Assembly: GCF_000011345.1 (NCBI RefSeq)
Contig: NC_004113.1
Span: 2,523,501 to 2,587,500, forward strand
Length of the DNA stretch: 64,000 nucleotides
Reading direction: 5' to 3'
Source of the DNA: Thermosynechococcus vestitus BP-1
Lineage (GTDB): Bacteria; Cyanobacteriota; Cyanobacteriia; Thermosynechococcales; Thermosynechococcaceae
The notes under the pieces are model-generated. The model searched no databases. It saw only the letters and a program-made list of their open reading frames with translations, and was not told where the DNA came from. The position numbers were made by a program, and so were the translations under genes. Shown here one piece after another: positions 1 through 64,000 of the stretch. Every line of letters starts with the position of its first letter. The first letter of the stretch is position 1.

Positions 1-131
1 ATCTGTGAAAGGGTATGGCGCAGTTGGTTAATAATTTGCTGCTGACGCAAAATAATCGCCACTAATTGTTGGGAAGGTAAGGTTTCTAGGATTTTTTGAT
101 CGGGCAAGTTAAACGTCAGGTCAGTATCCAT
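1..131 (-). CDS. Partial hypothetical protein (N-terminal end only)
   Basis: A minus-strand reading frame starts with ATG at 131 and runs off the left edge of the window. The 43 visible residues begin MDTDLTFNLPDQKI and include a Gln/Leu-rich stretch (SQQLVAIILRQQQIINQLR) that looks helical or coiled-coil. It vaguely resembles the N-terminal helix of IS66-type transposases but also many short cyanobacterial hypotheticals. Too little is visible to name a family. It points away from psaF. Confidence 0.5.
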   Translation of the reverse strand, partial: MDTDLTFNLPDQKILETLPSQQLVAIILRQQQIINQLRHTLSQ

Positions 132-181
132 GGGGGGCGAAATAGGAAAAACACTTTTCATCGTTGACAAATCACAGTGGG

Positions 182-331
182 TTAGCTATCCCCCCAGTGC
201 CACGGACGTGTAGATGTTGCAGGGTGAAGTCCAATATAGATCCAGTCTAGCAAAGGAACGTTGTCCGGCTCAATCGATGCTGTCTTTGCGGTAGCACTGA
301 TCAAGCATAGAGCGATCGCCAGAGAAAGCAT
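182..331 (-). CDS. Possible small secreted peptide (49 aa), uncertain
   Basis: In the 345-base gap between the partial gene and psaF, the minus strand carries a 49-codon frame (ATG at 331, TAA at 182-184). It starts with a hydrophobic signal-like stretch (MLSLAIALCLISATA) and continues with a polar tail ending RPWHWGDS. No family is recognised and no strong ribosome-binding site is visible, so it may be chance. The rest of the gap presumably holds the psaF promoter; a TAAAAT at 398-403 is a possible -10 box. Confidence 0.25.
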   Translation of the reverse strand: MLSLAIALCLISATAKTASIEPDNVPLLDWIYIGLHPATSTRPWHWGDS

Positions 332-476
332 TAGTCACTATTTGCCCTCGTAAAAATTATTAACCTTTCCCCTAGGGTTGGGTTGAAGCCCATCCGCTAA
401 AATGAGGGCAGTTTTGGGAGGGATGACTCTCTCCGTGAATGCACTTTGACCTGTCTGCATTTGAGGACAACACTCC

Positions 477-971
477 ATGCGTCGATTCTTAGCCCTACTC
501 CTTGTCTTGACCCTGTGGCTAGGTTTTACCCCCCTAGCCTCCGCTGATGTGGCAGGACTCGTCCCTTGCAAAGATTCTCCTGCCTTTCAAAAACGTGCTG
601 CGGCTGCTGTGAATACCACCGCTGATCCTGCTTCTGGCCAAAAACGGTTTGAGCGCTACAGCCAAGCCCTCTGTGGCGAAGATGGTTTGCCCCACCTGGT
701 TGTCGATGGTCGTCTCAGCCGTGCCGGTGATTTTCTCATTCCCAGTGTGCTCTTCCTGTACATCGCTGGCTGGATTGGCTGGGTGGGCCGCGCCTACTTG
801 ATTGCCGTGCGCAACAGCGGCGAAGCCAATGAAAAAGAAATCATTATTGATGTTCCCCTTGCCATCAAATGTATGCTCACGGGTTTTGCTTGGCCTTTGG
901 CCGCCCTCAAGGAGCTGGCATCGGGCGAACTCACCGCCAAAGATAACGAAATCACTGTTTCCCCTCGCTAG
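477..971 (+). CDS. psaF: Photosystem I reaction centre subunit III (PsaF)
   Basis: PsaF is a membrane subunit of photosystem I with a lumenal N-terminal domain; in other organisms it docks plastocyanin or cytochrome c6. The 164-residue length is normal. A signal peptide with cleavage likely after ASA precedes the mature start DVAGLVPC, and two lumenal cysteines (in VPCKDS and ALCGED) are in the expected places for the family disulfide. A hydrophobic segment ([19 protein letters not shown]) spans the membrane. psaJ follows after 37 bases, the usual psaFJ arrangement, and both probably end at the terminator at 1169-1195. Confidence 0.97.
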
Positions 972-1008
972 CTTTGCTGTTTGTTGATTGTCATAAGGAC
1001 GACGTACC

Positions 1009-1134
1009 ATGAAGCACTTTTTGACCTATCTTTCCACCGCCCCCGTGCTAGCTGCCATTTGGATGACGATTACCGCCGGGATTTTGATTGAGTTTAATCG
1101 CTTCTACCCCGACTTGCTCTTCCATCCCCTCTAA
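1009..1134 (+). CDS. psaJ: Photosystem I subunit IX (PsaJ)
   Basis: A 41-residue single-span membrane protein beginning [19 protein letters not shown] and ending [13 protein letters not shown]. This is the characteristic PsaJ sequence: a conserved LSTAPV near the N-terminus, one transmembrane helix, and an FYPD..F tail. PsaJ packs beside PsaF and stabilises it in photosystem I. It lies 37 bases downstream of psaF and should be co-transcribed with it. Confidence 0.96.
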
Positions 1135-1168
1135 GTCAATCCTTAACGTTTGAACAAACTCGGTACAA

Positions 1169-1195
1169 GGGTGGAACAGCGTTCTGCCCTTTTTT
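1169..1195 (+). terminator. Rho-independent terminator of psaF-psaJ
   Basis: A 9-bp stem (1169-1177 paired with 1181-1189, including two G-T wobbles) closes a 3-base AGC loop and is followed directly by six T residues (1190-1195). It lies 34 bases after the psaJ stop, on the coding side, and is a textbook intrinsic terminator for the psaFJ transcript. Confidence 0.85.
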
Positions 1196-1331
1196 ATTGC
1201 GATCGCGTCCCACAGCGTAGCTGTTCGCGCCCTAGAGGGTATAGAATAGTTATTTGTCCTAAAATAACAGCCGTAGCCACCAGCGCTGACGCTTGCTGTT
1301 AACCCATCCAGTTCAATGAAAGAGGATACCC

Positions 1332-1790
1332 ATGGCAAAGCGGGTGCAAGTTGTCTTGAATGAAACCGTTAATAAACTCGGGCGAATGGGTCAAGTCGTC
1401 GAAGTCGCCCCCGGCTATGCCCGTAATTACCTGTTCCCAAGAGGGATTGCCGAGCCAGCAACCCCCAGTGCCCTACGGCGCGTAGAGCGGCTCCAAGAAA
1501 AAGAACGGCAGCGGCTCGCCGCACTCAAAAGCATTGCTGAAAAACAAAAAGCGACCCTCGAAAAACTGGCGACCATTACCATCTCGATGCCCGTGGGCGA
1601 AAAAGATATGCTCTTTGGCAGCGTCACACCCCAAGATGTGGCCGATGCGATCCAGGCGATTACGGGTGAAACCATCGACCGCCGCGAAATGATCCTGCCT
1701 GAGATTCGCAAATTGGGCACCTACACGGCTGAAATCAAACTCCACCCCGAAGTGACTGTCAAGCTCAATATCCAAGTTGTTGCCGATTAG
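1332..1790 (+). CDS. rplI: 50S ribosomal protein L9 (bL9)
   Basis: L9 binds 23S rRNA near the base of the L1 stalk. The 152-residue product has the family signature at its N-terminus ([20 protein letters not shown], then [16 protein letters not shown]), a long charged linking helix around residues 45-75 and the C-terminal domain. AGAGGA lies just before the ATG. dnaB starts 14 bases downstream, the rplI-dnaB order common in bacteria, so the two may be co-transcribed. A TATAGAAT near 1240 is a possible -10 element. Confidence 0.97.
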
Positions 1791-1804
1791 GGCTAGCTTC
1801 CCTG

Positions 1805-3154
1805 ATGGTTCAGGAGCCAAGTTTTCAGCCCGATAGCCAACTGATTCCCCCCCAGAACCTCGAGGCGGAAGAGTGGATCTTGGGGGGTATTCTCTTAGAT
1901 CCGGAAGCCATCAACCGTGTGGTGGATATTTTGCCAGTTGAGGCCTTTTACCTCAGTGCCCACCGCGAGATCTATCGGGCAGCGGTTTCCCTCCATAGTC
2001 GCAGCAATCCCACGGATCTGCTGTGTGTGACCGCCTGGCTACAGGATCAGGGGTTATTGGAGCGAGTTGGGGGGCACAGGAAGCTGGCAGAACTGGTGGA
2101 GCGCACCGTCAGTGCCATCAATATTGATCGCTACGCTCTTTTGGTCAAGGAAAAATACCTGCGCCGGAAGCTGATTGAAGCCGGCACCCATGTGGTGAAG
2201 CTGGGCTATGATAACAGCCTCCCGTTGGATGTGATCTTGGATCAGGCCGAGCAACAAATCTTTAGCGTGACTCAGGATCGGATTCAGCAGGGGTTGACCC
2301 ACACTAATGAGATTCTTATCCATACGTTTACAGAATTGGACAAGCGGGTGGAGGGCAATATTCAGCCAGGTCTATTCTGCAATTTTTATGATCTGGACAA
2401 CATCACCCAAGGCTTCCAGCGATCGGATTTGATTATTATTGCGGGTCGTCCTTCAATGGGTAAGACAGCGATCGCCCTGCAAATTGCCCGTCGCATTGCT
2501 GAAATTCACAATCTGGCGGTGGCCATCTACAGCCTTGAAATGTCGAAGGAGCAACTGGTTCAACGCCTCCTCGCCAGTGAAGCTCGCATTGACACCAACT
2601 ATTTACGGGCGGGGCGCATTAGCCAACACCAGTGGGAACCCCTAAGTCGGGCGCTCGGGATTCTCTCGCAACTGCCCATCTACATTGACGACACTCCTAA
2701 CCCCACCCTTGGACAAATTCGCTCTACTGCCCGCCGGCTCCACGCCGAGCATCCCAACGGCCTCGGCCTTATTTTGATTGACTACCTACAACTGATGGGC
2801 GGTGAAGAAACCAGCGAAGGCCGGGTTCAAGAACTCTCCAAAATTACCCGCTCTCTCAAAGGACTGGCGCGGGAACTCAATGTCCCCGTCATTGCTCTCT
2901 CCCAACTCAGCCGCAGTGTAGAATCGCGGCAAAACAAGCGTCCCTTAATGTCAGACCTGCGGGAATCGGGATCGATTGAACAGGATGCTGACCTCGTCAT
3001 TCTGCTGTACCGCGATGAATATTACAACCCCGACACCCCCGATCGCGGGATTTGTGAACTCCTGATTGCCAAACACCGCAATGGCCCTGTGGGCACAGTG
3101 AAGCTGCTCTTTGACCCCCAATACACCCGCTTTGAAAACCTTGCCCGCGATTAG
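1805..3154 (+). CDS. dnaB: Replicative DNA helicase DnaB
   Basis: DnaB is the hexameric 5'-3' helicase that unwinds DNA ahead of the replisome. The 449-residue protein has the N-terminal DnaG-interacting domain (IPPQNLEAEEWILGGILLD), a RecA-like C-terminal domain with Walker A GRPSMGKTA near residue 213, Walker B LILIDYLQLM, and the C-terminal DLRESGSIEQDADLV motif. The length is that of an uninterrupted DnaB, so the intein known in some cyanobacterial homologues is absent. It follows rplI closely. Confidence 0.97.
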   Translation: MVQEPSFQPDSQLIPPQNLEAEEWILGGILLDPEAINRVVDILPVEAFYLSAHREIYRAAVSLHSRSNPTDLLCVTAWLQDQGLLERVGGHRKLAELVERTVSAINIDRYALLVKEKYLRRKLIEAGTHVVKLGYDNSLPLDVILDQAEQQIFSVTQDRIQQGLTHTNEILIHTFTELDKRVEGNIQPGLFCNFYDLDNITQGFQRSDLIIIAGRPSMGKTAIALQIARRIAEIHNLAVAIYSLEMSKEQLVQRLLASEARIDTNYLRAGRISQHQWEPLSRALGILSQLPIYIDDTPNPTLGQIRSTARRLHAEHPNGLGLILIDYLQLMGGEETSEGRVQELSKITRSLKGLARELNVPVIALSQLSRSVESRQNKRPLMSDLRESGSIEQDADLVILLYRDEYYNPDTPDRGICELLIAKHRNGPVGTVKLLFDPQYTRFENLARD

Positions 3155-3256
3155 TCAAGGGGGGACAGTGTTCTGCTTTTTCCCCACGGAGGTTCGGTGT
3201 CAACGGGATTGACGCCTATCTATACTGGGGGCAAGTTCCGATGGAGAAAATACTCT

Positions 3257-4015
3257 ATGAGTACTGCCTTTACCCAACCAGCAACTAAATGTGTCTCCGC
3301 CACGTTCCAGGAGGAGGCCAAAGTCAAAGAAGCGATCGAACGGCTTTTAAATCGCGGTGTCCCTAAAGAAAATATCTCTATCATTGGTCGCAATTTTCAG
3401 TCTGAAGCCCGTATTAGTGGATTTATTACTAAGAAAGATATTATTTTAGATGGCGTCACCACTGGCGCACTCTACGGCTCTATCTTTGGTTCACTGCTGA
3501 GTCTGTTGACGGGGGTTGGTGTTCTTTTCATTCCCTTTATTGGGGTTGTTGCTGCTGCTGGACCGTTGGCTGCTGCTCTGTTGGGGGCTACAAGTGGCGC
3601 CCTCTACGGTGCCCTAGGAGCTGGGCTAGGATCGGCGCTGATCTCCCTAGGCATGCCCCAGGACAAAGCGGCCATTTACCAAATGCGGGTACAGGCGGGT
3701 GAATTTTTGCTAGTTGTAGAAGTCCCTGAGGAAAAAGCAGGGGAGATCTTTCTCCTATTGCAATCCGCTGGTGGTCAAGAGGCGGCAATCACGGAGATGC
3801 AAATTCCGCGTCAACCTGAGGGGCAGTTGTCTGGTCCAGAGGACATTTCCCCAGAGGTGCGCGCAGATCTCTCGGAGGCAGCGCAGTCTCAATTTGTCAC
3901 AGCCTATAATGAGGCGCTGAAGGAGTCCAATGATGAAAAAAATGCCCTGATTAAGGCTTGGGAACACATCAAGCGCCTCTTCCAACGGAATGAGAAGGGA
4001 ATCTATGGCAGCTAG
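3257..4015 (+). CDS. Glycine-zipper membrane protein with C-terminal ChaB-like region
   Basis: The 252-residue product (ATG at 3257; a GTG at 3197 would add 20 unconserved-looking residues) has three parts. An N-terminal alpha/beta region resembles general-stress or DUF1269-type domains (EAIERLLNRGVPKENISIIG). A Gly/Ala-rich hydrophobic hairpin lies around residues 75-135 (GALYGALGAGLGSALISLG). The C-terminal 40 residues (FVTAYNEALKESNDEKNAL, then AWEHIKRLF and EKGIYG) match the helical ChaB pattern. The role is unknown; a stress-related membrane-associated protein is a guess. A terminator follows at 4073-4098. Confidence 0.75.
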   Translation: MSTAFTQPATKCVSATFQEEAKVKEAIERLLNRGVPKENISIIGRNFQSEARISGFITKKDIILDGVTTGALYGSIFGSLLSLLTGVGVLFIPFIGVVAAAGPLAAALLGATSGALYGALGAGLGSALISLGMPQDKAAIYQMRVQAGEFLLVVEVPEEKAGEIFLLLQSAGGQEAAITEMQIPRQPEGQLSGPEDISPEVRADLSEAAQSQFVTAYNEALKESNDEKNALIKAWEHIKRLFQRNEKGIYGS

Positions 4016-4072
4016 GCAGTAGGATGATGCCGTCCTGATGGACTGATGAGCTAGTCTAAGACGCCCCTGGAG

Positions 4073-4098
4073 GCTGGTGGATCAGTACACCAGCTTTT
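4073..4098 (+). terminator. Intrinsic terminator after the ChaB-like gene
   Basis: A perfect 7-bp stem, GCTGGTG (4073-4079) with CACCAGC (4088-4094), closes an 8-base loop and is followed by TTTT. It lies about 60 bases downstream of the preceding stop codon on the same strand. Confidence 0.7.
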
Positions 4099-4118
4099 AT
4101 AGCTATTGCGGTAAAGAA

Positions 4119-4442
4119 TCAGACGTTGTTCAGATAATGGCAAATCACTTCATGAGTAGAACTCTTTGACCGTGCATAGATCCGCGCTCGCTTCAGCGCA
4201 CTGATTAAACCCGCATCGGAATGGACTGCAACGTCTGCCGCTAAGGCCTGCCAATCGAGTTTCCAAGAACGATGGGGAACAAGGGTGGGCGCTCAGTTGT
4301 CCCCCTTAGCTGGTGATGGATAGTGGCGCGACTCACCTGGAAAATTTGAGTGGCTTCACTGATTTTATTACCTTGCCGGCCATAGGAGAAAACGCATTCT
4401 CGTCAGTCCAAGCCATCCCTCACGTTCTTTGAGAATATGCAT
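4119..4442 (-). pseudogene. IS630-type transposase relic (N-terminal part)
   Basis: The minus strand encodes two pieces of an IS630-family N-terminus in different frames or interrupted by stops. One is the helix-turn-helix peptide KISEATQIFQVSRATIHHQL, around 4310-4370. The other is WKLDWQALAADVAVHSDAGL followed by a helix, around 4180-4240, which matches the second HTH region of cyanobacterial IS630 transposases. No DDE catalytic domain follows, and a TGA lies just ahead of the second piece. This is a decayed fragment in an otherwise empty 550-base gap. No terminal repeats were identified. Confidence 0.6.
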
Positions 4443-4568
4443 GACTGTAATTTATTTCTCTTTCTAATGTGTCACTCCCTGTCGAAATAGCTATATCCTG
4501 TGTCCTCAGGCTGAGAATGACCGTCCCTGAGACAGGGGAGGATGTGAAGGGTACTGGCTCTAGTTATC

Positions 4569-6437
4569 TTACTGCCGTGATCCGCCAAATAACCAATGGA
4601 GATTGACCCCTACCCCTGGCGACTCCTGACCGACGAGGCCTGAATTGGGAATACTGCTGCCGACTGCCGTTGAGCCATAGAGATCAATTCCCAGACCCCA
4701 CTGGGGCACGACATAGCGCAATCCCGCACTGTAAACACCTGTTTGCCCATAGACAGGTGTGGCTTCGGCAATAAATTGGAGGTTGCGGATAACCTCAACA
4801 TTGAGGCCGATCCCAACGCCACCCACCACTTTTTGAGCGGGAGTAAAAATCCCCAACTTGGGATTCAGGAGCAGTGCCACATTCTGAGTTGGTTCATACA
4901 TAAAGGCCAGTTCCAAACCCCCTAGGGAACGACTAGTACCCCCTCCCTGCTGAATGCCACGATTAAATGAGCCTTGAAAGGCCAAAGAAAAGGGATCCCC
5001 TTGAGCTTGATCGAGGAAGCGCAACTTAGCTGCTAGGCCCAACTGCAAGTTACCGCTGTAGTTGCTGTTTTCGATAAGGGTTTCACCGCGTTCCCACTCT
5101 TCAATCGCAACAGCAAATTGGGCGTCGTAGGCCAGCCCAAAGCCCACCTGAAAACCGGTTCCTGTGCTGCCGCTATTACCCCGCAGGTACAGCATACCCG
5201 GATCGAGGGTACTGGGGGACGTAAGAGTCAGACCATTGAGGAGCAGTTGGCGATCGCGATCCGTGAGAGGTTGCCGCGGCCCACTGCGAAAACTGGGCAG
5301 AAAAGGAGGAGCAAAATCAGGTCCCATATTGGGGGTATAGCTTAATCCCGCCATGATGCCCACTTGATCGGCACCGGGCAAAAAAGCCAAGGTACGACTT
5401 GCAGGTGTTATCCCAAAGGCGTTGGTTGCTGCCAGATCAATACTCACTGAGGGGTTCACGAGGAAACGCACACCAGCACTCCACACAGGCAGGTTGACGA
5501 TCGCGCCATTACTACTGCGCACGGCATTGCCCCCAGGCCCCACCGGCATATTCACATCGGCAAAGAGGTTAAAGCGAGGATGGGGTTGCCAACTGATGCC
5601 GGTGCCAAAGTTGACGTTGGTGCCGTAGAAGTGTGCCCCTCCGTTAAGGGTGTCGGGAAAGTAGGTGAGGTTTGGTGTCAAGTGCCACTGTAACTGGGGA
5701 TTGAAGGTGTAGGTAAGGGGGGCTTGGAGTGAAGCAGCCACAGTCCATGTTCCTGTGGGTGCCGCCGCGGGCGTAAACAGAAAATTACTCGATCGCACCC
5801 GCACCGCTTCTAGGGAGCCAGCCACGGCTAGGGAGAGGTTTTGGCCACGATGTACTTGATATTTGAAACCGCCGGCGATCGCCCCAAACTGAAGGTCAGG
5901 TTGTAGCCCATTCACCAAGCGTCCCAAGGGGTCATCGTAGTAATTGCCACTAAAGCTCACTTGCAAACGATCATTGATTGCATAGTCAATGGAGCCGTAG
6001 AAAATTTGCAGACCGCCGCCGCCGCCAGCCACTTCGGGATCATAGTTGCGAATTCCCCCCCGCAGTTCAAGGGTTTGCTCGGGCAAGATATTGGCTGTCT
6101 CCAAGTTAAAGAGACGGGTGGGCGGACGCATTAAGGGGGGAATGCGATACTGGGGTTCTTCGGCAATGACCGGTCTCGGTGCCTGCTCAGCCACGGGAGG
6201 CAAAATGGGTTGCGCTAATTCCTCTGGAGCCGCTGGCTGCCACGGGCGATCGCCACTGGGTTCAGGAACAGCTTGCCACTGGGGGGGAGTTTCCGCCGTT
6301 GGTGCCACGTCAAAGGTTGGGTGAGTTGCTGGCCGAGCTTCAATTTGCCACTGGGGTGGACTCGATTGCGCCATTGCCCCTAGGGGCAGCCACACACCTA
6401 CACTGAAGCTAAGGGCCAGCGTCCATTTGGTATTCAT
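4569..6437 (-). CDS. Putative outer-membrane beta-barrel protein
   Basis: The 622-residue product starts with a Sec signal peptide (MNTKWTLALSFSVGVWLPLG, cleavage near AMAQ). A Pro-rich linker (residues 25-105) carries a repeated PPQWQ motif. The rest is a long series of alternating polar and hydrophobic short strands (LELRGGIRNYD, LQVSFSGNYYD, FNLFADVNMPVG, ATPVYGQTGVYSAGLRYVV) ending in LHWLFGGSRQ, typical of large outer-membrane barrels. No named family is recognised. It stands alone between two decayed mobile elements. Transport or structural roles are both possible. Confidence 0.7.
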   Translation of the reverse strand: MNTKWTLALSFSVGVWLPLGAMAQSSPPQWQIEARPATHPTFDVAPTAETPPQWQAVPEPSGDRPWQPAAPEELAQPILPPVAEQAPRPVIAEEPQYRIPPLMRPPTRLFNLETANILPEQTLELRGGIRNYDPEVAGGGGGLQIFYGSIDYAINDRLQVSFSGNYYDDPLGRLVNGLQPDLQFGAIAGGFKYQVHRGQNLSLAVAGSLEAVRVRSSNFLFTPAAAPTGTWTVAASLQAPLTYTFNPQLQWHLTPNLTYFPDTLNGGAHFYGTNVNFGTGISWQPHPRFNLFADVNMPVGPGGNAVRSSNGAIVNLPVWSAGVRFLVNPSVSIDLAATNAFGITPASRTLAFLPGADQVGIMAGLSYTPNMGPDFAPPFLPSFRSGPRQPLTDRDRQLLLNGLTLTSPSTLDPGMLYLRGNSGSTGTGFQVGFGLAYDAQFAVAIEEWERGETLIENSNYSGNLQLGLAAKLRFLDQAQGDPFSLAFQGSFNRGIQQGGGTSRSLGGLELAFMYEPTQNVALLLNPKLGIFTPAQKVVGGVGIGLNVEVIRNLQFIAEATPVYGQTGVYSAGLRYVVPQWGLGIDLYGSTAVGSSIPNSGLVGQESPGVGVNLHWLFGGSRQ

Positions 6438-6855
6438 GCCACATCACTCCCACCACCATCTCTCCCAGTTAAACCGATCGCTCCCCCTGCTGGCAAATTG
6501 ACTACCACTCTAAGATCAATCAGCACCTAAATCCAATGTAAATCAACATGCCGTAGTGACAACATGTACAACCTACCATCGTGTACAATATACCATGAAC
6601 AATGCCATGACTCACTGAACGCGCTGCCCCCTCCCTCGCCGCGATGGTTCGCCCCTGTGACCAGCCTCCTCTCTTGCCAAACCGACCAGAAAGTGGTCGA
6701 GTACAACTTTTTTTTGATAGACTGATGATACTGGAGTGCTAAGGTGGGGGCAATGCCAGGTAGCGTTCAATGGGCCATCGAGCGCCGACTCTGCCGCCCG
6801 CAACCTTGCGGACCAGCGGATCATGCCGTTGAACCGGGAGGCACTCGATGCCTTG
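6438..6855. other. Intergenic region upstream of the outer-membrane protein gene
   Basis: This stretch of about 418 bases has no convincing gene. It holds the direct repeat described at 6565-6597 and, at its far end, abuts the right end of the truncated tnpB element. A short minus-strand frame (6612-6824) has no recognisable family or starting signals and is treated as non-coding. Confidence 0.5.
6565..6597. repeat. 17-bp tandem direct repeat TGTACAANNTACCAT
   Basis: Two copies of TGTACAA-two bases-TACCAT start at 6565 and 6582, exactly 17 bases apart. They lie about 130-150 bases upstream of the start of the minus-strand outer-membrane protein gene. The spacing could fit tandem binding sites of a regulator. 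It may also be a simple duplication. Confidence 0.5.
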
Positions 6856-7235
6856 ACTTTCTCCCCACACTTAAAGGTGGGGGATTCTTTTCACTGCCCG
6901 ACGCTAACGCCCGGGACAGGACTACGCTGGATATGTGGCTTAAAAGGCACTCCAAAGGGGGGAGCCATAACCCCAACGACTGAACCCAAGTTCAGATACT
7001 TTCTGCGGATGTTGATGCTGCCTACCCCGTCCCTGTGGTATTTGAACCCACAATTGGTGCAATGGTAGTTTTTACCCTTCACCTTCTGACGGTGTAGGCA
7101 AACCGGGCATTCTTGCGAGGTGTATGCTTCATTTTGCAGGGTCGTTTTCATTGCCAACTTCTGAGCTTTGTAGCTCAACATTTGCCACACCCGTCCAGCC
7201 GCCCATTTTCGGACAACGTATGACATGGGCATCAC
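6856..7235 (-). mobile_element. Truncated IS200/IS605-type element with right end
   Basis: A tnpB C-terminal fragment is followed, in its reading direction, by a right-end-like hairpin (CCCCACAC at 6863-6870 against GGTGGGG at 6876-6882) and the terminal sequence AGTCAA. The layout is the same as at the intact tnpB locus around 21.92 kb. The left part of the element and most of tnpB are missing. A second hairpin with a CTTTAGA loop between CCCC and GGGG, around 7275-7305, could be a remnant of the left end or of another element. Confidence 0.6.
6891..7235 (-). pseudogene. tnpB: TnpB C-terminal fragment (zinc ribbon and RuvC-III)
   Basis: The 114 residues contain SYKAQKLAMKT, the zinc-ribbon pairs CPVC and CTNC, and YHRDGVGSINI, which corresponds to the final RuvC motif of TnpB nucleases. 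The RuvC-I Asp and RuvC-II Glu segments are absent, so it cannot be an active nuclease. The sequence differs clearly from the intact tnpB at 21953-23134, so it derives from a different element lineage. Confidence 0.8.
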
Positions 7236-7382
7236 TGAAGTTACAATAAAAGCCTAATACCTTTGTCAGAGGGTATGGGTATCCCCATGTCTAAAGCCAG
7301 GGGCATGTGCGACCCTCTCAGGCTCTCCCTAGTTGGTCAACAGTTTCAACAAGGGCTAAGAACTCCACTTTTAGGGGTAAGG

Positions 7383-8990
7383 TTACTCCCACTCAATGGT
7401 TCCCGGCGGCTTGGAGGTAATGTCATAGACCACCCGATTCACCCCCGGCACTTCGTTGACAATGCGGTTGGAAATTCGCTCCAGAAGGTCGTAGGGAACC
7501 CGTGCCCAGTCCGCGGTCATGCCATCTTCGCTGGTGACAAATCGCAGCACCACTGGATAAGCGTAGGTGCGCTGATCCCCCATGACCCCCACGGTGCGAA
7601 TCGGCAGTAGTACCGCAAAGGCTTGCCAAAGCTCGTGATACATCTGGGCGCGGTTAATTTCCTGCCGCACAATCAGATCCGCATCCCGTAGAATCTCTAG
7701 ACGTTCCGGGGTCACTTCCCCCAGAATCCGAATTGCTAAACCGGGACCGGGAAAGGGATGCCGCTGCACAATTTCTTCGGGTAGCCCCAGGGATCGCCCC
7801 ACTTGGCGCACTTCATCCTTAAAGAGCTTGCGTAGGGGTTCCACCAGCTTAAAACGCAAGTTCTCCGGCAGGCCGCCAACATTGTGGTGGCTCTTAATTT
7901 TCACCGCTACGCGCTCACCCGTTTGGGGGTCAATGTTGGTATTCGCAGATTCAATGACATCGGGATAAAGGGTTCCCTGCGCTAAGTAGTCGAAGGGACC
8001 TAGCCGCTGTGATTCTTCTTCGAAAACGCGGATAAATTCATGGCCAATGCGTTTGCGCTTTTCTTCAGGATCGGTGACCCCCACCAGTTGGGCAAGGAAG
8101 CGATCGCGGGCATTGACGTACTCCACCTTGATGTGAAACTGCTCCTGAAAGAGCTTGAGGAGTCGCTCGGGCTCCCCTTTGCGCATAAACCCTTGGTCAA
8201 TAAACATACAGGTGAGCTGATCGCCAATGGCACGGTGGAGCAAAAAGGCCAGCGTCGATGAATCTACCCCCCCCGACAGGGCAAGGAGGACCCGTTTGTC
8301 CCCCACTTTGGCTCGCACTTCCCGGATGGCCTCTTCAACAAAGGCAGCAGTTGTCCAAGTGGGTTCGCAATCGCAAATGTGATAGACAAAGTTGCGGATC
8401 AGGGCAATGCCCCCCACAGAATGCACCACCTCTGGGTGAAACTGAACTCCATAGAGTTTCCGCTCGGGATGGGCGATCGCTGCTATTGGCGTATTGTCGG
8501 TATGCGCCAAGACACGAAAACCGGGGGGCAACTCGGTGACACTATCGCCATGACTCATCCACATAATTGTTTCCTGCTCGACATTGGTGAGCAGATCTGT
8601 GGGGTCATCAATAAAAAGCGCCGCCTTGCCATACTCGCCGGCGATCGCTCGCTCTACCGTTCCCCCCAACTGTTGCACCATCAGTTGCATGCCGTAGCAC
8701 ACCCCAAGAATGGGAATCCCCAGGTTCCAAATCTCTGGATCGCATTGGGGGGCATTTTCGTCATAGACAGAGTTGGGGCCACCGGAGAGAATAATGCCCT
8801 TGGGTGCCAATTGGGCGAGTTGCTCAGCAGTGGTGCGATAGGAAATGACCTCGGAATAGACTTGGGTCTCACGAATACGGCGGGCAATCAGTTCCGAGTA
8901 TTGCGACCCAAAATCGAGAATGACAATGAGTTGGCGTTGCAGGCCTTGGCCAGTGGCTGTATCCGGTTGGTGGAGGGTGGAGTGAGTCAA
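7383..8990 (-). CDS. guaA: GMP synthase, glutamine-hydrolysing
   Basis: GuaA converts XMP, ATP and glutamine to GMP. The 535 residues contain the class I glutamine amidotransferase domain (nucleophile Cys in [10 protein letters not shown], His/Glu in QFHPEV), the ATP pyrophosphatase P-loop [10 protein letters not shown], and the C-terminal dimerisation domain ending GTIEWE. The start is probably a TTG at 8990: AGAAGGA lies eight bases upstream and no ATG or GTG occurs before the conserved [18 protein letters not shown]. Confidence 0.96.
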
Positions 8991-9231
8991 CGTTGCAATC
9001 CTTCTGATCCCAAATCGCTTATAAATGGCTCCTACTTTCCAGAATACCGCCCTTTTCTAGAAATATCGCCTGGGGGAAGTGATTCTCGCCCACGGTGACT
9101 TTAGCTGTTTTCAGAGGGTTGATTTGTTAGCAGTGCAGGGGTATCGCTGCTGTTGGTGACGGGGGGAATTTGCCCAACATGCTACGATCGCTATCTAAGC
9201 TACTCCGTAGAGGTCAGTGATTCATTACCCC

Positions 9232-10311
9232 ATGAGTGCCCCCCTAACCGTTGAATCTGTTTTAGCAGTACTGCGCCCCGTTGAAGATCCGGAACTGCGG
9301 CGATCGCTGGTGGAGTTGAACATGATCCGCGATGTTGCCATTGAGGATGGCACGGTTCGTTTTACCCTGGTGCTGACAACCCCCGCCTGCCCCCTCCGGG
9401 AGTTCATTGTCGAAGATTGCAAAAAGGCCGTCTTTACCCTGCCGGGGGTAATGGATGTGCAAGTGGCAGTAACCGCTGAAACGCCCCAGCAAAAAAGCTT
9501 GCCCGACCGTACCGATGTACCGGGGGTCAAAAACATTATTGCCGTCTCCAGTGGTAAAGGGGGGGTTGGCAAAAGCACCGTTGCTGTGAATCTAGCTCTG
9601 GCCCTTGCCCAAGCGGGGGCTACCGTCGGCATGATTGATGCGGATATCTATGGCCCCAATGTCCCCACAATGCTGGGGCTAGAGGAGGCCATTGTCGAAG
9701 TGCGCAAGGAAGCAGGAGGCGATCTTCTGGTACCCCCAGTGGCCCACGGCTTGAAAGTGGTCTCCATGGCCTTCCTGATTGATCGCGATCAGCCAGTCAT
9801 TTGGCGCGGTCCCATGCTCAATGGCATTATTCGCCAATTTCTCTACCAAAGTGATTGGGGTGCATTGGACTATCTGATTGTGGATTTACCCCCCGGCACT
9901 GGGGATGCCCAACTCACCCTGGCTCAAGCGGTGCCCATGGCAGGTGTGGTGATCGTCACCACGCCCCAACCCGTTGCCCTTGGGGATGCGCGGCGGGGAT
10001 TGCGGATGTTTCAGCAGTTGGGGGTAACGGTCCTGGGGTTAGTGGAAAATATGAGCTACTTTATTCCCCCTGATCTGCCCAATCGTCGCTATGACATTTT
10101 TGGCAGTGGCGGTGGCGAAGCCTTGGCAGCGGAAATGGGTGTGCCGCTTTTGGGACAGATACCCTTGGAATTGCCCGTGCGGGAAGGGGGGGATTTGGGT
10201 CAACCGATTCTAATTGCGGATCCGCAGTCTGCTGCTGCTCAAGCGCTGCGGGCGATCGCCCAACAGGTGGCAGCACGAGTCTCTGTGGCTGCCCTGAGCT
10301 CTGTGGGATGA
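9232..10311 (+). CDS. mrp: Mrp/ApbC-type iron-sulfur carrier P-loop ATPase
   Basis: A 359-residue Mrp/NBP35-family ATPase that in other bacteria helps deliver Fe-S clusters. It has an N-terminal MIP18/DUF59 domain (residues 1-85), the deviant Walker A SSGKGGVGKS near residue 105, and LIVDLPPGTGD. The CxxC pair that ligates a bridging cluster in many homologues is missing: the site reads ENMSYFIPPDLPNRRYD. ATG at 9232 is preferred to a GTG at 9217. Its stop overlaps the lspA start by 4 bases (ATGA), so the two are probably translationally coupled. Confidence 0.93.
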   Translation: MSAPLTVESVLAVLRPVEDPELRRSLVELNMIRDVAIEDGTVRFTLVLTTPACPLREFIVEDCKKAVFTLPGVMDVQVAVTAETPQQKSLPDRTDVPGVKNIIAVSSGKGGVGKSTVAVNLALALAQAGATVGMIDADIYGPNVPTMLGLEEAIVEVRKEAGGDLLVPPVAHGLKVVSMAFLIDRDQPVIWRGPMLNGIIRQFLYQSDWGALDYLIVDLPPGTGDAQLTLAQAVPMAGVVIVTTPQPVALGDARRGLRMFQQLGVTVLGLVENMSYFIPPDLPNRRYDIFGSGGGEALAAEMGVPLLGQIPLELPVREGGDLGQPILIADPQSAAAQALRAIAQQVAARVSVAALSSVG

Positions 10312-10784
10312 GCAGTAGACACTTCAAGATCAAAAACTCCCTCTTTTGGTGGGTTGCTGGCCTCGCCTTAGCTAGCGATCGCCTGACCAAAGCATGGATT
10401 GTGGCCACCTATGCCCTCACAGTGCCGCCGCAAACAACGCCGATTATTCCCGGTGTCTTTCACATTACCTACGTTACGAATACTGGGGCAGCCTTTAGCC
10501 TCTTTGCCAATGGCAGCATCTGGTTGCGCTGGCTGTCTCTCATTGTCAGCTTGGGGCTGATCACTTGGGCAATTCTAGGTCCGCGGTTAGATCGCTGGCA
10601 GCAGGTGGGCTATGGTTGTTTACTGGGTGGCGCCTTGGGCAATGGCATTGATCGCTTTCTCACGGGTGAGGTGGTTGACTTCTTGGATTTTCGCTGGATT
10701 CAATTTCCCGTCTTTAATGTGGCAGATATTGCCATTAACATCGGCATTGTATGTCTTTTGTGGTCCGCGTGGCACCCACGCTAG
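10308..10784 (+). CDS. lspA: Lipoprotein signal peptidase (SPase II)
   Basis: LspA cleaves prolipoprotein signal peptides in the plasma membrane. The 158-residue protein has four hydrophobic segments and the family motifs NTGAAFS, GNGIDR, VVDFLDF and FNVADI; the catalytic aspartates lie in the last two. It overlaps mrp by 4 bases upstream and shares its stop region (CTAG, 10781-10784) with the convergent phosphatase gene. The lipoprotein Psb27 in this window would be one of its substrates. Confidence 0.96.
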   Translation: MSSRHFKIKNSLFWWVAGLALASDRLTKAWIVATYALTVPPQTTPIIPGVFHITYVTNTGAAFSLFANGSIWLRWLSLIVSLGLITWAILGPRLDRWQQVGYGCLLGGALGNGIDRFLTGEVVDFLDFRWIQFPVFNVADIAINIGIVCLLWSAWHPR

Positions 10785-11512
10785 CCCCTGCTCCAAGACA
10801 ACTCTGCCAAATCGATGAGAAATCTGTCCAGTTCCCCCTGGCGAGTACCGCCGTAGAGCACATTCACTTGATAGACCCATTGATTGGTCCAGTCGAGGGC
10901 GGTCAGGTAGCCACTGCGCTGATGGTAAGCACCGGTTTCAATGTCTAGCCAACCGGCACCCCGCACAATTTGTCCTGCTTGAACACTGGGAAACGTAAAG
11001 GTAATGGTGTGTCCGATCACAATGGTTTTATCCGTAAAGTAGGGGCTAGGGTGAGCTAAAAAGGACTCGCGAATCCAGCAACACTCTTGATGAGTTTGCT
11101 GTTCTAGGGGCAGTGCCGGATTCAGCCCCGCATGGGCAATAAACACATTCCCTAAATCTTGATAGAGGGGCACTGTCTGCAGCCAATCCAAGTGTTCCCA
11201 AAGCAACTCTGTGGACGTATAGCTGGCAAGAGTCTTATCCCCACCACTTTGGGACCAAACTAAAAGTCGTGGCGGATTGATTTGTTTGCCCTCAAAGGTG
11301 AGAAGCATCATATCCTCATGGTTACCCCGTACGGCACCATAGCCACGCTGTCGCACCAATTCAACTACGGCGGCACTCTTGGGGCCTCGATCCACCAGGT
11401 CACCAAGGAAGTAGAGGCGATCGCTCCCTGTGGGTGAAACGAGATCCAGCAAACGGCACAGACCCTCGTAGTGACCATGCACATCCCCGATCAGGATCAG
11501 GCGACTGTCCAC
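10781..11512 (-). CDS. PPP-family metallophosphatase
   Basis: A 243-residue calcineurin-like phosphoesterase of the serine/threonine phosphatase (PPP) type. Metal-binding motifs GDVHGHY, GDLVDRGP and RGNHED occur in order, followed by the histidines in IAHAG and VIGHT. Such small bacterial PPP enzymes dephosphorylate proteins or diadenosine polyphosphates; the substrate cannot be deduced here. The start is GTG at 11512 with AGGAG eight bases upstream. The DUF3370 gene ends 11 bases before it, so the pair is likely one transcript. Confidence 0.9.
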   Translation of the reverse strand: MDSRLILIGDVHGHYEGLCRLLDLVSPTGSDRLYFLGDLVDRGPKSAAVVELVRQRGYGAVRGNHEDMMLLTFEGKQINPPRLLVWSQSGGDKTLASYTSTELLWEHLDWLQTVPLYQDLGNVFIAHAGLNPALPLEQQTHQECCWIRESFLAHPSPYFTDKTIVIGHTITFTFPSVQAGQIVRGAGWLDIETGAYHQRSGYLTALDWTNQWVYQVNVLYGGTRQGELDRFLIDLAELSWSRG

Positions 11513-11523
11513 CGTGGTGACTC

Positions 11524-13269
11524 CTAGGGTGTAGGTGTGAGGGAGAGAGAATTAGCAGCGGCGGGCACTTGAGTGGTGTTCTCATAGCTAGGGCCAAGTA
11601 AGGTCGCCACTGTCAGCACTTGGGGTGGGGTTGCATCGGGCGGATAGAGTAGATCTACAGTAACATTCCTTTTTTCACCTGGACGCATATTTAACGTTAC
11701 TAACGGTTCTCCCCGCTGACCCCGCCGCTGTACTAAATGAACATAGCGCTCTTGCATCTGTCCTAAATCATCTGTGAAGCGGAGGCGCACCGTTCCTCGG
11801 AAAAAGACTTCGGGGGCTGGCGGTTCCAAAAATTTGAGGACAACACTGCGGTGATCTTGCTTGATAGGCGTTTGCAGCGTTAGGACTACGGACTGCAACT
11901 GATGGCTATTGTTGACCAAGGGCAAGGTCAAACTATAGTGAACGCCGTAATTGCCGTGGGCATAGTAGGCAGTGTCTGGATAGCGTACCAACATGGGTGC
12001 ACTTTGAATTTGACCGGTGCCAAGGGTGCCGCGGTGGAGCGTACTAATCCCATAGGAGATGGCTCGCCCCGGTGCAGGAATGGTTAAAGCTTGTCCATGG
12101 GTTTGGCTATCGGTGAGGGTGGCTTGCCAGCGAGAGCCTCGGCTGACACCGGCCACGCGGCCATAGAAGAAGCGACCAAACTGACTACTGTTGGGGGGAG
12201 TGGGTGGAATGTCGCGGGGGGTAACCAGTTGACCCCGATGGAGCATTGCCCACCATTCCTCTAGGGTGGGTGCCCGTTCAGTACCCTGCTCGTTCATGCG
12301 AGCAAACATTGACATTTGTGCCAGATAAATCGGGCCACTGCTTTCTAAGTACATCAGGGTTGAGCGGCCATTGGAGGAGGAGACATCACCAAACGGACTC
12401 GTATCGGGGATTAAGGGCAACTTGGGGCCAAATGAGCTATCGGCATTGAGGATAAACTCTGCACGAGCACGATTGAGTACCGCATTGGGAAATTGAGTGG
12501 GCAACGGCAGCGGCAGATTAGCCAGCATCCGCGCCTCGTAAGGGGGAATCGTGACCTGTGAGGGAAAGAAGGTCTGGCGTACTCCCCGCAGCACTTGGTT
12601 GGTGACTCGACTCCCAGGCCCTGAAAAAACAAAGCCCGTGGGGTTATCAACCATGGCGGGCAAATCGCGGAAAGGGGCATCTGGGGTACTTAAAAAACTA
12701 GCGGCTTGATGAAATCTCACCGTGACATAGCGATCCGTTGGGTTGTAGGCCAGTAGCCCTAGATAGAGGGTTGGCGTACTCACAGCCCGATTGGATTGGG
12801 TAATGTGGTGGGCAAAAACATCAAAGCGCCCCTCTAGGGGATAGTTCAGGTGAGCTGCTGGTTGCCATTTCCCTTGGGGTGGAAACGTCGAGAGGAGAAT
12901 CCCCTCCGAGCGCACCATCTCGGGACTGTTGCTGTTAAAGACGGGCACATCGTCTAATTGGCCGGGGAGTGGACGAATGTCTTGGGGAAAGTAGGCAAAG
13001 TGGGGGGGGGTGACGTAGGCCGTTCCAGACGGTAGGGAAGGGACTTCAGGGGGTAGGACCTTGAGGGGTACGGCATTGGCTTGAACAACAACATTTGAGC
13101 GAGGCGAATACTCCTGTATGACCGTGGATGAATGTTGGGGTGGAGTTGCTAGAGCGGCTTGTGCCACAAGAATGGGAGCCAGCATATTCGATCCAAACCA
13201 CAGCATTGCAGTGAGTGAGCAGTTCGCAAAAGTCAGGACAGGGTCATCGTTTCTGCCCAAAAGTTGCAT
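11524..13269 (-). CDS. DUF3370 domain protein, exported
   Basis: A large protein of the cyanobacterial DUF3370 family; recognisable segments are YFPQDIRPLPGQLD, EGILLSTFPPQGKWQPA and LNYPLEGRFDVFAHHI. The function is unknown. ATG at 13269 gives 581 residues and leaves a hydrophobic export signal (MLWFGSNMLAPILVAQAALA) near the N-terminus. The frame stays open to 13395, and the true start could also be the ATG at 13206; no strong ribosome-binding site decides. Predominantly beta-rich, probably periplasmic or surface. The PPP phosphatase lies 11 bases downstream. Confidence 0.8.
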   Translation of the reverse strand: MQLLGRNDDPVLTFANCSLTAMLWFGSNMLAPILVAQAALATPPQHSSTVIQEYSPRSNVVVQANAVPLKVLPPEVPSLPSGTAYVTPPHFAYFPQDIRPLPGQLDDVPVFNSNSPEMVRSEGILLSTFPPQGKWQPAAHLNYPLEGRFDVFAHHITQSNRAVSTPTLYLGLLAYNPTDRYVTVRFHQAASFLSTPDAPFRDLPAMVDNPTGFVFSGPGSRVTNQVLRGVRQTFFPSQVTIPPYEARMLANLPLPLPTQFPNAVLNRARAEFILNADSSFGPKLPLIPDTSPFGDVSSSNGRSTLMYLESSGPIYLAQMSMFARMNEQGTERAPTLEEWWAMLHRGQLVTPRDIPPTPPNSSQFGRFFYGRVAGVSRGSRWQATLTDSQTHGQALTIPAPGRAISYGISTLHRGTLGTGQIQSAPMLVRYPDTAYYAHGNYGVHYSLTLPLVNNSHQLQSVVLTLQTPIKQDHRSVVLKFLEPPAPEVFFRGTVRLRFTDDLGQMQERYVHLVQRRGQRGEPLVTLNMRPGEKRNVTVDLLYPPDATPPQVLTVATLLGPSYENTTQVPAAANSLSLTPTP

Positions 13270-13585
13270 TCCCAAAGTATAGCCTAGGTTTGTGGAAAAT
13301 CCGCTCAAGAGCGCATAAAGCTTGCAGGATGAACATACCTCCAGTTTGGGTTGCTCCGCGTATAGCGCCCTAAACTGGGTTTCAAACTGCACCAAGGGCT
13401 GATTAGAAAGTGGTCTAGGCCAATTTTAGAGGGTTCAGTGACCCATCAGCACTGTACAAACTGATGTTTATGTGCTGGGTATACTCCAATTTTAGGAAGA
13501 AAAGGTCTATCTCCCTAGACTAGTCGCAAATATTGAGAAAATCTAAAGAAACCCAACAAACTCTTAAGGTTTTTGCAGCGATGTT

Positions 13586-13591
13586 TATAAT
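13586..13591 (+). promoter_or_regulatory. Possible -10 box of rpaA
   Basis: A perfect TATAAT lies 52 bases upstream of the rpaA ATG. No good -35 hexamer sits 16-18 bases further upstream, so recognition may depend on an activator or an alternative sigma factor. Confidence 0.35.
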
Positions 13592-13643
13592 TCTCTCAGA
13601 AGCGGTAGTCCGCCGCCCATGAGGATTGAGTACCGTTCATCCT

Positions 13644-14372
13644 ATGAAGCCCCGCATCTTAATCATTGATGATGACCCTGCGATCGCTGACGTTTTGGCA
13701 ATTAACCTGCAAATGGCGGGCTACGAGGTCACAAAGTCCTTAGATGGGATGCAAGGGCAAGCCCTCGCTGTGCAACTGTCTCCCGACCTGATTCTCCTTG
13801 ACCTGATGTTGCCCCAAGTCGATGGCTTCACCATTTGCCAACGCCTGCGACGCGATCCGCGTACCCAAGATATTCCGATTTTGATGCTGACGGCCCTCAG
13901 CCAAACCCATAACAAGGTGGAGGGGTTTAATGCCGGTGCCGATGACTATCTCACCAAACCCTTTGAATTGGAGGAAATGCTGGCACGGGTACGCGCCCTC
14001 TTGCGACGGGCCGATCGCATTCCTGCCACGGCAGGCCACCGAGAAATTCTCAGCTATGGTCCATTGACACTGGTGCCCGAACGATTTGAGGTCTCTTGGT
14101 TTGGCAAAATCATTAAGCTGACGCGCCTTGAGTTTGAACTCCTCCACTGTCTGCTGCAACGCCACGGCCAAACCGTTTCTCCCAGTGAAATCCTTAAGGA
14201 AGTCTGGGGCTATGACCCCGATGATGACATTGAAACCATCCGCGTCCATGTGCGTCACCTGCGCACCAAACTGGAACCCGATCCCCGCAATCCTCGCTAT
14301 ATTAAAACGGTTTATGGCGCTGGGTATTGTTTAGAGTTGCCAAGTCATATTGAACCCCCCAATGCATCCTAG
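13644..14372 (+). CDS. rpaA: OmpR-type response regulator RpaA (circadian output)
   Basis: RpaA is the master output transcription factor of the cyanobacterial clock, phosphorylated by SasA and controlled by CikA in Synechococcus. The 242-residue protein has an intact receiver (IIDDDP, phosphoacceptor Asp in LLDLMLP, Thr in MLTALS, Lys in TKPFE) and a winged-helix DNA-binding domain ([28 protein letters not shown]). The wording [20 protein letters not shown] separates it from RpaB. ATG at 13644 is chosen; a TTG lies 18 bases upstream. It is tail-to-tail with a NYN-domain gene, sharing CTAG at 14369-14372. Confidence 0.92.
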
Positions 14373-16231
14373 GACGGAGGGTCTGGTGCCTTCTCTGAAC
14401 TTTTTGTCGGCAGTTGCAGCGGCTGCAGGGGAACCGCTTGAGCAAAGACCTGCTCATTGATCGTCTCGCCAATCCTGCTGAGGCGCTCTTCCACAGCTTG
14501 GCGAAAACGAGTTTGGAACTCGATAACCAAACTAGAAAAGTCCTTGACGGCGGGGTTGAGGGTAAGGGTGTCACCACTGGCAGATAATGTGCGCGTGAGA
14601 ATACCGGCTTTGACATAGTTGGCGATCGCCCGCTTAATTCCCGTCTCACTCATTGACTGCCCCTCCGTGGACATCTGCTCAAAAATGGCGTTAGTCATTT
14701 TTCTCGAGGCCATATTGCGGGGGCGATGAGCGATTAACCAGTGTCCCACGTTAGTTAAGAGGGGATCTCCTGCCACGTCATGGGCAAAAATGGCGCGATA
14801 AATCGAGACGGTGTGGATACTCTGGGGCTCATGGGTATGAACTGTGCAGTGCTCGGGGAGTTTATTTCGCCAACAGAGAACCGCTTTGCCCAATTGACTA
14901 TTCACTGCAACACAAATCGGTAACTGATGCTGATCAGCTAGATAAGCCACCCAGCCGGAGGGCTTGAGGAAACCAAACCGCAATGGGTCCAGTTGGGGAA
15001 GTACCGATTTGATATCCAAAAAGACAGTATCAAAAATAATGCCGTCGACGAGTTCCTGGGATTTTGCTGGATCGCTAGTATAGTAAGACAACAGTTCCAG
15101 GAGTTTTTCGGTTTCCCGTTGGCCGATAGCACTCACAGGAATTTGATCATAGTTCAACGGCTCAATGGGTAAGGGAGAAGCCAATAAAGGTGAAGCCTGA
15201 CTCGTCGTCTTAGCTGGATTGGATTGACCAAGAAAAGGGGTGCCGTTTCTCCCATTGGTTGTGGGGGGGGAATCAATGAAGGGATTCTCAAGGAAAATAA
15301 ATTGGTGACAAACCTTCTGAAAGCTAAGACTAGCCGCATTCCAATAGGCACAGCCAATCACAGTTTTACCGTAGTCGCGCAGGCGCAGGGCAATGGAGCC
15401 AAATCCACCATCACCAGAGATCAGAACGAAGGTGTTGATGTCAGGATAGTGGTGAATCAGGTCAATGGCATCGAGGGCAAGCTGAATGTCAGCAGCATTG
15501 CGTTGATCCCGATTGTGGCCATAGACAGAAACCGGTTGAATCTGTGAGCGCTTGAGTTGATCGTTAAGGGCTTGAAGCGTTTTGTTTTGCCAGTTGCCAT
15601 AGGCGCGCTTGATGGCAATTTCCCCCAGATCAATGGTGCTTTTAATTGACTCCAGAATTTTGTCTAGGGACACCAGCTCATTGACTTTGGCGGGGTCTAA
15701 TCGCTGCCCTTGGTTAAAGACTAAGTTCTCAATGTCGTAGAGAACTGCGGTTTTTAGGGTATTTGCGGGGGGTTGGGGTCTTTGGAGTAGGGTCTGAATG
15801 GTTTGCAAAGCCGCACTCTGGGCGTGAATGGCTTCAATCAATGGCTCTAGTTGCTGGGCACTCAGGGGCGAAGTGTCTCTTAAATTGTCCTTGAGGGTTT
15901 CTAGTGGCTGGGCTAGCTCGTTGCGAATCGGACGCAGGGTTTCGTGTAGGTGCTGTTCAAGGTCAGTGAGCTGTCGGCGTTGTTGCTCGAGTTCTTGCAG
16001 GAGAAGTGTCTTGAGTTCTGTCGTCTCTGGGGAAGATGCGAGGAAGGTGTGAATCTCTTGAAGCAGGCGATCGCTCCGGCGTTGGTTCTTTTCAATGAGG
16101 GGAGCCGCTGCAAGGGCACCAATGCCACTCCCTAAAAGGGCTGCTAAGGGTTGTTGGGGTTGAATCAGGGTGGCAATACCACCGAGGGCGATCGCGCTAA
16201 TGGGAGCAACGAACCAAAGCTCTGGCTTCAT
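14369..16231 (-). CDS. Membrane-anchored NYN (PIN-like) domain protein
   Basis: The 620-residue protein starts with a hydrophobic region (residues 5-45), then a Gln/Leu-rich predicted coiled coil (about 50-140). A NYN/LabA-like nuclease domain follows (about 160-310) with acidic motifs [22 protein letters not shown] and LISGDGGFG. The C-terminal half has a winged-helix-like segment ([26 protein letters not shown]). NYN domains are often RNases. The LabA protein that influences RpaA-dependent clock output belongs to the same superfamily, but this protein is far larger, so equivalence is not implied. Its stop overlaps the rpaA stop. Confidence 0.75.
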
Positions 16232-16286
16232 TCAATAATGTGAAAGGAATTACAGGAAATTAGAATATTACGATAGCAAAAAATGT

Positions 16287-17300
16287 TCAGGCAATGAGTT
16301 GGGCTTGGCGCAATTGGCCACAGGCGGCTTGCCGATCCAGACCCCGCGATCGCCGAATGCTGGCAGTAACCCCTAGAGCCTGCAGTTGGCTGAGAAATTG
16401 CCGCAGGTGCTGATCCGTGGGACGTTGATAGGCTGCCTCAGCAATGGGATTGTAGGGAATCAGGTTGACATGGCTTTGGAAGCCCCGCAATAGCTGCGCC
16501 AGCTCCTCGGCGTGCTGGGGGCGATCGTTGACCCCCGCCAGAACGGTATATTCAAACGTAATGCGGCGACCGGTTTGTTGGACATAGGCACGACAGTCGG
16601 CAATTAACTGGCTGAGGGGATAGTGCTTGGCACTGGGAATGAGTTGCTCTCGTAGGGCTTGGTTGGGGGCATGGAGGCTGACTGCAAGGGTGGTTTGCAA
16701 TTGGTGCTGTGCCAGTCGCTGAATTTGTTGGGGAATGCCCACAGTGGAAATGGTGATGTGCCGCTGACCAATGCCAATATCGCGATTGAGACAGGTGATC
16801 GCCTGGAGAACAGCAGGTAAATTGAGCAGGGGTTCGCCCATGCCCATAAAGACCACATGGCTGACGCGGCGCCCCATTTCACTTTGGATCGTGAGCACCT
16901 GATCCAGGATTTCGTGGCAGGCCAGATTGCGGCGGTACCCCCCTTTACCGGTGGCACAAAAATCACAGGCCATTGGGCAGCCGACTTGGGAAGATACGCA
17001 GACCGTCAGGCGATCGCTACTGGGAATGCCTACCGTTTCAATGGTTTCACCATCGGCTAAAGCCAACAGCAGCTTCACCGTGCCATCCTGGGCATCATGG
17101 CGGTAGCGAATCTCTGAGCGGCCAATCTCTACATCGGCAAGGGCAGCGCGCCACTGTTTCGGAAAAACGGTGATCTCTTGGAGCGATCGCGCCCCCTTTC
17201 GATAGAGCCACTGATGAAGTTGTTGTCCCCGATAGCCGGGCTGCCCTTGGGCTTCTACCCATGCTTTCAGTTCTGCTGCGGACCGTCCCAGCAGTACCAT
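16287..17300 (-). CDS. rlmN: 23S rRNA (adenine-2503-C2) methyltransferase RlmN
   Basis: A radical-SAM enzyme that methylates A2503 of 23S rRNA and A37 of some tRNAs. The 337-residue product (ATG at 17300) has the cluster-binding CPMACDFC, the GMGEPLLN motif, STVGIPQQI and a conserved Cys near the C-terminus (QAACGQL) that serves as the methyl-carrying or resolving residue. An upstream in-frame extension to 17459 lacks conserved sequence. It is divergent from the histidine kinase gene at 17561. Confidence 0.95.
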
Positions 17301-17560
17301 CGTCTTAGACCAATTGAACTGCCCCTTGATCCTAACAAACTGGTGACATCCTCCCGACGCTGACCCTAGGGACAGCGGGCTGGGTTGCCAGCCAAAGCGC
17401 CCGCCGCAGTTTTCAGGAATTCCTGCAATCTGAGGTCCATCGGTTGCATCCTTGGGCAAGCAGCCGGACAGTGAGGATTTGGTCTAGGCTAAAGGAAACC
17501 CTAGCCGCAAGCGGTATTGATAACGTTAAGGAATGACTTTAAGGAAAAGGTTGGTTTGAA

Positions 17561-18532
17561 GTGAATACGCAATCCTGTTGCCCTGTGGAGATAGAAATTA
17601 CCGAGGCTCCCCCCCTTTCCAGCCACCAGGAAACCTTGTTGGATATGCACAGTGTCTTGAATACCCTCAATATCTTGCTGGGGGAACTGCAATTTTTAGA
17701 GCTGGAGCTCAATGATTGGCAGGTATTGCAACCCAGTCTGAACAGCTTAGAGCAACTTGTGAATGCCTTGGGCGATCGCTCGACGATTTTGGCGTATCTT
17801 CAGCAAATCGATCATCTACGCGCAGCCATCACGGGGAATATCGAAACAGCCCTGGCGCAGCATCCCGAAAAGGCAACCACTCCAGAGGTGCAAGAGGCAG
17901 TGGCCAATATCCAATCCGTCTTTGATGTGGTGGAGGTACGAGTCCAACAACTCCTTGCCCGGGAAAAGGCGCCAGCAGCTTGGGTTGAGGTGCCCATTCA
18001 GCAATTGCAGGCTCAGTTTGAGCAAGTCTTCCAAGCCATTGAGAAAAACAGTAAGGGGCGTTACCGCATTCTTCACAACATTGCCGCTCAGGAAGCCTCG
18101 GATTATTTTCTGACCTTTGATATTCAAACCCCCAATGGTCGCACGGTCCTGATGCCCCCCGTTTTTGAGGATGTGATGCGGGATTTGATTGCCAATGCCC
18201 GTAAATATACTCCCCAAGGGGGTAAAATTATTGCCGGCCTGGTGCAAACGGCTGATCGTCTCAAGTTTGTGGTGGAGGATACGGGCTGTGGGATTCCCGT
18301 TGAGGAAATTCCGAAGGTGGTTGGCTTTGGCTACCGCGGCTCCAATGTTCAGCATCGCCGCACGATGGGGGGTGGCTTTGGTCTGACGAAGGCCTTCTTT
18401 GTCACTCAGCGCTTTCAAGGCCGCATGTGGATTCGTTCAGCAGCAGGGGCGGGTACTCGCATTACCCTTGATTTGCCGATGCCCTCAGCAGTTGTTCCAG
18501 GTACATCTGAGCAGGGGGATAGTCAGGGTTAA
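17561..18532 (+). CDS. Histidine kinase-like ATPase protein without sensor
   Basis: The 323-residue protein has an N-terminal helical region with a possible phosphoacceptor His (LLDMHSVLNTLNILLGEL, about residue 30), then a HATPase domain. The ATPase motifs are the N-box MRDLIANARKYTP, the G1-box VEDTGCGIP, the F-box GFGYRGS and the G2-box GGGFGLTKAF. No transmembrane, PAS or GAF region is present, so it is a soluble kinase or kinase-like protein with unknown input. The GTG start is preceded by AAGGAAAAGG. Its last 71 bases overlap the convergent glycosyltransferase gene. Confidence 0.85.
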   Translation: MNTQSCCPVEIEITEAPPLSSHQETLLDMHSVLNTLNILLGELQFLELELNDWQVLQPSLNSLEQLVNALGDRSTILAYLQQIDHLRAAITGNIETALAQHPEKATTPEVQEAVANIQSVFDVVEVRVQQLLAREKAPAAWVEVPIQQLQAQFEQVFQAIEKNSKGRYRILHNIAAQEASDYFLTFDIQTPNGRTVLMPPVFEDVMRDLIANARKYTPQGGKIIAGLVQTADRLKFVVEDTGCGIPVEEIPKVVGFGYRGSNVQHRRTMGGGFGLTKAFFVTQRFQGRMWIRSAAGAGTRITLDLPMPSAVVPGTSEQGDSQG

Positions 18533-19601
18533 ATTTAAGGGTCTTTTGAAAATAGGCAATGGCGCGATCGCGCTCCTGAAGGGTCATATAGGTGTAGCCC
18601 AGACTGTAGGCGGGCTGGGTGGTCATCCACTGGCGATCAAAAGGCTCCGTGCGATCGTAGCTGCCCGCCTCAAAAAGGTCTAAACAGCGGTGAAAGTAGG
18701 GCAGCGCCCCCCGCGGCAAACCTAGCTCAAAGACAAATAGCCCAGCCACGTAGAGCAAGGGCGGATAGCGATCAAAGAAGCGCAGCCCATAGCTGAGGTA
18801 ATACTGAGCGGTTTCGTAGTCTTTGGCTTCAAAGGCGCGGTAGCTCACCCAAAAGAGAAGATGACGTAGCCATGTGGTCTCCCTAGGGAGTATCCCTTGT
18901 TCGACAGCAGATGCAATCTCCTCGAGGGCTTGTTCGTACCATGCTTGGGAGCGATCGCTATCACCACAGGCGGCGTAGTGATCCCCAAGGCAGACCAAGT
19001 TTTGCAGTCGGCGATCGCCCTGCTGCACCATTGTTTCGAGGATAGGGATGTTGCGATCGCGAATTTTGGCAAGGAATTGCTCTTGGCTTTGTTGGTTGTG
19101 GTGAATGAGATAAACCCCCTGCAATTCACCCACTACTGCTTCTCGTTCTCGGTAGCAGAGTTGCTCATGGAGTGCGCCGGCAAAGTGGAGGTCGGGGAAG
19201 CGGCGGCCAAAGCGCACATTCCAAAATTCACTCCAGTTGCGATCGCTAGACTGTTCACGGCGCAGCAAACTCCACTGATTAATGGCATGGGCCCCCGGCG
19301 CAGTCAATTGGTCTTGCCAGTGGGCATCGGTAACCACCAATTCTTCATCGGCATCAATGTAAAAGACCCACTCCCCCGTGGCCTGGGCTAAGGCGGCATT
19401 CCGGGCGGCTGCAAAATCCCCTTGCCAAGCAACGGCATGGACGTGGGGTGTAAATTCGCAAGCAATGGCGATCGTCCCATCGGTGGAGCCTGTGTCCACA
19501 ATAATGATTTCATCCACCCAAGGCTGAACCGACTGCAAGCAACGCCGCAGTTGATGGGCTTCGTTTTTGACAATCATGCACAGGGACAGCAGGGGAGCCA
19601 T
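18462..19601 (-). CDS. Family 2 glycosyltransferase with TPR-like C-terminus
   Basis: The 379-residue protein starts with a GT-A domain typical of the SunS/TPR-associated GT2 group: LSLCMIVKNEAHQLRRCL, IIIVDTGSTDGT and the acidic motif YIDADEE. After residue about 200 it continues with helical repeats resembling TPRs (AWYEQALEEI, GALPYFHRCLDLFE, AIAYFQKTLKFNPDYPPA). The sugar donor and acceptor are unknown. Its ATG overlaps the sipA stop by one base (TAATG), so it is translationally coupled to sipA. It overlaps the convergent kinase gene by 71 bases. Confidence 0.88.
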   Translation of the reverse strand: MAPLLSLCMIVKNEAHQLRRCLQSVQPWVDEIIIVDTGSTDGTIAIACEFTPHVHAVAWQGDFAAARNAALAQATGEWVFYIDADEELVVTDAHWQDQLTAPGAHAINQWSLLRREQSSDRNWSEFWNVRFGRRFPDLHFAGALHEQLCYREREAVVGELQGVYLIHHNQQSQEQFLAKIRDRNIPILETMVQQGDRRLQNLVCLGDHYAACGDSDRSQAWYEQALEEIASAVEQGILPRETTWLRHLLFWVSYRAFEAKDYETAQYYLSYGLRFFDRYPPLLYVAGLFVFELGLPRGALPYFHRCLDLFEAGSYDRTEPFDRQWMTTQPAYSLGYTYMTLQERDRAIAYFQKTLKFNPDYPPAQMYLEQLLRASANQG

Positions 19602-19816
19602 TAAACCCGCTTCAAATACTTGGCTTCCAACAAAAAGGCACCCCGCTCGAGCCGCACCACCCAATAGTTTCCCGGTTGCTGGCCTAGAATCACCCCTTCT
19701 TCACCGAGGGTGAGGATACTGGCGGGACGCAACATTGGCATCGGTTCCGCTGTTTTCACATAGGGTGGCAGTTCCACAAGGCGAACGCGATCGCCCACCG
19801 CAAAGACTTCTTCCAT
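19601..19816 (-). CDS. sipA: SipA-like regulatory protein (DUF3148)
   Basis: A 71-residue SH3-like small protein with GDRVRLVELPPYVKTAEPMP, then MLRP, and GAFLLEAKYL, the signature of the cyanobacterial DUF3148 family. In Synechococcus, SipA binds the essential histidine kinase NblS and modulates stress signalling; that role is assumed here from the family. ATG at 19816 is preferred to a TTG nine bases upstream. A TTAATATAC direct repeat lies in its upstream region (19868-19888). The glycosyltransferase follows with a one-base overlap. Confidence 0.82.
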   Translation of the reverse strand: MEEVFAVGDRVRLVELPPYVKTAEPMPMLRPASILTLGEEGVILGQQPGNYWVVRLERGAFLLEAKYLKRV

Positions 19817-19867
19817 TCCCACCAAAGGATGCTCGAAATTGGCAATGCTAATGACACAATTTTTAAT

Positions 19868-19888
19868 TTAATATACCGGTTAATATAC
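19868..19888. repeat. Direct repeat TTAATATAC-CGG-TTAATATAC upstream of sipA
   Basis: Two identical 9-mers separated by CGG (period 12) lie 52-72 bases upstream of the sipA start, within the 95 bases between cytM and sipA. On the sipA strand this reads GTATATTAA twice, so it could be a pair of regulator sites or overlap a -10 element (TATATT). Confidence 0.55.
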
Positions 19889-19920
19889 TGGCTTCATCTG
19901 TGGAATTTTTGTCAAAATTT

Positions 19921-20295
19921 TTAGAGTGTCTTCAAGTAGCTTAATAGGTCAGCCATGTCTTGGGGCTGGGCTTGAAACTTGGGCATGGGGGGGGTATTGC
20001 CACTGATAATTTGCTGAATGAGTTGTACCTGCGATCGCCGGTGGCTAATCTGCAGGAGGCTAGGGCCGACTTCCCCCTCGCCATCAAGGCCATGGCAGCC
20101 CGCACAGTTGAGGATAAAAATTTGTTCGCCGCGACTGGGGTCGCCCACTGTCGCCCGTACGGCTTGAATGTAGGGATCCCGCAGGGGCAACAGGAGGGAA
20201 AATATCCAACCGCCACCTACCACCAGTACGACTAAGACAGGCAGCAGCCACCGCCATACCGCTGATTTAGCCCCAACCGTGTTGACTAAACTCAT
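19921..20295 (-). CDS. cytM: Cytochrome CytM
   Basis: A 124-residue c-type cytochrome anchored by one N-terminal transmembrane helix (WLLPVLVVLVVGGGWIFSLL). The haem site is CAGCHG, and the likely axial Met is in PPMPKF. The pattern GEQIFILNCAGCHGLDGEG and DMADLLSYLKTL matches the CytM family. CytM has been implicated in repressing photosynthesis or adjusting respiration under certain conditions; which applies here is not visible. It lies upstream of sipA on the same strand, 104 bases apart. Confidence 0.88.
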   Translation of the reverse strand: MSLVNTVGAKSAVWRWLLPVLVVLVVGGGWIFSLLLPLRDPYIQAVRATVGDPSRGEQIFILNCAGCHGLDGEGEVGPSLLQISHRRSQVQLIQQIISGNTPPMPKFQAQPQDMADLLSYLKTL

Positions 20296-20394
20296 TCACT
20301 TATCGGGAAAGATTAAAAATTGTTTATTATTGTTACAACTGCATTCTAAACCCTGAACTCAGTCAGATTCAAGGGAGTGAGTCATCATTCCTAA

Positions 20395-21735
20395 TCATTC
20401 CCAAATTGCAGTGCCGCTGCCCTGAAAGCGATGATAGACCGTGCGCAGTGCCTCGCGATCGCCCACATTGCCGGGGAACAGCACCACTGGTAATTCTGGA
20501 AAGCGGGGATGATCAGCAGGGGTGCGCACAACGGAGCAGCCGGGAATCACTTGCCCCAAGAGGCGAACTGTGGCTAGGTTTAAGCCCTTACTCAGCACAT
20601 CGTTGGAGGTGATGCCTCCTTTGCTGATCAGATAGCGCAAATCGGCGGGTAACTGCTCAACGATCGCCATCAGCACTTCAGAAACCCGCTGCCCAAAGGC
20701 TAACCGTGTCGGTGCATCAGCAAAGGTGAGTTCCTCACGGCTGGTATAGATGACGGGGGTTTTCCCCTGGGCAATTGCCTGATCCACCGCTGCCAAGACC
20801 GCAGCAATGATTTCCGCTTCAGCCACCCCACTGTCGCGCAATCGTGCCACGGGCACTTCAATGGGAAACACATCGGGTTCCTGCAGCAGGGCGGTCAGTT
20901 GTTCAGTGGTTTTGCGCACATGGGAACCCACTAAAACTGCGCCATAGCGCCCAGGGCGGCAATAGGTGGCCATTGCCTCTGGGGGGGTGGGTTGGGGGGG
21001 CAGTTGTGCTAGGGCAGTGAGTAAACTGGCAGCACTGCGGAACAAAAAGCGTTTTCCTTGACTGGCCACCTGAAGCACGGCCGCAGCAAACTGATCCAAA
21101 TCCCCTTGGGTTTCAGCATCGACAACGGCGCAGACATTTCCCTGCAAGCGGGCTAAACGATCAAGCAAAGCCGCTGGCTGCCGCAAATCCGCCAGTAAAA
21201 AGCGTTCGACAGCACTGGCTGGAATTCGCCCTTGGGTCTTTTCGGCGACATAGTCGGGCAAATAGCTGTGGTGGTAGCCAAAGACGGAATCGCGAGCAAA
21301 CTCAGTTTCATGGACCGGCACAGGCTGACCTTCGACCATGAGGTAGTGCTGGCTATCGCGGGTAATGCGCCCCCCCTCCAAAAAGGCAGGCACCAGAAAA
21401 TGGGCATCAAAGGGACCCAGTTCCGCAGCAATGACATCCGTTTCGAGGGGATAGTGGCCGCGGAGGGTGGAGTCGGAACGACTGACAATAATGTAATCGG
21501 TTGTCCCTGTTTGGGCGATCGCCTCCTTGAGATGACGACAAACCCTGCGTGTCACCGCCGCTGCCATGTCTGCTGGCAAGGCACGGGTATTGGTGAGGAT
21601 AAAAAAGATGGGTACGCTATCAGCAAGGCCACGACAGAGGGTATCCCTATCCCAGCGGGTCAACAGCAGGCAACTGTGCACCGTTTGCGAACCGGTGGGG
21701 TCATCATCTAGGACAATAATTTTTGGGCGCGTCAC
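20395..21735 (-). CDS. DUF1537 four-carbon acid sugar kinase family protein
   Basis: The 446-residue protein matches the OtnK/DUF1537 family: N-terminal substrate domain KIIVLDDDPTGSQTVH and SRSDSTLRGHYPLETD, then a C-terminal nucleotide-binding domain with VLVGSHVRKTTEQ and LISKGGITSNDVLSKGL. Characterised members phosphorylate four-carbon acid sugars such as erythronate or threonate. No partner isomerase or decarboxylase lies nearby, so the physiological substrate is open. The start is GTG at 21735, preceded by GGAGAG. Confidence 0.88.
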   Translation of the reverse strand: MTRPKIIVLDDDPTGSQTVHSCLLLTRWDRDTLCRGLADSVPIFFILTNTRALPADMAAAVTRRVCRHLKEAIAQTGTTDYIIVSRSDSTLRGHYPLETDVIAAELGPFDAHFLVPAFLEGGRITRDSQHYLMVEGQPVPVHETEFARDSVFGYHHSYLPDYVAEKTQGRIPASAVERFLLADLRQPAALLDRLARLQGNVCAVVDAETQGDLDQFAAAVLQVASQGKRFLFRSAASLLTALAQLPPQPTPPEAMATYCRPGRYGAVLVGSHVRKTTEQLTALLQEPDVFPIEVPVARLRDSGVAEAEIIAAVLAAVDQAIAQGKTPVIYTSREELTFADAPTRLAFGQRVSEVLMAIVEQLPADLRYLISKGGITSNDVLSKGLNLATVRLLGQVIPGCSVVRTPADHPRFPELPVVLFPGNVGDREALRTVYHRFQGSGTAIWE

Positions 21736-21920
21736 CGCGGGTCTCTCCGGTACTCTTTACGTTTGCAGTTTATCATTGGGGCGATCGCTGATCTCAATCA
21801 ATAGCAATTGAATTGGCTGGCCTCCACCCTTCCAATCAGAGTTGCCAAAGGATAAACTGGCTGCTGCCGATAAAAACATGCCCTGCGGTTTAGCAGTGGG
21901 CCAATAACTCAATTGACATC

Positions 21921-21942
21921 CTCCCCCCGCTAAAGCAGGGAG
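21921..21942 (-). ncRNA. Right-end hairpin, likely 3' scaffold of the tnpB guide RNA
   Basis: The hairpin CTCCC...GGGAG with a CTTTAG-type loop (tnpB strand) follows the tnpB stop by about ten bases. In characterised IS200/IS605 elements the RNA covering the tnpB 3' end and the right end guides TnpB, with the guide taken from the flank just outside the end. Here the flank would start near 21910. The RNA itself is inferred from family knowledge; only the hairpin is seen. Confidence 0.45.
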
Positions 21943-21952
21943 ATTCCCAAAA

Positions 21953-23134
21953 TCACTTTTGAGACTTTCTGCTTCTTCGCAGTTGCCCTCCAGACGTATG
22001 TCTATCAGGTCTTACACCCGCTCCACAGACTGTAACCGTGTGTCCCACGGCCAAAATGTTTTGAGCGGCATTCACATCCCGGTCATGGTGCGCCCCACAC
22101 TTAGGACAGTCCCATTCTCGGACGCTCAATGGCAGCCGCTCAACAATGTGACCACACTGTCCACAGCGTTTAGAACTGGGAAACCATTGGTCAATCTTCA
22201 CCAGTGTCCGACCATACCACTGGGCTTTGTATTCCAATTGCCGTACCAGTTCGCCCCATCCAGCATCACTGATGGATCGGGCAAGCTGACGGTTCTTGAC
22301 CATGTTTTTCACAGCCAACGACTCGATTATGATCGTTTGGTTTTCACGTATCAATCGAGTCGTCAACTGGTGCAAATGGTCTTTTCTGGAATCAGAGATT
22401 TTCTGGTGAATCTTGGCAACTTTCAACCGCGCCTTATCCCAATTGCGAGAGCCTTTTTGTTTGCGACTCAAAGACCGCTGCGCCTTACGGAGTCGTTTGT
22501 AGTAGCGGTTAAAGTGCTTGGGGTTGGCAATCTTTTCCCCTGTACTCAGGGTAATGAGGCTGCTCATCCCTACGTCCAAACCAACCGACGGGTCGACGGG
22601 CTGCAGTGTCAAATCTCTGGGGTCATCAAACCTCAGACTGATGTACCACTGTCCAGCAGGGTTAAGCCTGATGGTCACGGTGGATGGTTCAACACCATCT
22701 GGAAGCCGTCTCGACCAGCGAATATTCAGCGGTTCGTTGCACTTTGCCAAGAATACTTTTCCGTCTTTCCACCTAAAAGCAGACTTGGTGAATTCTGCGC
22801 TACCGCCATTGCGTTTCTTTTTGAAGTTGGGATATTTTGCCCGACCTGCAAAAAAGTTAGTGAAAGCAGATTGCAGATGTCTCAATGCCTGCTGCAAGGG
22901 AACACAGCTAACCTCATTCAAAAACTGGAGGTCATCTTGCTTCTTCCACTGAGTAAGCAAGGCAGAGGTTTGAACGTAGTCAAGTCTCTCTTTTCGTTCA
23001 TACCAGGCTTCTGTTCTCGCTGCCAGTGCTCGATTATAAACCAACCGAACACAGCCCAATGTTTTCCGAAGCAGGGATTCCTGCTCAGTTGTTGGGTAGA
23101 AGCGGTAACTGAAAGCCTTTTCCACGCCTCGCAT
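21953..23134 (-). CDS. tnpB: TnpB RNA-guided nuclease, apparently intact
   Basis: A 393-residue TnpB/OrfB (ATG at 23134, MRGVEKAFSYRFYPT). It has the N-terminal WED/HTH region, the RuvC-I Asp in VGLDVGMSSL, the RuvC-II Glu in IIIESLAVKNM, the zinc-ribbon pairs CGQC and CPKC, and the RuvC-III Asp in HDRDVNAAQNI. All catalytic positions are present and no internal stop is seen. TnpB cleaves DNA at the donor or homologous site under guidance of an element-encoded RNA. No transposase gene accompanies it, so mobility would need TnpA in trans. Confidence 0.9.
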   Translation of the reverse strand: MRGVEKAFSYRFYPTTEQESLLRKTLGCVRLVYNRALAARTEAWYERKERLDYVQTSALLTQWKKQDDLQFLNEVSCVPLQQALRHLQSAFTNFFAGRAKYPNFKKKRNGGSAEFTKSAFRWKDGKVFLAKCNEPLNIRWSRRLPDGVEPSTVTIRLNPAGQWYISLRFDDPRDLTLQPVDPSVGLDVGMSSLITLSTGEKIANPKHFNRYYKRLRKAQRSLSRKQKGSRNWDKARLKVAKIHQKISDSRKDHLHQLTTRLIRENQTIIIESLAVKNMVKNRQLARSISDAGWGELVRQLEYKAQWYGRTLVKIDQWFPSSKRCGQCGHIVERLPLSVREWDCPKCGAHHDRDVNAAQNILAVGHTVTVCGAGVRPDRHTSGGQLRRSRKSQK

Positions 23135-23137
23135 TAT

Positions 23138-23190
23138 AGCGATTATTCTGTGAGTAACACAACTATACTTGGCAGTCACAGACTATCGCT
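23138..23190. repeat. Imperfect palindrome in the tnpB 5' region
   Basis: AGCGAT-TAT-TCTGTGA (23138-23153) pairs with TCACAGA-CT-ATCGCT (23176-23190), giving 13 bp around a 22-base loop. On the tnpB strand it ends only three bases before the ATG, so in RNA it would enclose the ribosome-binding region. As DNA it could be the left-end hairpin. Confidence 0.6.
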
Positions 23191-23356
23191 CCTATTAACA
23201 ACTCAAGCCTGATTGCTGGGATCTTCAACTTGGTCTCCCCTAAGCAGGCCGCCTTGCCCTTGAATCTTTTCGGTGTTGGGACTGCGCAATGCCCAAAAAA
23301 AGGTTGATAGGTTAAGGTTCCCTACTGCTGCTAAGACGTAGTATGCTAGAAATAGT

Positions 23357-23429
<73 letters not shown>

Positions 23430-23528
23430 TGTCAAGAGGTTACTCTTCCCAAAAAGCGTTGTCCTACCGCAAGGCTAGCAGATATTCTGAGGGCAGTATC
23501 ATAGAGGAAGCCTTGCAGCAGCGGATCC

Positions 23529-25040
23529 ATGTTAGTTTATTGTACTCGTCCCCATTGCCCTCGTCCGCAAAACAACCTTCCTGAGCTGGATCAGCCAAAT
23601 CAGCGCTACAGCCGCATTCGCGACCGCTTTTGCATCACCTGTGGCATGCCCCTCATTTTGCGGGGTCACTATGTGGCGGAGCGGGTCTTGGGGCGGGGGG
23701 GCTTTGGAGCTGCCTACTTAGCACGGGACTTGGATACTCCAGGGTGGCGATACTGTGTCATTAAACAATTTTTGCCCAATGTCTCAGACCCCCAAAGCTT
23801 GCAAAAGGCTCAAGAACTCTTTGAGCGGGAGGCAAAAGTTCTCGAGGAACTGGGGCAGCATGCCCAAATTCCTGATTTACTGGCGTTTTTTCGTGAGGAA
23901 GTGGCCGGCTTTAACAGCTCAAGCGAAGAAAGCTACTTTTACTTGGTTCAGGAGTTTATTGACGGCGAAACCCTAGAAGATGAGTTGGCACAGCAGGGCT
24001 GCTTTAGTGAAGAAGAGGTACGACAGGTGCTGCGGGAACTGCTGCCTGTGCTGCAATATGTGCATGAGCGCGGCTCTATTCACCGCGATATTAAGCTTTC
24101 GAATATCATGCGCCAGCACCCCAGTAAAACCAAGTTTCCTGGTCAAGGACGGCTCTACTTGCTGGATTTTGGAGCGGTGAAACAAGTCTCCCAAACGTCT
24201 ATGGAGAGCCGCAGTACCGGTATCTATACGGCTCACTATGCACCTCCAGAGCAGATACGGGGAGAACAGGTCTTTCCTAGCTCGGATCTGTATGCCTTGG
24301 CGGTAACTTGTATTGTGCTGCTGACGGGCAAAGATCCCGAAAAACTATTTGACGCCTACAACAACCGCTGGAATTGGCACTCCTATGTTCCCTCTGTCAG
24401 TCAGCAACTCCAGCAGATTTTAGACCGCATGTTGCAGCCGGCGCCGAGCGATCGCTACCAATCGGCAGCCCAGGTCCTAGCAGACTTAAATGCTTCTCCT
24501 ACCCCCGCCCCAGCCCCACCCCCCCCGCCACCACCACTAACACCGCCTCTCCCTCCACAGCCAGTGACAACACCCCTCCCGCCCTCCCAAGTGAGCTCAC
24601 CACCGTCACCTGCGGCGCCGATACCGTCCCCCAAAATGGCGCCCCCTGCAAAGGCGAAACCACCGCGGCAGCCTCCTGCGCCCTTACCCGCCTTCAAAAT
24701 TCTCATGGGGGCGGGCTTTACGGGCTTTGAAATGACGGCGTTGGGGGTGATGATTTTCAGCTTGATGACCACTTGGCAATTCCCCCTTGGGGTCAGTGCT
24801 GGTCTGATTGGGGGGGTGTTTGCCCTGCTGGTATTTATGCAGTTCAAAGGCTGGATTGAACACTGGGAACAATTAATCATTGCCACCATTTCAGGGGCGG
24901 CCCTCTTCTTTTTTCCCTTCTTGCAAGCGGGACTGGGAGGGCTGACGGCACTGCTGATGTGTGGTTTGGTGGGTTTAGGTTGCATGGTTGTCGGTAACCT
25001 CTTTTTGCTGGTTTACAATATCTTGGCGCGGTTCCTGTAG
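23529..25040 (+). CDS. Serine/threonine protein kinase, 4-Cys N-terminus, membrane C-terminus
   Basis: The 503-residue protein begins with a zinc-ribbon-like set of cysteines (C5, C10, C35, C38) seen in some cyanobacterial Hanks kinases such as SpkB. The kinase domain spans about residues 47-320 with GRGGFG, the ATP-binding Lys in CVIKQF, the catalytic HRDIKLSN, DFGAVKQV and APPEQIRGEQ. A Pro-rich linker follows (about 325-395), then two or three hydrophobic segments (about 400-503). Substrates are unknown. It is followed after 10 bases by an MBL-fold gene and then psiE-like, all on the same strand. Confidence 0.9.
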   Translation: MLVYCTRPHCPRPQNNLPELDQPNQRYSRIRDRFCITCGMPLILRGHYVAERVLGRGGFGAAYLARDLDTPGWRYCVIKQFLPNVSDPQSLQKAQELFEREAKVLEELGQHAQIPDLLAFFREEVAGFNSSSEESYFYLVQEFIDGETLEDELAQQGCFSEEEVRQVLRELLPVLQYVHERGSIHRDIKLSNIMRQHPSKTKFPGQGRLYLLDFGAVKQVSQTSMESRSTGIYTAHYAPPEQIRGEQVFPSSDLYALAVTCIVLLTGKDPEKLFDAYNNRWNWHSYVPSVSQQLQQILDRMLQPAPSDRYQSAAQVLADLNASPTPAPAPPPPPPPLTPPLPPQPVTTPLPPSQVSSPPSPAAPIPSPKMAPPAKAKPPRQPPAPLPAFKILMGAGFTGFEMTALGVMIFSLMTTWQFPLGVSAGLIGGVFALLVFMQFKGWIEHWEQLIIATISGAALFFFPFLQAGLGGLTALLMCGLVGLGCMVVGNLFLLVYNILARFL

Positions 25041-25050
25041 GAGCAGGGCA

Positions 25051-25806
25051 ATGCAGTTAACCTGGCTGGAGAGCAATACATGGTTATGGGAGTTGGGTAA
25101 TACCCGGGTTTTGGTTGATCCGTGGTTTGTGGGGCCGCTCACCTTTGGCAAGACACCTTGGCTATTTCAGGCGGAGCGATCGCGCCCCTGTGCCCTGCCG
25201 AGCAATGTGGATGTCCTTTTGCTCTCCCAAGGACTACCGGATCACTGCCATGAGCCGACCCTCCGCGCCTGCGATCGCGCCCTGCCCGTCATTGCCTCCC
25301 CCAGTGCTGCCAACGTTGCCCGCAGTCTTGGCTTTGAAACGGTGATTTCCCTGAGCCCCCACCAAACCCATACCTACCGCGATCTGACCATCCAGGCCAC
25401 CAAAGGTGCCAGTATCGGCCCCACTCAACAGGAAAATGGGTACATTCTGCACTGGGGTACTCAAAGTCTCTACTATGAACCCCACGGCTGTCATGATCCG
25501 TGGCTGCGCACCTGTGGCAAGGTGGATGTGGTGATTACGCCCCTTTTGGAGGTGTGTTTACCCGTAGTGGGTGCGATTCTCAAGGGGGGCAACGTAGCAT
25601 TGGAATTGGGGCAATGGCTGCAGCCCAAGGTGATGATCACCACCGCCGGCAATGGTACCCTTCGCCTTCAGGGATGGCTACCGCGATTGCTCTCGGTTAA
25701 AGGAACCCTTGAGGAATTGCAAGGGTCGTTTCAGCGCCTTGGGCTAAGCACTCGTTTAGTGGAACCCGTGGCCTACACTCCCCTTGTTCTGCTTGCTGAG
25801 GCCTAG
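25051..25806 (+). CDS. MBL-fold (metallo-beta-lactamase superfamily) hydrolase-like protein
   Basis: The 251-residue protein resembles the UlaG-like branch of the MBL fold: WLESNTWLWELGNTRVLVDP, a metal-site region LLLSQGLPDHCHEPTLR, and ILHWGTQSLYYEPHG later. The classical HxHxDH motif appears as SQGLPDH, so metal binding may be reduced; LPDHCH keeps the DH pair. Many cyanobacterial members have no assigned substrate. ATG at 25051 is chosen 10 bases after the kinase stop; the next gene starts 2 bases after its own stop. Confidence 0.82.
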   Translation: MQLTWLESNTWLWELGNTRVLVDPWFVGPLTFGKTPWLFQAERSRPCALPSNVDVLLLSQGLPDHCHEPTLRACDRALPVIASPSAANVARSLGFETVISLSPHQTHTYRDLTIQATKGASIGPTQQENGYILHWGTQSLYYEPHGCHDPWLRTCGKVDVVITPLLEVCLPVVGAILKGGNVALELGQWLQPKVMITTAGNGTLRLQGWLPRLLSVKGTLEELQGSFQRLGLSTRLVEPVAYTPLVLLAEA

Positions 25807-25808
25807 GA

Positions 25809-26300
25809 ATGGGACGCTGGTTGCGGTCTTTGGTTGACCTTGGCGAACAGCTCGTCATTCTGCTTCAGGACAATCAGCGATTTTTGCACCTTCTCAGCCA
25901 GATTGAGGGGATAGCAACGCGGGTGCTGGCGATCGGGATGCTGCTAGTGGTCATCGTCGCCATTATTGATTTGGGGCGGATTTTGACCGTAGAGCTACTC
26001 TCACCCCCCTTGGGGCAGTTTAGCCTGGAACTGGTGAAAATCTTTGGCCTCTTTCTCAATGTTCTGGTGGCATTGGAAATTCTTGAAAACATCACGGTCT
26101 ACCTGCAAACCCATGTCTCCTCCCAGATTGTTGAGCTGGTGATTGTGACCTCCCTGATTGCCATTGCCCGTAAAATCATCATTCTGGATATTAGCCAACC
26201 AGAAACGGTGGCAAAGCTCCTGGGGCTGGCGATCGCCATCTTGGCCTTGTCTGCCAGTTACTGGATTGTGCGTCGTCTAAACTATCGGCGGCGTCCCTGA
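25809..26300 (+). CDS. PsiE-like integral membrane protein
   Basis: The 163-residue protein has four hydrophobic helices and the pattern of the phosphate-starvation-inducible PsiE family (VVIVAIIDLGRIL, GLFLNVLVALEILENITVYL, IVTSLIAIARKIIILD). The function of PsiE proteins is unknown. It is the third gene of a tight cluster with the kinase and the MBL protein. Its last 24 bases overlap the convergent tyrA gene. Confidence 0.75.
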   Translation: MGRWLRSLVDLGEQLVILLQDNQRFLHLLSQIEGIATRVLAIGMLLVVIVAIIDLGRILTVELLSPPLGQFSLELVKIFGLFLNVLVALEILENITVYLQTHVSSQIVELVIVTSLIAIARKIIILDISQPETVAKLLGLAIAILALSASYWIVRRLNYRRRP

Positions 26301-27140
26301 GGGATAGACCTGCTCACGGTAAGCTTTGGCCTGCTCTAAGGTGATTTGCAGGCGCTCCCAGTCCTCCTGCTCCACTTGGCGAATCAGATCATCAAGGGTG
26401 GCACGGTAGTGGATCAGGCAGTGGCGCAGGGCGGCGCGGTTATATTCCGCCATCATCCGTCCCAACGCTGGGTTACCACCCCCAACGCGGCTGGTATCGC
26501 GAAAGCCGGAGCTCGCCAACTGCTGTGCCAGCGTCCGAATCGGCTCATTGGCTTCCTGGGCATTGGCAAGAATCAGGGCTGCACTCACCAGTACGGGGAG
26601 GTGGGATATCCAAGCAACGGCGCGATCGTGATCCGATGGGGTGGCATAGAGCAGCTTTGCTCCGAGATCATTGACCACGCCAGCCACACAGTCAATGGCA
26701 GCACTTTGGGTGTGCAGGGTTGGGGTGAGAACATAGGGGGCATTCTCAAAGAGATGAGCTTGGGCCGCCTCAATGCCGGATTCTGCGGTACCGGCCATCG
26801 GGTGACCACCGACATAGCGTGGCCAGAGTTTTTCGAGGGCAGGGACGATCTCTCCCTTGACGGATCCCACGTCCGTCAGCACTGTTTCCGGACTGAGCGA
26901 GGGGATGATCTCAAGGGCGACAGGAAGGATGCTGCCGATAGGGGGGCAGAGAAACACCAGATCAAGGGCACGCAAAATTTCCGGCTCCGTGCTACCCCAG
27001 TCAATGGCTCCCCTGGCGATCGCCCGCTCGTAGGTTTCAGGGCGCCGACTCAGTCCCACCACATAGTGCCCCTTGGCCCGCAGATCAATGCCCAGCGACC
27101 CACCAATCAGTCCCAACCCGACAATACCAATGCGCAGCAT
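26277..27140 (-). CDS. tyrA: Prephenate/arogenate dehydrogenase
   Basis: TyrA catalyses the NAD(P)-dependent oxidative decarboxylation leading to tyrosine; cyanobacterial enzymes usually prefer arogenate and NADP. The 287-residue product has the Rossmann motif [10 protein letters not shown] at its N-terminus, [20 protein letters not shown] and a helical C-terminal dimerisation domain. ATG at 27140 is preferred to upstream in-frame codons because [10 protein letters not shown] is the natural N-terminus and AGGGG precedes it. It overlaps the psiE-like gene at its 3' end. Confidence 0.93.
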
Positions 27141-27294
27141 CTTGCCCCTAAGTTTGAACACCTTTCCAATTGTGACATTGATTCTTGTTCTGAGGGACAG
27201 TTCCCTCCTATGCACCCTTTGTGCTTTTGCTTCACAGCCAGCGGAGAGAGCTTCGATACAATCAGAAATACATCTGTTGCGCTCTAGGCCACCC

Positions 27295-28422
27295 ATGATG
27301 AAACGCCTTGCCCATTTACTTCAGCAGACCCTCAAATTCTGCCTTGGCCTTACCCTTGTTTGGTCCCTGAACAGCGGTACACCAGTGTGGGCAGCAGCAG
27401 CTCACCATAGTTTTGTCGCAGCTGCAGTGGAGCGGGTTGGCGATGCAGTTGTTCGCATTGATACCGAACGCACAATTGTGCGCACCCCCGATCCCCTCTT
27501 GAGTGATCCCTTCTTTCGCCAATTTTTCCCTGGTTTAGCCTTGCCCCCCCAAGAGGATCGGCTGCGGGGTCAAGGGTCGGGGTTCATCATTGATCCTAGT
27601 GGCATTGTCATGACCAACGCCCATGTGGTGAGTCAAGCAGATACGGTAAACGTGCGCCTCAAGGATGGCCGGGTCTTTGAGGGGGAAGTGCGCGGCGTGG
27701 ATGAGGTGTCTGATCTAGCAATTGTCAAACTCAAAGGGGTCACCGAACCATTGCCCACGGCGCCCCTCGGTGATTCCAGTGAGGTGAAAGTGGGGGATTG
27801 GGCGATCGCCGTCGGCAATCCCCTTGGCCTTGATAACACAGTAACATTGGGAATTATCAGTACACTCCACCGCTCCAGCGCCCAAGTGGGTATCCCCGAT
27901 AAGCGCCTTGACTTTATCCAAACCGATGCAGCCATCAACCCCGGCAATTCTGGGGGGCCTTTACTCAATGAAGCGGGGGAAGTGATTGGCATTAACACCG
28001 CTATTCGTGCCGACGCCATGGGGATTGGCTTCGCCATTCCCATCAACAAAGCCAAAGCCCTGCAAGCCCGCCTGATTCGGGGTGAGAAAATTCAACACGC
28101 CTACATCGGCATTCAAATGACTACCTTCACGCCGGCAATGGCCAAGGAAAACAATGCTAACCCCAACTCACCCGTGATTCTGCCGGAAGTCAATGGTGTT
28201 CTTGTCCTACAGGTGTTGCCCAATACGCCTGCGGCAAAAGCCGGTCTGCGCTGGGGGGATGTGATTACCGCAGTCGATGGGGAACCAATTACCAGTGCCG
28301 ATCAGTTGCAGACCATTGTCGATAGTGCCGCGGTGGGACAAGTTCTCAATCTGACCGTTCAACGGGGCGATCGCGCTCAACGCATTGCGGTGCGGACAGC
28401 AGAGTTGCAGGGAGCGGCTTAG
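27295..28422 (+). CDS. Deg/HtrA-family serine protease with PDZ domain
   Basis: A 375-residue exported protease. The signal peptide is [19 protein letters not shown] with cleavage near VWA. The trypsin-like triad is His in MTNAHVV (about 109), Asp in SDLAIVK (about 139) and Ser in NPGNSGGPL (about 218). One PDZ domain spans about 275-370. It belongs with cyanobacterial HhoA/HhoB/HtrA, which degrade or refold damaged periplasmic and thylakoid-lumen proteins; which paralogue it is cannot be told. The start is one of two adjacent ATGs (27295 or 27298). A PMT gene follows after one base. Confidence 0.93.
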
Positions 28423-28423
28423 G

Positions 28424-29686
28424 ATGCCCTTGGGGCTACTGCTGCTGTGGCTCTTTGCCCTTGCCACCCGCTTTTGGGGGCTAAGCCGCTTTCCCACCCT
28501 AGTGTTTGATGAGGTCTATTTTGCCCGCTTTGCCCGCCACTATCTGGCAGGTGTGCCTTTCTTTGATGCCCATCCCCCTCTGGGAAAATACCTGATTGCC
28601 CTAAGCATCTGGCTGGGGGGTGGCTTTCACCCTTGGGGCTATCGCTGGTTGAATGCGCTGATGGGATCACTGATTCCCGTGGCAGTGGCAGTGTTGACCT
28701 ATCTCCTGACCCGGCGATCGCCCGTGGCCCTGTTATCGGGACTCTTCGTTGCCCTCGATGGCCTCTTTTTGGTGGAGTCCCGCTATGCTCTCATCAATAT
28801 CTCCCTTGTGCTGTTTGGTGTGGTGGCACAAATTCTTTGGCTGTGGGGGTTGCGCTACCAGGGAAGGGCGCGATCGCTCTGGCTGATGGCTGCAGGCATT
28901 GCCTTTGGAGCCTGTGCCGCGGTGAAGTGGAGTGGTTTGGGATTCCTGTTGGGAGTGGGGCTTTTCTGGGTTCTCCAGCAGAGGTTGCCGCTGCCCGCTG
29001 AGTGGAAGACGACCTACCAATGGTGGCAGATGTGCCTGCTCCTGCCCTTTATCGCCTTTGTGGTTTATACCCTGCTCTGGCTGCCCCATCTCCAGTTTCA
29101 TCCCCACCAGAGTTTACTTGAGCTGCATCGCCAAATGTTTAACTTTCACCGCAGCGTTGCCAGTACCGCCCATCCCTACTGCTCCCCATGGTGGTCTTGG
29201 CCGCTGTTGCTGCGCCCCATGAGCTACTTTTTTCAGCGAGTCCAAACCCTCAGTGAACCGGTGCCCGTTATTGGACCGCCCCTACCAATGGCGGATACCC
29301 AGTGGATTTATGCCGTCTATGCCCTCTTCAATCCGCCCCTCCTGTGGCTGGGCACCTTAGCTACCCTTGCACTTTTACCCCTTGGGCTGACCACAACCGC
29401 AGGCCGTTTTGTGCTCCTAAACTATGCCGCCAATCTCCTGCCTTGGGCACTGGTCACCCGCTGTATCTTTCTCTATCACTACCTCCCCGCTGCCCTCTAC
29501 AGCTTTATGACCTTGGCCTTGGTCTGGGAAGCCAGCCACGCTTGGGGAGACAGGGCACGCTGGGCACGCATTGCCGTCCTAGGGGTAGTTGTCGGGGGCT
29601 TCCTTTACTGGCTCCCCCTGTATTTAGGACTGCCCTTGACGCCCCAAGGCTTCTTTAGGCGGATGTGGTTACCCTCTTGGATTTAG
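28424..29686 (+). CDS. PMT-family (GT39) dolichyl-phosphate-mannose-type mannosyltransferase
   Basis: A 420-residue polytopic membrane protein with about 9-10 hydrophobic helices. The conserved N-terminal PMT motif FDEVYFARFARHYLAG carries the catalytic Asp-Glu, and HPPLGK follows. The C-terminal part has LLPWALVTRCIFLYHYLPA, typical of PMT proteins. It would O-mannosylate exported proteins using a polyprenyl-phosphate sugar. ATG at 28424 directly follows the protease stop, so the two are probably co-transcribed. The convergent CheY-like gene ends only 2 bases away. Confidence 0.9.
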   Translation: MPLGLLLLWLFALATRFWGLSRFPTLVFDEVYFARFARHYLAGVPFFDAHPPLGKYLIALSIWLGGGFHPWGYRWLNALMGSLIPVAVAVLTYLLTRRSPVALLSGLFVALDGLFLVESRYALINISLVLFGVVAQILWLWGLRYQGRARSLWLMAAGIAFGACAAVKWSGLGFLLGVGLFWVLQQRLPLPAEWKTTYQWWQMCLLLPFIAFVVYTLLWLPHLQFHPHQSLLELHRQMFNFHRSVASTAHPYCSPWWSWPLLLRPMSYFFQRVQTLSEPVPVIGPPLPMADTQWIYAVYALFNPPLLWLGTLATLALLPLGLTTTAGRFVLLNYAANLLPWALVTRCIFLYHYLPAALYSFMTLALVWEASHAWGDRARWARIAVLGVVVGGFLYWLPLYLGLPLTPQGFFRRMWLPSWI

Positions 29687-29688
29687 GG

Positions 29689-30051
29689 CTATCCCAAGAG
29701 CTGTTTGACACTGGCAACGAGTTCTGCAGGATCAAAGGGCTTAGTGATGTAGGCATCCACCCCCTGTTTTTTGCCCCAGTGAATATCAAATTCTTCACTT
29801 TTAGTTGTGCACATAATCACTGGCACCTTTTGGGAAACCGCTTCCCCCTTAATCCAGCGGCAGAGTTCATAACCATTCATGCGCGGCATCACGACGTCTA
29901 GAATCACCAGGTCAGGGCATTGGGCTTTGATTTTTTCCTGAGCTTCGATGCCATCTTCGGCCTCAACAACGTCGTAGCCTTGCTCTTTCATGAGTTCAAC
30001 AATCATTGCCCGCAGAGTGGGACTGTCATCAACAACCATAATTGTGGCCAT
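29689..30051 (-). CDS. CheY/PilH-like single-domain response regulator
   Basis: A 120-residue stand-alone receiver domain with every phosphorylation residue: VVDDSP, Asp in VILDVVMPRMNGYELC, Thr in MCTTKSE and Lys in ITKPFDP. Such PilH/CheY-like proteins in cyanobacteria act in type IV pilus phototaxis or other relays. The context does not settle the partner: it follows cbiO by 122 bases on the same strand, with no chemotaxis genes nearby. Confidence 0.9.
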   Translation of the reverse strand: MATIMVVDDSPTLRAMIVELMKEQGYDVVEAEDGIEAQEKIKAQCPDLVILDVVMPRMNGYELCRWIKGEAVSQKVPVIMCTTKSEEFDIHWGKKQGVDAYITKPFDPAELVASVKQLLG

Positions 30052-30173
30052 AGGGGTTTTGTCTGATGCCGCAAACAATACGCTGACTATTATGCACTGG
30101 AACAGCCAATAATGCTGCCTAGGCTCTAGGTTACCACTTTGATTGCAAGCCCAAGCATTGTCAGGGCAATTCT

Positions 30174-31028
30174 TCAGCACTCGTCGCCGAGATGCCGAAA
30201 GCGTTCCCCCAGTTCTCGGCTAAACTCTGTCACGGTACGGGGGAAGGGACGGTGTTGTCGCCAGGCGGGGGGCAGTTGTTGCCAGAGACCAAGGAGGGTG
30301 GGGGTTCCCAATTCAGGGGCAAAGGTCGGCCACTGCCCAAAGACATGGGAAGCGCGATCGCTGACGCTGACCTGACCATTGACGAGAATCATAATCCAAT
30401 CCGCCCAACCATAGGCAAAATCGAGATCATGGGTGGCAATCACAATGGTTGTCCCCTGTTGGTGAATTTTCTCTAGGAGTTCTCGCAATTGCTGCCGCTG
30501 CTGATAGTCGAGATAGGTGGTGGGTTCATCAAGCAGTAATAGGGTTGGTGCCAAGGCCATCACCCCAGCCAGGGCCACCCGTCGTTTTTGGCCCAAGCTC
30601 AAATGATGGAGAGGCCGATCAGCAAGAGCAACTAAATCAAACTCCTGCAGGGTTTGATGGAGGCGAGCTGCCACTTCTGGGGGGCTCAGACCCAAATTGC
30701 ACAGCCCATAGGAGATGTCCTCGGCCACAGTTGCCGCCACCAACTGCTGTTCTGGATCTTGAAAGGCCAAGCCAATCCGTTGCCGCCATTGCCGCAGTCT
30801 CTGGGGTTGATGAACCAGGCGTTGCCCCTGGCAGTAAATTTCACCGCGATCGCGCCGATAGAGGGCAGCAGCCAAATAAAAGAGGGTGGATTTCCCTGAG
30901 CCATTCAGGCCCAAGAGGGCAACTTTCCGTCCTGCCTCTAGGGTAAAGGAGCAGTCCCGCAGAACCGGTTCAGGGGTATTGGGATAGCGAAACCCAACCT
31001 GATGAAATTCCAATAGGGGGACAGACAT
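30174..31028 (-). CDS. cbiO: Cobalt/nickel ECF transporter ATPase CbiO
   Basis: The ATP-binding subunit of an energy-coupling-factor metal importer. The 284-residue protein has Walker A GLNGSGKST, Q-loop LAFQDPEQQ, signature HLSLGQKRRVALAG, Walker B LLLLDEPTTYLD and the H-loop His in IVIATHDLDFAYGWAD. The DPEQQ wording is typical of ECF ATPases. It is the last gene of a compact cbiM-N-Q-O set. Confidence 0.94.
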   Translation of the reverse strand: MSVPLLEFHQVGFRYPNTPEPVLRDCSFTLEAGRKVALLGLNGSGKSTLFYLAAALYRRDRGEIYCQGQRLVHQPQRLRQWRQRIGLAFQDPEQQLVAATVAEDISYGLCNLGLSPPEVAARLHQTLQEFDLVALADRPLHHLSLGQKRRVALAGVMALAPTLLLLDEPTTYLDYQQRQQLRELLEKIHQQGTTIVIATHDLDFAYGWADWIMILVNGQVSVSDRASHVFGQWPTFAPELGTPTLLGLWQQLPPAWRQHRPFPRTVTEFSRELGERFRHLGDEC

Positions 31029-31029
31029 C

Positions 31030-31821
31030 TTAGGCCATCAGGGTGTTTAGCAGGAGCAGGGCACTGCCACCAATGAGGACTTCGAGGCCATACCGTTGGG
31101 AATAGGTATAGGTGCAGGGGCGCAACACTCGAAACTGCCCTTGAAAGCCCCGACTGACCAGAGCCAGCTGAATGGCTTGATAGCGATGCAGCGATTGCTG
31201 CAGAAGCTGAGCGGCTAAGAGACCGACACTGAATAGCCAGCGCGATCGCTGTTGATAGCCTCCCCGTGCCCGCTGTGCCAATTGAAGCGTGAAGGCGGTT
31301 TCGAGGAGGGTGAAGATATAGCGGTACATCAGCATCAAGACATCAAGGACGAAAGTGGGAACGCCCCAGCGCTCAGCCACGACCAACAGTTCTGGAAAGG
31401 GAGTCGTCAATAAAATCAATAGTAAACAGGTGCTGGCAACCATTGTCCGCAGTCCTACCGTTAAGCCTTGATGCAATTTCTCGGCACTGACAAAAAGCGA
31501 CCAGCCCATTAGGGAAATGTCACTCAGAACCCCTTGCCCCGAAGCCCTTAAAGCCTCCGTCGGGATGATTTGCACCACTAACCCCGGCAAACTCACTAGC
31601 CAGAACACAGCCACTGTAGCTAAGAGGGTACAATAAACCCGCCACGGAATCCGGGCATAGCCAAGAATCCAAAGGCTGAGCCATAGCCAAAGCAAGCCCT
31701 GGATCAGGGGGCGAGCAAAAAACGTAAATAACAGGCTGGCGATCGCAAAAATCAGCTTTTGTTCGGGGTGTAGATGCCGCAGACCATTGGTGTAGGCATA
31801 GGTATCGAGGTGATGGTGCAT
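31030..31821 (-). CDS. cbiQ: Cobalt/nickel ECF transporter membrane component CbiQ
   Basis: The 263-residue T-component couples CbiO to the metal-binding CbiMN core. Five to six hydrophobic segments are visible, with the two Arg-Gly coupling motifs expected in CbiQ: ARGGYQQR and SRGFQGQFR. It begins directly at the end of cbiN and is separated from cbiO by one base, so translation is probably coupled. Confidence 0.93.
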   Translation of the reverse strand: MHHHLDTYAYTNGLRHLHPEQKLIFAIASLLFTFFARPLIQGLLWLWLSLWILGYARIPWRVYCTLLATVAVFWLVSLPGLVVQIIPTEALRASGQGVLSDISLMGWSLFVSAEKLHQGLTVGLRTMVASTCLLLILLTTPFPELLVVAERWGVPTFVLDVLMLMYRYIFTLLETAFTLQLAQRARGGYQQRSRWLFSVGLLAAQLLQQSLHRYQAIQLALVSRGFQGQFRVLRPCTYTYSQRYGLEVLIGGSALLLLNTLMA

Positions 31822-32124
31822 TCACGCCCTAGGATCCTTAGAATGACGAGGGGTTGCCGAACGGGCGTGGTACTGACCAGCAATAAAGCCGATGACCCCC
31901 GCCCCTAGGGCTGCTTGTACTGCAAATAAGAGCGATTCCACTTCACTACTGGGTGGCTCAAAAAGGGGTTTTGCCCACGGCTGAAAGTCTGGCGCCACCT
32001 CCTGAATCAAGTCCTGCGCTTGGGCGTCGGCACCTTCAAAATTTCCCTTGACGAAAAGTAAAGGAAAGATGGCCAGGACAACGGTTCCTGCTCCTAGTAG
32101 AAGTGCCGCTATTTTTTTATTCAT
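31822..32124 (-). CDS. cbiN: Cobalt/nickel transporter accessory protein CbiN
   Basis: A 100-residue protein with two transmembrane helices flanking a periplasmic loop, as in CbiN: KIAALLLGAGTVVLAIFPLL at the N-terminus and VQAALGAGVIGFIAGQYHAR near the C-terminus. The loop FEGADAQAQDLIQEVAPDF is the family's conserved core. CbiN helps load metal onto CbiM. ATG at 32124 is preferred to a start five codons earlier. It lies between cbiM and cbiQ. Confidence 0.9.
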   Translation of the reverse strand: MNKKIAALLLGAGTVVLAIFPLLFVKGNFEGADAQAQDLIQEVAPDFQPWAKPLFEPPSSEVESLLFAVQAALGAGVIGFIAGQYHARSATPRHSKDPRA

Positions 32125-32228
32125 CAAAAACCTCCACAATCTTTCCCCTGCACCGCCTCGAGGGGCTGTTTTTAAGTCAAATGTAATGTCCCAAAAATGA
32201 CCCTACCTCCAGCAGCCGGTAGAGTCTT

Positions 32229-33014
32229 CTAGGGCAACTCTTCCTGAGGCAAGAGTCTTAAGGCCTGCAGTTCTGCAACGCAGTAGGTCGTCAACCAGTT
32301 CCACACCAAGACCGTCAGCAGCCCTTCACTGATGGCGAGGGGAATCTGTGTGACTGCAAAGAGGGTGCCAAATTTGGCAAAGGAAGTGGCCAGGCCACCC
32401 ACGCTGTCGGGAAAGGCCAAGGCCAATTGCAAAGAGGTCAAGGTGTAAGTACCCACATTGCTGATGAAGCTAGCGGCAAACAGAGCGATCGCCGGCTTCA
32501 CTCTCAAACGAGACACACCGCAGTAGGTGAGCCAAGCCAACCACGGTCCTACGACCGCCATTGAGAAGGCGTTGGCTCCCAGTGTCGTCAATCCGCCATG
32601 GGCAATGAGGAGGCTCTGAAAGAGCAACACCAGTGTCCCCAATACTGCCATTAAGGGGGGCCGAAAAAGAATAGCCCCCAGGGCAATCCCAATAGGATGG
32701 GAACAGCTGCCTGTAACCGAGGGAATCTTCAAAGAAGAAACAACAAAGGCATAGGCGCCTGCCAAGGCAACCAGTAGGACGGATTCGGAGTGTTGTTTGA
32801 TCTGTTGTTGCAATGACCACAGTCCCCATGCCAAAAAGGGGAGAAAGGCCAGCCACCAACCCACGGCCCAACCCAGGGGCAAAAAGCCCTCGCTGATGTG
32901 CATGGCCAAGGCGGGGTTAGGACTTGCTACCACGAGAGATGTGGTCAGAAGGGCGATCGCCCCCAGGGAAGCATATCGCTTTGCTTGAGTAGGTTTGACC
33001 ATATGACTAAACAT
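32229..33014 (-). CDS. cbiM: Cobalt/nickel transporter substrate-binding subunit CbiM
   Basis: The S-component that binds the metal. After an N-terminal signal sequence (about 33 residues, ending NPALA) the mature protein begins MHISEGFLP; the N-terminal Met-His is the metal-binding site of CbiM/NikM. About seven hydrophobic helices and SCSHPIGIALGAILF follow. ATG at 33014 has AGGAG eight bases upstream. No recognisable cobalamin riboswitch lies in the upstream 230 bases. Whether cobalt or nickel is carried cannot be told from sequence alone. Confidence 0.92.
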   Translation of the reverse strand: MFSHMVKPTQAKRYASLGAIALLTTSLVVASPNPALAMHISEGFLPLGWAVGWWLAFLPFLAWGLWSLQQQIKQHSESVLLVALAGAYAFVVSSLKIPSVTGSCSHPIGIALGAILFRPPLMAVLGTLVLLFQSLLIAHGGLTTLGANAFSMAVVGPWLAWLTYCGVSRLRVKPAIALFAASFISNVGTYTLTSLQLALAFPDSVGGLATSFAKFGTLFAVTQIPLAISEGLLTVLVWNWLTTYCVAELQALRLLPQEELP

Positions 33015-33245
33015 CGCCTCCACTCCTGGTAGCGCCCATTTTAGGGGTCAACGGGTTGCCTGACTATGCCTAGTGGGGGCTTCAACAGATATTGGAAACG
33101 GCCATCCGTGCTTAAGAATTCACTGGTAGGAAGATCTCCAAGCTGAAATTTGCATAAATTTTGATCTGGTCGATACAACAGAATGAAGTTTAATATCATT
33201 ATTTAGTCGTAGGTCCTTTTGTTATGTTCCCAAGGGGGAGTTATC

Positions 33246-33551
33246 ATGAGTGAGTTGACTGCCTTTGGTCATTCCTTGAGTAGTGGCTATGAAGTGGTGG
33301 TGATCAAGCCGCAGTCCCTCAGTGATACCACCCTAATTGTGCAAGCGCTGCGGGCAGACAAGGCCGTCATTTTGAACCTAGAGCACCTTGATGTGGCTGA
33401 GGCACAGCGCATTTCTGATTTCGCCGCTGGTAGCACCTATGCCATCAATGGCCATCAATCGCGCCTTGGGGACGGCGTCTTTCTCTTTACTCCCAACGTG
33501 ATTAATATCCAAGAGCGCACAGCAGTACCGACACCGGCTGGCCTGGTCTAA
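33246..33551 (+). CDS. Short SepF-domain protein
   Basis: The 101 residues are essentially a bare SepF core: VVVIKPQSLSDTTLIVQALR, AVILNLEHLDVAEAQRISDF, GSTYAINGHQSRLGDGVFLF and TPNVINI. Full-length SepF anchors FtsZ to the membrane through an N-terminal amphipathic helix and linker, and cyanobacterial SepF is usually nearly twice this length. Here the domain begins after only about 12 residues. GGGGGAG precedes the ATG. It could be a SepF paralogue or a trimmed SepF. A hypothetical gene follows after 12 bases. Confidence 0.85.
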   Translation: MSELTAFGHSLSSGYEVVVIKPQSLSDTTLIVQALRADKAVILNLEHLDVAEAQRISDFAAGSTYAINGHQSRLGDGVFLFTPNVINIQERTAVPTPAGLV

Positions 33552-33563
33552 GCAAAGCCATTG

Positions 33564-33950
33564 ATGAACCCTGAGGATCTGCTCACCGTCAGTGAGTGCC
33601 AAGAGATTGATCAACTGCTTTTGCCAGCGGCAGATCGCTTTGCGATTCGAGTAGCGGTGTATGCCCAGCGTTACCTGCGTACCAAGATTGAGGGGCAGCC
33701 CCTCGAAGACCTGACAGAAACCCAAGTTTATGAACTGGTTGCTGCCGATCCCCGGTTGCAAGCGGAGGAAGCCCGCCAAGGGGGATTTATAACGTGGTAT
33801 GGCCAAATCCTCATCAGCGCCCTCAAGCAACTACGGCAAATGGCTGAAAGGGAGGGGGTGCCTATTGCCGAGCTAACCATTCCCCAGATTAGTCGCTGGT
33901 TTGAGCAGCAGTGTCAGACACGCTTGCGATCGTCCCCGCCGTTACCTTAA
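33564..33950 (+). CDS. Conserved hypothetical protein (128 aa)
   Basis: A soluble, helical, acidic protein beginning MNPEDLLTVSECQEIDQLLL, with no membrane segment or recognised catalytic motif. WYGQILISALKQLRQMAEREG is a strong amphipathic helix. Family unknown. It starts 12 bases after the short sepF and may share its transcript, hinting at a linked role. Its last 62 bases overlap the convergent recF gene. Confidence 0.75.
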   Translation: MNPEDLLTVSECQEIDQLLLPAADRFAIRVAVYAQRYLRTKIEGQPLEDLTETQVYELVAADPRLQAEEARQGGFITWYGQILISALKQLRQMAEREGVPIAELTIPQISRWFEQQCQTRLRSSPPLP

Positions 33951-35028
33951 GAATTTGCGCCTGCTGGCGCCAAGGGGCGGCAAAGGGGGCAAGGTGGGTG
34001 GTGGTCATCAGGGTTTGGTAGCGATCGCCCATCACCTCCAGCAAAATTCCCTGTCGCTGCAAATCCAATTCTGCGAGGACGTCGTCCAACAACAAAAGGG
34101 GGGTGTCGCCAACCACGCTTTCCACAAGAGCTAGTTCCGCTAGTTTCAACGCCAATACCAGCGTCCGCTGCTGCCCTTGGGAAGCAAATTGACGGGCACT
34201 TTGAGCATTAAGACAAAAGCCAACATCATCACGGTGCGGCCCCACCAGGCTAGTTTTTTGGAGAAATTCAATGGCGCGGCGAGTCGCCAAGGCCTCACTA
34301 AAGGCTGCCACAATGGCCTCAGAGGTGCCATCCCCAAGGGGCACATGGCTCTCATAACTCAAGGTCAGGGTCTCGCGATCGCCACTCAAGACTCGATGCC
34401 AATCCTGTGCCAAGGGAGCCAAGCGTTCAATGAGGCGCTGTCGTCGGCGGATGATGCGGGTGCCATTGATGACCAATTGCTGATTCCATGCTTGCCAGAG
34501 GGCCTCATCCCATCCTTGGCTGCCTGCCTGTTTGAGGAGCGCATTCCGTTGGCGCAGGGCTTTTTGGTAGGTTTGCAGGAGTTGACTATAGAGGGGTTCC
34601 AACTGCAGCAAAATCCGATCCAACCAGTTGCGGCGAATAGCTGGGGTGCCCCGCACCAGTTCCAAATCCAAGCAGGAAAATTCCACCGCATTGAGTTGAC
34701 CGAGAAAGTCCGCAGTGCGCTTGACCGTACAGCCATTGACCCGTAGGACACGGCCTGAGGAGGGTCGCAAACTCACCGCCAGATCAAGGGGAACACCTTG
34801 GCGCTCAAGGGTGGCTTCAATTTGGGCACTCTCGTGTCCCTGCTGAATCAGGTCGCGATCGCGATGGGTACGATGGGATTGCAATGTGGCCAGCCACTCC
34901 ACAGCCTCCAGCAAATTGGATTTGCCTTGGGCATTGTCGCCGACGAGAATGGTTTTTGGCGCAGCAAACGTCACAGATTGCTCGCTGTAGTTGCGGAAGT
35001 GGCGCAGATGGAGAGATTTGAGAAACAC
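33889..35028 (-). CDS. recF: DNA repair and recombination protein RecF
   Basis: RecF is the SMC-like ATPase that loads RecA at gaps with RecOR. The 379-residue protein has Walker A GDNAQGKSN, VGPHRDDVGF, the ABC-type signature region FASQGQQRTLVLALKLAEL and Walker B LLLLDDVLAELD. The start is GTG at 35028 (FLKSLHLRHFRNY follows). The DUF427 gene ends 10 bases upstream, and its own 3' end overlaps a convergent hypothetical gene. Confidence 0.95.
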   Translation of the reverse strand: MFLKSLHLRHFRNYSEQSVTFAAPKTILVGDNAQGKSNLLEAVEWLATLQSHRTHRDRDLIQQGHESAQIEATLERQGVPLDLAVSLRPSSGRVLRVNGCTVKRTADFLGQLNAVEFSCLDLELVRGTPAIRRNWLDRILLQLEPLYSQLLQTYQKALRQRNALLKQAGSQGWDEALWQAWNQQLVINGTRIIRRRQRLIERLAPLAQDWHRVLSGDRETLTLSYESHVPLGDGTSEAIVAAFSEALATRRAIEFLQKTSLVGPHRDDVGFCLNAQSARQFASQGQQRTLVLALKLAELALVESVVGDTPLLLLDDVLAELDLQRQGILLEVMGDRYQTLMTTTHLAPFAAPWRQQAQILKVTAGTIASVSDTAAQTSD

Positions 35029-35038
35029 TCAGCAGCCC

Positions 35039-35527
35039 TTACCAGCCCCAGGTTCCCGGTGCCCCCTTGAATGGGCCAACAATGTCTGGCGTAATCCAGC
35101 CGCCATAGAAGCCCCCCGGTTGCGGAATCACCACCACACCATCTACGGTGCATTCATCCATCAAACCAGCATAGAAGGCAATGTAGTTGCGGATTGCCGC
35201 AAAGGCAGGGGTAGGTTTGGGATAGTACCACGCTGCATTCTCAGCTTGGCGATCGCCCACCTTGATGTGGTAGTAGGCTCCTTGGCCTTTCCATTCACAA
35301 AAAGTTTGCCGTGCCGAGGGCACCAGATACTGCGACTGCACATCCTCTGGCGGAAAGTAATATACCGGGGGGTGACTGGTTTCAAGTACCCGCTTTCCCC
35401 GCTGGGTGTCGGCAATCACCAGACCATTAAAGATCACCCGCAGGTGTTTTGCCGTGGGTTCAAGACGGGGGGGACGGGGGTAGTCCCAGACCGATTCTTG
35501 ACCAGGGGCAGGGGGAATCCGTTGCAT
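35039..35527 (-). CDS. DUF427 domain protein
   Basis: A 162-residue protein of the DUF427 family, recognised by VIADTQRGKRVLETSHPPVY, YYFPPEDV and the core CEWKGQGAYYHI. DUF427 proteins adopt a compact beta fold and have no proven function. It has no signal peptide or transmembrane segment. recF follows after 10 bases on the same strand, a likely two-gene transcript. Confidence 0.87.
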   Translation of the reverse strand: MQRIPPAPGQESVWDYPRPPRLEPTAKHLRVIFNGLVIADTQRGKRVLETSHPPVYYFPPEDVQSQYLVPSARQTFCEWKGQGAYYHIKVGDRQAENAAWYYPKPTPAFAAIRNYIAFYAGLMDECTVDGVVVIPQPGGFYGGWITPDIVGPFKGAPGTWGW

Positions 35528-35574
35528 GGGGTCTCAGTTCCTGAACCTCCTGCGTTGACCAAGGGCGCGAACAG

Positions 35575-35594
35575 CTCCGCCGTCTAGGGCGGAG
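35575..35594. repeat. Palindromic hairpin CTCCGCC-6-GGCGGAG
   Basis: A 7-bp perfect stem (35575-35581 with 35588-35594) surrounds a 6-base loop. It directly follows a 15-mer shared with position 1219-1233 (see findings) and is followed by AGAAGGATAGC, reminiscent of the IS200/IS605 right ends elsewhere in the window. It may be a miniature or solo element end. Confidence 0.45.
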
Positions 35595-35699
35595 AAGGAT
35601 AGCAGGATTGGTGTAGGCGTTCTTAGTTACAGCATAGAATCGCTTGAACATCAAATATTATTCTTAGCACAAAAATCCAATCCTCACAGGAATAGCCAA

Positions 35700-35822
35700 G
35701 ACACACCTGGAGGGCCTGTGGATCTAACCCCCCTAGAGGTCGGAAGCAGGAATCCACTAAAGCGACTCAACAAGGAGCCATCCCTGCGGAGCGCAGTAGG
35801 ACTCTCCGGGAAGGATGTCAAA
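35700..35822 (+). mobile_element. Probable remnant of an IS200/IS605 right end
   Basis: The plus strand ends in GGGAAGGATGTCAA (35809-35822), nearly identical to the terminal GGGGAGGATGTCAA of the intact tnpB element at 21.9 kb. The preceding bases (GGTCGGAAGCAGGAATCCAC) resemble the 3' tail of cyanobacterial tnpB genes. No tnpB coding sequence remains. This fills most of the gap between DUF427 and the response regulator gene. Confidence 0.5.
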
Positions 35823-35835
35823 CAACAGCTATAGC

Positions 35836-36480
35836 TCAAGGTTGGGAACTGGTTTGTGGCTCCACCAAGCCCTGTTCAATTGCCAGTCGCACCAGCTCAG
35901 CCCGATTGTGAACTGCTGTTTTTTGAAAAAGGCTACTGACGTGCTTTTCAATCGTTCGCGCGCTCAAGTGCAGGCGATCGCCAATCTGGGCATTGGAGAG
36001 TCCCGCCACCAGCAAAGCCAAAACGTCCTTTTCCCGCTGCGTCAGATCAACTCTAACCCGTTGGCCTTTGGGGGCATGCTGTCGCTGCTGCCACTCCATT
36101 TGTACCAGTTGTGCCCGATCAAGTAGGTTGCGCACCACCGCTGCTAACTCATTGAGGTCAAAGGGCTTGGCAAGATAGACATCGCCCCCGGTACGATAGG
36201 CCCGAATTCGCTCCTCCAGTTCTGTGCGCGCCGTTAGGTAAATCACTGGCAGTAAGCGTAACGAGGGATGCTGCCGGATCTGCCGCACCAATTCATAGCC
36301 ATTCATATTGGGCATGGCAATATCCGTAATCAGGAGGTGAGGCTGATAGTGGTGGATCATTTCCAAGGCTTGGGCACCATCTCCCGCCATCAGGCAACAG
36401 TATCCTTCGGATTCCAAAAAGCGACTCACCGAGAGGCGAATGCCGGGATCATCGTCGGCAATGAGTACCGTGAGGGACAT
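35836..36480 (-). CDS. NarL/LuxR-type response regulator, Ycf29-like
   Basis: The 214-residue protein has an intact receiver (LIADDDPG, Asp in LLITDIAMPNMNGYEL, Thr in YLTARTE, Lys in LAKPFDLNEL) and a C-terminal LuxR helix-turn-helix (LTQREKDVLALLVAGLSNAQ, ARTIEKHVSSLFQKT). The wording ALLVAGLSNAQIGDRL and ELVRLAIEQGL is close to the chloroplast/cyanobacterial Ycf29 (TctD) group. The target genes are unknown. It lies 7 bases after an M20 amidohydrolase on the same strand, so the two are probably co-transcribed. Confidence 0.88.
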   Translation of the reverse strand: MSLTVLIADDDPGIRLSVSRFLESEGYCCLMAGDGAQALEMIHHYQPHLLITDIAMPNMNGYELVRQIRQHPSLRLLPVIYLTARTELEERIRAYRTGGDVYLAKPFDLNELAAVVRNLLDRAQLVQMEWQQRQHAPKGQRVRVDLTQREKDVLALLVAGLSNAQIGDRLHLSARTIEKHVSSLFQKTAVHNRAELVRLAIEQGLVEPQTSSQP

Positions 36481-36487
36481 AGGAAAC

Positions 36488-37696
36488 TTATGTCTCCACT
36501 AGACCACAGTATTTCTCCACACAGCGGATAAACAGCTCAACCCCAATACTTAAGACAGTTTCGTCAAAGTCAAAGCGGGGATGGTGGTGGGGAAAATCTA
36601 ACCCCAGTGTGCCATTGGCTGACCCCAAAAAGAAGTAGCAGCCTGGAACAGCCTTTAGAAAAAATGACATATCCTCCGCTGCCATCGTCTGACAATGGGA
36701 CGTGACGCCAGCCGGCACCTCGACGACCGATTCCGCAACAGAGCGCACCAGTTTCGCCATTTTGGCATCGTTGACCGTGGGGGGATACATCCGCTCGTAG
36801 TGAAAACGATAGGTGGCACCCTGACTCTGGCAGATACCCGCAATCACCTGTTCAATGCGCTGAGGTAGCCAGTCCCCCAACTCTGGCTTAAAGTATCGCA
36901 CTGTTCCCCGAAACGTTGCCGTATCGGCAATGACGTTCTTTGCAGTGCCCGCATGCACTGCCCCCACGGAGATGACCGCAGTTTCTAGGGGATCCACGTT
37001 GCGGGAGACGATGGTGTGCAGTGCGGTAATGATTTGAGCAACAACGAGGACAGTATCCACCGTAAAGTGGGGTAAAGCCGCGTGTCCTCCCTTGCCCTGG
37101 ACTTCACACTCAAAGAATTCTGCTGCCGCCATCAACGGCCCACTGCGCACCCCCACCGTACCAACGGGCAGAAAATTCCACAGGTGCAGGCCAATAATGC
37201 CATCCACTTTTGGGGCATCGAGCACCCCCGCTTCAATCATTGGTTTGGCACCCCCGGGACCTTCTTCAGCCGGCTGAAAGATGATTTTGACCATGCCAGC
37301 AAAATCGCGGTGAGTCGCAAGATATTTCGCGGTACCCAGGGCGATCGCCGTGTGACCATCGTGCCCGCAGGCGTGCATTTTTCCCTCATGGAGAGAGCGA
37401 TAGGGCTTATTGTTTTCCTCCTGCACTGGCAACGCATCCATATCAGCGCGAATTGCCAGAACGGGTCCCGGTCGCGATCCTGGAATCACCGCCACAATCC
37501 CCGTTTCCGCAATGCCCGTGCGATGTTGAATGCCCCATTGCCGCAGTTTTTCACTGACAAAGGCCGCCGTGAGGTGTTCCTGAAAGCCCAGTTCCGGTCG
37601 CTGGTGCAAATAGCGTCGCCACTGCACAAGTTCGGGTTGTAGGGCCGCCACCTCTGGACGCAGTTGGCAGCTCACTTGGGGAAGATGGAAAGCCAT
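36488..37696 (-). CDS. M20D-family amidohydrolase
   Basis: A 402-residue zinc-dependent amidohydrolase of the IAA-amino-acid hydrolase / hippuricase type. Metal-ligand motifs HACGHDGHTAIALG and FQPAEEGPGGAKPMIEAG are intact, followed by the dimerisation domain (GKGGHAALPHFTVD) and TMAAEDMSFFL near the C-terminus. The family hydrolyses N-acyl amino acids; the natural substrate here is unknown. ATG at 37696 is chosen; an in-frame GTG lies 11 codons upstream. The response regulator gene follows after 7 bases. Confidence 0.92.
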   Translation of the reverse strand: MAFHLPQVSCQLRPEVAALQPELVQWRRYLHQRPELGFQEHLTAAFVSEKLRQWGIQHRTGIAETGIVAVIPGSRPGPVLAIRADMDALPVQEENNKPYRSLHEGKMHACGHDGHTAIALGTAKYLATHRDFAGMVKIIFQPAEEGPGGAKPMIEAGVLDAPKVDGIIGLHLWNFLPVGTVGVRSGPLMAAAEFFECEVQGKGGHAALPHFTVDTVLVVAQIITALHTIVSRNVDPLETAVISVGAVHAGTAKNVIADTATFRGTVRYFKPELGDWLPQRIEQVIAGICQSQGATYRFHYERMYPPTVNDAKMAKLVRSVAESVVEVPAGVTSHCQTMAAEDMSFFLKAVPGCYFFLGSANGTLGLDFPHHHPRFDFDETVLSIGVELFIRCVEKYCGLVET

Positions 37697-37800
37697 GGAG
37701 CAGTCTTTAAGATTTTGTTTAGGATGCACTTCTAGGATAAAGCATGCCCTTGGCTAGCGGATTGATAGGGATGGCTATTCAGCCCTCAACTTGGGTACCG

Positions 37801-37834
37801 CTGACTTCCACTAGTTGTGGGATTTTTTCGTCAG
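37801..37834 (+). terminator. Intrinsic terminator-like hairpin without an upstream gene
   Basis: TTCCAC (37806-37811) pairs with GTGGGA (37817-37822, one G-T) around a TAGTT loop, followed by six T. CTGAC before and GTCAG after could extend it as a larger stem. It lies on the plus strand in the gap between the divergent amidohydrolase and DUF4327 genes, so it would end a short leader or small RNA started after about 37740. Confidence 0.5.
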
Positions 37835-37966
37835 AACCCCCTGACTTAGGAAACATTTGTTATTATGGCAGGTAGCTCCCTAGGGCAAAAATTAAAATAG
37901 TTCAGTATTGGATATTACAATTTGCCAATCCTGAATCCTAGGGTCTCTTCAGCCAACGAGGATGTT

Positions 37967-38188
37967 ATGGTTCAATCCCTTCAATACTCTATTGAACTCG
38001 TCAAAGATGAAGCCCGACGACTGGTGGCCAAAGGTGTGGTGAGTCGGCAGCAGCCCATCTACACCCTCTGCCAGTTTGTACCCCTTCGGGAGTGGCCCCT
38101 CATTGAGGCAGAGTTAGAGCGCTGTGATTTTATGCTGCGCGATCGCATTGGTGACCTCATTGGTCGTGAGTGCTGGGACAACGACTAA
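37967..38188 (+). CDS. DUF4327 small protein
   Basis: A 73-residue conserved cyanobacterial protein: SIELVKDEARRLVAKGVVSR, QQPIYTLCQFVPLREW and FMLRDRIGDLIG. These match the DUF4327 family, whose function is unknown. It is soluble, mixed charge, with two cysteines. ATG at 37967 has GAGGA five bases upstream. It stands alone, with a possible leader terminator upstream at 37801-37834. Confidence 0.82.
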   Translation: MVQSLQYSIELVKDEARRLVAKGVVSRQQPIYTLCQFVPLREWPLIEAELERCDFMLRDRIGDLIGRECWDND

Positions 38189-38242
38189 AACAACTCAAGA
38201 GCAATCATAAGGAGCACCTCCCTCCCCTCGTGGGCAACAATT

Positions 38243-38605
38243 CTAGGATGCGGGTGCTTCTAAATCCTGCTGTAGGTCTTGGCGAAGGGCTCGCAGCGTT
38301 TCCAGAAGTGTTTGAATATCTGCGGCCAACTCAGCACTTTCGCAAGAAGCAGGCTCAGGGGGTGAAGGCGATTGCGGCTGCTGGGCAATAAAGGCTTGAA
38401 TCAGTTCCCGGGCTTGGGCTTCAGTGAGTCGGCCTTTCTCAGCGCAGACTGTAGCCAGTTGCCGGGCATCCGCTCGCAGTTGCATCAGGTATTCTTGGCG
38501 TTTGGCGTCATCCTGGAGGGATTCAATGGCAGCAGCTGCAGCCCCAATACCGGTGTAGTAGAGTTGCTGAACGATTTCGAGGGGATTGCGATCCATAGAG
38601 TTCAT
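38243..38605 (-). CDS. Conserved hypothetical helical protein (120 aa)
   Basis: A small, mostly helical, Gln/Ala-rich protein (IVQQLYYTGIGAAAAAIESL at the N-terminus, TEAQARELIQAF in the middle, a charged C-terminal helix). It vaguely resembles phasin-like cyanobacterial proteins but no family can be named with confidence. A second ATG three codons in (38596) is an equally good start. It follows panC-cmk by 47 bases on the same strand. Confidence 0.7.
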   Translation of the reverse strand: MNSMDRNPLEIVQQLYYTGIGAAAAAIESLQDDAKRQEYLMQLRADARQLATVCAEKGRLTEAQARELIQAFIAQQPQSPSPPEPASCESAELAADIQTLLETLRALRQDLQQDLEAPAS

Positions 38606-38652
38606 CCGGAAGCAGACTATCCTTTTACTCTAGGGGAAATCTCGCTTCCTCA

Positions 38653-40194
38653 TCAAGGTTGAGGAAAGCGGCTGCGGTAGAGATGGACAATTTTACTCAC
38701 TACCTCATCGATCCCCAAGTTGTCAGTACAGACTTCTATGGCATCGGCTGCTTTACGGAAGGGGGCGTAGGGGCGTTGCTGATCCGCTGTGTCGCGAGCG
38801 GTAATCTGAGCGAGCAATTCTTCATAGGAGAGATCGCAGTGCCCCTGCTGTTGTAATTCCTGCCAGCGGCGCTGGGCCCGCTCTTCGGGGGAGGCGGTTA
38901 GGAAAATTTTCAAGCCCGCCTCTGGGAAGACATGGGTGCCAATATCACGACCTTCAGCAGCGATGCCCCCATGGGCTCCGATCGCCCGCTGTTGTTGTAC
39001 CATTAGCCGCCGCACACCCCGCAGGGCAGCAATTTGGGACACCCGCTGCGTTACCTCTAGGGAGCGAATCGCTTGGCTAACTTCGCGATCGTTGATCCAC
39101 ACTCGCGTTGGTTGATGGGGATCAGGGCTCTCAAGATGCAACCGACAATGGGCGATCGCCTCTACAATTGCTGGCTCATCGTGGAGATCAAGATTATTTT
39201 CCAAGCACCACCAAGTTACCGCCCGATACATGGCACCGGTGTCAAGGTACCGCAACCCTAGGGCTTGGGCAGCTAGTCGCGTCACGGTTGACTTCCCGGC
39301 ACCGGCAGGGCCATCCACGGCCAAAATCGGCCGGCGGCGATCCAGTAGACAATTGTCAATGAGGCGCGTTTGCCCCACCCAGCCCGCGATCGCCAATAGC
39401 CCCACGGTCTCAATGCGTTCCAAGGGCACAAGGGTCTGGGGATGCACCAATTCGGCATAGTCGAGGCGCAACTGGGGAAACTGGCGCAGATGATCTTGAA
39501 CTTGGGCCAGCAGAAGACTCGCGTCCCAGCAGCCCTGACGGAATGCAGCCTGAGCCACCTCCAGGCTTTGGCTTAAGGCAAGGGCAGTGGCGCGCTCCTC
39601 GGCACTCAGGTATTGATTGCGGGAACTCAGGGCAAGGCCGTCGGCATCGCGGACGATGGGACAGCCAATGATCTCCACGTCCAGATTCAAGTCCGCTACA
39701 CAGCGGCGAATAATGGCTAACTGCTGGGCATCCTTTTGCCCAAAATAGGCGCGATCGGGCTGTACCAGATGCAACAGCTTCAGCACAATTGTTGCTACCC
39801 CGCGAAAATGGCCGGGGCGCGATCGCCCACAGAGGTGTTCCGTTAGCTCCCTTGGCGGCTCCACCACGGTCAAGTGCTTCATCCCCGTCGGGTAAAGCTC
39901 AGCCACACTAGGCACAAAGAGCAGATCCACCCCTAACTGCTGACAGAGGGCTGTATCGGCCTCCAGGGCACGGGGATAGCGCTCCAGGTCCTCTTGGGGA
40001 CCAAACTGCAGTGGGTTGACAAAAATACTGACAACAACCACATCACACTCTTGCCGTGCTCGCCGAATCAAGGCAGCATGCCCCCCATGGAGTGCCCCCA
40101 TTGTCGGCACAAAACCAACGGTGGTCGCGGGAGAGAATGTGCCAAGGGCAGTCTGTAAACCCGCCGTGGTGGTTAAACGGTGAAACGTACCCAT
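38653..40194 (-). CDS. panC-cmk: Bifunctional pantothenate synthetase / cytidylate kinase
   Basis: The 513-residue fusion has PanC in residues 1 to about 280, with VPTMGALHGGHAALIRRA, YFGQKDAQQLAIIRR and SSRNQYLS; it condenses pantoate and beta-alanine. From about residue 288 it is CMP kinase, with the P-loop DGPAGAGKS, GAMYRAVTWW and AAEGRDIGTHVFP. The two enzymes, of coenzyme A and CTP metabolism, are fused in cyanobacteria. No frameshift is present, so the fusion is real. Confidence 0.95.
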   Translation of the reverse strand: MGTFHRLTTTAGLQTALGTFSPATTVGFVPTMGALHGGHAALIRRARQECDVVVVSIFVNPLQFGPQEDLERYPRALEADTALCQQLGVDLLFVPSVAELYPTGMKHLTVVEPPRELTEHLCGRSRPGHFRGVATIVLKLLHLVQPDRAYFGQKDAQQLAIIRRCVADLNLDVEIIGCPIVRDADGLALSSRNQYLSAEERATALALSQSLEVAQAAFRQGCWDASLLLAQVQDHLRQFPQLRLDYAELVHPQTLVPLERIETVGLLAIAGWVGQTRLIDNCLLDRRRPILAVDGPAGAGKSTVTRLAAQALGLRYLDTGAMYRAVTWWCLENNLDLHDEPAIVEAIAHCRLHLESPDPHQPTRVWINDREVSQAIRSLEVTQRVSQIAALRGVRRLMVQQQRAIGAHGGIAAEGRDIGTHVFPEAGLKIFLTASPEERAQRRWQELQQQGHCDLSYEELLAQITARDTADQQRPYAPFRKAADAIEVCTDNLGIDEVVSKIVHLYRSRFPQP

Positions 40195-40239
40195 AGAGTG
40201 CTTCGGGGGCGATCGATGGAGTTTTGATACAATCTGTCA

Positions 40240-40362
40240 TATTACCGCCCTTTTCCCACGGAGAGAAGCCACTCAAGCTTGTGAAAACCAGGATCACAGA
40301 GGCTTGTTTCGGGCATCCCCATTGTAGAAAAGGTCTGTTCAATGCCGGGGCCGGCTTTTTTT
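40240..40362 (+). ncRNA. Candidate small RNA ending at an intrinsic terminator
   Basis: Between divergent panC-cmk and the 40545 gene, the plus strand has a possible -10 box TACAAT (around 40230) and, about 120 bases on, a GC-rich hairpin followed by seven T. There is no open reading frame of note in between, and no gene upstream on this strand that the terminator could serve. A non-coding RNA of roughly 120 bases is inferred. The start is approximate. Confidence 0.4.
40344..40362 (+). terminator. Intrinsic terminator GCCG-loop-CGGC plus T7
   Basis: GCCG (40344-40347) pairs with CGGC (40352-40355) around GGGC; seven T follow (40356-40362). Flanking GGTC (from 40332) and GACC (from 40363) could pair as well. 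Confidence 0.6.
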
Positions 40363-40544
40363 GACCAAAGTTTGTACATTTGTTGCAAGGGCTTTAATCT
40401 TGCGGCTAGGTTCTCTAAAATTCAGGTACTTTCGTTTTCCTACACTTGCAAACGCTATAGCGCAACTCCAAGTTTCACCCCTCCTTAGCCAAAAGCTTGT
40501 TTTTTAACTGGCACTGTTGAGCATACGCCGCGAGGATAGCCCCT

Positions 40545-40865
40545 ATGGCCAATGAACTACAAAACGGCTTACAAAAATACCGTTTCGTCTGCACCCTCAC
40601 CTTCGGGGATATTTATGGCCAAGTCATTGTTTGGCTGATTGTGATCTTTATTGGTTTGGCCGCCTCCCTCACTCTCTACAACAATCCAGTGCAGGCGTTT
40701 CTCGTCGGGGGGCTAATTTTGGTTTTAACCCTGCCCTTTTTACTTTTTGCCTTTGTCACGACTCTGGTCAACCACATTGAAATGCGACCTGTGACAGTGA
40801 CGGAGAAGAAAAAACGTAAAGATGCCGCGGTGGCCTCAACGACCGAAGTGGCTACTGCAAATTAA
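40545..40865 (+). CDS. Conserved small membrane protein (106 aa)
   Basis: The protein has a short soluble N-terminus (NELQNGLQKYRFVCTLTFGD), two adjacent transmembrane helices (VIVWLIVIFIGLAASLTLY and AFLVGGLILVLTLPFLLFAF) and a basic, Ala/Thr-rich tail (TEKKKRKDAAVA). No family name can be given. Its upstream region ends with GAGGAT about 10 bases before the ATG. It stands alone on its strand. Confidence 0.8.
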   Translation: MANELQNGLQKYRFVCTLTFGDIYGQVIVWLIVIFIGLAASLTLYNNPVQAFLVGGLILVLTLPFLLFAFVTTLVNHIEMRPVTVTEKKKRKDAAVASTTEVATAN

Positions 40866-41136
40866 AGAACCCTTAAAAACAGGGGGCGATCGCTCCCCAC
40901 ACTGAAATTAGCGCTGTAGGGCTAGTCCTAGAATTCCTAAAACGCGACTGCATACCCCTAGCTGCCGGAATGGATAACCCTTCAGTAGGGCTAGGGGGCA
41001 GAGGCATGCATAAAGGATTTATTGAATCCGTCTCTATTTTCAAAATTCATAGAACTTTGTCAATGGGGAAAATATAAAATAAAGATTAAGGAGCACCAAA
41101 GGTCAGTGTTAGTATTCTCCTGAACAGATTTAGAAA
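40866..41136. other. Intergenic region with an inverted repeat and HIP1
   Basis: No gene is recognised here. It holds a HIP1 site inside GGGG...CCCC just after the membrane protein gene, and an 8-bp inverted repeat CCCCTAGC (40955-40962) / GCTAGGGG (40990-40997). Its right edge is the 3' exon side of the group II intron. Confidence 0.45.
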
Positions 41137-41981
41137 GTCGGGTAGCAGGGGGGCATCGCTGCCCCCTAGCCCCCTAGGAACCGGACGTGCAAGTTTCCCT
41201 GCATCCGGCTCGAGCCCCCCAGGACCCCTCATTTAAGAGGAACCGGTTGTGCATGCAACCTTTACAATACTCATCTACAACCTCTCTACCTTTTGAGCAG
41301 GTTGGTGACCGCACCAGTGACTCAAGATCACCGCCATTTGCCTTGTCACCATTAGGGAGGTTCTGTGAGTTTTCTCGTAACGGGGGACCAGTGGGAAGTC
41401 TGCTCTCTTTCGAGTGAGATGATGTTGAATGTTCTGTCACCATTCTCAATCCCTATCCAACCCATTACAGGTTGGCCTTCGCTTTCTCCCGCCTCCTTTA
41501 CCCGCACTTCCATGGGTGTTCCTCGCAGTCCACTTGCCTTGTTCTTAGCCTATCAAGGCGAAAGTACGGGCTTACCACGTTCCGTTTAGATGACATATGA
41601 GGGGTTAGGTGGTGACTCTGCCCCGACGGAGCTATCGTCCCCGCTCACTGAAGAACAAACAGTGAGTCCTGTCCGTTTGCCATTTTGGCCCAGGCCTATC
41701 AGCGTCTTTGGCCTGTCTAAGATCACGAGGCTTCTGGCGTCACTTCGCATGTGCTCACCGTACCCTCAAGCCTAGCTCCCTATCGCCTGACGCTGGTGAA
41801 GTTGCTTCCTCCTCGCGGATTCAGCTCCAACCTTACGGTTCGGGCTTCATTGTCGGGAGGGCTTCATACCTGACCGTTACCAGTCACGCATGCCTCCCTA
41901 GGCTACGGTTGGGGGAACAACCGGTCCCGTTCTAGCTTGTTGGGCTAGTGGGACAATCATCTAAACGACTTCGTGTCGCAC
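41137..41981 (-). mobile_element. ORF-less group II intron (845 nt)
   Basis: On the minus strand the element starts with the group II 5' consensus (GTGCGAC, at 41981). It contains a 34-base domain V (41178-41211) that starts GAGCCG, carries a GAAA tetraloop and closes with CGGTTC, and ends with a domain VI-like hairpin. The unpaired A at 41143 lies 7 bases from the 3' end, which finishes in AC as expected (AY rule). No reverse-transcriptase frame exists in it, so it must rely on a maturase in trans. ORF-less copies of this kind are known in Thermosynechococcus. Confidence 0.88.
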
Positions 41982-42101
41982 TATTCCTCTCTTAGAAGAA
42001 GGAATACCGAATGACCATTGCATCTTTTGCAACTCTTATCAAGTCGATTCCCAATCGGCTCAGCCCTTGTGACCACCCCGTCCTGAACTCTCAATTGTTC
42101 T

Positions 42102-42272
42102 TCAAAACCGGGTTGATCGACATTCTCGACTAAGGGTTAACCTCCATAGGAGCCTGATTGTATCGCTGACTAAAACCTGCTGCCCATGACAGGGAAAGGT
42201 GGCCGCCAAGTGAACAGTGACAGTGGTTTTCCCGACGCCACCTTTGTTGTGATAGATGCTAATCACTTTCAT
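42102..42272 (-). pseudogene. ParA-type ATPase remnant
   Basis: The first 37 codons are clearly ParA/MinD-like: MKVISIYHNKGGVGKTTVTV with an intact deviant Walker A, then HLAATF and GQQVLVSD. After the Asp the sequence loses similarity and reaches TGA at 42102-42104 (56 aa). The normal protein would be over 200 residues. A frame open after this point gives no ParA motifs either. The group II intron lies 120 bases further on. It begins 32 bases after the clpB stop, with AAGGGG upstream of its ATG. Confidence 0.75.
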
Positions 42273-42304
42273 GCCTCTTTCCCCTTGAGTGGGGTACTGA
42301 GGGC

Positions 42305-44968
42305 TCAGGAGGCGCTGACGGTGTCGCGATCGCCTGTCCCTGCAGGGCTCACTGCCCTAAAGGTCAACTCACTACCCACCAAATCTACCAAAATCGTATC
42401 GCCGGGGGTAAAGACCTCCTCAAGAAGCTTCACGGCGAGGGGGTTCTCCAATTCCCGTTGAATCGCGCGCTTTAGAGGACGTGCCCCATAGACTGGATCA
42501 AAGCCCACCGCCACTAAATGATCTAGCGCTGCTGGGGTAAGGCGCAGGTGAATTTTTTGATCTGCAAGGAGTTTTTCCACGCGTCGCAGTTGAATTTGAG
42601 CAATCTGAGCCAGTTCAGTCCGCCCTAGCCCGTGGAAGAGAATCACGTCATCAATGCGGTTGAGAAATTCGGGGCGAAAATACTTTTGGGCACTTTGGAG
42701 CACCCGTTGGCGCATTTCCTCATAGCGGCTGTCATCCGCCGCCAAATCTAAGATATGCTCACTGCCCAGGTTACTGGTCATAATGATCACGGTGTTGCGG
42801 AAGTCCACCGTCCGCCCTTGGGAATCGGTAATGCGGCCATCATCCAGCACCTGCAAGAGCACATTAAAGACTTCGGGATGGGCTTTTTCGACCTCATCAA
42901 ACAGAACCACGGCATAGGGACGACGGCGGATGGCTTCGGTGAGTTGACCGCCACTGTCAAAGCCAACATATCCCGGCGGTGCGCCAATCATGCGGGAGAC
43001 GGCATGTTTTTCCATGTACTCCGACATATCAATGCGCACCAAGGCATTTTCATCATCAAAGAGGGCTTCGGCAAGGGCACGGGCCAGTTCGGTTTTGCCC
43101 ACGCCTGTGGGTCCCATAAAGAGGAATGAACCAATGGGACGGGCAGGGTCTTTCATGCCAGCTCGCGCGCGGCGGATGGCAGCAGCGACGGCAGCCACGG
43201 CATCGCTTTGACCAATCACCCGCTGATGGAGGACTTGTTCCAACTGCAGGAGTTTTTGGCGTTCTGAGGCCATGAGTTTTTGCAGGGGAATTCCTGTCCA
43301 CTTGGCAACAATTTCGGCAATGTCAGCTTCGGTGACTTGATCGCGCAAAAAGGTGCCCCCTGCGGCCTGAAGTTCTAAAAGTTGTGCTTCAGTGGCCTCC
43401 AGTTCCCGTTGGAGGGTTTCTAAACGACCATATTTGAGTTGCGCGGCTTTGTTGAGGTTGTAGTCCCGCTCTGCTTGCTCAATTTGCAACTTCACTTGGT
43501 CTTCTTCTTCCTTGAGGCTGTTGATGCGCTCCAGGAGTTCTTTTTCTGCTTGCCAGCGGGCCTGCATGGCCTGTTGTCGCGGTTGCAGTTGGGCGATTTC
43601 CGCTTCGATGCGCTGCAGGCGATCGCGAGTGGCCTGTAGTGGCGCCTGGCTGAGGGGCAGGCTCTCCTCCTGTTTGAGGGACAGTCTTTCCATTTCCAGT
43701 TGCCGCAGGCGCCGCTCAAGGGCCTCCAGTTCAGCGGGCTTGGTGGTAATTTCCATTTTGAGCTTGGCGGCTGCCTCATCGACGAGGTCAATGGCCTTAT
43801 CGGGGAGGTAGCGATCGCTAATATAGCGATCTGAAAGCATTGCTGCGGCCACCAATGCCGAATCGGTAATTTTAACGTTGTGGTGAATTTCGTAGCGATC
43901 CTTGAGGCCGCGCAGAATTGAAATCGTATCCTCCACACTGGGCTGGCCAATATACACCTGCTGAAAGCGGCGTTCTAAGGCAGCATCTTTCTCAATATAT
44001 TTGCGATATTCATCTAGGGTGGTGGCGCCAATGCAGCGCAGCTCTCCCCGCGCCAACATCGGTTTGAGGAGGTTGCTGGCATCCATCGACGAGTTTTGAT
44101 TCGCACCGGCGCCAACAACCGTGTGCAGTTCATCAATAAAGAGAACAATTTGACCTTCGGAATGGGTGACTTCGTGGAGAACAGCCTTGAGGCGATCTTC
44201 AAAGTCACCGCGAAACTTGGCCCCCGCCACCAAACTCCCCAGGTCCAGGGAAATCAACCGCCGATTTTTTAGGGATTCTGGTACATCGCCGTTGATAATC
44301 CGTTGAGCCAGACCTTCAGCAATGGCGGTTTTACCAACGCCCGGTTCACCAATGAGAACTGGATTATTTTTTGTGCGGCGGGAGAGAACTTGAATAACGC
44401 GGCGAATTTCTTCATCACGGCCAATGACCGGATCCAGTTTGCCTTGGCGGGCCGCTTCGGTGAGATCACGACCGTACTTTTCAAGGGCAGCGTATTTATT
44501 TTCGGGGTTTTGATCTAAAACCTTTTGGGCACCGCGAATGGCTTTGACGGTGGCAGCCAACTGTTGGCGATCGCAATTTAGGGCACGGAAAAGACGTTGA
44601 CCAATGCGGCGATCGCCCACAAAAGCCAGTAAAAGATGCTCAATGGAAATGAATTGATCTTCTTCCTCTTGGCGGAGGCGATTGGCCTCATCAAGGAGCG
44701 CATCCAAACTACGACCACAGTAGAGTTCGCTGCCTGCGGGAACGCGGGGCTGTTGCCTAGCAAAATCCATCAGTCGCTTGAGCACCCATTCGGTGTCAAT
44801 ATCCGACCGCTCAAGAATCACTTGACCAAGTCCCTCTTCCCGCAGTAAGGCAATCATGACGTGCTCTGTTTCCAGATATTGGCTGCGGTATTCCCGGGCC
44901 ACATCTTGGGACTTAACAATCGCTTCCCACGCTTTATCAGTAAACTTTGTTGGATCCGTTGGTTGCAT
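42305..44968 (-). CDS. clpB: ATP-dependent disaggregase ClpB
   Basis: ClpB resolves protein aggregates together with DnaK and is a key heat-tolerance factor. The 887-residue protein has the N-domain (1-145), NBD1 with Walker [10 protein letters not shown] near residue 210, a coiled-coil M-domain (about 400-545, including [19 protein letters not shown]) and NBD2 with GPTGVGKTE near residue 620. The arginine finger region ([10 protein letters not shown]) and C-terminal domain follow. ATG at 44968 is chosen over one six codons upstream. Whether it is ClpB1 or ClpB2 cannot be decided here. Confidence 0.95.
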
Positions 44969-45062
44969 AGTGATAATTGAGGGCAAAACCCCACCGACTG
45001 TGACTGCATTATGCCATCATCTTCAGTGTAATCAACAGGCCACCCCATACCCACAGGATGAC

Positions 45063-45824
45063 TTACAGAGGTGGCAAATGGAGAAACTCCCGCAGGAGAT
45101 TAGCCAATTTTTTCTTGCTGCCATAGCCACTGCTGTAGTACCGTCGCAGGGGGACTGTGTCGCCAGAGGTCAGGTGCACCAGGACGCGATAGAGGCGATC
45201 GCCCTCAGAATCCTGATAGCTTTCAATGGCAATGTCCCTAATGTCCCGCAAGGACAATTCCTGATGAGTTCGGCGGAAAAAACTTGCATCGAGAATCGTC
45301 AAGGTGCCACTGCCCCGATCTAAATCCAACGTTAAAACAGGGATGAAGAAAATTAGACTCATCCCTACAAGAAAGAACACCCCTGCCATGAGCCCTACTG
45401 GCCAGCGATCGTCCACACGAGCTGAAAGTTGCGTTTGATTGGGATTCCCTAAGAATTGATTCATTTGCTGTACCATGGCGGCGCGATCGCCCGGCGGTGA
45501 GGCAGCACTACCGAATACGATGGAGTTGCCCGACACTTCAAGAACAACGCGATACATGCGATCGCCCTCACTGTCAATGTCCTCCTCCAACTTTGCCTGT
45601 TGTAGGAGGGAAAGAGGAATGTTCACCCGCTCTTGGATAATAAAAGAACTTGTCGTGGCAATACACTCATAGGGCAAGGTTTGGCGTTGGCAGTGAATTT
45701 TGGCAACTGAAAGGAAGCCCAGGAGCGGCATAGGGCCAAGACCCATAATCCCGCCCACCAACCAAATCAGCAAGGGCCCCTCCCGCACGCGCAGGCGATA
45801 GTCCGGTTCCTCTAGTACTTCCAT
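45063..45824 (-). CDS. Membrane protein with two duplicated TM-plus-domain units
   Basis: The 253-residue protein is TM (about 17-40), domain (about 45-127), TM (about 142-164), domain (about 168-252). The two soluble parts are repeats of each other: DSEGDRMYRVVLEV at 84-97 and DSEGDRLYRVLVHL at 205-218, with a preceding strand-helix and a following QQMNQFLGNP / NLLREFLHLP helix in both. No family is recognised; the fold may be PH-like. It starts two bases after the SRPBCC gene. Confidence 0.78.
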   Translation of the reverse strand: MEVLEEPDYRLRVREGPLLIWLVGGIMGLGPMPLLGFLSVAKIHCQRQTLPYECIATTSSFIIQERVNIPLSLLQQAKLEEDIDSEGDRMYRVVLEVSGNSIVFGSAASPPGDRAAMVQQMNQFLGNPNQTQLSARVDDRWPVGLMAGVFFLVGMSLIFFIPVLTLDLDRGSGTLTILDASFFRRTHQELSLRDIRDIAIESYQDSEGDRLYRVLVHLTSGDTVPLRRYYSSGYGSKKKLANLLREFLHLPPL

Positions 45825-45826
45825 TG

Positions 45827-46354
45827 CTAATTCTCCTGAGAATGCAAAAACAATCCCACACTGGTTGCTAACTGCTGAAAATTGGGTTCAATTCGTTGTC
45901 CTAAGTACTCTTCAACGACCCGAGCAATCATACTTGCTAAAAAGAAGGGGACACCGCTAATGCGTTTTGGATCAATCCTGAGATAGCCACGGCTCCTGAT
46001 AATGGTTGAGTCACCAGTGGCAATAAATTGATTTTCCCCCTGACAGTCAACGGCCTCCGTAAAGGCATGGGGGACAATGCGCCAGTGGGTGAGATAGTGG
46101 CGATCGTCCCAATGGGTATAGTCCGTCCACGAGAGCATTGCGTCACTCAAGAATGCCCGTGCTGCCGCTGGAATTTCACCGCCACCATGCCAAACCAAGA
46201 CCATTTCTAGGGCTTGGGGCTGTTCGTTGCGCGCCTGCACTTCAATTGCCCGCACATTGGGCATCCAGCTCACCAGTTCTGGCAGGCGATCGCGATAGGT
46301 GCGATAGACAGCGTCGCGGCGAAAGGGTAGCTCTACTTGGGAAGAAATTTCCAT
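45827..46354 (-). CDS. SRPBCC (START/coenzyme Q-binding-like) protein
   Basis: The 175-residue protein matches the SRPBCC helix-grip fold: VELPFRRDAVYRTYRDRLPE, LVSWMPNVRAIEVQ, ALEMVLVWHGGGEIP and a long C-terminal helix (ASMIARVVEEYLG). The fold binds lipids or other hydrophobic ligands; cyanobacterial members have no fixed substrate. ATG at 46354 is chosen. It sits between the channel gene and the duplicated membrane protein, with gaps of 4 and 2 bases, strongly suggesting co-expression. Confidence 0.8.
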   Translation of the reverse strand: MEISSQVELPFRRDAVYRTYRDRLPELVSWMPNVRAIEVQARNEQPQALEMVLVWHGGGEIPAAARAFLSDAMLSWTDYTHWDDRHYLTHWRIVPHAFTEAVDCQGENQFIATGDSTIIRSRGYLRIDPKRISGVPFFLASMIARVVEEYLGQRIEPNFQQLATSVGLFLHSQEN

Positions 46355-46358
46355 GACC

Positions 46359-47777
46359 TTATCCCCACTGTGGACACTGTCGCGCAATCACAACCACGTA
46401 ATCCCCCACCTGCAACTCATAGTTCATCGGTGGATTCATATAGGTGCGGCGACGCCCCTCAATGCGACGTTCCACGGCTATCAGCAGAGCATCGTCTTGC
46501 GCCTTAAGTTGTTGTTGTGCATACCAAAAGGTTTTGCCTGCCAGCGTTGACGGCAAAGGCAGCCGATAAAATTGGTTCCCGATCCGTACCGTCAGTAGTT
46601 CGGCAAAAACATCCATCGCCCCTTGATTGCGCACCGCATTGCCAATGAGGTGACCCGCCATTTCATCGGCAACAACCACATCCTCCACCCCCGCCGCCTG
46701 AAGTTGGACATTATTATTGCGATCTAAAAGCTGGGCACAGGTGTAAATTGCCGGGTTGAGTTTTTCTATGGTCAGTGCAGCAAGAACAGTTCGGGCATCG
46801 CGGTCTTGATCACTGCGGGGCCGGCTGGTATCCGCCAAGAGAATGGCACGGGAGGCATGGTAAATCTGCACCTTCTCCAAAACGTCAATGCGGGTATAGT
46901 CTCCCGAATAAAAGTAGAGGCGATTTTGATCCACTGTCTGCAATTCATTCAAGGGCAGCTGTTCCAGTTCAGCAATCATGACAATCGGCGCATAGCGGGT
47001 TTGGGGATCGGTTTGTAATTCCTCCAACACAAGGGGGGCACTGCGATTCCAGCCACAAAGGATAATGTGGTTGCGCAACTCATCCAAGTCAAGGTTCTTA
47101 ATGCTCATGACCGACTGCAACCGCTGCACCATGAAGGCAGACACCACCCCTGTAAACACCGCAAACAAGGTCAGCCCCGACAAAACCACAACTAGGGTAA
47201 CGATCCGCCCGGCATGGGTTTGGGGATAGGCACCAATGGGTTCGGCAGACACTAAAGAAAAGAAGCTGTACCACAGGGCATCCCCAAGGGTCTTGATGTC
47301 TGGGTTTGAGGTCCCTTCGATAATATAAAAAGCCAGGCCCCCAAAGAGCATGATCAACACAATGATTAACAGTGCTGAAATTTGGGCACCGTAAAGACCA
47401 GAAGTCTGGGGGGCAATGTAGTGGAGGTTGCGGTTCATCAGAATTGAGGCCCGCGGCAAACGCAGCAAGGGCAGCAAACGAAACAGTGCCCACTGGGGCG
47501 GCATGGGCAGAATCGCCACTAGATCAAGCCAGTAGTGGCGGAAAAATCGTTGCTTTTTGCGGGCGATCGCAAATCGTAGGCATAGCTCAACAACAAAGCA
47601 CAGCCGTAGGGGTAAATCCAACAGCATCACAAAAAAATTAGGGTGGCCGGGCTGTACCCAGAAGAGATCGACCACCACTAAAAGGACCCACATTAGGATC
47701 AACGCCAACAGGCTCATTTCTACCTGGGGTGAGTGCAAAAATAAATCGAGCTGCTGCCTCAGCCGGCTGTGTCCCAT
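46359..47777 (-). CDS. Six-TM-type ion channel with RCK (TrkA-N) domain and unusual filter
   Basis: The 472-residue protein has a voltage-sensor-like N-terminal half (hydrophobic segments at about 21-41, 48-70, 84-93; an arginine-spaced S4-like segment FRLLPLLRLPRAS), a pore module (about 131-216) and a cytosolic RCK/TrkA-N domain (from about 235, NHIILCGWNRSAPLVLEELQ). At the filter position, where potassium channels have TVGYGD, it reads SLVSAEPIGAYPQT (about 174-187). Ion selectivity is therefore uncertain. It is followed by SRPBCC and membrane genes in tight succession. Confidence 0.88.
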   Translation of the reverse strand: MGHSRLRQQLDLFLHSPQVEMSLLALILMWVLLVVVDLFWVQPGHPNFFVMLLDLPLRLCFVVELCLRFAIARKKQRFFRHYWLDLVAILPMPPQWALFRLLPLLRLPRASILMNRNLHYIAPQTSGLYGAQISALLIIVLIMLFGGLAFYIIEGTSNPDIKTLGDALWYSFFSLVSAEPIGAYPQTHAGRIVTLVVVLSGLTLFAVFTGVVSAFMVQRLQSVMSIKNLDLDELRNHIILCGWNRSAPLVLEELQTDPQTRYAPIVMIAELEQLPLNELQTVDQNRLYFYSGDYTRIDVLEKVQIYHASRAILLADTSRPRSDQDRDARTVLAALTIEKLNPAIYTCAQLLDRNNNVQLQAAGVEDVVVADEMAGHLIGNAVRNQGAMDVFAELLTVRIGNQFYRLPLPSTLAGKTFWYAQQQLKAQDDALLIAVERRIEGRRRTYMNPPMNYELQVGDYVVVIARQCPQWG

Positions 47778-47848
47778 CGGTGCCCGTACAGGAGAACATT
47801 CATTTTGAGGTCAGCCTAAATTGGCGCGATCGCTGGCTAATCATCAAC

Positions 47849-48097
47849 CTAAGTGGGAATCAGTTCTCCTGGGCGCAGTTTTGCCCACCGTCCCTGTTCT
47901 TCGACAAAACTCGCACAACCAACCACATCCCACTCCAATTGAATGACTTCCCCTTGGGTGCGGATATTCACATTGATTGTTGGCTCAATCGGGTCAAAGT
48001 CTGGCGTCAGGGTCAAATGGGGCTGCTGATGCTGCGCTTCAACAGCATGATAAGTGATGCAGCGATCCACCAAAGCGCAGTTAACACAAATACACAT
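47849..48097 (-). CDS. ycf34: Ycf34 family protein
   Basis: An 82-residue protein with the Ycf34 signature MCICVNCALVDRCITYHAVE, AQHQQPHL, SINV-like INVNIRTQGEV and WDVVGCASFVEE, ending KLRPGELIPT. The cysteines (C2, C4, C7, C13 and one near residue 60) have been reported in Synechocystis to bind an Fe-S cluster and affect photosynthetic redox state. ATG at 48097 has GGGAG about eight bases upstream. It lies between menB and the channel gene. Confidence 0.93.
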   Translation of the reverse strand: MCICVNCALVDRCITYHAVEAQHQQPHLTLTPDFDPIEPTINVNIRTQGEVIQLEWDVVGCASFVEEQGRWAKLRPGELIPT

Positions 48098-48141
48098 GGC
48101 CAACTCTCCCAATGCCACATGCTCCTACTCTAGCGCATCCC

Positions 48142-48978
48142 CTAGGGTCGCCAAGGAAACTGCTGAAAGTTGGGGGGGCGTTTTTCTAAAAAAGCGGTCT
48201 TGCCCTCAGCACTCTCTTGAGTAAGGTAGTACAGCAGCGTTGCATTCCCCGCTAATTCCTGGAGGCCGGCCTGACCATCACAATCGGCATTAAAAGCGGC
48301 TTTCAAACAGCGAATGGCCAAGGGACTTTTGCTGAGAATTTCCTGGGCCCAGCGAATCCCTTCTGCCTCTAGCGCCTCAACGGGAACAACGGCATTCACC
48401 AAGCCCATGGCCAGCGCCTCCTGAGCGGTATATTGCCGACAGAGAAACCAAATTTCCCGCGCTTTTTTTTGACCCACAATGCGGGCGAGATAACTGGCAC
48501 CAAAGCCGGCATCAAAACTGCCCACCTTTGGCCCCGTTTGACCAAAAATGGCATTCTCAGCAGCAATTGTCAGGTCACAGACAAGGTGGAGCACATGGCC
48601 ACCGCCAATGGCATAGCCGGCCACAAGGGCAATCACGACTTTGGGCAAGGAGCGAATTTGCCGTTGCAGATCCAGCACATTCAGCCGTGCCACCCCCTGC
48701 TCGTCGAGGTAACCTGCCTCACCGCGAATGCTTTGGTCACCACCCGCACAAAACGCATACTTACCATCGGTGTGGGGGCCTGCCCCCGTGAGCAAGACAA
48801 CTCCAATGGTGGGATCGTTGCGGGCATCCTCAAAGGCCTGACTCATTTCAACAATGGTTTGAGGGCGAAAGGCATTGCGCTTGTGGGGGCGATTAATCGT
48901 AATTTTGGCAATGCCTGTCGTTTTGTGGTAAAGGATGTCAGTGTAGTTGTGAACCTGCCGCCAGTGGACGCTGTCCAT
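48142..48978 (-). CDS. menB: 1,4-dihydroxy-2-naphthoyl-CoA synthase (MenB)
   Basis: MenB closes the second ring of the naphthoquinone nucleus; in cyanobacteria this gives phylloquinone, the A1 electron carrier of photosystem I. The 278 residues show the crotonase fold with [45 protein letters not shown] and the C-terminal [14 protein letters not shown]. The length and termini are normal. It is the first gene of a minus-strand run leading into ycf34 and the channel. Confidence 0.95.
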
Positions 48979-49246
48979 ACAGTATCATTGCTGAGGTGAA
49001 TTCCTATTGTACCCTGAGGGTTCCCAGGTTGAGAGGGGGATAGCATGGCCTAACAATTGACCTGTTCCACCTGTGGAAGTCCCCAAGGGCAAGTTCACCA
49101 CAGCAGCGCGCCAGAAAACCCTTGATGGTCTCTTTCCCTGAAGGCTTGATAGGAGTCCTGCAATACAAGGCGCGGAAGGCCACCAATGGGTTCCTCCGTA
49201 ATCCTCAGGTATCATAAAACTCTAGGCACATGGGCATCGCAGTAGA

Positions 49247-51568
49247 ATGGGCAGTGATTTTCTCACAGGACTCAATCCCTCACAGCGGCAGGCGGTGGAG
49301 CACTACTCGGGTCCCCTGTTGGTGGTGGCAGGGGCCGGTTCTGGGAAAACGCGCACGCTCACCTATCGAATTGCCCATTTGATTCGCCATCATCAGGTCG
49401 CACCAGAGCATATCTTGGCGGTGACGTTTACCAATAAGGCCGCCCGCGAGATGAAGGAGCGGATTGAAACCCTTTTTAGCCAAGAGATGGCCCAGCAACT
49501 CTACGGCAGAGACTGGCTGGATCTGTCCCCTGCAGAACAGCGGCGGGTGCGATCGCGCGTCTATCACACCTACACCCAGCCCCTATGGATTGGCACCTTC
49601 CACAGCCTGTGTGCTCGACTCCTGCGCTTAGAAATTGAGGCCTATCAACATCCCCAAGGGTATCGCTGGACGCGGCATTTCACAATTTTTGATGAGTCGG
49701 ACGTCCAAAGCCTAATTAAGCAAATTGTTACCGGTGAACTCAATCTCGATGAGCGCAGGTATGATCCGCGTGCTATCCGCTACAAAATTAGCCATGCCAA
49801 AAACCGCGGACTCAGCCCAGATCAATTGGCGCAGGAACAGCGATCGCCTGCTGGCCGTGTAGCAGCAGAGGTTTATCGTTGCTATGAAGCCGCTCTTGCC
49901 AAGAATAATGCCCTGGATTTTGATGATTTAATTTTGCGAACCGTGCATCTGCTGCAACAGCGCCCTGAGCGTCTTGACTATTGGCATCAGCAGTTCCAGC
50001 ATATCCTGGTGGATGAGTACCAAGATACCAACCGCACCCAATACGATTTCATTCGGCTGTTGGCCACCAATGGCACTCCCCCCCAAGAGTTTCGGAATTG
50101 GGGCAATCGCTCAATTTTTGTCGTGGGTGATGTGGATCAATCCATCTATTCATTTCGCTGCGCTGATTTCACAATCCTGATGAATTTCCAGCAGGATTTT
50201 GGCGATCGCCTACCCGATCAGCAGACCCGCACCATGATCAAGTTGGAAGAAAACTATCGCTCCGTCGCCAACATTTTGCAGGCCGCCAATTATCTCATTG
50301 AGCACAACAGTGAACGCATTGATAAAGTGCTACGTCCCACCAAGGCTCCTGGTCCCCCCATTCACTGTGAGTGTTGCGACACCGAAACCGATGAAGCCTA
50401 TTTCATTACCCAACAGATTAAGGCCTTGGGCAGTCAATCCCTCGAGCCCCAGTGGGGACGGTTTGCGATTCTCTACCGTACCAATGCCCAATCTCGCCCC
50501 TTTGAGGAGGCTTTAGTTCGCGCAAATATCCCCTACACCGTGGTCGGTGGCCTCAAGTTCTATGAGCGCAAGGAAGTCAAGGATATTCTCGCCTACCTGC
50601 GCCTGCTGCAAAACCCTCAAGACACCGTGAGTCTGCGGAGAATTATTAATATTCCACGACGCGGCATTGGTAAAACCAGTTTGGATCGCCTCAGTGACGC
50701 TGCCCAAACCCTTGGCATTTCCCTGTGGGACTTAATTGCTGATACTGAATCTATGACACCGTTGGCGGGGCGAGCCAGCCGGGCAGTGCAGCAGTTTGTG
50801 ACCCTCATAACTCGCCTGCGATCGCTAGTGGACGATATTGAACTCCCTGAACTGGTGAAAACCGTGATTGAAGAGACAGGCTACCGCCGCGAACTGGAAA
50901 ACGAAGGCACCGACGAAAGCTTAGAGCGACTGCAAAACCTGATGGAACTGGTCAACGCTGCCCAGCAATTTAGCGAAGACAATGAGGGGGCCAGCCTCAG
51001 CGATTTTCTCAACAGTTCTGCCCTTGCCTCAGATTTGGATACCTTGCAAGAGGGAGAGGGGGTTGTCTCCCTAATGACCTTACATGCTGCCAAGGGACTG
51101 GAATTTCCCGTTGTCTTTTTAGTGGGGATGGAGCAAGGACTGTTTCCCAACTTCCGCAGTCTCAACGACCCCATGGCCCTAGAAGAGGAACGCCGCCTCT
51201 GCTATGTGGGCATTACCCGTGCCCAGGAGCGCCTCTTTCTCACCTTTGCCCAAAGCCGTCGTCTCTACGGTGGCAGGGAAGACACAATGCCATCGCAATT
51301 TCTGACGGAGCTACCCCCAGAACTGCTCACGGGGAATGTTCAACGACGCCCCCCAAGGACCGCTGTCACGACGGTATCCCCGTCGCGGTTGAGCAAGGCT
51401 GCGGCCTCTCCTTGGCGGGTGGGCGATCGCATTCTCCATCCCGTCTATGGCGAAGGGGAAATTACCCATGTCTTTGATACTGGTCCGAAACTCTCCTTGG
51501 CTATTCGTTTCCCACGTCGCGGGCAAAAGGTCGTTGATCCCCGGCTGACACCCCTTGAGCGGTTGTAA
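49247..51568 (+). CDS. pcrA: UvrD/PcrA-type DNA helicase
   Basis: A 773-residue superfamily 1A 3'-5' helicase for repair and replication restart. Motifs in order: LNPSQRQAVEHY, Walker A GAGSGKTRT, VDEYQDTN, GDVDQSIYSFR, LEENYRSV, MTLHAAKGLEF and YVGITRAQERLFL. The C-terminal 50 residues (VGDRILHPVYGEGEITHVFD) form a Tudor-like extension found in PcrA. The length is typical. It stands alone on the plus strand. Confidence 0.95.
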   Translation: MGSDFLTGLNPSQRQAVEHYSGPLLVVAGAGSGKTRTLTYRIAHLIRHHQVAPEHILAVTFTNKAAREMKERIETLFSQEMAQQLYGRDWLDLSPAEQRRVRSRVYHTYTQPLWIGTFHSLCARLLRLEIEAYQHPQGYRWTRHFTIFDESDVQSLIKQIVTGELNLDERRYDPRAIRYKISHAKNRGLSPDQLAQEQRSPAGRVAAEVYRCYEAALAKNNALDFDDLILRTVHLLQQRPERLDYWHQQFQHILVDEYQDTNRTQYDFIRLLATNGTPPQEFRNWGNRSIFVVGDVDQSIYSFRCADFTILMNFQQDFGDRLPDQQTRTMIKLEENYRSVANILQAANYLIEHNSERIDKVLRPTKAPGPPIHCECCDTETDEAYFITQQIKALGSQSLEPQWGRFAILYRTNAQSRPFEEALVRANIPYTVVGGLKFYERKEVKDILAYLRLLQNPQDTVSLRRIINIPRRGIGKTSLDRLSDAAQTLGISLWDLIADTESMTPLAGRASRAVQQFVTLITRLRSLVDDIELPELVKTVIEETGYRRELENEGTDESLERLQNLMELVNAAQQFSEDNEGASLSDFLNSSALASDLDTLQEGEGVVSLMTLHAAKGLEFPVVFLVGMEQGLFPNFRSLNDPMALEEERRLCYVGITRAQERLFLTFAQSRRLYGGREDTMPSQFLTELPPELLTGNVQRRPPRTAVTTVSPSRLSKAAASPWRVGDRILHPVYGEGEITHVFDTGPKLSLAIRFPRRGQKVVDPRLTPLERL

Positions 51569-51696
51569 ATCGAGCACCCCTTTGGGGATCTTCAGGCTGA
51601 TTGCATGAAGTCCTGTTGCAGAATCCGCTTGTTTGGCTAGAATTCAGACTTTTGGAGCGTCATGATCAGCATGAACGGACAGGAGCTGCCAACCGC

Positions 51697-52122
51697 ATGA
51701 TGATTACAGCAACACTGCTTGCCCTCAGCGCTGGGGTGCACAGCCCCGCTATCCAACTGCCCGCAATCGTTGCTCAGCGGGCACAGCCTACAGGAATCAC
51801 CTTCTACGCCGATAGAGGGGAGGGGCTATTTCGCATCCATGGCCGTCGGAGGCAAAAAGTAACGTTTATGAGTATTGTCATTGATCCGCAAAAGGTGGCG
51901 GATATCAATATGCAACTCGCGGATGGCCACTCTATTGGCTTCTCTGGCAATGTCATTCAGCAGGATGCCTACAATCTGCGGATTCGCCTAACCAGTTCGG
52001 GTATGGCTGATGCCCATGGCACCCTCAATATCCGTTACGGCCCTCAGCAATCCATTCTCAACTTGGCGGGTAAGGGTCAACTGGATGGTCAGCCCTTTGT
52101 GCTTACATTTAGACGCAAGTGA
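51697..52122 (+). CDS. Exported hypothetical protein (141 aa)
   Basis: The protein has an N-terminal signal-like region (MMITATLLALSAGVH, cleavage perhaps near AQRAQ) and a beta-rich remainder (YADRGEGLFRIHGRR, VTFMSIVIDP, GTLNIRYGP, FVLTFRRK). No family is recognised. AGGAG lies 11 bases before the ATG. It is upstream of tRNA-Leu and does not overlap other genes. Confidence 0.7.
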   Translation: MMITATLLALSAGVHSPAIQLPAIVAQRAQPTGITFYADRGEGLFRIHGRRRQKVTFMSIVIDPQKVADINMQLADGHSIGFSGNVIQQDAYNLRIRLTSSGMADAHGTLNIRYGPQQSILNLAGKGQLDGQPFVLTFRRK

Positions 52123-52182
52123 GTTGACAGAACTTCACCACAGCGAGGATAATAAGAGATCGCTCACCAAAAACTATCAAAA

Positions 52183-52266
52183 GCGGAACTGGCGGAATTG
52201 GTAGACGCGCTAGATTCAGGTTCTAGTGTCCGCAAGGACTTCGGGGTTCAAGTCCCCGGTTCCGCA
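52183..52266 (+). tRNA. tRNA-Leu (CAG)
   Basis: The 84-base class II tRNA has an acceptor stem GCGGAAC / GTTCCGC, anticodon loop TTCAGGT (anticodon CAG, reading CUG), a variable arm TGTCCGCAAGGACT as expected for leucine, and T-arm GGTTCAAGTCC. The discriminator is A and CCA is not encoded. Confidence 0.96.
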
Positions 52267-52325
52267 TCCTAGGGAGCCTTCAAAGTACGGTAAGATAGAG
52301 GCATTGGCTTCTGTCCGTTGTCATT

Positions 52326-52964
52326 ATGGCTTTTTCCTCCATTGCGGTTCGTGAACTCCCCATTTTTCCTTTGCCGGATGTTGTGCTCTTTCCGGGACGA
52401 CCCCTGCCGCTCCATATTTTTGAATTTCGCTACCGCATCATGATGAATACAATTCTGGAGAGCGATCGCCGATTTGGCATCGTGATGTGGGATCCGCAAA
52501 CGGGACGGCCAGCCACGGTGGGCTGTTGTGCGGAAGTGCGTCGCTACGAACGGCTTCCCGATGACCGCATGCTCATTGATTCTCTTGGTCAGCAGCGGTT
52601 TCGCATCCTTGACTATGTGCGCGAAAAACCCTACCGCGTTGGGCTGGTGGAGTGGATTGAGGATGAACCCACCAGCATTGATCTGCGCCCCTTGGCCCAG
52701 GAAGTACGTCAACTCCTCGAGGATGTGGTGCGCCTCTCGGCAAAACTGACGGAACAACCCATGGAACTGCCCCCTGATGTGCCCACCGCTGCCCTGGAGC
52801 TATCCTATTGGATTGCCAGTAATTTTCGCGGTGTCGCTCAGGAGCAGCAACGCCTTTTGGAGCTACAGTCCACCTACGATCGCCTGCTGCGGGAAGCGGA
52901 AATTTTAACCACCACCCGCAATCACTTGGCGGCCCGCACCGTCCTCAAGGAAACCTTCAAATAG
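52326..52964 (+). CDS. LON substrate-binding domain protein
   Basis: A 212-residue protein consisting of a Lon N-terminal domain without ATPase or protease: ELPIFPLPDVVLFPGRPLPL, HIFEFRYR, GTVGCCAEV-like ATVGCCAEVRRYERLPDDRM, and a helical C-terminus. Stand-alone LON-domain proteins are common in cyanobacteria and plants; the function is unsettled. The ATG is 59 bases after tRNA-Leu. Confidence 0.9.
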   Translation: MAFSSIAVRELPIFPLPDVVLFPGRPLPLHIFEFRYRIMMNTILESDRRFGIVMWDPQTGRPATVGCCAEVRRYERLPDDRMLIDSLGQQRFRILDYVREKPYRVGLVEWIEDEPTSIDLRPLAQEVRQLLEDVVRLSAKLTEQPMELPPDVPTAALELSYWIASNFRGVAQEQQRLLELQSTYDRLLREAEILTTTRNHLAARTVLKETFK

Positions 52965-53045
52965 GCCGTGTCCTTCTCGGCGGAATATGTTACGCTAAAA
53001 GTCTTGCTTATTTTGCATCACATTGCCTTGCAGGGGAGAAAACTG

Positions 53046-53282
53046 ATGAGCCGCGTTTGTCAACTAACTGGAAAAAAAGCCAATAACGCCTACGCTATTT
53101 CCCACTCCCATCGGCGGACGAAAAAACTGCAGCAAGTGAATTTGCAATGGAAACGGGTGTGGTGGCCAGAGGGCAAGCGCTGGGTGCGACTGCGCCTCTC
53201 TACCAAAGCCATTAAAACCCTCGAGCGCAAAGGCCTAAGTGCCTTTGCCAAAGAAGCGGGGTTGGACCTCAACAAACTCTAA
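53046..53282 (+). CDS. rpmB: 50S ribosomal protein L28 (bL28)
   Basis: A 78-residue basic ribosomal protein: [39 protein letters not shown], and [17 protein letters not shown] are the L28 hallmarks. The length is normal. GGGGAG lies a few bases before the ATG. The convergent dipeptidase gene ends 19 bases away. Confidence 0.97.
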
Positions 53283-53301
53283 GGGATTCCCCCCTAAAGA
53301 C

Positions 53302-54012
53302 TTAAAGATCCACGCGGCCATAGCGAGCGATAATGTCCCGCTGGCCAGTCTTCTGCTGCGTTTGCCACGCCCACAACTGATCCCCCAGGGAAAAGTGCCA
53401 CCACTCCTTTGGATGGCGCTGGAAGCCTGCATGGATCATGGCTTGATAGAGAATTTGGCGGCGCTGGGCAAAGCAGGCGGCGTTCATCTGCTCAGGATGG
53501 CGATCGTAAAAATCGGGAAAGGAACGCTCGGAAATCTCATCAATGGCGCCCCCCATATCCAAAGGATGGCCTGCCGGGTCGGCGAGGGTCAGATCAACGG
53601 CAGCACCGGTACTGTGGGGGGGTGGTTCTTTGGGGTCTGAGCTGGGCACCGCCCAAAATTGATAAACCTGCTGCCAAATCTCGCTGGCGATCGCGGGCTC
53701 AAGTTGCTGCGGATCATACCCCCGTTCTCGACAGAGGATGGTAAAGGTATGCGTCACCATGAACTGCTGCACCGCAATTGGGCGATAGGCATCAAAGATC
53801 GCCAGTTGCCAGCCGTAGGGCTCTAGGAGCGCTTGGGCACGCTCAAGGGCAGCAATCACCCCTAAGCGCAAGTAAAAGGGGGAAACACTGCCATAGGGGG
53901 CACCCAGACTTTGATAGGGATGGGGGGCCAACCGCACAAAGACAGAGGGAAGAGGTGCTAGGGGCTCCCCACATTCTGCAATGGGAATTTTGGTATAGGG
54001 CTTATCCCCCAT
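53302..54012 (-). CDS. D-alanyl-D-alanine dipeptidase, VanX/DdpX-like
   Basis: The 236-residue zinc peptidase has the family motifs FDAYRP, the metal site PHSTGAAVDLT (His and Asp) and EWWHF (catalytic Glu and metal His). Such chromosomal VanX-like enzymes without vanA/vanH partners are usually peptidoglycan-turnover or dipeptide-salvage enzymes, and nothing here suggests glycopeptide resistance. It begins 5 bases after psb27, so both are likely transcribed together. Confidence 0.88.
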   Translation of the reverse strand: MGDKPYTKIPIAECGEPLAPLPSVFVRLAPHPYQSLGAPYGSVSPFYLRLGVIAALERAQALLEPYGWQLAIFDAYRPIAVQQFMVTHTFTILCRERGYDPQQLEPAIASEIWQQVYQFWAVPSSDPKEPPPHSTGAAVDLTLADPAGHPLDMGGAIDEISERSFPDFYDRHPEQMNAACFAQRRQILYQAMIHAGFQRHPKEWWHFSLGDQLWAWQTQQKTGQRDIIARYGRVDL

Positions 54013-54017
54013 CGGGA

Positions 54018-54422
54018 CTAGGACTTCGCTTCGCGATCAAGGGCGAGTTCGACTTGCTTAAACTCCTGTTCGAGGCGGGCTTTCAGCTTCTCCGGCAGAG
54101 GACGATTGGGATAGGAACTGTAGTGACCCGCGAGGGAGTTGAGGGCGGTTTGCATCGTCATAAAGGAGGAGAGCGATCGCAACGAATCATCGCGACGATA
54201 GAGGGCAAAGAAGTCATTCAACTTTTTGCGGGCCTCTGCTTGAGCTGCCTTTTTGTTGGGGTCATTCTCTGGCAGAGCGATCGCTTCCCGCAGGCTACTG
54301 ATCAGGGCAAGGGTATCTTCACGGAAATTGCCCGTTAGCCCCGTAGGCACATTGGCACAACTGGTCAGGAGTAGTGACACACTGAGGAAAAGCGCGCAAA
54401 CCATCGCCCAAAAACGTTTCAT
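54018..54422 (-). CDS. psb27: Photosystem II assembly lipoprotein Psb27
   Basis: Psb27 is a lumenal lipoprotein that binds CP43 during photosystem II assembly and repair. The 134-residue precursor has a lipobox LLTSC with the modified Cys at 22, after MKRFWAMVCALFLSVSLL. The mature four-helix protein contains GNFREDTLALISSLREAI, and FALYRRDDSLRSLSSF. ATG at 54422 is the natural start; an in-frame extension upstream is unconserved. vanX-like follows after 5 bases. Confidence 0.95.
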   Translation of the reverse strand: MKRFWAMVCALFLSVSLLLTSCANVPTGLTGNFREDTLALISSLREAIALPENDPNKKAAQAEARKKLNDFFALYRRDDSLRSLSSFMTMQTALNSLAGHYSSYPNRPLPEKLKARLEQEFKQVELALDREAKS

Positions 54423-54592
54423 ACTCAACCCCAAAACAAAATTAGGTTTTAAGATACCCACGAGGCTGATCTTAGCAAGAATTGGTTACCCTAACCCGCT
54501 GCTGTCCCTGCGAAAAGGACTGTCTTTGGGGCATGATGATCTCAGCCATGATAAATGCTAGGTGATCAAGGGGTGTAGGAACGCGGTTGGCA

Positions 54593-55093
54593 ATGACAAT
54601 CTACTTTTATCGCGTCAAGGATGCCTACGGCAGTTTTTCCAATTTCTCTCCCCACGGGTTTACCCTAGAGGGTTATTACTGGCCAACAGCGGAACACTAC
54701 TACCAAGCTCATAAATTCTTTGGCACTCCCTATGAGGCCTTTGGTCATGCGATTCGCATCGCGCCAACGCCTGAGGCGGCTGCCCAACTTGGTCGCAGTG
54801 GTCGCTATCCTGTGCATCCCCAGTGGGATCAGCTCAAACAGGCAGTGATGTGGCGTGCCCTTGTGGCTAAATTTACCACCCATGCGGAGTTGCGGGAATT
54901 GCTCTTGGCAACCGTGGATGAAGAATTAGTGGAGGACTCCCCTGTCGATAGCTATTGGGGCTGTGGGGGCGATCGCCAAGGCTCAAACTACCTAGGACGG
55001 CTGCTGATGCATCTGCGGCACTGTCTGCGCCAAGGGGCAGATCTCCACGCCTTTACCCCCCTGCAGGATTGTCCCTTTTGTCAGATGCCATGA
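54593..55093 (+). CDS. NADAR (DUF1768) family protein
   Basis: The 166-residue protein matches the NADAR fold: FYRVKDAYGSFSNFSPHGF, YWPTAEHYYQAHKF and YWGCGGDRQGSNYLGRLLM. Family members include N-glycosidases acting on riboflavin-pathway intermediates (YbiA) and ADP-ribose/NAD-linked enzymes in conflict systems; here it stands alone. The C-terminal tail DCPFCQMP carries a CxxC pair. Its last 13 bases overlap the convergent mutL gene. Confidence 0.87.
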   Translation: MTIYFYRVKDAYGSFSNFSPHGFTLEGYYWPTAEHYYQAHKFFGTPYEAFGHAIRIAPTPEAAAQLGRSGRYPVHPQWDQLKQAVMWRALVAKFTTHAELRELLLATVDEELVEDSPVDSYWGCGGDRQGSNYLGRLLMHLRHCLRQGADLHAFTPLQDCPFCQMP

Positions 55094-56706
55094 CTTTTGC
55101 CGACCACCCAGTGGCGCCGGAAAAAACGGGCAAGGCTAGATTCTTGCAGTTGCAGACAGATAGGGCGACCATGGGGGCAGGTGTGGGGTTGCCGACAACG
55201 GTACCACTGATCCACCAAGGTTTGCATTTCCGCAAGGGTGAGGGGCGTTCCGTTACGAATGGCGCTGCGACAGGCAACGGCAACTTTAGCGGCGCTCAGA
55301 TCCGTCACTTGGCTGAGTTCAATAAGGGCGGCCACTAGATCGGGGCGATCGCGCAATAGACCAGGAACCCTACGCACTGCCCAAAGCTGCACCCCAAAGG
55401 GGGCGATCCCTAGCCCCCAGTCTTGAAAGCGTTGCACCTGTGTTTCCGTGAGGGACTTTAGCAACACCGGCTGCTCTAGCTCCACTGCTTGCCAATCCGT
55501 TTCAATCTGCTCGTAAAGCACCCGTTCATGGGCAATGTGCTGCTCAATCAGCCAAATTCCCTCGGCGTGCTCAACAATAATGTACGTATTGTGCAACTGC
55601 CCAACCACTTTCAGGGGGGGCAAGGAAAGTTGAGCCCCATTGGTGGATAACAGGGTTCGATAGCGAGCAGCAGGTTCAGCCGCCTTGAGCACCTGATAGC
55701 TGCTGGCATCTCTCAAGGGGGTGGCCGGGCAAGCAAGGAGCTGGCCAATGCGTTCTACCAACAGGGCTTGCCATTGCTCTGGCTCCCGTAGATAGATCCT
55801 GCGCTTTTGGGGCTCTGCTGACCAGTCGATCGCCCCCGGGGGTAAATGGAGATGGGCAATACATAGGGGAAAACGCTGCCGAGGGAGACCGCGACCAAAG
55901 GCCTCAAGAATCACCTGCTGCCACGAGGGATCACTGTGCAGTTCCACCCAACGGCCATTAACGGCAACCCCTAACCCATCGGGGCGGGGACGATGGTGGC
56001 GATCCGGCGGCGCTAAGACCAGTTCGATCTGGGCATCCCTCATTTGGCGCAGATCTTGAGGATGAAGTTGCGGGATGAGTTGCAGCAGGCGATCGCTCAA
56101 AGACGCCACCGCCGGCCAGTGACACCACCGTTTGCCCTCCTTCAGGAGATACCAAGCCACCTGCGGAAAACAGAGGGCAATTTGCTGAAGCCGCTGCTGT
56201 AGCTGTTTGGGATTGGCTCCCTGCTGGCGTTGGGGCCAGTCCTGAAAAATGTGCTCAGCAATCACACGGGTCCCCACCGCCATTCCCAGAGGACGCTGGC
56301 TGCGCACTTGGCCGTGGGCATCATAACTCACTTGCCAACCGCTCTCTGCCTCGCGATGGCGACTGCAAATCGTTAACTGGGCCATTTGCGCCAAACTGTG
56401 GAGGGCTTGGCCGCGAAATCCCAAGGTTGTGATGTCGGCTAATTGCCCGCTGGCGGGTAACTTGCTGCTGGTGTAGGGGAGGGCCACTTGAGTGAGATCT
56501 GCCCCGCGAATTCCTTCGCCATTGTCCGTGACCTCAAGGTGCCATGCGGAAGGGTGCCAGTGGAGGTGGATGCGACTTGCGCCGGCATCCAGGGCATTTT
56601 CCACCAGTTCTTGGGCAACCGTGGCAAGGGAGTCGAGGGTTTCAGCAGCAGCGATCGCCCGCTGCATTTCAAGAGGCAATGGAACGACTGTTAGGCCATG
56701 ATTCAT
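55081..56706 (-). CDS. mutL: DNA mismatch repair protein MutL
   Basis: MutL is the GHKL ATPase that links MutS recognition to strand excision. The 541-residue protein has ELVENALDAGASRI, VTDNGEGI and TTLGFRGQALHSLAQM. In the C-terminal domain the endonuclease motif reads EQHIAHERVLYE instead of the usual DQHA-type, with VACRSAIRNG and CPHGRP also present. Its ATG overlaps the coaBC stop by 4 bases (ATGA), so it is translationally coupled to coaBC. Confidence 0.94.
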   Translation of the reverse strand: MNHGLTVVPLPLEMQRAIAAAETLDSLATVAQELVENALDAGASRIHLHWHPSAWHLEVTDNGEGIRGADLTQVALPYTSSKLPASGQLADITTLGFRGQALHSLAQMAQLTICSRHREAESGWQVSYDAHGQVRSQRPLGMAVGTRVIAEHIFQDWPQRQQGANPKQLQQRLQQIALCFPQVAWYLLKEGKRWCHWPAVASLSDRLLQLIPQLHPQDLRQMRDAQIELVLAPPDRHHRPRPDGLGVAVNGRWVELHSDPSWQQVILEAFGRGLPRQRFPLCIAHLHLPPGAIDWSAEPQKRRIYLREPEQWQALLVERIGQLLACPATPLRDASSYQVLKAAEPAARYRTLLSTNGAQLSLPPLKVVGQLHNTYIIVEHAEGIWLIEQHIAHERVLYEQIETDWQAVELEQPVLLKSLTETQVQRFQDWGLGIAPFGVQLWAVRRVPGLLRDRPDLVAALIELSQVTDLSAAKVAVACRSAIRNGTPLTLAEMQTLVDQWYRCRQPHTCPHGRPICLQLQESSLARFFRRHWVVGKSHGI

Positions 56707-57920
56707 GGCAGCCATTCTTGGACAATGTCAAAAATTTGGTGGGCCAGAATTAACTTGGGTACCTTGGCCAAATGGCGCGATCGCCCCTGACAATCCAGGA
56801 CGACCGCGGCGTTTTCAGTGGTGCCAAAACCACAATCCGCTTGATCTACTGCGTTGGCAACAATCAAATCCAAGCCCTTGCGTTTGAGCTTTTCCTGGGC
56901 AGGGGCGACAACGTCCCCCGTTTGGGCGGCAAAACCAATCAGACGTTGGTGGGGCCGACGCATTTGAGCCGCCGCTTGCAAAATATCGGGCACTGGACTC
57001 AGGGGTAAGGCCGTAGGCAACGCCGATTTGGGCAGCTTTCCCGACCACTGCTGAGCCGGGCGAACATCGCCAACGGCGGCAGCCATCACCAGCCAATCTG
57101 CCTCTGGCCACACCTCTAAGACGGCCTTGAACATTGCTTCGCCACTCATTGCTTCAATAGCGCGTACCTGTGCTGGGATTGGCTCGGCGATCGCCCCATG
57201 AATCAACGTCACCTTTGCCCCGCGGTGCAGGGCTGCCCTTGCCAGAGCGATCCCCATTTTTCCCGTTGCCGGATTACCGATAAAGCGCACCGCATCCCAA
57301 TATTCACGGGTGCCCCCGGCGGTAATCAGCAGATGCTTCCCAGCTAAGTCTCGCTTGCCGTGGGTGTAGGCCAAAGAATCTAAATAGGCAATGATTTCCT
57401 GCGTTTGTGCCATTCGCCCCACACCGACAGTGTCACAGGCCAAGTGGCCATAGGCGGGGGGTAAGGAATGATACCGGGGCTGTTGTTGCAGTTGTTGCCA
57501 ATGGGCTTGCACCGTCGGTTGCTCCCACATGGTGGTGTTCATGGCCGGTGCCACCAAGATCGGCATTTGGGAGGCCAGCACGGTACTGGTCAGTAGGTTG
57601 TCCGCCAAACCCAACACCAATTTTGCCAATGTATTAGCTGTCAGCGGAGCAATTAACATCAGGGTTGCCGTTTCCGCCAGCTCAATATGCAGTGGGCGTG
57701 GCGCTTGGGGATGCCAAAAATCCGCATCCGTGAGTACCGATCGCCGGCACAGGGTTGAAAGGGTCAAAGGGGTAATGAACTGCGAAGCAGTCTCCGAAAG
57801 GATGGCAGAAACCTGCCACCCCGCTTTCACCTGCGTGGAGATCACATCGCAGATTTTATAGGCAGCAATGCCACCCCCCACCCCCACCAGCAAATGGGGA
57901 ACTGTTCTAGGACTCGTCAA
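56703..57920 (-). CDS. coaBC: Bifunctional phosphopantothenoylcysteine decarboxylase/synthetase
   Basis: CoaBC makes 4'-phosphopantetheine for coenzyme A. The 405-residue protein has the FMN-dependent CoaC domain (GGIAAYKICDVIS, APAMNTTMWEQP, about 1-185) and the CoaB domain (ITAGGTREYWDAVRFIGN, GKMGIALARAA, GFAAQTGD). The start is probably TTG at 57920 (GAGG three bases upstream is a weak fit); later GTGs are possible. It overlaps the DUF2555 gene upstream by 14 bases and mutL downstream by 4. Confidence 0.93.
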   Translation of the reverse strand: MTSPRTVPHLLVGVGGGIAAYKICDVISTQVKAGWQVSAILSETASQFITPLTLSTLCRRSVLTDADFWHPQAPRPLHIELAETATLMLIAPLTANTLAKLVLGLADNLLTSTVLASQMPILVAPAMNTTMWEQPTVQAHWQQLQQQPRYHSLPPAYGHLACDTVGVGRMAQTQEIIAYLDSLAYTHGKRDLAGKHLLITAGGTREYWDAVRFIGNPATGKMGIALARAALHRGAKVTLIHGAIAEPIPAQVRAIEAMSGEAMFKAVLEVWPEADWLVMAAAVGDVRPAQQWSGKLPKSALPTALPLSPVPDILQAAAQMRRPHQRLIGFAAQTGDVVAPAQEKLKRKGLDLIVANAVDQADCGFGTTENAAVVLDCQGRSRHLAKVPKLILAHQIFDIVQEWLP

Positions 57921-58122
57921 AGGCCTCTAAATCCAAAAGATACAGATAGGGCTCCACCAACTCCGGTCGGTGAAAGGCAATGGCACGCAGGAGGTGCCAG
58001 TCTTCAAGGGCGGCAAAGGGGGTGTCGTAGTCATCCTCCTCAAGCCGCCGTGCCAAGGCCGCCACATCTTGGGGGGTTAGATGGTTGATATATTCCTGAG
58101 AGTAGTGATGTGTTGCTTGCAT
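57907..58122 (-). CDS. DUF2555 small protein
   Basis: A 71-residue acidic cyanobacterial protein: HLTPQDVAALARRLEEDDYD, TPFAALEDWHLLRAIAF, RPELVEPYLYLLDLEAFDES. These match DUF2555; its function is unknown. ATG at 58122 is used. It overlaps coaBC by 14 bases, so DUF2555, coaBC and mutL probably form one operon. Confidence 0.82.
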   Translation of the reverse strand: MQATHHYSQEYINHLTPQDVAALARRLEEDDYDTPFAALEDWHLLRAIAFHRPELVEPYLYLLDLEAFDES

Positions 58123-58323
58123 AACCCCTCCGGCATGACGTCTAGGGAGCACAGCCCTTTTCCCTAGGGATGAAACCTGCTCAACACTGGGAAGACTAAA
58201 GCGTATCCCATCTCTGGGACTCTACATTTTAGAACCCTTAGAAAGGACTGTAATCCTACTGTTAGAATTATAGCCCCTGATGAGAAGCCTTCAGCTTGCT
58301 TCGTTAGACTAGAGTCAACTCTG

Positions 58324-58359
58324 AAATGAATTTGCATTCATTTGCGATCGCGCGATCGC
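58324..58359. repeat. 8-bp hairpin plus tandem HIP1 sites
   Basis: AAATGAAT (58324-58331) and ATTCATTT (58336-58343) form a perfect 8-bp inverted repeat around TTGC. It abuts two head-to-tail copies of the HIP1 octamer GCGATCGC (58344-58351 and 58352-58359). It lies in the 608-base gap between DUF2555 and the 58731 gene, upstream of the EAL relic. Confidence 0.7.
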
Positions 58360-58454
58360 AGGCCTTACAAGGAACAATCGAGAATTGAGGAAGTTGCCGA
58401 CAAGGGATAGGGATCGAGACCAGTTGCCAAAATTAGAAATGAATTGTGTGTGCC

Positions 58455-58607
58455 ATGACTGGCTTGGCGCCGGCAATTCAACTGGAGATGCTGGCGGAAG
58501 GCATTGAAAATACCGATCAAAAGTAGTGCCTGCAACAATTGGGCTGTTAACAGGGACAGGGATTTCTCTTTAGCCAGCCATTGTTAGAAGAGCAAGCTCG
58601 CCAGTGA
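58455..58607 (+). pseudogene. EAL-domain (c-di-GMP phosphodiesterase) relic
   Basis: The plus strand frame reads QLEMLAEGIENTDQK, stop, CLQQLGC, stop, QGQGFLFSQPLLEEQARQ, stop. The first and last parts match the conserved EAL-domain region with AEGIE and GQGFLFS.PL, and the two in-frame stops (58524-58526 and 58548-58550) show it is dead. Only about 50 codons of the domain remain; the EAL signature itself is not in the visible part. Confidence 0.72.
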
Positions 58608-58730
58608 CTGGAAGCAACGGTGGCCAGTCGGTAACCAGAAAGCAAATAGCAAATCATTGTTGCCCTCAGAGCAAAAGCAATAGTCCCCATTGGCTATCGT
58701 TGAAAAAGATAACCGACTGGAGAAAGCCCG

Positions 58731-59120
58731 ATGAAACAGCAGCAGATCACCGCCCTCCTTCTGACGGCGACGCTTAGCGGGGCGATGGCTCCCCTGTCCT
58801 TCTCTGCAGTGGTCCTTGCCCAAGCCACCAATTCAGCCCCTATCAACATTGCTGAGTTGGTCCGTGCCCGCAACTATGCCCGCCAAGCCGCAGAGCGTGC
58901 CAATGGTGGATTAACCCGCTATCGAGCTGAGCAGTCCATGCATGGTCCTGTACGCCAAGCCCCCTATGTGCGTAATGCCGACGGCTCCTACACGTTTCGG
59001 ATTTTGGGCTATCGGGTGAGCAATGGCGTACCCGAATCCCTGCCTAGCCTTGAAACAGTGGCTACTGTGGCTCCCGATGGTCGCACCACCATTGACTACA
59101 ACGGCCCAATCCGCAACTAA
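58731..59120 (+). CDS. Exported hypothetical protein (129 aa)
   Basis: The protein starts with a signal peptide (ITALLLTATLSGAMAPLSFS, cleavage likely after VLAQA) followed by a 95-residue basic domain with YARQAAERANGGLTRYRAEQ and GSYTFRILGYRVSNGV. No family is recognised. It overlaps the convergent dps gene by 4 bases (CTAA). Confidence 0.75.
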   Translation: MKQQQITALLLTATLSGAMAPLSFSAVVLAQATNSAPINIAELVRARNYARQAAERANGGLTRYRAEQSMHGPVRQAPYVRNADGSYTFRILGYRVSNGVPESLPSLETVATVAPDGRTTIDYNGPIRN

Positions 59121-59593
59121 CTGACCAAACCATCACCCTTAGCCAAGAACTCCTTGAGGAACCAGCGATGTTTTTGGTGAGTTTGCACCAAGCGGGTGTA
59201 GAGATCGGCGGTACCAATATCACCGGCCTCAGTGGCGATTTCGGCATCTTGGTGCATCTCAGTAATGATCAGTTCATGGTTGGCGATCGCCTCCTCGATC
59301 ATTTGCTTGACCGTGAGCTGGCCGCTGGAGGGCGTCACCGTGGCCACTTTTAGGTAGTCGGCCGGATCCGCCACGGGTTGACCATCCAGCATGAGGCTAC
59401 GCTCAGCCAGTTCATCAATCATGGCAAAAACCTCTGACCCCTGTTCTTCAAAAAGCAGGTGTAAATCGCGGAACAGAGGGCCGTAGGTCAACCAATGGTA
59501 CTTTTTGTAGTTCAAATACATGACCACTGCATTGGCCTGTTCCCGTTTTAGCGTCGTCAGCACTTGTTCTTTCAGCGTAGTTGTTGCACTCAT
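59117..59593 (-). CDS. dps: Dps-family ferritin-like protein
   Basis: Dps dodecamers oxidise and store iron and protect DNA from peroxide. The 158-residue protein has the intersubunit ferroxidase ligands His33 (KKYHW), His45 (RDLHLLFEE), Asp60 and Glu64 (DELAER), and a long C-terminal helix QTHQKHRWFLKEFLAK. Thermosynechococcus has two Dps proteins; this is one of them. It shares its stop region with the 58731 gene. No PerR or Fur box was identified upstream. Confidence 0.95.
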   Translation of the reverse strand: MSATTTLKEQVLTTLKREQANAVVMYLNYKKYHWLTYGPLFRDLHLLFEEQGSEVFAMIDELAERSLMLDGQPVADPADYLKVATVTPSSGQLTVKQMIEEAIANHELIITEMHQDAEIATEAGDIGTADLYTRLVQTHQKHRWFLKEFLAKGDGLVS

Positions 59594-59786
59594 AGCAGTC
59601 TCCTTTGACAGTCATTCAACTGTCCTATCTTACTTAATCATACTCATAACGAGTACGCTTTAGCAACCCCTTAGGGTGCTACTGCCATTCTATTGACATT
59701 AAGATGAAGGTAGTTCCCTGCTGCTCAACAACTTAGGATAGGCAGCATAACAATGAACTCAATAATTTAGTTTTTGAGTTACTCCT

Positions 59787-60743
59787 ATGGATGCTTCGGC
59801 CAATCGCCCCGACACCTACGTTCCCCACTTAAACTCACCGACTCGCTCCGGTGAACAGCAGCGGGGGTTTCTGCGTCCCACTGAGCTGATTTTAGCGGCA
59901 CCCACGCCCCGATTATTGTTGCACTCAGTTTACATGCAACGTTCAATTGTCTTGGATCAACTACCTGTTTGGCAAATTGGTCGCAGTAAAGACTGTGATA
60001 TCGTTTTGCCCGATCGCTGGTGTTCACGGCATCACATTCGCATTGAGCGCCAAGGAGATCATCGTTATTATTTGACTGACCTCAAGAGCATGAACGGGAC
60101 CTTTGTGGGCAATAAGCGCATCCAGGCTCCCTACATCCTGCGGCATGGGGATCGGATTACCCTTGGTGAGTCAGAGCTAGAATACATTGACCTGCGGGAT
60201 GTGCCAAGTCCTCACCCCTACACCAACCACTCCCGTGAGAGCAAGGCTCAAGTGACGGTGTTGATGACCCATTCTTCCCGTACCCAAGGGGAAATGTGGC
60301 GGGAATTATTGAACTCCCAAGGTCTTTCAACGATTTGGGCAACTTCCCACTTTGAGTTAGAAAAAATCATTGCTCATCTGGAGTCCCTCAACTGCAACAT
60401 CAACCTCTTGCTCTTGGATTTGGGAATGCCAAAAACTAACCCCTACGATTTTTGTCGGCAGTATCGCCAGCGCTATCCACAAATGAATGTCATTCTCCTC
60501 AGTGGCATGCGTACCCGTGTCCATGAATCGGAATGCAAGTGGGCAGTCAATCAAGGTGCGATGGCCCTCTTTGGGGGGTTGCCCCGCGAAAATCTCTTTG
60601 GGGAGCTCACAAGCATTACAGAGCGATTACAAACCATTGCCAAAGCCCTGGGGTGGACCTACTTCAATCCTGAAGCCCTTACCAGTACCCTGCTAAAACT
60701 GCAAGATGCCGTGGATACGGAGATGTCGGGGATTGTCCTCTAG
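59787..60743 (+). CDS. FHA-domain protein with degenerate receiver-like domain
   Basis: Residues about 50-130 form an FHA phosphothreonine-binding domain (QIGRSKDCDIVLPDRWCSRH, NGTFVGNKRI, HGDRITLGESELEYI). Residues about 150-290 resemble a response-regulator receiver (VTVLMTHSSRTQ, LLLLDLGMPKTNPYDFCRQY, ILLSGMR) but lack the N-terminal acidic pair and the conserved Lys (FGGLPREN). The Asp in LLLLDLGMP is retained. It probably couples Ser/Thr phosphorylation to a partner; the partner kinase is unknown. It starts 193 bases from dps, divergently. Confidence 0.82.
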   Translation: MDASANRPDTYVPHLNSPTRSGEQQRGFLRPTELILAAPTPRLLLHSVYMQRSIVLDQLPVWQIGRSKDCDIVLPDRWCSRHHIRIERQGDHRYYLTDLKSMNGTFVGNKRIQAPYILRHGDRITLGESELEYIDLRDVPSPHPYTNHSRESKAQVTVLMTHSSRTQGEMWRELLNSQGLSTIWATSHFELEKIIAHLESLNCNINLLLLDLGMPKTNPYDFCRQYRQRYPQMNVILLSGMRTRVHESECKWAVNQGAMALFGGLPRENLFGELTSITERLQTIAKALGWTYFNPEALTSTLLKLQDAVDTEMSGIVL

Positions 60744-60832
60744 AACCGCTGCACAGATGAGTGAGCAGTGCTACAGTCAGTGGAAGTAGTGTTTTCAGCA
60801 GATGGCGAACATTGGTTGTTACGACGTCACAA

Positions 60833-63196
60833 ATGAGTGCCCTTGATAAATCCCTAGGGCGTCTGGAGTGGCCGCGTCTGTGTCAGCAGTTGGCAACGTT
60901 TGCTTCGACAAAGCGGGGGATGCGTCAGCTTCAAGGGGGAGACATCCTAGGGGGTACCCAAGCGGCCAGTCAAGTGCTGTTGGCGCAAACTGCCGAGGTG
61001 ATTGCCCTAGAAACGGTACACCAAGTGCGCTTAGATTTCAGCCAAGTCACGGATATTGAACCTGCCCTTGCGCGACTGGATCATCAGGGCTGTTTACAAG
61101 GCACGGAATTGCTGGCGATCGCCCACCTGTTAAGTACTGCACGGCAACAGCGGCGTCAAATTGAGGAGCACGGGCAACTCAGTGAACTCCAACAATTGGT
61201 GGCCGGTGTCCGCACCTATCCTGAGGTGACGCAGGAAATCTACCGCTGCATTACCGATCAAGGTCAAGTGAGCGATCGCGCCAGTCCTGAATTGGCTCAG
61301 ATCCGCCAGCAGCAACGGCAATGCCGCGCCCAGATTCAGCAGCAGCTTCAGCAGATTCTTCAGCAGCGAGCAGGAGCGATTCAAGAGCCAGTGGTTACCC
61401 AACGGCGCGATCGCTATGTGTTGGCGGTCAAAGCCACCCATAAAGACCAGATTGTGGGCATTGTCCACGATCTCTCCGCCAGTGGAGCCACACTCTACAT
61501 TGAGCCACAGGAAACCATTGACCTGCAAAACCGCCTGCAACAACTGGCCCATCAGGAGGCGGAGGTCGAACGCGCCATTTGCCAAGCCCTTTCGGATCAG
61601 TTGGCCACGATTAGTGATGATCTGTGGTATCTACTGGATGTGCTGACCACCCTCGATGTGGCCGTTGCCCGTGCCCGCTATAGCCTCTGGTTGCAGGGAA
61701 ACCCACCGCAGTTTGTGAGTCAGACGCGGCTGCACCTGAAGGCCTTGCGTCATCCCCTCCTGGTGTGGCAGGAACACCATGAACAGGGTCAGCCAGTGGT
61801 CCCCATTGACATTGAATTACAGCCCGCCACAAAGGTGGTGACCATTACAGGTCCGAATACAGGGGGGAAAACGGCAACCCTAAAAACATTGGGATTGGCC
61901 GCCCTCATGGCCAAGGCAGGGTTGTATGTGCCAGCGGCAGCACCCGTGGAGTTGCCTTGGTTTACGGGCATTTGGGCAGACATTGGTGATGAGCAGTCCC
62001 TGACTCAAAACCTGTCCACATTTTCTAGCCATATCTGCAATATCCGCGATATTCTCACGGAGCTGGAGGTCACAGGGGGCAATACACTGGTGCTTCTAGA
62101 TGAAGTGGGGGCAGGCACGGATCCCAGTGAAGGCACAGCCCTGGCGATCGCCCTGTTACGCTATCTGGCAGAGCACGCCAGTCTCACCTTTGCCACCACC
62201 CACTATGGTGAGCTCAAGGCCCTCAAGTACCAAGACAGCCGCTTTGAAAATGCCTCCGTTGAGTTTGATGAGGAGACGCTAGCCCCCACCTATCGGTTGC
62301 TGTGGGGCATTCCAGGACAATCCAATGCCCTGGCGATCGCCCAACGGTTGGGGCTATATCCCAGCATTGTTGAGGAGGCCAAGGCCCTGCTCAGCAAAGA
62401 TAGCAACAGTGTCAATGAGATGATCATGGGTCTGGTGGCCCAGCGCCAAGCCCAGGAGGCCAAAACCACAGCGGCAGCGACCCTGCTGCGCGATACCGAA
62501 GCCCTCTACCAGGAAATTGCCACGAGGGCGCAGGAACTACGACAGCGACAGCAGCAGTTACGTCAGCAACAGGAGGAACAGGTACGCACTGCCCTCCATC
62601 AAGCTCAGCAGGAAATTGCCAAAATCATTGCCCAACTGCAACGTGCCAACAGTCCTGAACAGGTACAAGCGGCTCAAACGGCCTTGGCGCAGATTGAAAA
62701 CAACTACCTACCACCCCCCCAGCCCGCTGGCTTTATTCCTCAACCGGGCGATCGCGTGCGTTTACGCCAATGGCAACAGGTGGGTGAAGTCCTCAGCGTC
62801 AGCCAGCAGGGAGATATTGTCGTCCAAGTGGGTGCCGTGAAATTTACGGTGCCGCCCCACGCCGTAGAATCCCTTCAGGGGGAACCGGTACACCTGCCGT
62901 CTAAGCCCAAGCCTAGCTCAGCTCCCTCCCCACCAACTGCTCGCACAACGGTACTGGCCATCCGCACCGAGGACCGAACCCTGGATCTGCGGGGCAAGCG
63001 TACCCATGAGGCGGAACCTCTCCTAGAGGAATTCCTCAACCGCCAGCAGGGAACCGTTTGGATTATCCACGGCCACGGCAGTGGCGCCCTCCGCCGGTTT
63101 GTGCATCAATTTTTAGATCAGCACCCCAGCGTTCAAAGCTATCACCTTGCGCCTCCTGAAGAGGGTGGCCGAGGGGTAACAATTGCGCAGTTATAG
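60833..63196 (+). CDS. mutS2: MutS2-family ATPase with Smr domain
   Basis: The 787-residue protein has a MutS ATPase core (Walker [14 protein letters not shown] near residue 342; [27 protein letters not shown]), lacks the mismatch-binding N-terminus, and ends in an Smr nuclease-like domain ([32 protein letters not shown]). MutS2 suppresses recombination in some bacteria and rescues collided ribosomes in others (MutS2/RqcU). The natural start is ATG at 60833 ([20 protein letters not shown]). asnS follows after 11 bases. Confidence 0.93.
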
Positions 63197-63207
63197 GAAC
63201 AAGACCC

Positions 63208-64000
63208 ATGCAGCAGCGGATTAAGGACATTCTTCACCAAGGTCAAGTGGGCGATCGCATCACGGTCAAAGGCTGGGTGCGCACCAAACGCGAACTCAAG
63301 GAATGCACCTTTGTCAACCTCAACGATGGTTCAACCCTAGCCGGCTTGCAGGTGGTTATTCCCAACACAGTGGCAGCAGCAACACCAACCATGAAAGACC
63401 TGACCACAGGGGCTGCCGCAGAATTCACAGGCGAGCTGGTGCGCTCCCCTGGCAAAAACCAAGCCATTGAACTCCATGCCGAGGAGATTCACCTTTGGGG
63501 CACTGCCGATCCAGAAACCTATCCCCTGCAAAAGAAACGCCACAGTTTTGAATTTCTACGCACCATTGCTCATCTGCGACCACGAACCAATACCCTAGGC
63601 GCTGTGATGCGAGTGCGCAATGCCTGTGCCACTGCCATTCACCAGTTCTTTCAGGAGCGGGGATTCCTCTGGGTGCATACCCCCATCATTACCGCTAGTG
63701 ACTGCGAAGGGGCAGGGGAACTCTTTACCGTCACCACCCTGGATTTGACCCAGCCGCCCAAAACCCCAGAGGGGAAGATTGACTTCAGTCAAGACTTTTT
63801 TGGCCGTCGTGCCTACCTCACCGTCAGTGGTCAACTGGAAGCAGAAATTATGGCCACCGCCTTTACCAACGTCTATACCTTTGGCCCCACCTTCCGCGCT
63901 GAAAACTCCAACACCTCGCGCCACCTTGCCGAATTTTGGATGGTGGAGCCAGAGATGGCCTTCTGTGACCTCAGGGGGGATATGGAACTGGCGGAGGCCT
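63208..64000 (+). CDS. asnS: Asparaginyl-tRNA synthetase, N-terminal part (runs off window)
   Basis: The visible 264 residues are the OB-fold anticodon-binding domain ([32 protein letters not shown]) and the start of the class II catalytic core (QVHTPI-like [29 protein letters not shown], motif 2 [20 protein letters not shown]). The SNTSRH wording is that of AsnRS, not AspRS. The gene continues beyond 64000. It lies 11 bases after mutS2, likely in one transcript. Confidence 0.95.

Follow-up and report, generated by a model that had tools for sequence, protein, structure and literature searches.

RESULTS

A channel gene with six transmembrane helices and one RCK domain

The window, the whole 64,000-nucleotide stretch of the Thermosynechococcus vestitus BP-1 genome that was analysed, carries on its reverse strand an open reading frame (ORF) that starts with ATG and encodes a protein of 472 amino acids, with six transmembrane (TM) helices followed by a single RCK domain (Table 1). 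Four Pfam models, Ion_trans, Ion_trans_2, Slo-like_RCK and TrkA_N, match the protein above their cut-offs. The S5-pore helix-S6 fold is recognised by Ion_trans_2 (28.3 bits, cut-off 22.5) and is also seen in an AlphaFold model. The RCK domain after S6, whose retention a sequence-only reading of the locus had proposed, is borne out by TrkA_N and by Slo-like_RCK (44.5 bits, cut-off 24).

Four bases past the channel stop codon lies the ATG of an SRPBCC-like ORF, whose Pfam match stays below the cut-off (16.9 against 27.4 bits). This ORF adjoins 12 of the 42 loci of the channel family described below, all of them from Thermosynechococcus or from a sister genus (L009), and is possibly a co-transcribed neighbour in these hosts. 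Around the distant family loci, with flanks mostly of about 1.5 kb, no conserved partner gene was found. The two largest clusters of shared neighbours resemble ORFs antisense to the channel gene, and the next comprises seven loci, all of one family-level group (f23).

The genome to which the window belongs, a single contig of 2,593,857 bases, was also scanned for other channels. Only two loci match PF07885; the one besides the channel (L001, C1:1446275-1446496) reads GIGYSE where GYGD is expected. The DNA pattern T-[FILMV]-G-[YF]-G-[DE], which misses filters departing from it, gave two matches, within open stretches that are 74 and 50 amino acids long, and the reversed control gave three. By PF07885 and this pattern, a canonical K+ filter was not found in any channel ORF of the genome. 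Partnering with a canonical K+ subunit of the same genome was considered and rejected, since these two scans found none.

Table 1. Features of the channel gene and its neighbour, in positions of the window
Feature	Position	Strand	Basis
Channel gene, 472 aa, 6 TM + one RCK	46359..47777	-	ORF, Pfam, AlphaFold model
S1 helix, residues 17-40	47658..47729	-	AlphaFold model with 60 sequences
S2 helix, residues 48-71, F61-x2-E64-x3-R68	47565..47636	-	model and family alignment
S3 helix, residues 75-89, Asp85	47511..47555	-	model and family alignment
S4 helix and linker, residues 97-121; R100, P103, R106, R109	47415..47489	-	model and alignment
S5 helix, residues 123-154	47316..47411	-	AlphaFold model
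Pore helix, residues 164-176	47250..47288	-	AlphaFold model
Filter SAEPIGAYP, residues 177-185	47223..47249	-	translation and family alignment
Glu179 codon	47241-47243	-	
Pro180 codon	47238-47240	-	
S6 helix, residues 188-224	47106..47216	-	AlphaFold model
Single RCK domain, residues 234-472, MthK-like fold	46362..47078	-	Pfam and fold comparison
R-[ST]-D-Q-D-x-D-A-R segment, residues 321-329 of the channel	46791-46817	-	family alignment
SRPBCC/polyketide-cyclase-like ORF	45827..46354	-	sub-cut-off Pfam match

A Glu-Pro filter in the place of TVGYGD

The filter of the channel, SLVSAEPIGAYPQT, aligns without a gap with TLTTVGYGDIAPAT of its near relative L046, a protein with a potassium filter that reads TVGYGDIAP where the channel has SAEPIGAYP. 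S-A-E-P-I-G stands in the place of T-V-G-Y-G-D with no change of length relative to the nearest 2TM-RCK relatives, and the K+ filter motif T-x-G-[YF]-G is absent. This is the replacement that the sequence-only reading had described in a pore module otherwise aligning with potassium channels. Its further point, the loss of the GYG on which K+ selectivity depends, holds as well: the K+-type pore, the RCK domain and S1-S4 are kept and GYG is gone, so that the known mechanism should not provide K+ selectivity here.

None of the 42 non-redundant family sequences lacks Glu179 or Pro180, which puts the filter replacement far beyond chance. Position 181, where the second Gly would be, is occupied by Ile (39) or Val (3), and Gly182 is kept in 40 of the 42. 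Position 184 varies (E 20, Y 12, D 8, Q 1, T 1), giving a second acid in 28 members; the 12 copies with Tyr184 comprise 11 from the genus of the host and L009 of the sister genus. Residues 174-187 occur as 24 distinct filter strings with zero gaps. The pore flanks are firmly conserved (W169 41/42, S171 42/42, T187 41/42, G190 42/42, R/K191 41/42), and no family member departs from G190, G201, T203, F205, A206, T209, G210, S213 and A214. The Glu-Pro filter is a hallmark of this family, not an oddity of one genome.

As the pore helix ends at residue 176, Glu179 is the third filter residue. By sequence count, not by coordinates, it lies at the level of the first filter Gly of K+ channels and of the Glu of BacNav/Cav channels; an excerpt of PMC7041947 numbers the CavMr filter TLEGWVD from T1 to D7. 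The BacNav/CavMr motif T-L-E-x-W is absent from the family, which has the Glu at the same count and Ile/Val181 instead of Trp in 42 of 42 members.

Voltage sensor and predicted fold

The defining residues of a voltage sensor are F-x2-E-x3-R in S2, an Asp in S3 and arginines three apart in S4, and the channel possesses all three elements. Among members with residues there, the S2 signature is almost invariant (F61 in 39 of 40, E64 and R68 in 40 of 40), and Asp85 of S3 is found in 41 of 41. In S4, positions 100, 103, 106 and 109 read RRRR in 28 of the 41 members with the segment, RPRR in 11 and QPRR in two. The arginine-spaced, S4-like segment noticed in the sequence-only reading is therefore real, with the refinement that the genus of the host has R-x2-P-x2-R-x2-R.

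An AlphaFold monomer computed with 60 sequences (pLDDT 83.9, pTM 0.50) displays S1-S6, a pore helix at 164-176 and the RCK domain; it replaced a first fold made with 13 close sequences (pLDDT 56.3). The best Foldseek matches of the model are human and Aplysia Slo1, Slo2.2 and MthK, with E-values down to 1.6e-19, and the whole-chain superposition on Slo1 and MthK is loose (TM by query 0.38-0.47, rmsd 9-18 Å). In a profile search of solved structures the best matches were 2a0l and 1orq over S1-S6 (E 7e-21), which we take, like 6uwm, to be KvAP. Slo1 matched over profile positions 33-468, from S1 to the RCK domain (E 1.6e-19), and MthK over pore and RCK.

The RCK domain superposes on that of MthK with a Z of about 20 over 212 residues (rmsd about 3 Å). 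The columns of MthK D184, E210 and E212 hold Asp323, Gln349 and Leu351, each in 42 of 42 members. In MthK, E210 is presumably a Ca2+ ligand, and D184 and E212 are named in the titles of mutant structures. Ca2+ gating at the MthK site was rejected, as Gln349 and Leu351 replace E210 and E212 throughout the family and leave it unsupported. Close by, the acid cluster D323-Q-D325-x-D327 retains its three Asp in 42 of 42 members; in the eight GYG sister sequences Asp327 alone has an invariant counterpart, and L046 and L010 have Asp at 323 and Ala at 325. Seven of the nine positions of R-[ST]-D-Q-D-x-D-A-R (residues 321-329) are invariant in the family. From this pattern of conservation, the cluster and the segment around it could be a candidate ligand or metal site.

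A patchy, constrained family of Cyanobacteriia

The search for family members used a profile built from 13 orthologues and covered 388 Cyanobacteriia genomes, with at most four candidates scored per genome and membership set at 497 bits or more, full-length or split; the next best match reached 177 bits. Family members were found in 42 of the 388 genomes, a share raised by the inclusion of the window's own order (29 genomes, 14 of them carriers). The carriers fall into six family-level groups (f1 14, f23 18, f25 5, f15 2, f52 2, f44 1). An earlier search with a single sequence had found the channel in four of 291 genomes of the phylum, and a single-sequence scan of genome contigs matched only three Thermosynechococcus loci. 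The named relatives are Thermosynechococcus metagenome-assembled genomes, with 85-92% protein identity. These carrier counts describe a patchy distribution.

Pairwise identity among the 42 non-redundant sequences spans 46-96% (median 53%), and dN/dS lies between 0.07 and 0.16 in nine of ten comparisons with the window's gene, those with nine other Thermosynechococcus copies; in the tenth, with the sister genus, dS is saturated. The median identity and the dN/dS values together indicate a protein under constraint. Two of the 42 copies are split by stop codons or frame changes (L043/L049 in genome G308, L090 in G386), so some hosts do without the channel and it may be dispensable there. These two were left out of alignments A3 and A4, which hold the other 40 family sequences. 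In a tree built without the filter columns from 58 of the 60 rows of A3 (two rows without RCK were dropped), a branch with support 100/99 separates the 40 family rows from all others. Long branches between groups make the order of the GYG, GEYP and EPI groups unsure, and the tree is used here for the unity of the family only. The branch fits a single filter exchange, of which the tree gives neither root nor direction.

Beyond Cyanobacteriota the search covered plasmids, phages and viral contigs. No family member was found on plasmids, where seven distant RCK/pore relatives matched, nor in phages, nor among viral contigs searched with two peptide patterns. One of the plasmid relatives, on a Rossellomorea plasmid (L099:1138-3489), has TVGYGD; this GYG 2TM-RCK channel gene adjoins genes of the DUF350 and glutathionylspermidine-synthase families. 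Among the 40 members scanned against NCBIfam no fitting model was found: the only matches were to two potassium-channel models and KefC (36, 20 and 3 members). On the best of these, with its cut-off of 425, the protein of the window reaches 44 bits.

Relation to known channels

The family profile comes closest to the cyanobacterial 2TM-RCK K+ channels (L010, L011, L046, L092-L096), aligning over RCK and pore in 328 columns with an E-value of 7.6e-52. These relatives lack S1-S4, and their own T61, V62, G63, Y64, G65 and D66 are invariant in 8 of 8. The BK channel (Slo1) shares with the channel the succession of voltage sensor, pore and RCK; BK differs in its GYG filter, in having two RCK domains and in an additional S0 helix. 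MthK is similar in its pore and single RCK and differs in having two TM helices and a K+ filter, whereas KvAP shares S1-S6 and has a K+ filter and no RCK. BacNav and CavMr channels are not known to have an RCK domain. They resemble the channel in their voltage sensor and in the Glu at filter position 3 (TLESW, TLEGWVD), and are unlike it in the Trp at filter position 5 and the P2 helix, in so far as an excerpt of PMC7041947 describes them.

The sequence-only reading had also suggested a relative of CASTOR/POLLUX. According to part of PMC6697748, CASTOR/POLLUX/DMI1 channels are RCK-gated, lack TVGYG and carry an acid in the filter, as the channel does, and the RCK fold is indeed near that of the CASTOR ring (Z 17.8, rmsd 2.8 Å, 229 residues). 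The match to Castor_Poll_mid is weak, however, at 23.6 bits against a cut-off of 26.7. The same source gives four predicted TM helices, tandem RCK domains and the filter AD(S/A)GNHA for CASTOR, where the channel has six, one and SAEPIGA (PMC6697748). The profile comparison is far weaker with CASTOR-like proteins (E 1.4e-18) than with the TVGYGD 2TM-RCK channels, and cyanobacteria possess separate CASTOR-like proteins, of which the two scanned out of four found score 95 and 125 bits on Castor_Poll_mid. The channel is almost certainly not a member of the CASTOR/POLLUX/DMI1 family, and this part of the earlier suggestion fell. By analogy of acidic filter, RCK ring and Ca2+ selectivity, CASTOR is nonetheless the best functional precedent and a good lead.

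Other unusual filters were met during this work. The four CASTOR-like proteins (L027, L028, L031, L032) have an Asp in the filter region (DSGTVGGD, DGGTMGND, DAGAVTGA and DTGTVGGD), and in the two that were scanned a further TrkA_N region matches weakly. Another cyanobacterial RCK family, with two TM helices by appearance (L013, L014, L019-L026, L050-L055), has the filter [GA]-E-Y-P-[DE]-[KR]-P-x-T, with Glu-Tyr-Pro in 16 of 16 aligned sequences; Pfam recognises the RCK and not the pore in L013, the one protein of this group that was scanned. The profile-profile comparison between this GEYP family and the channel family gave an E-value of 4.7e-26. Three proteins of six-TM type with no RCK (L029, L035, L047) have TTLGSEYWPQT or TTIGSDYFPQT in place of TVGYGD.

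Five K+ channel homologues of Synechocystis are named in a portion of PMC13099474. In the literature searched, neither a characterised homologue with a Glu-Pro filter nor electrophysiology of any family member was found, and a text search for filter strings such as SAEPIG returned no ion-channel title among the matches listed. Close homologues proven to be ordinary K+ channels, which would have spoken against the sequence-only reading, did not appear in the searchable literature either. The modules are all known; as far as we have searched, the Glu-Pro filter in this scaffold is new.

DISCUSSION

Based on these observations, we propose that the gene encodes a cation channel gated through its RCK domain and equipped with a voltage sensor and a ring of four Glu, not selective for K+ and either Ca2+-permeable or non-selective, a reading to which we give a probability of roughly 0.6. 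The subunits would assemble into a homotetramer of BK/Slo-like layout, with an S1-S4 sensor, an S5-P-S6 pore and one RCK per subunit, contributing to a gating ring. In this pore, GYG is replaced at constant length by x-x-Glu-Pro-Ile-Gly, and the four Glu179 side chains may form an acidic ring at the level of the first filter glycine of K+ channels. Owing to this predicted ring, the pore should not select K+. Opening would be brought about by depolarisation acting through S4, together with a ligand of the RCK ring.

What ion would such a pore pass? The channel probably conducts positive ions other than K+, perhaps calcium; the ion may be Ca2+, or the pore may admit cations non-selectively with a preference for divalents. 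CASTOR, an RCK channel without TVGYG whose filter reads AD265S(A)GNHA, is Ca2+-selective, and its D265N mutation abolishes the current, as reported in part of PMC6697748. The filter TLEGWVD, with Glu at position 3, belongs to the Ca2+ channel CavMr; in NavPp, whose filter is similarly rich in acids, Na+ permeates and Ca2+ acts as a blocker (excerpt of PMC7041947). The behaviour of NavPp indicates that an acid ring alone does not settle selectivity. Also counting against our preferred explanation, the copies of the genus of the host have at position 184 a Tyr, which is not an acid. Pro180 beside Glu179 could equally narrow or close the pore. The more specific proposal, that these proteins are cyanobacterial voltage-sensor-bearing, RCK-gated Ca2+ channels, with a BK-type body in which the K+ filter was exchanged in place for Glu-Pro, is tentative, and we regard it as possible.

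Losing GYG should by itself be enough to remove K+ selectivity, and the 12 Tyr184 copies are without the second acidic position; the channel might then be a non-selective monovalent one (Na+, K+) with no preference for Ca2+, serving osmotic or membrane-potential adjustment. We consider this rather doubtful, because a Glu kept without exception hints at tuning by charge and because the acid-filter precedents CASTOR (PMC6697748) and CavMr (PMC7041947) are Ca2+-selective in the parts of these papers cited above, a point that NavPp tempers. The conserved pore bears on a different alternative, in which the protein is a non-conducting voltage/RCK sensor or silent subunit, a scaffold for signalling or for assembly with another channel. 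Strong conservation of pore helix, filter and S6 makes such a role unlikely, even though Glu-Pro-Ile is sharply unlike the conducting filters we recall and the close-packed SRPBCC gene comes next in 12 of the 42 loci; in the window's genome, with no canonical K+ subunit found as a partner, it is less likely.

An ordinary K+-selective channel whose filter happens to be unusual would agree with the potassium-channel-like character of the other modules, and the weak NCBIfam matches, far below cut-off, are mostly to potassium-channel models. With Glu and Pro as the third and fourth filter residues in all 42 members and Ile/Val at the second Gly, and given that the cyanobacterial K+ channel SynK carried no current as a GAGD mutant according to an excerpt of PMC2853561, we hold this to be very unlikely.

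The family amounts to a natural experiment on ion selectivity, in which the scaffold of a K+ channel has been left whole and the filter replaced residue for residue, and the replacement is fixed in distant cyanobacteria. The host is taken here to be a thermophile, and proteins of thermophiles are often helpful in structural work. If Ca2+ is conducted, the channel would offer a homotetramer for a direct comparison of selectivity by an acid ring and by GYG, and the Ca2+ reading, if true, would add a third way to a Ca2+-permeable tetrameric pore besides the BacNav/Cav and CASTOR filters. For the cyanobacteria themselves, a Ca2+-conducting channel of this kind would be a candidate entry route for Ca2+ signals.
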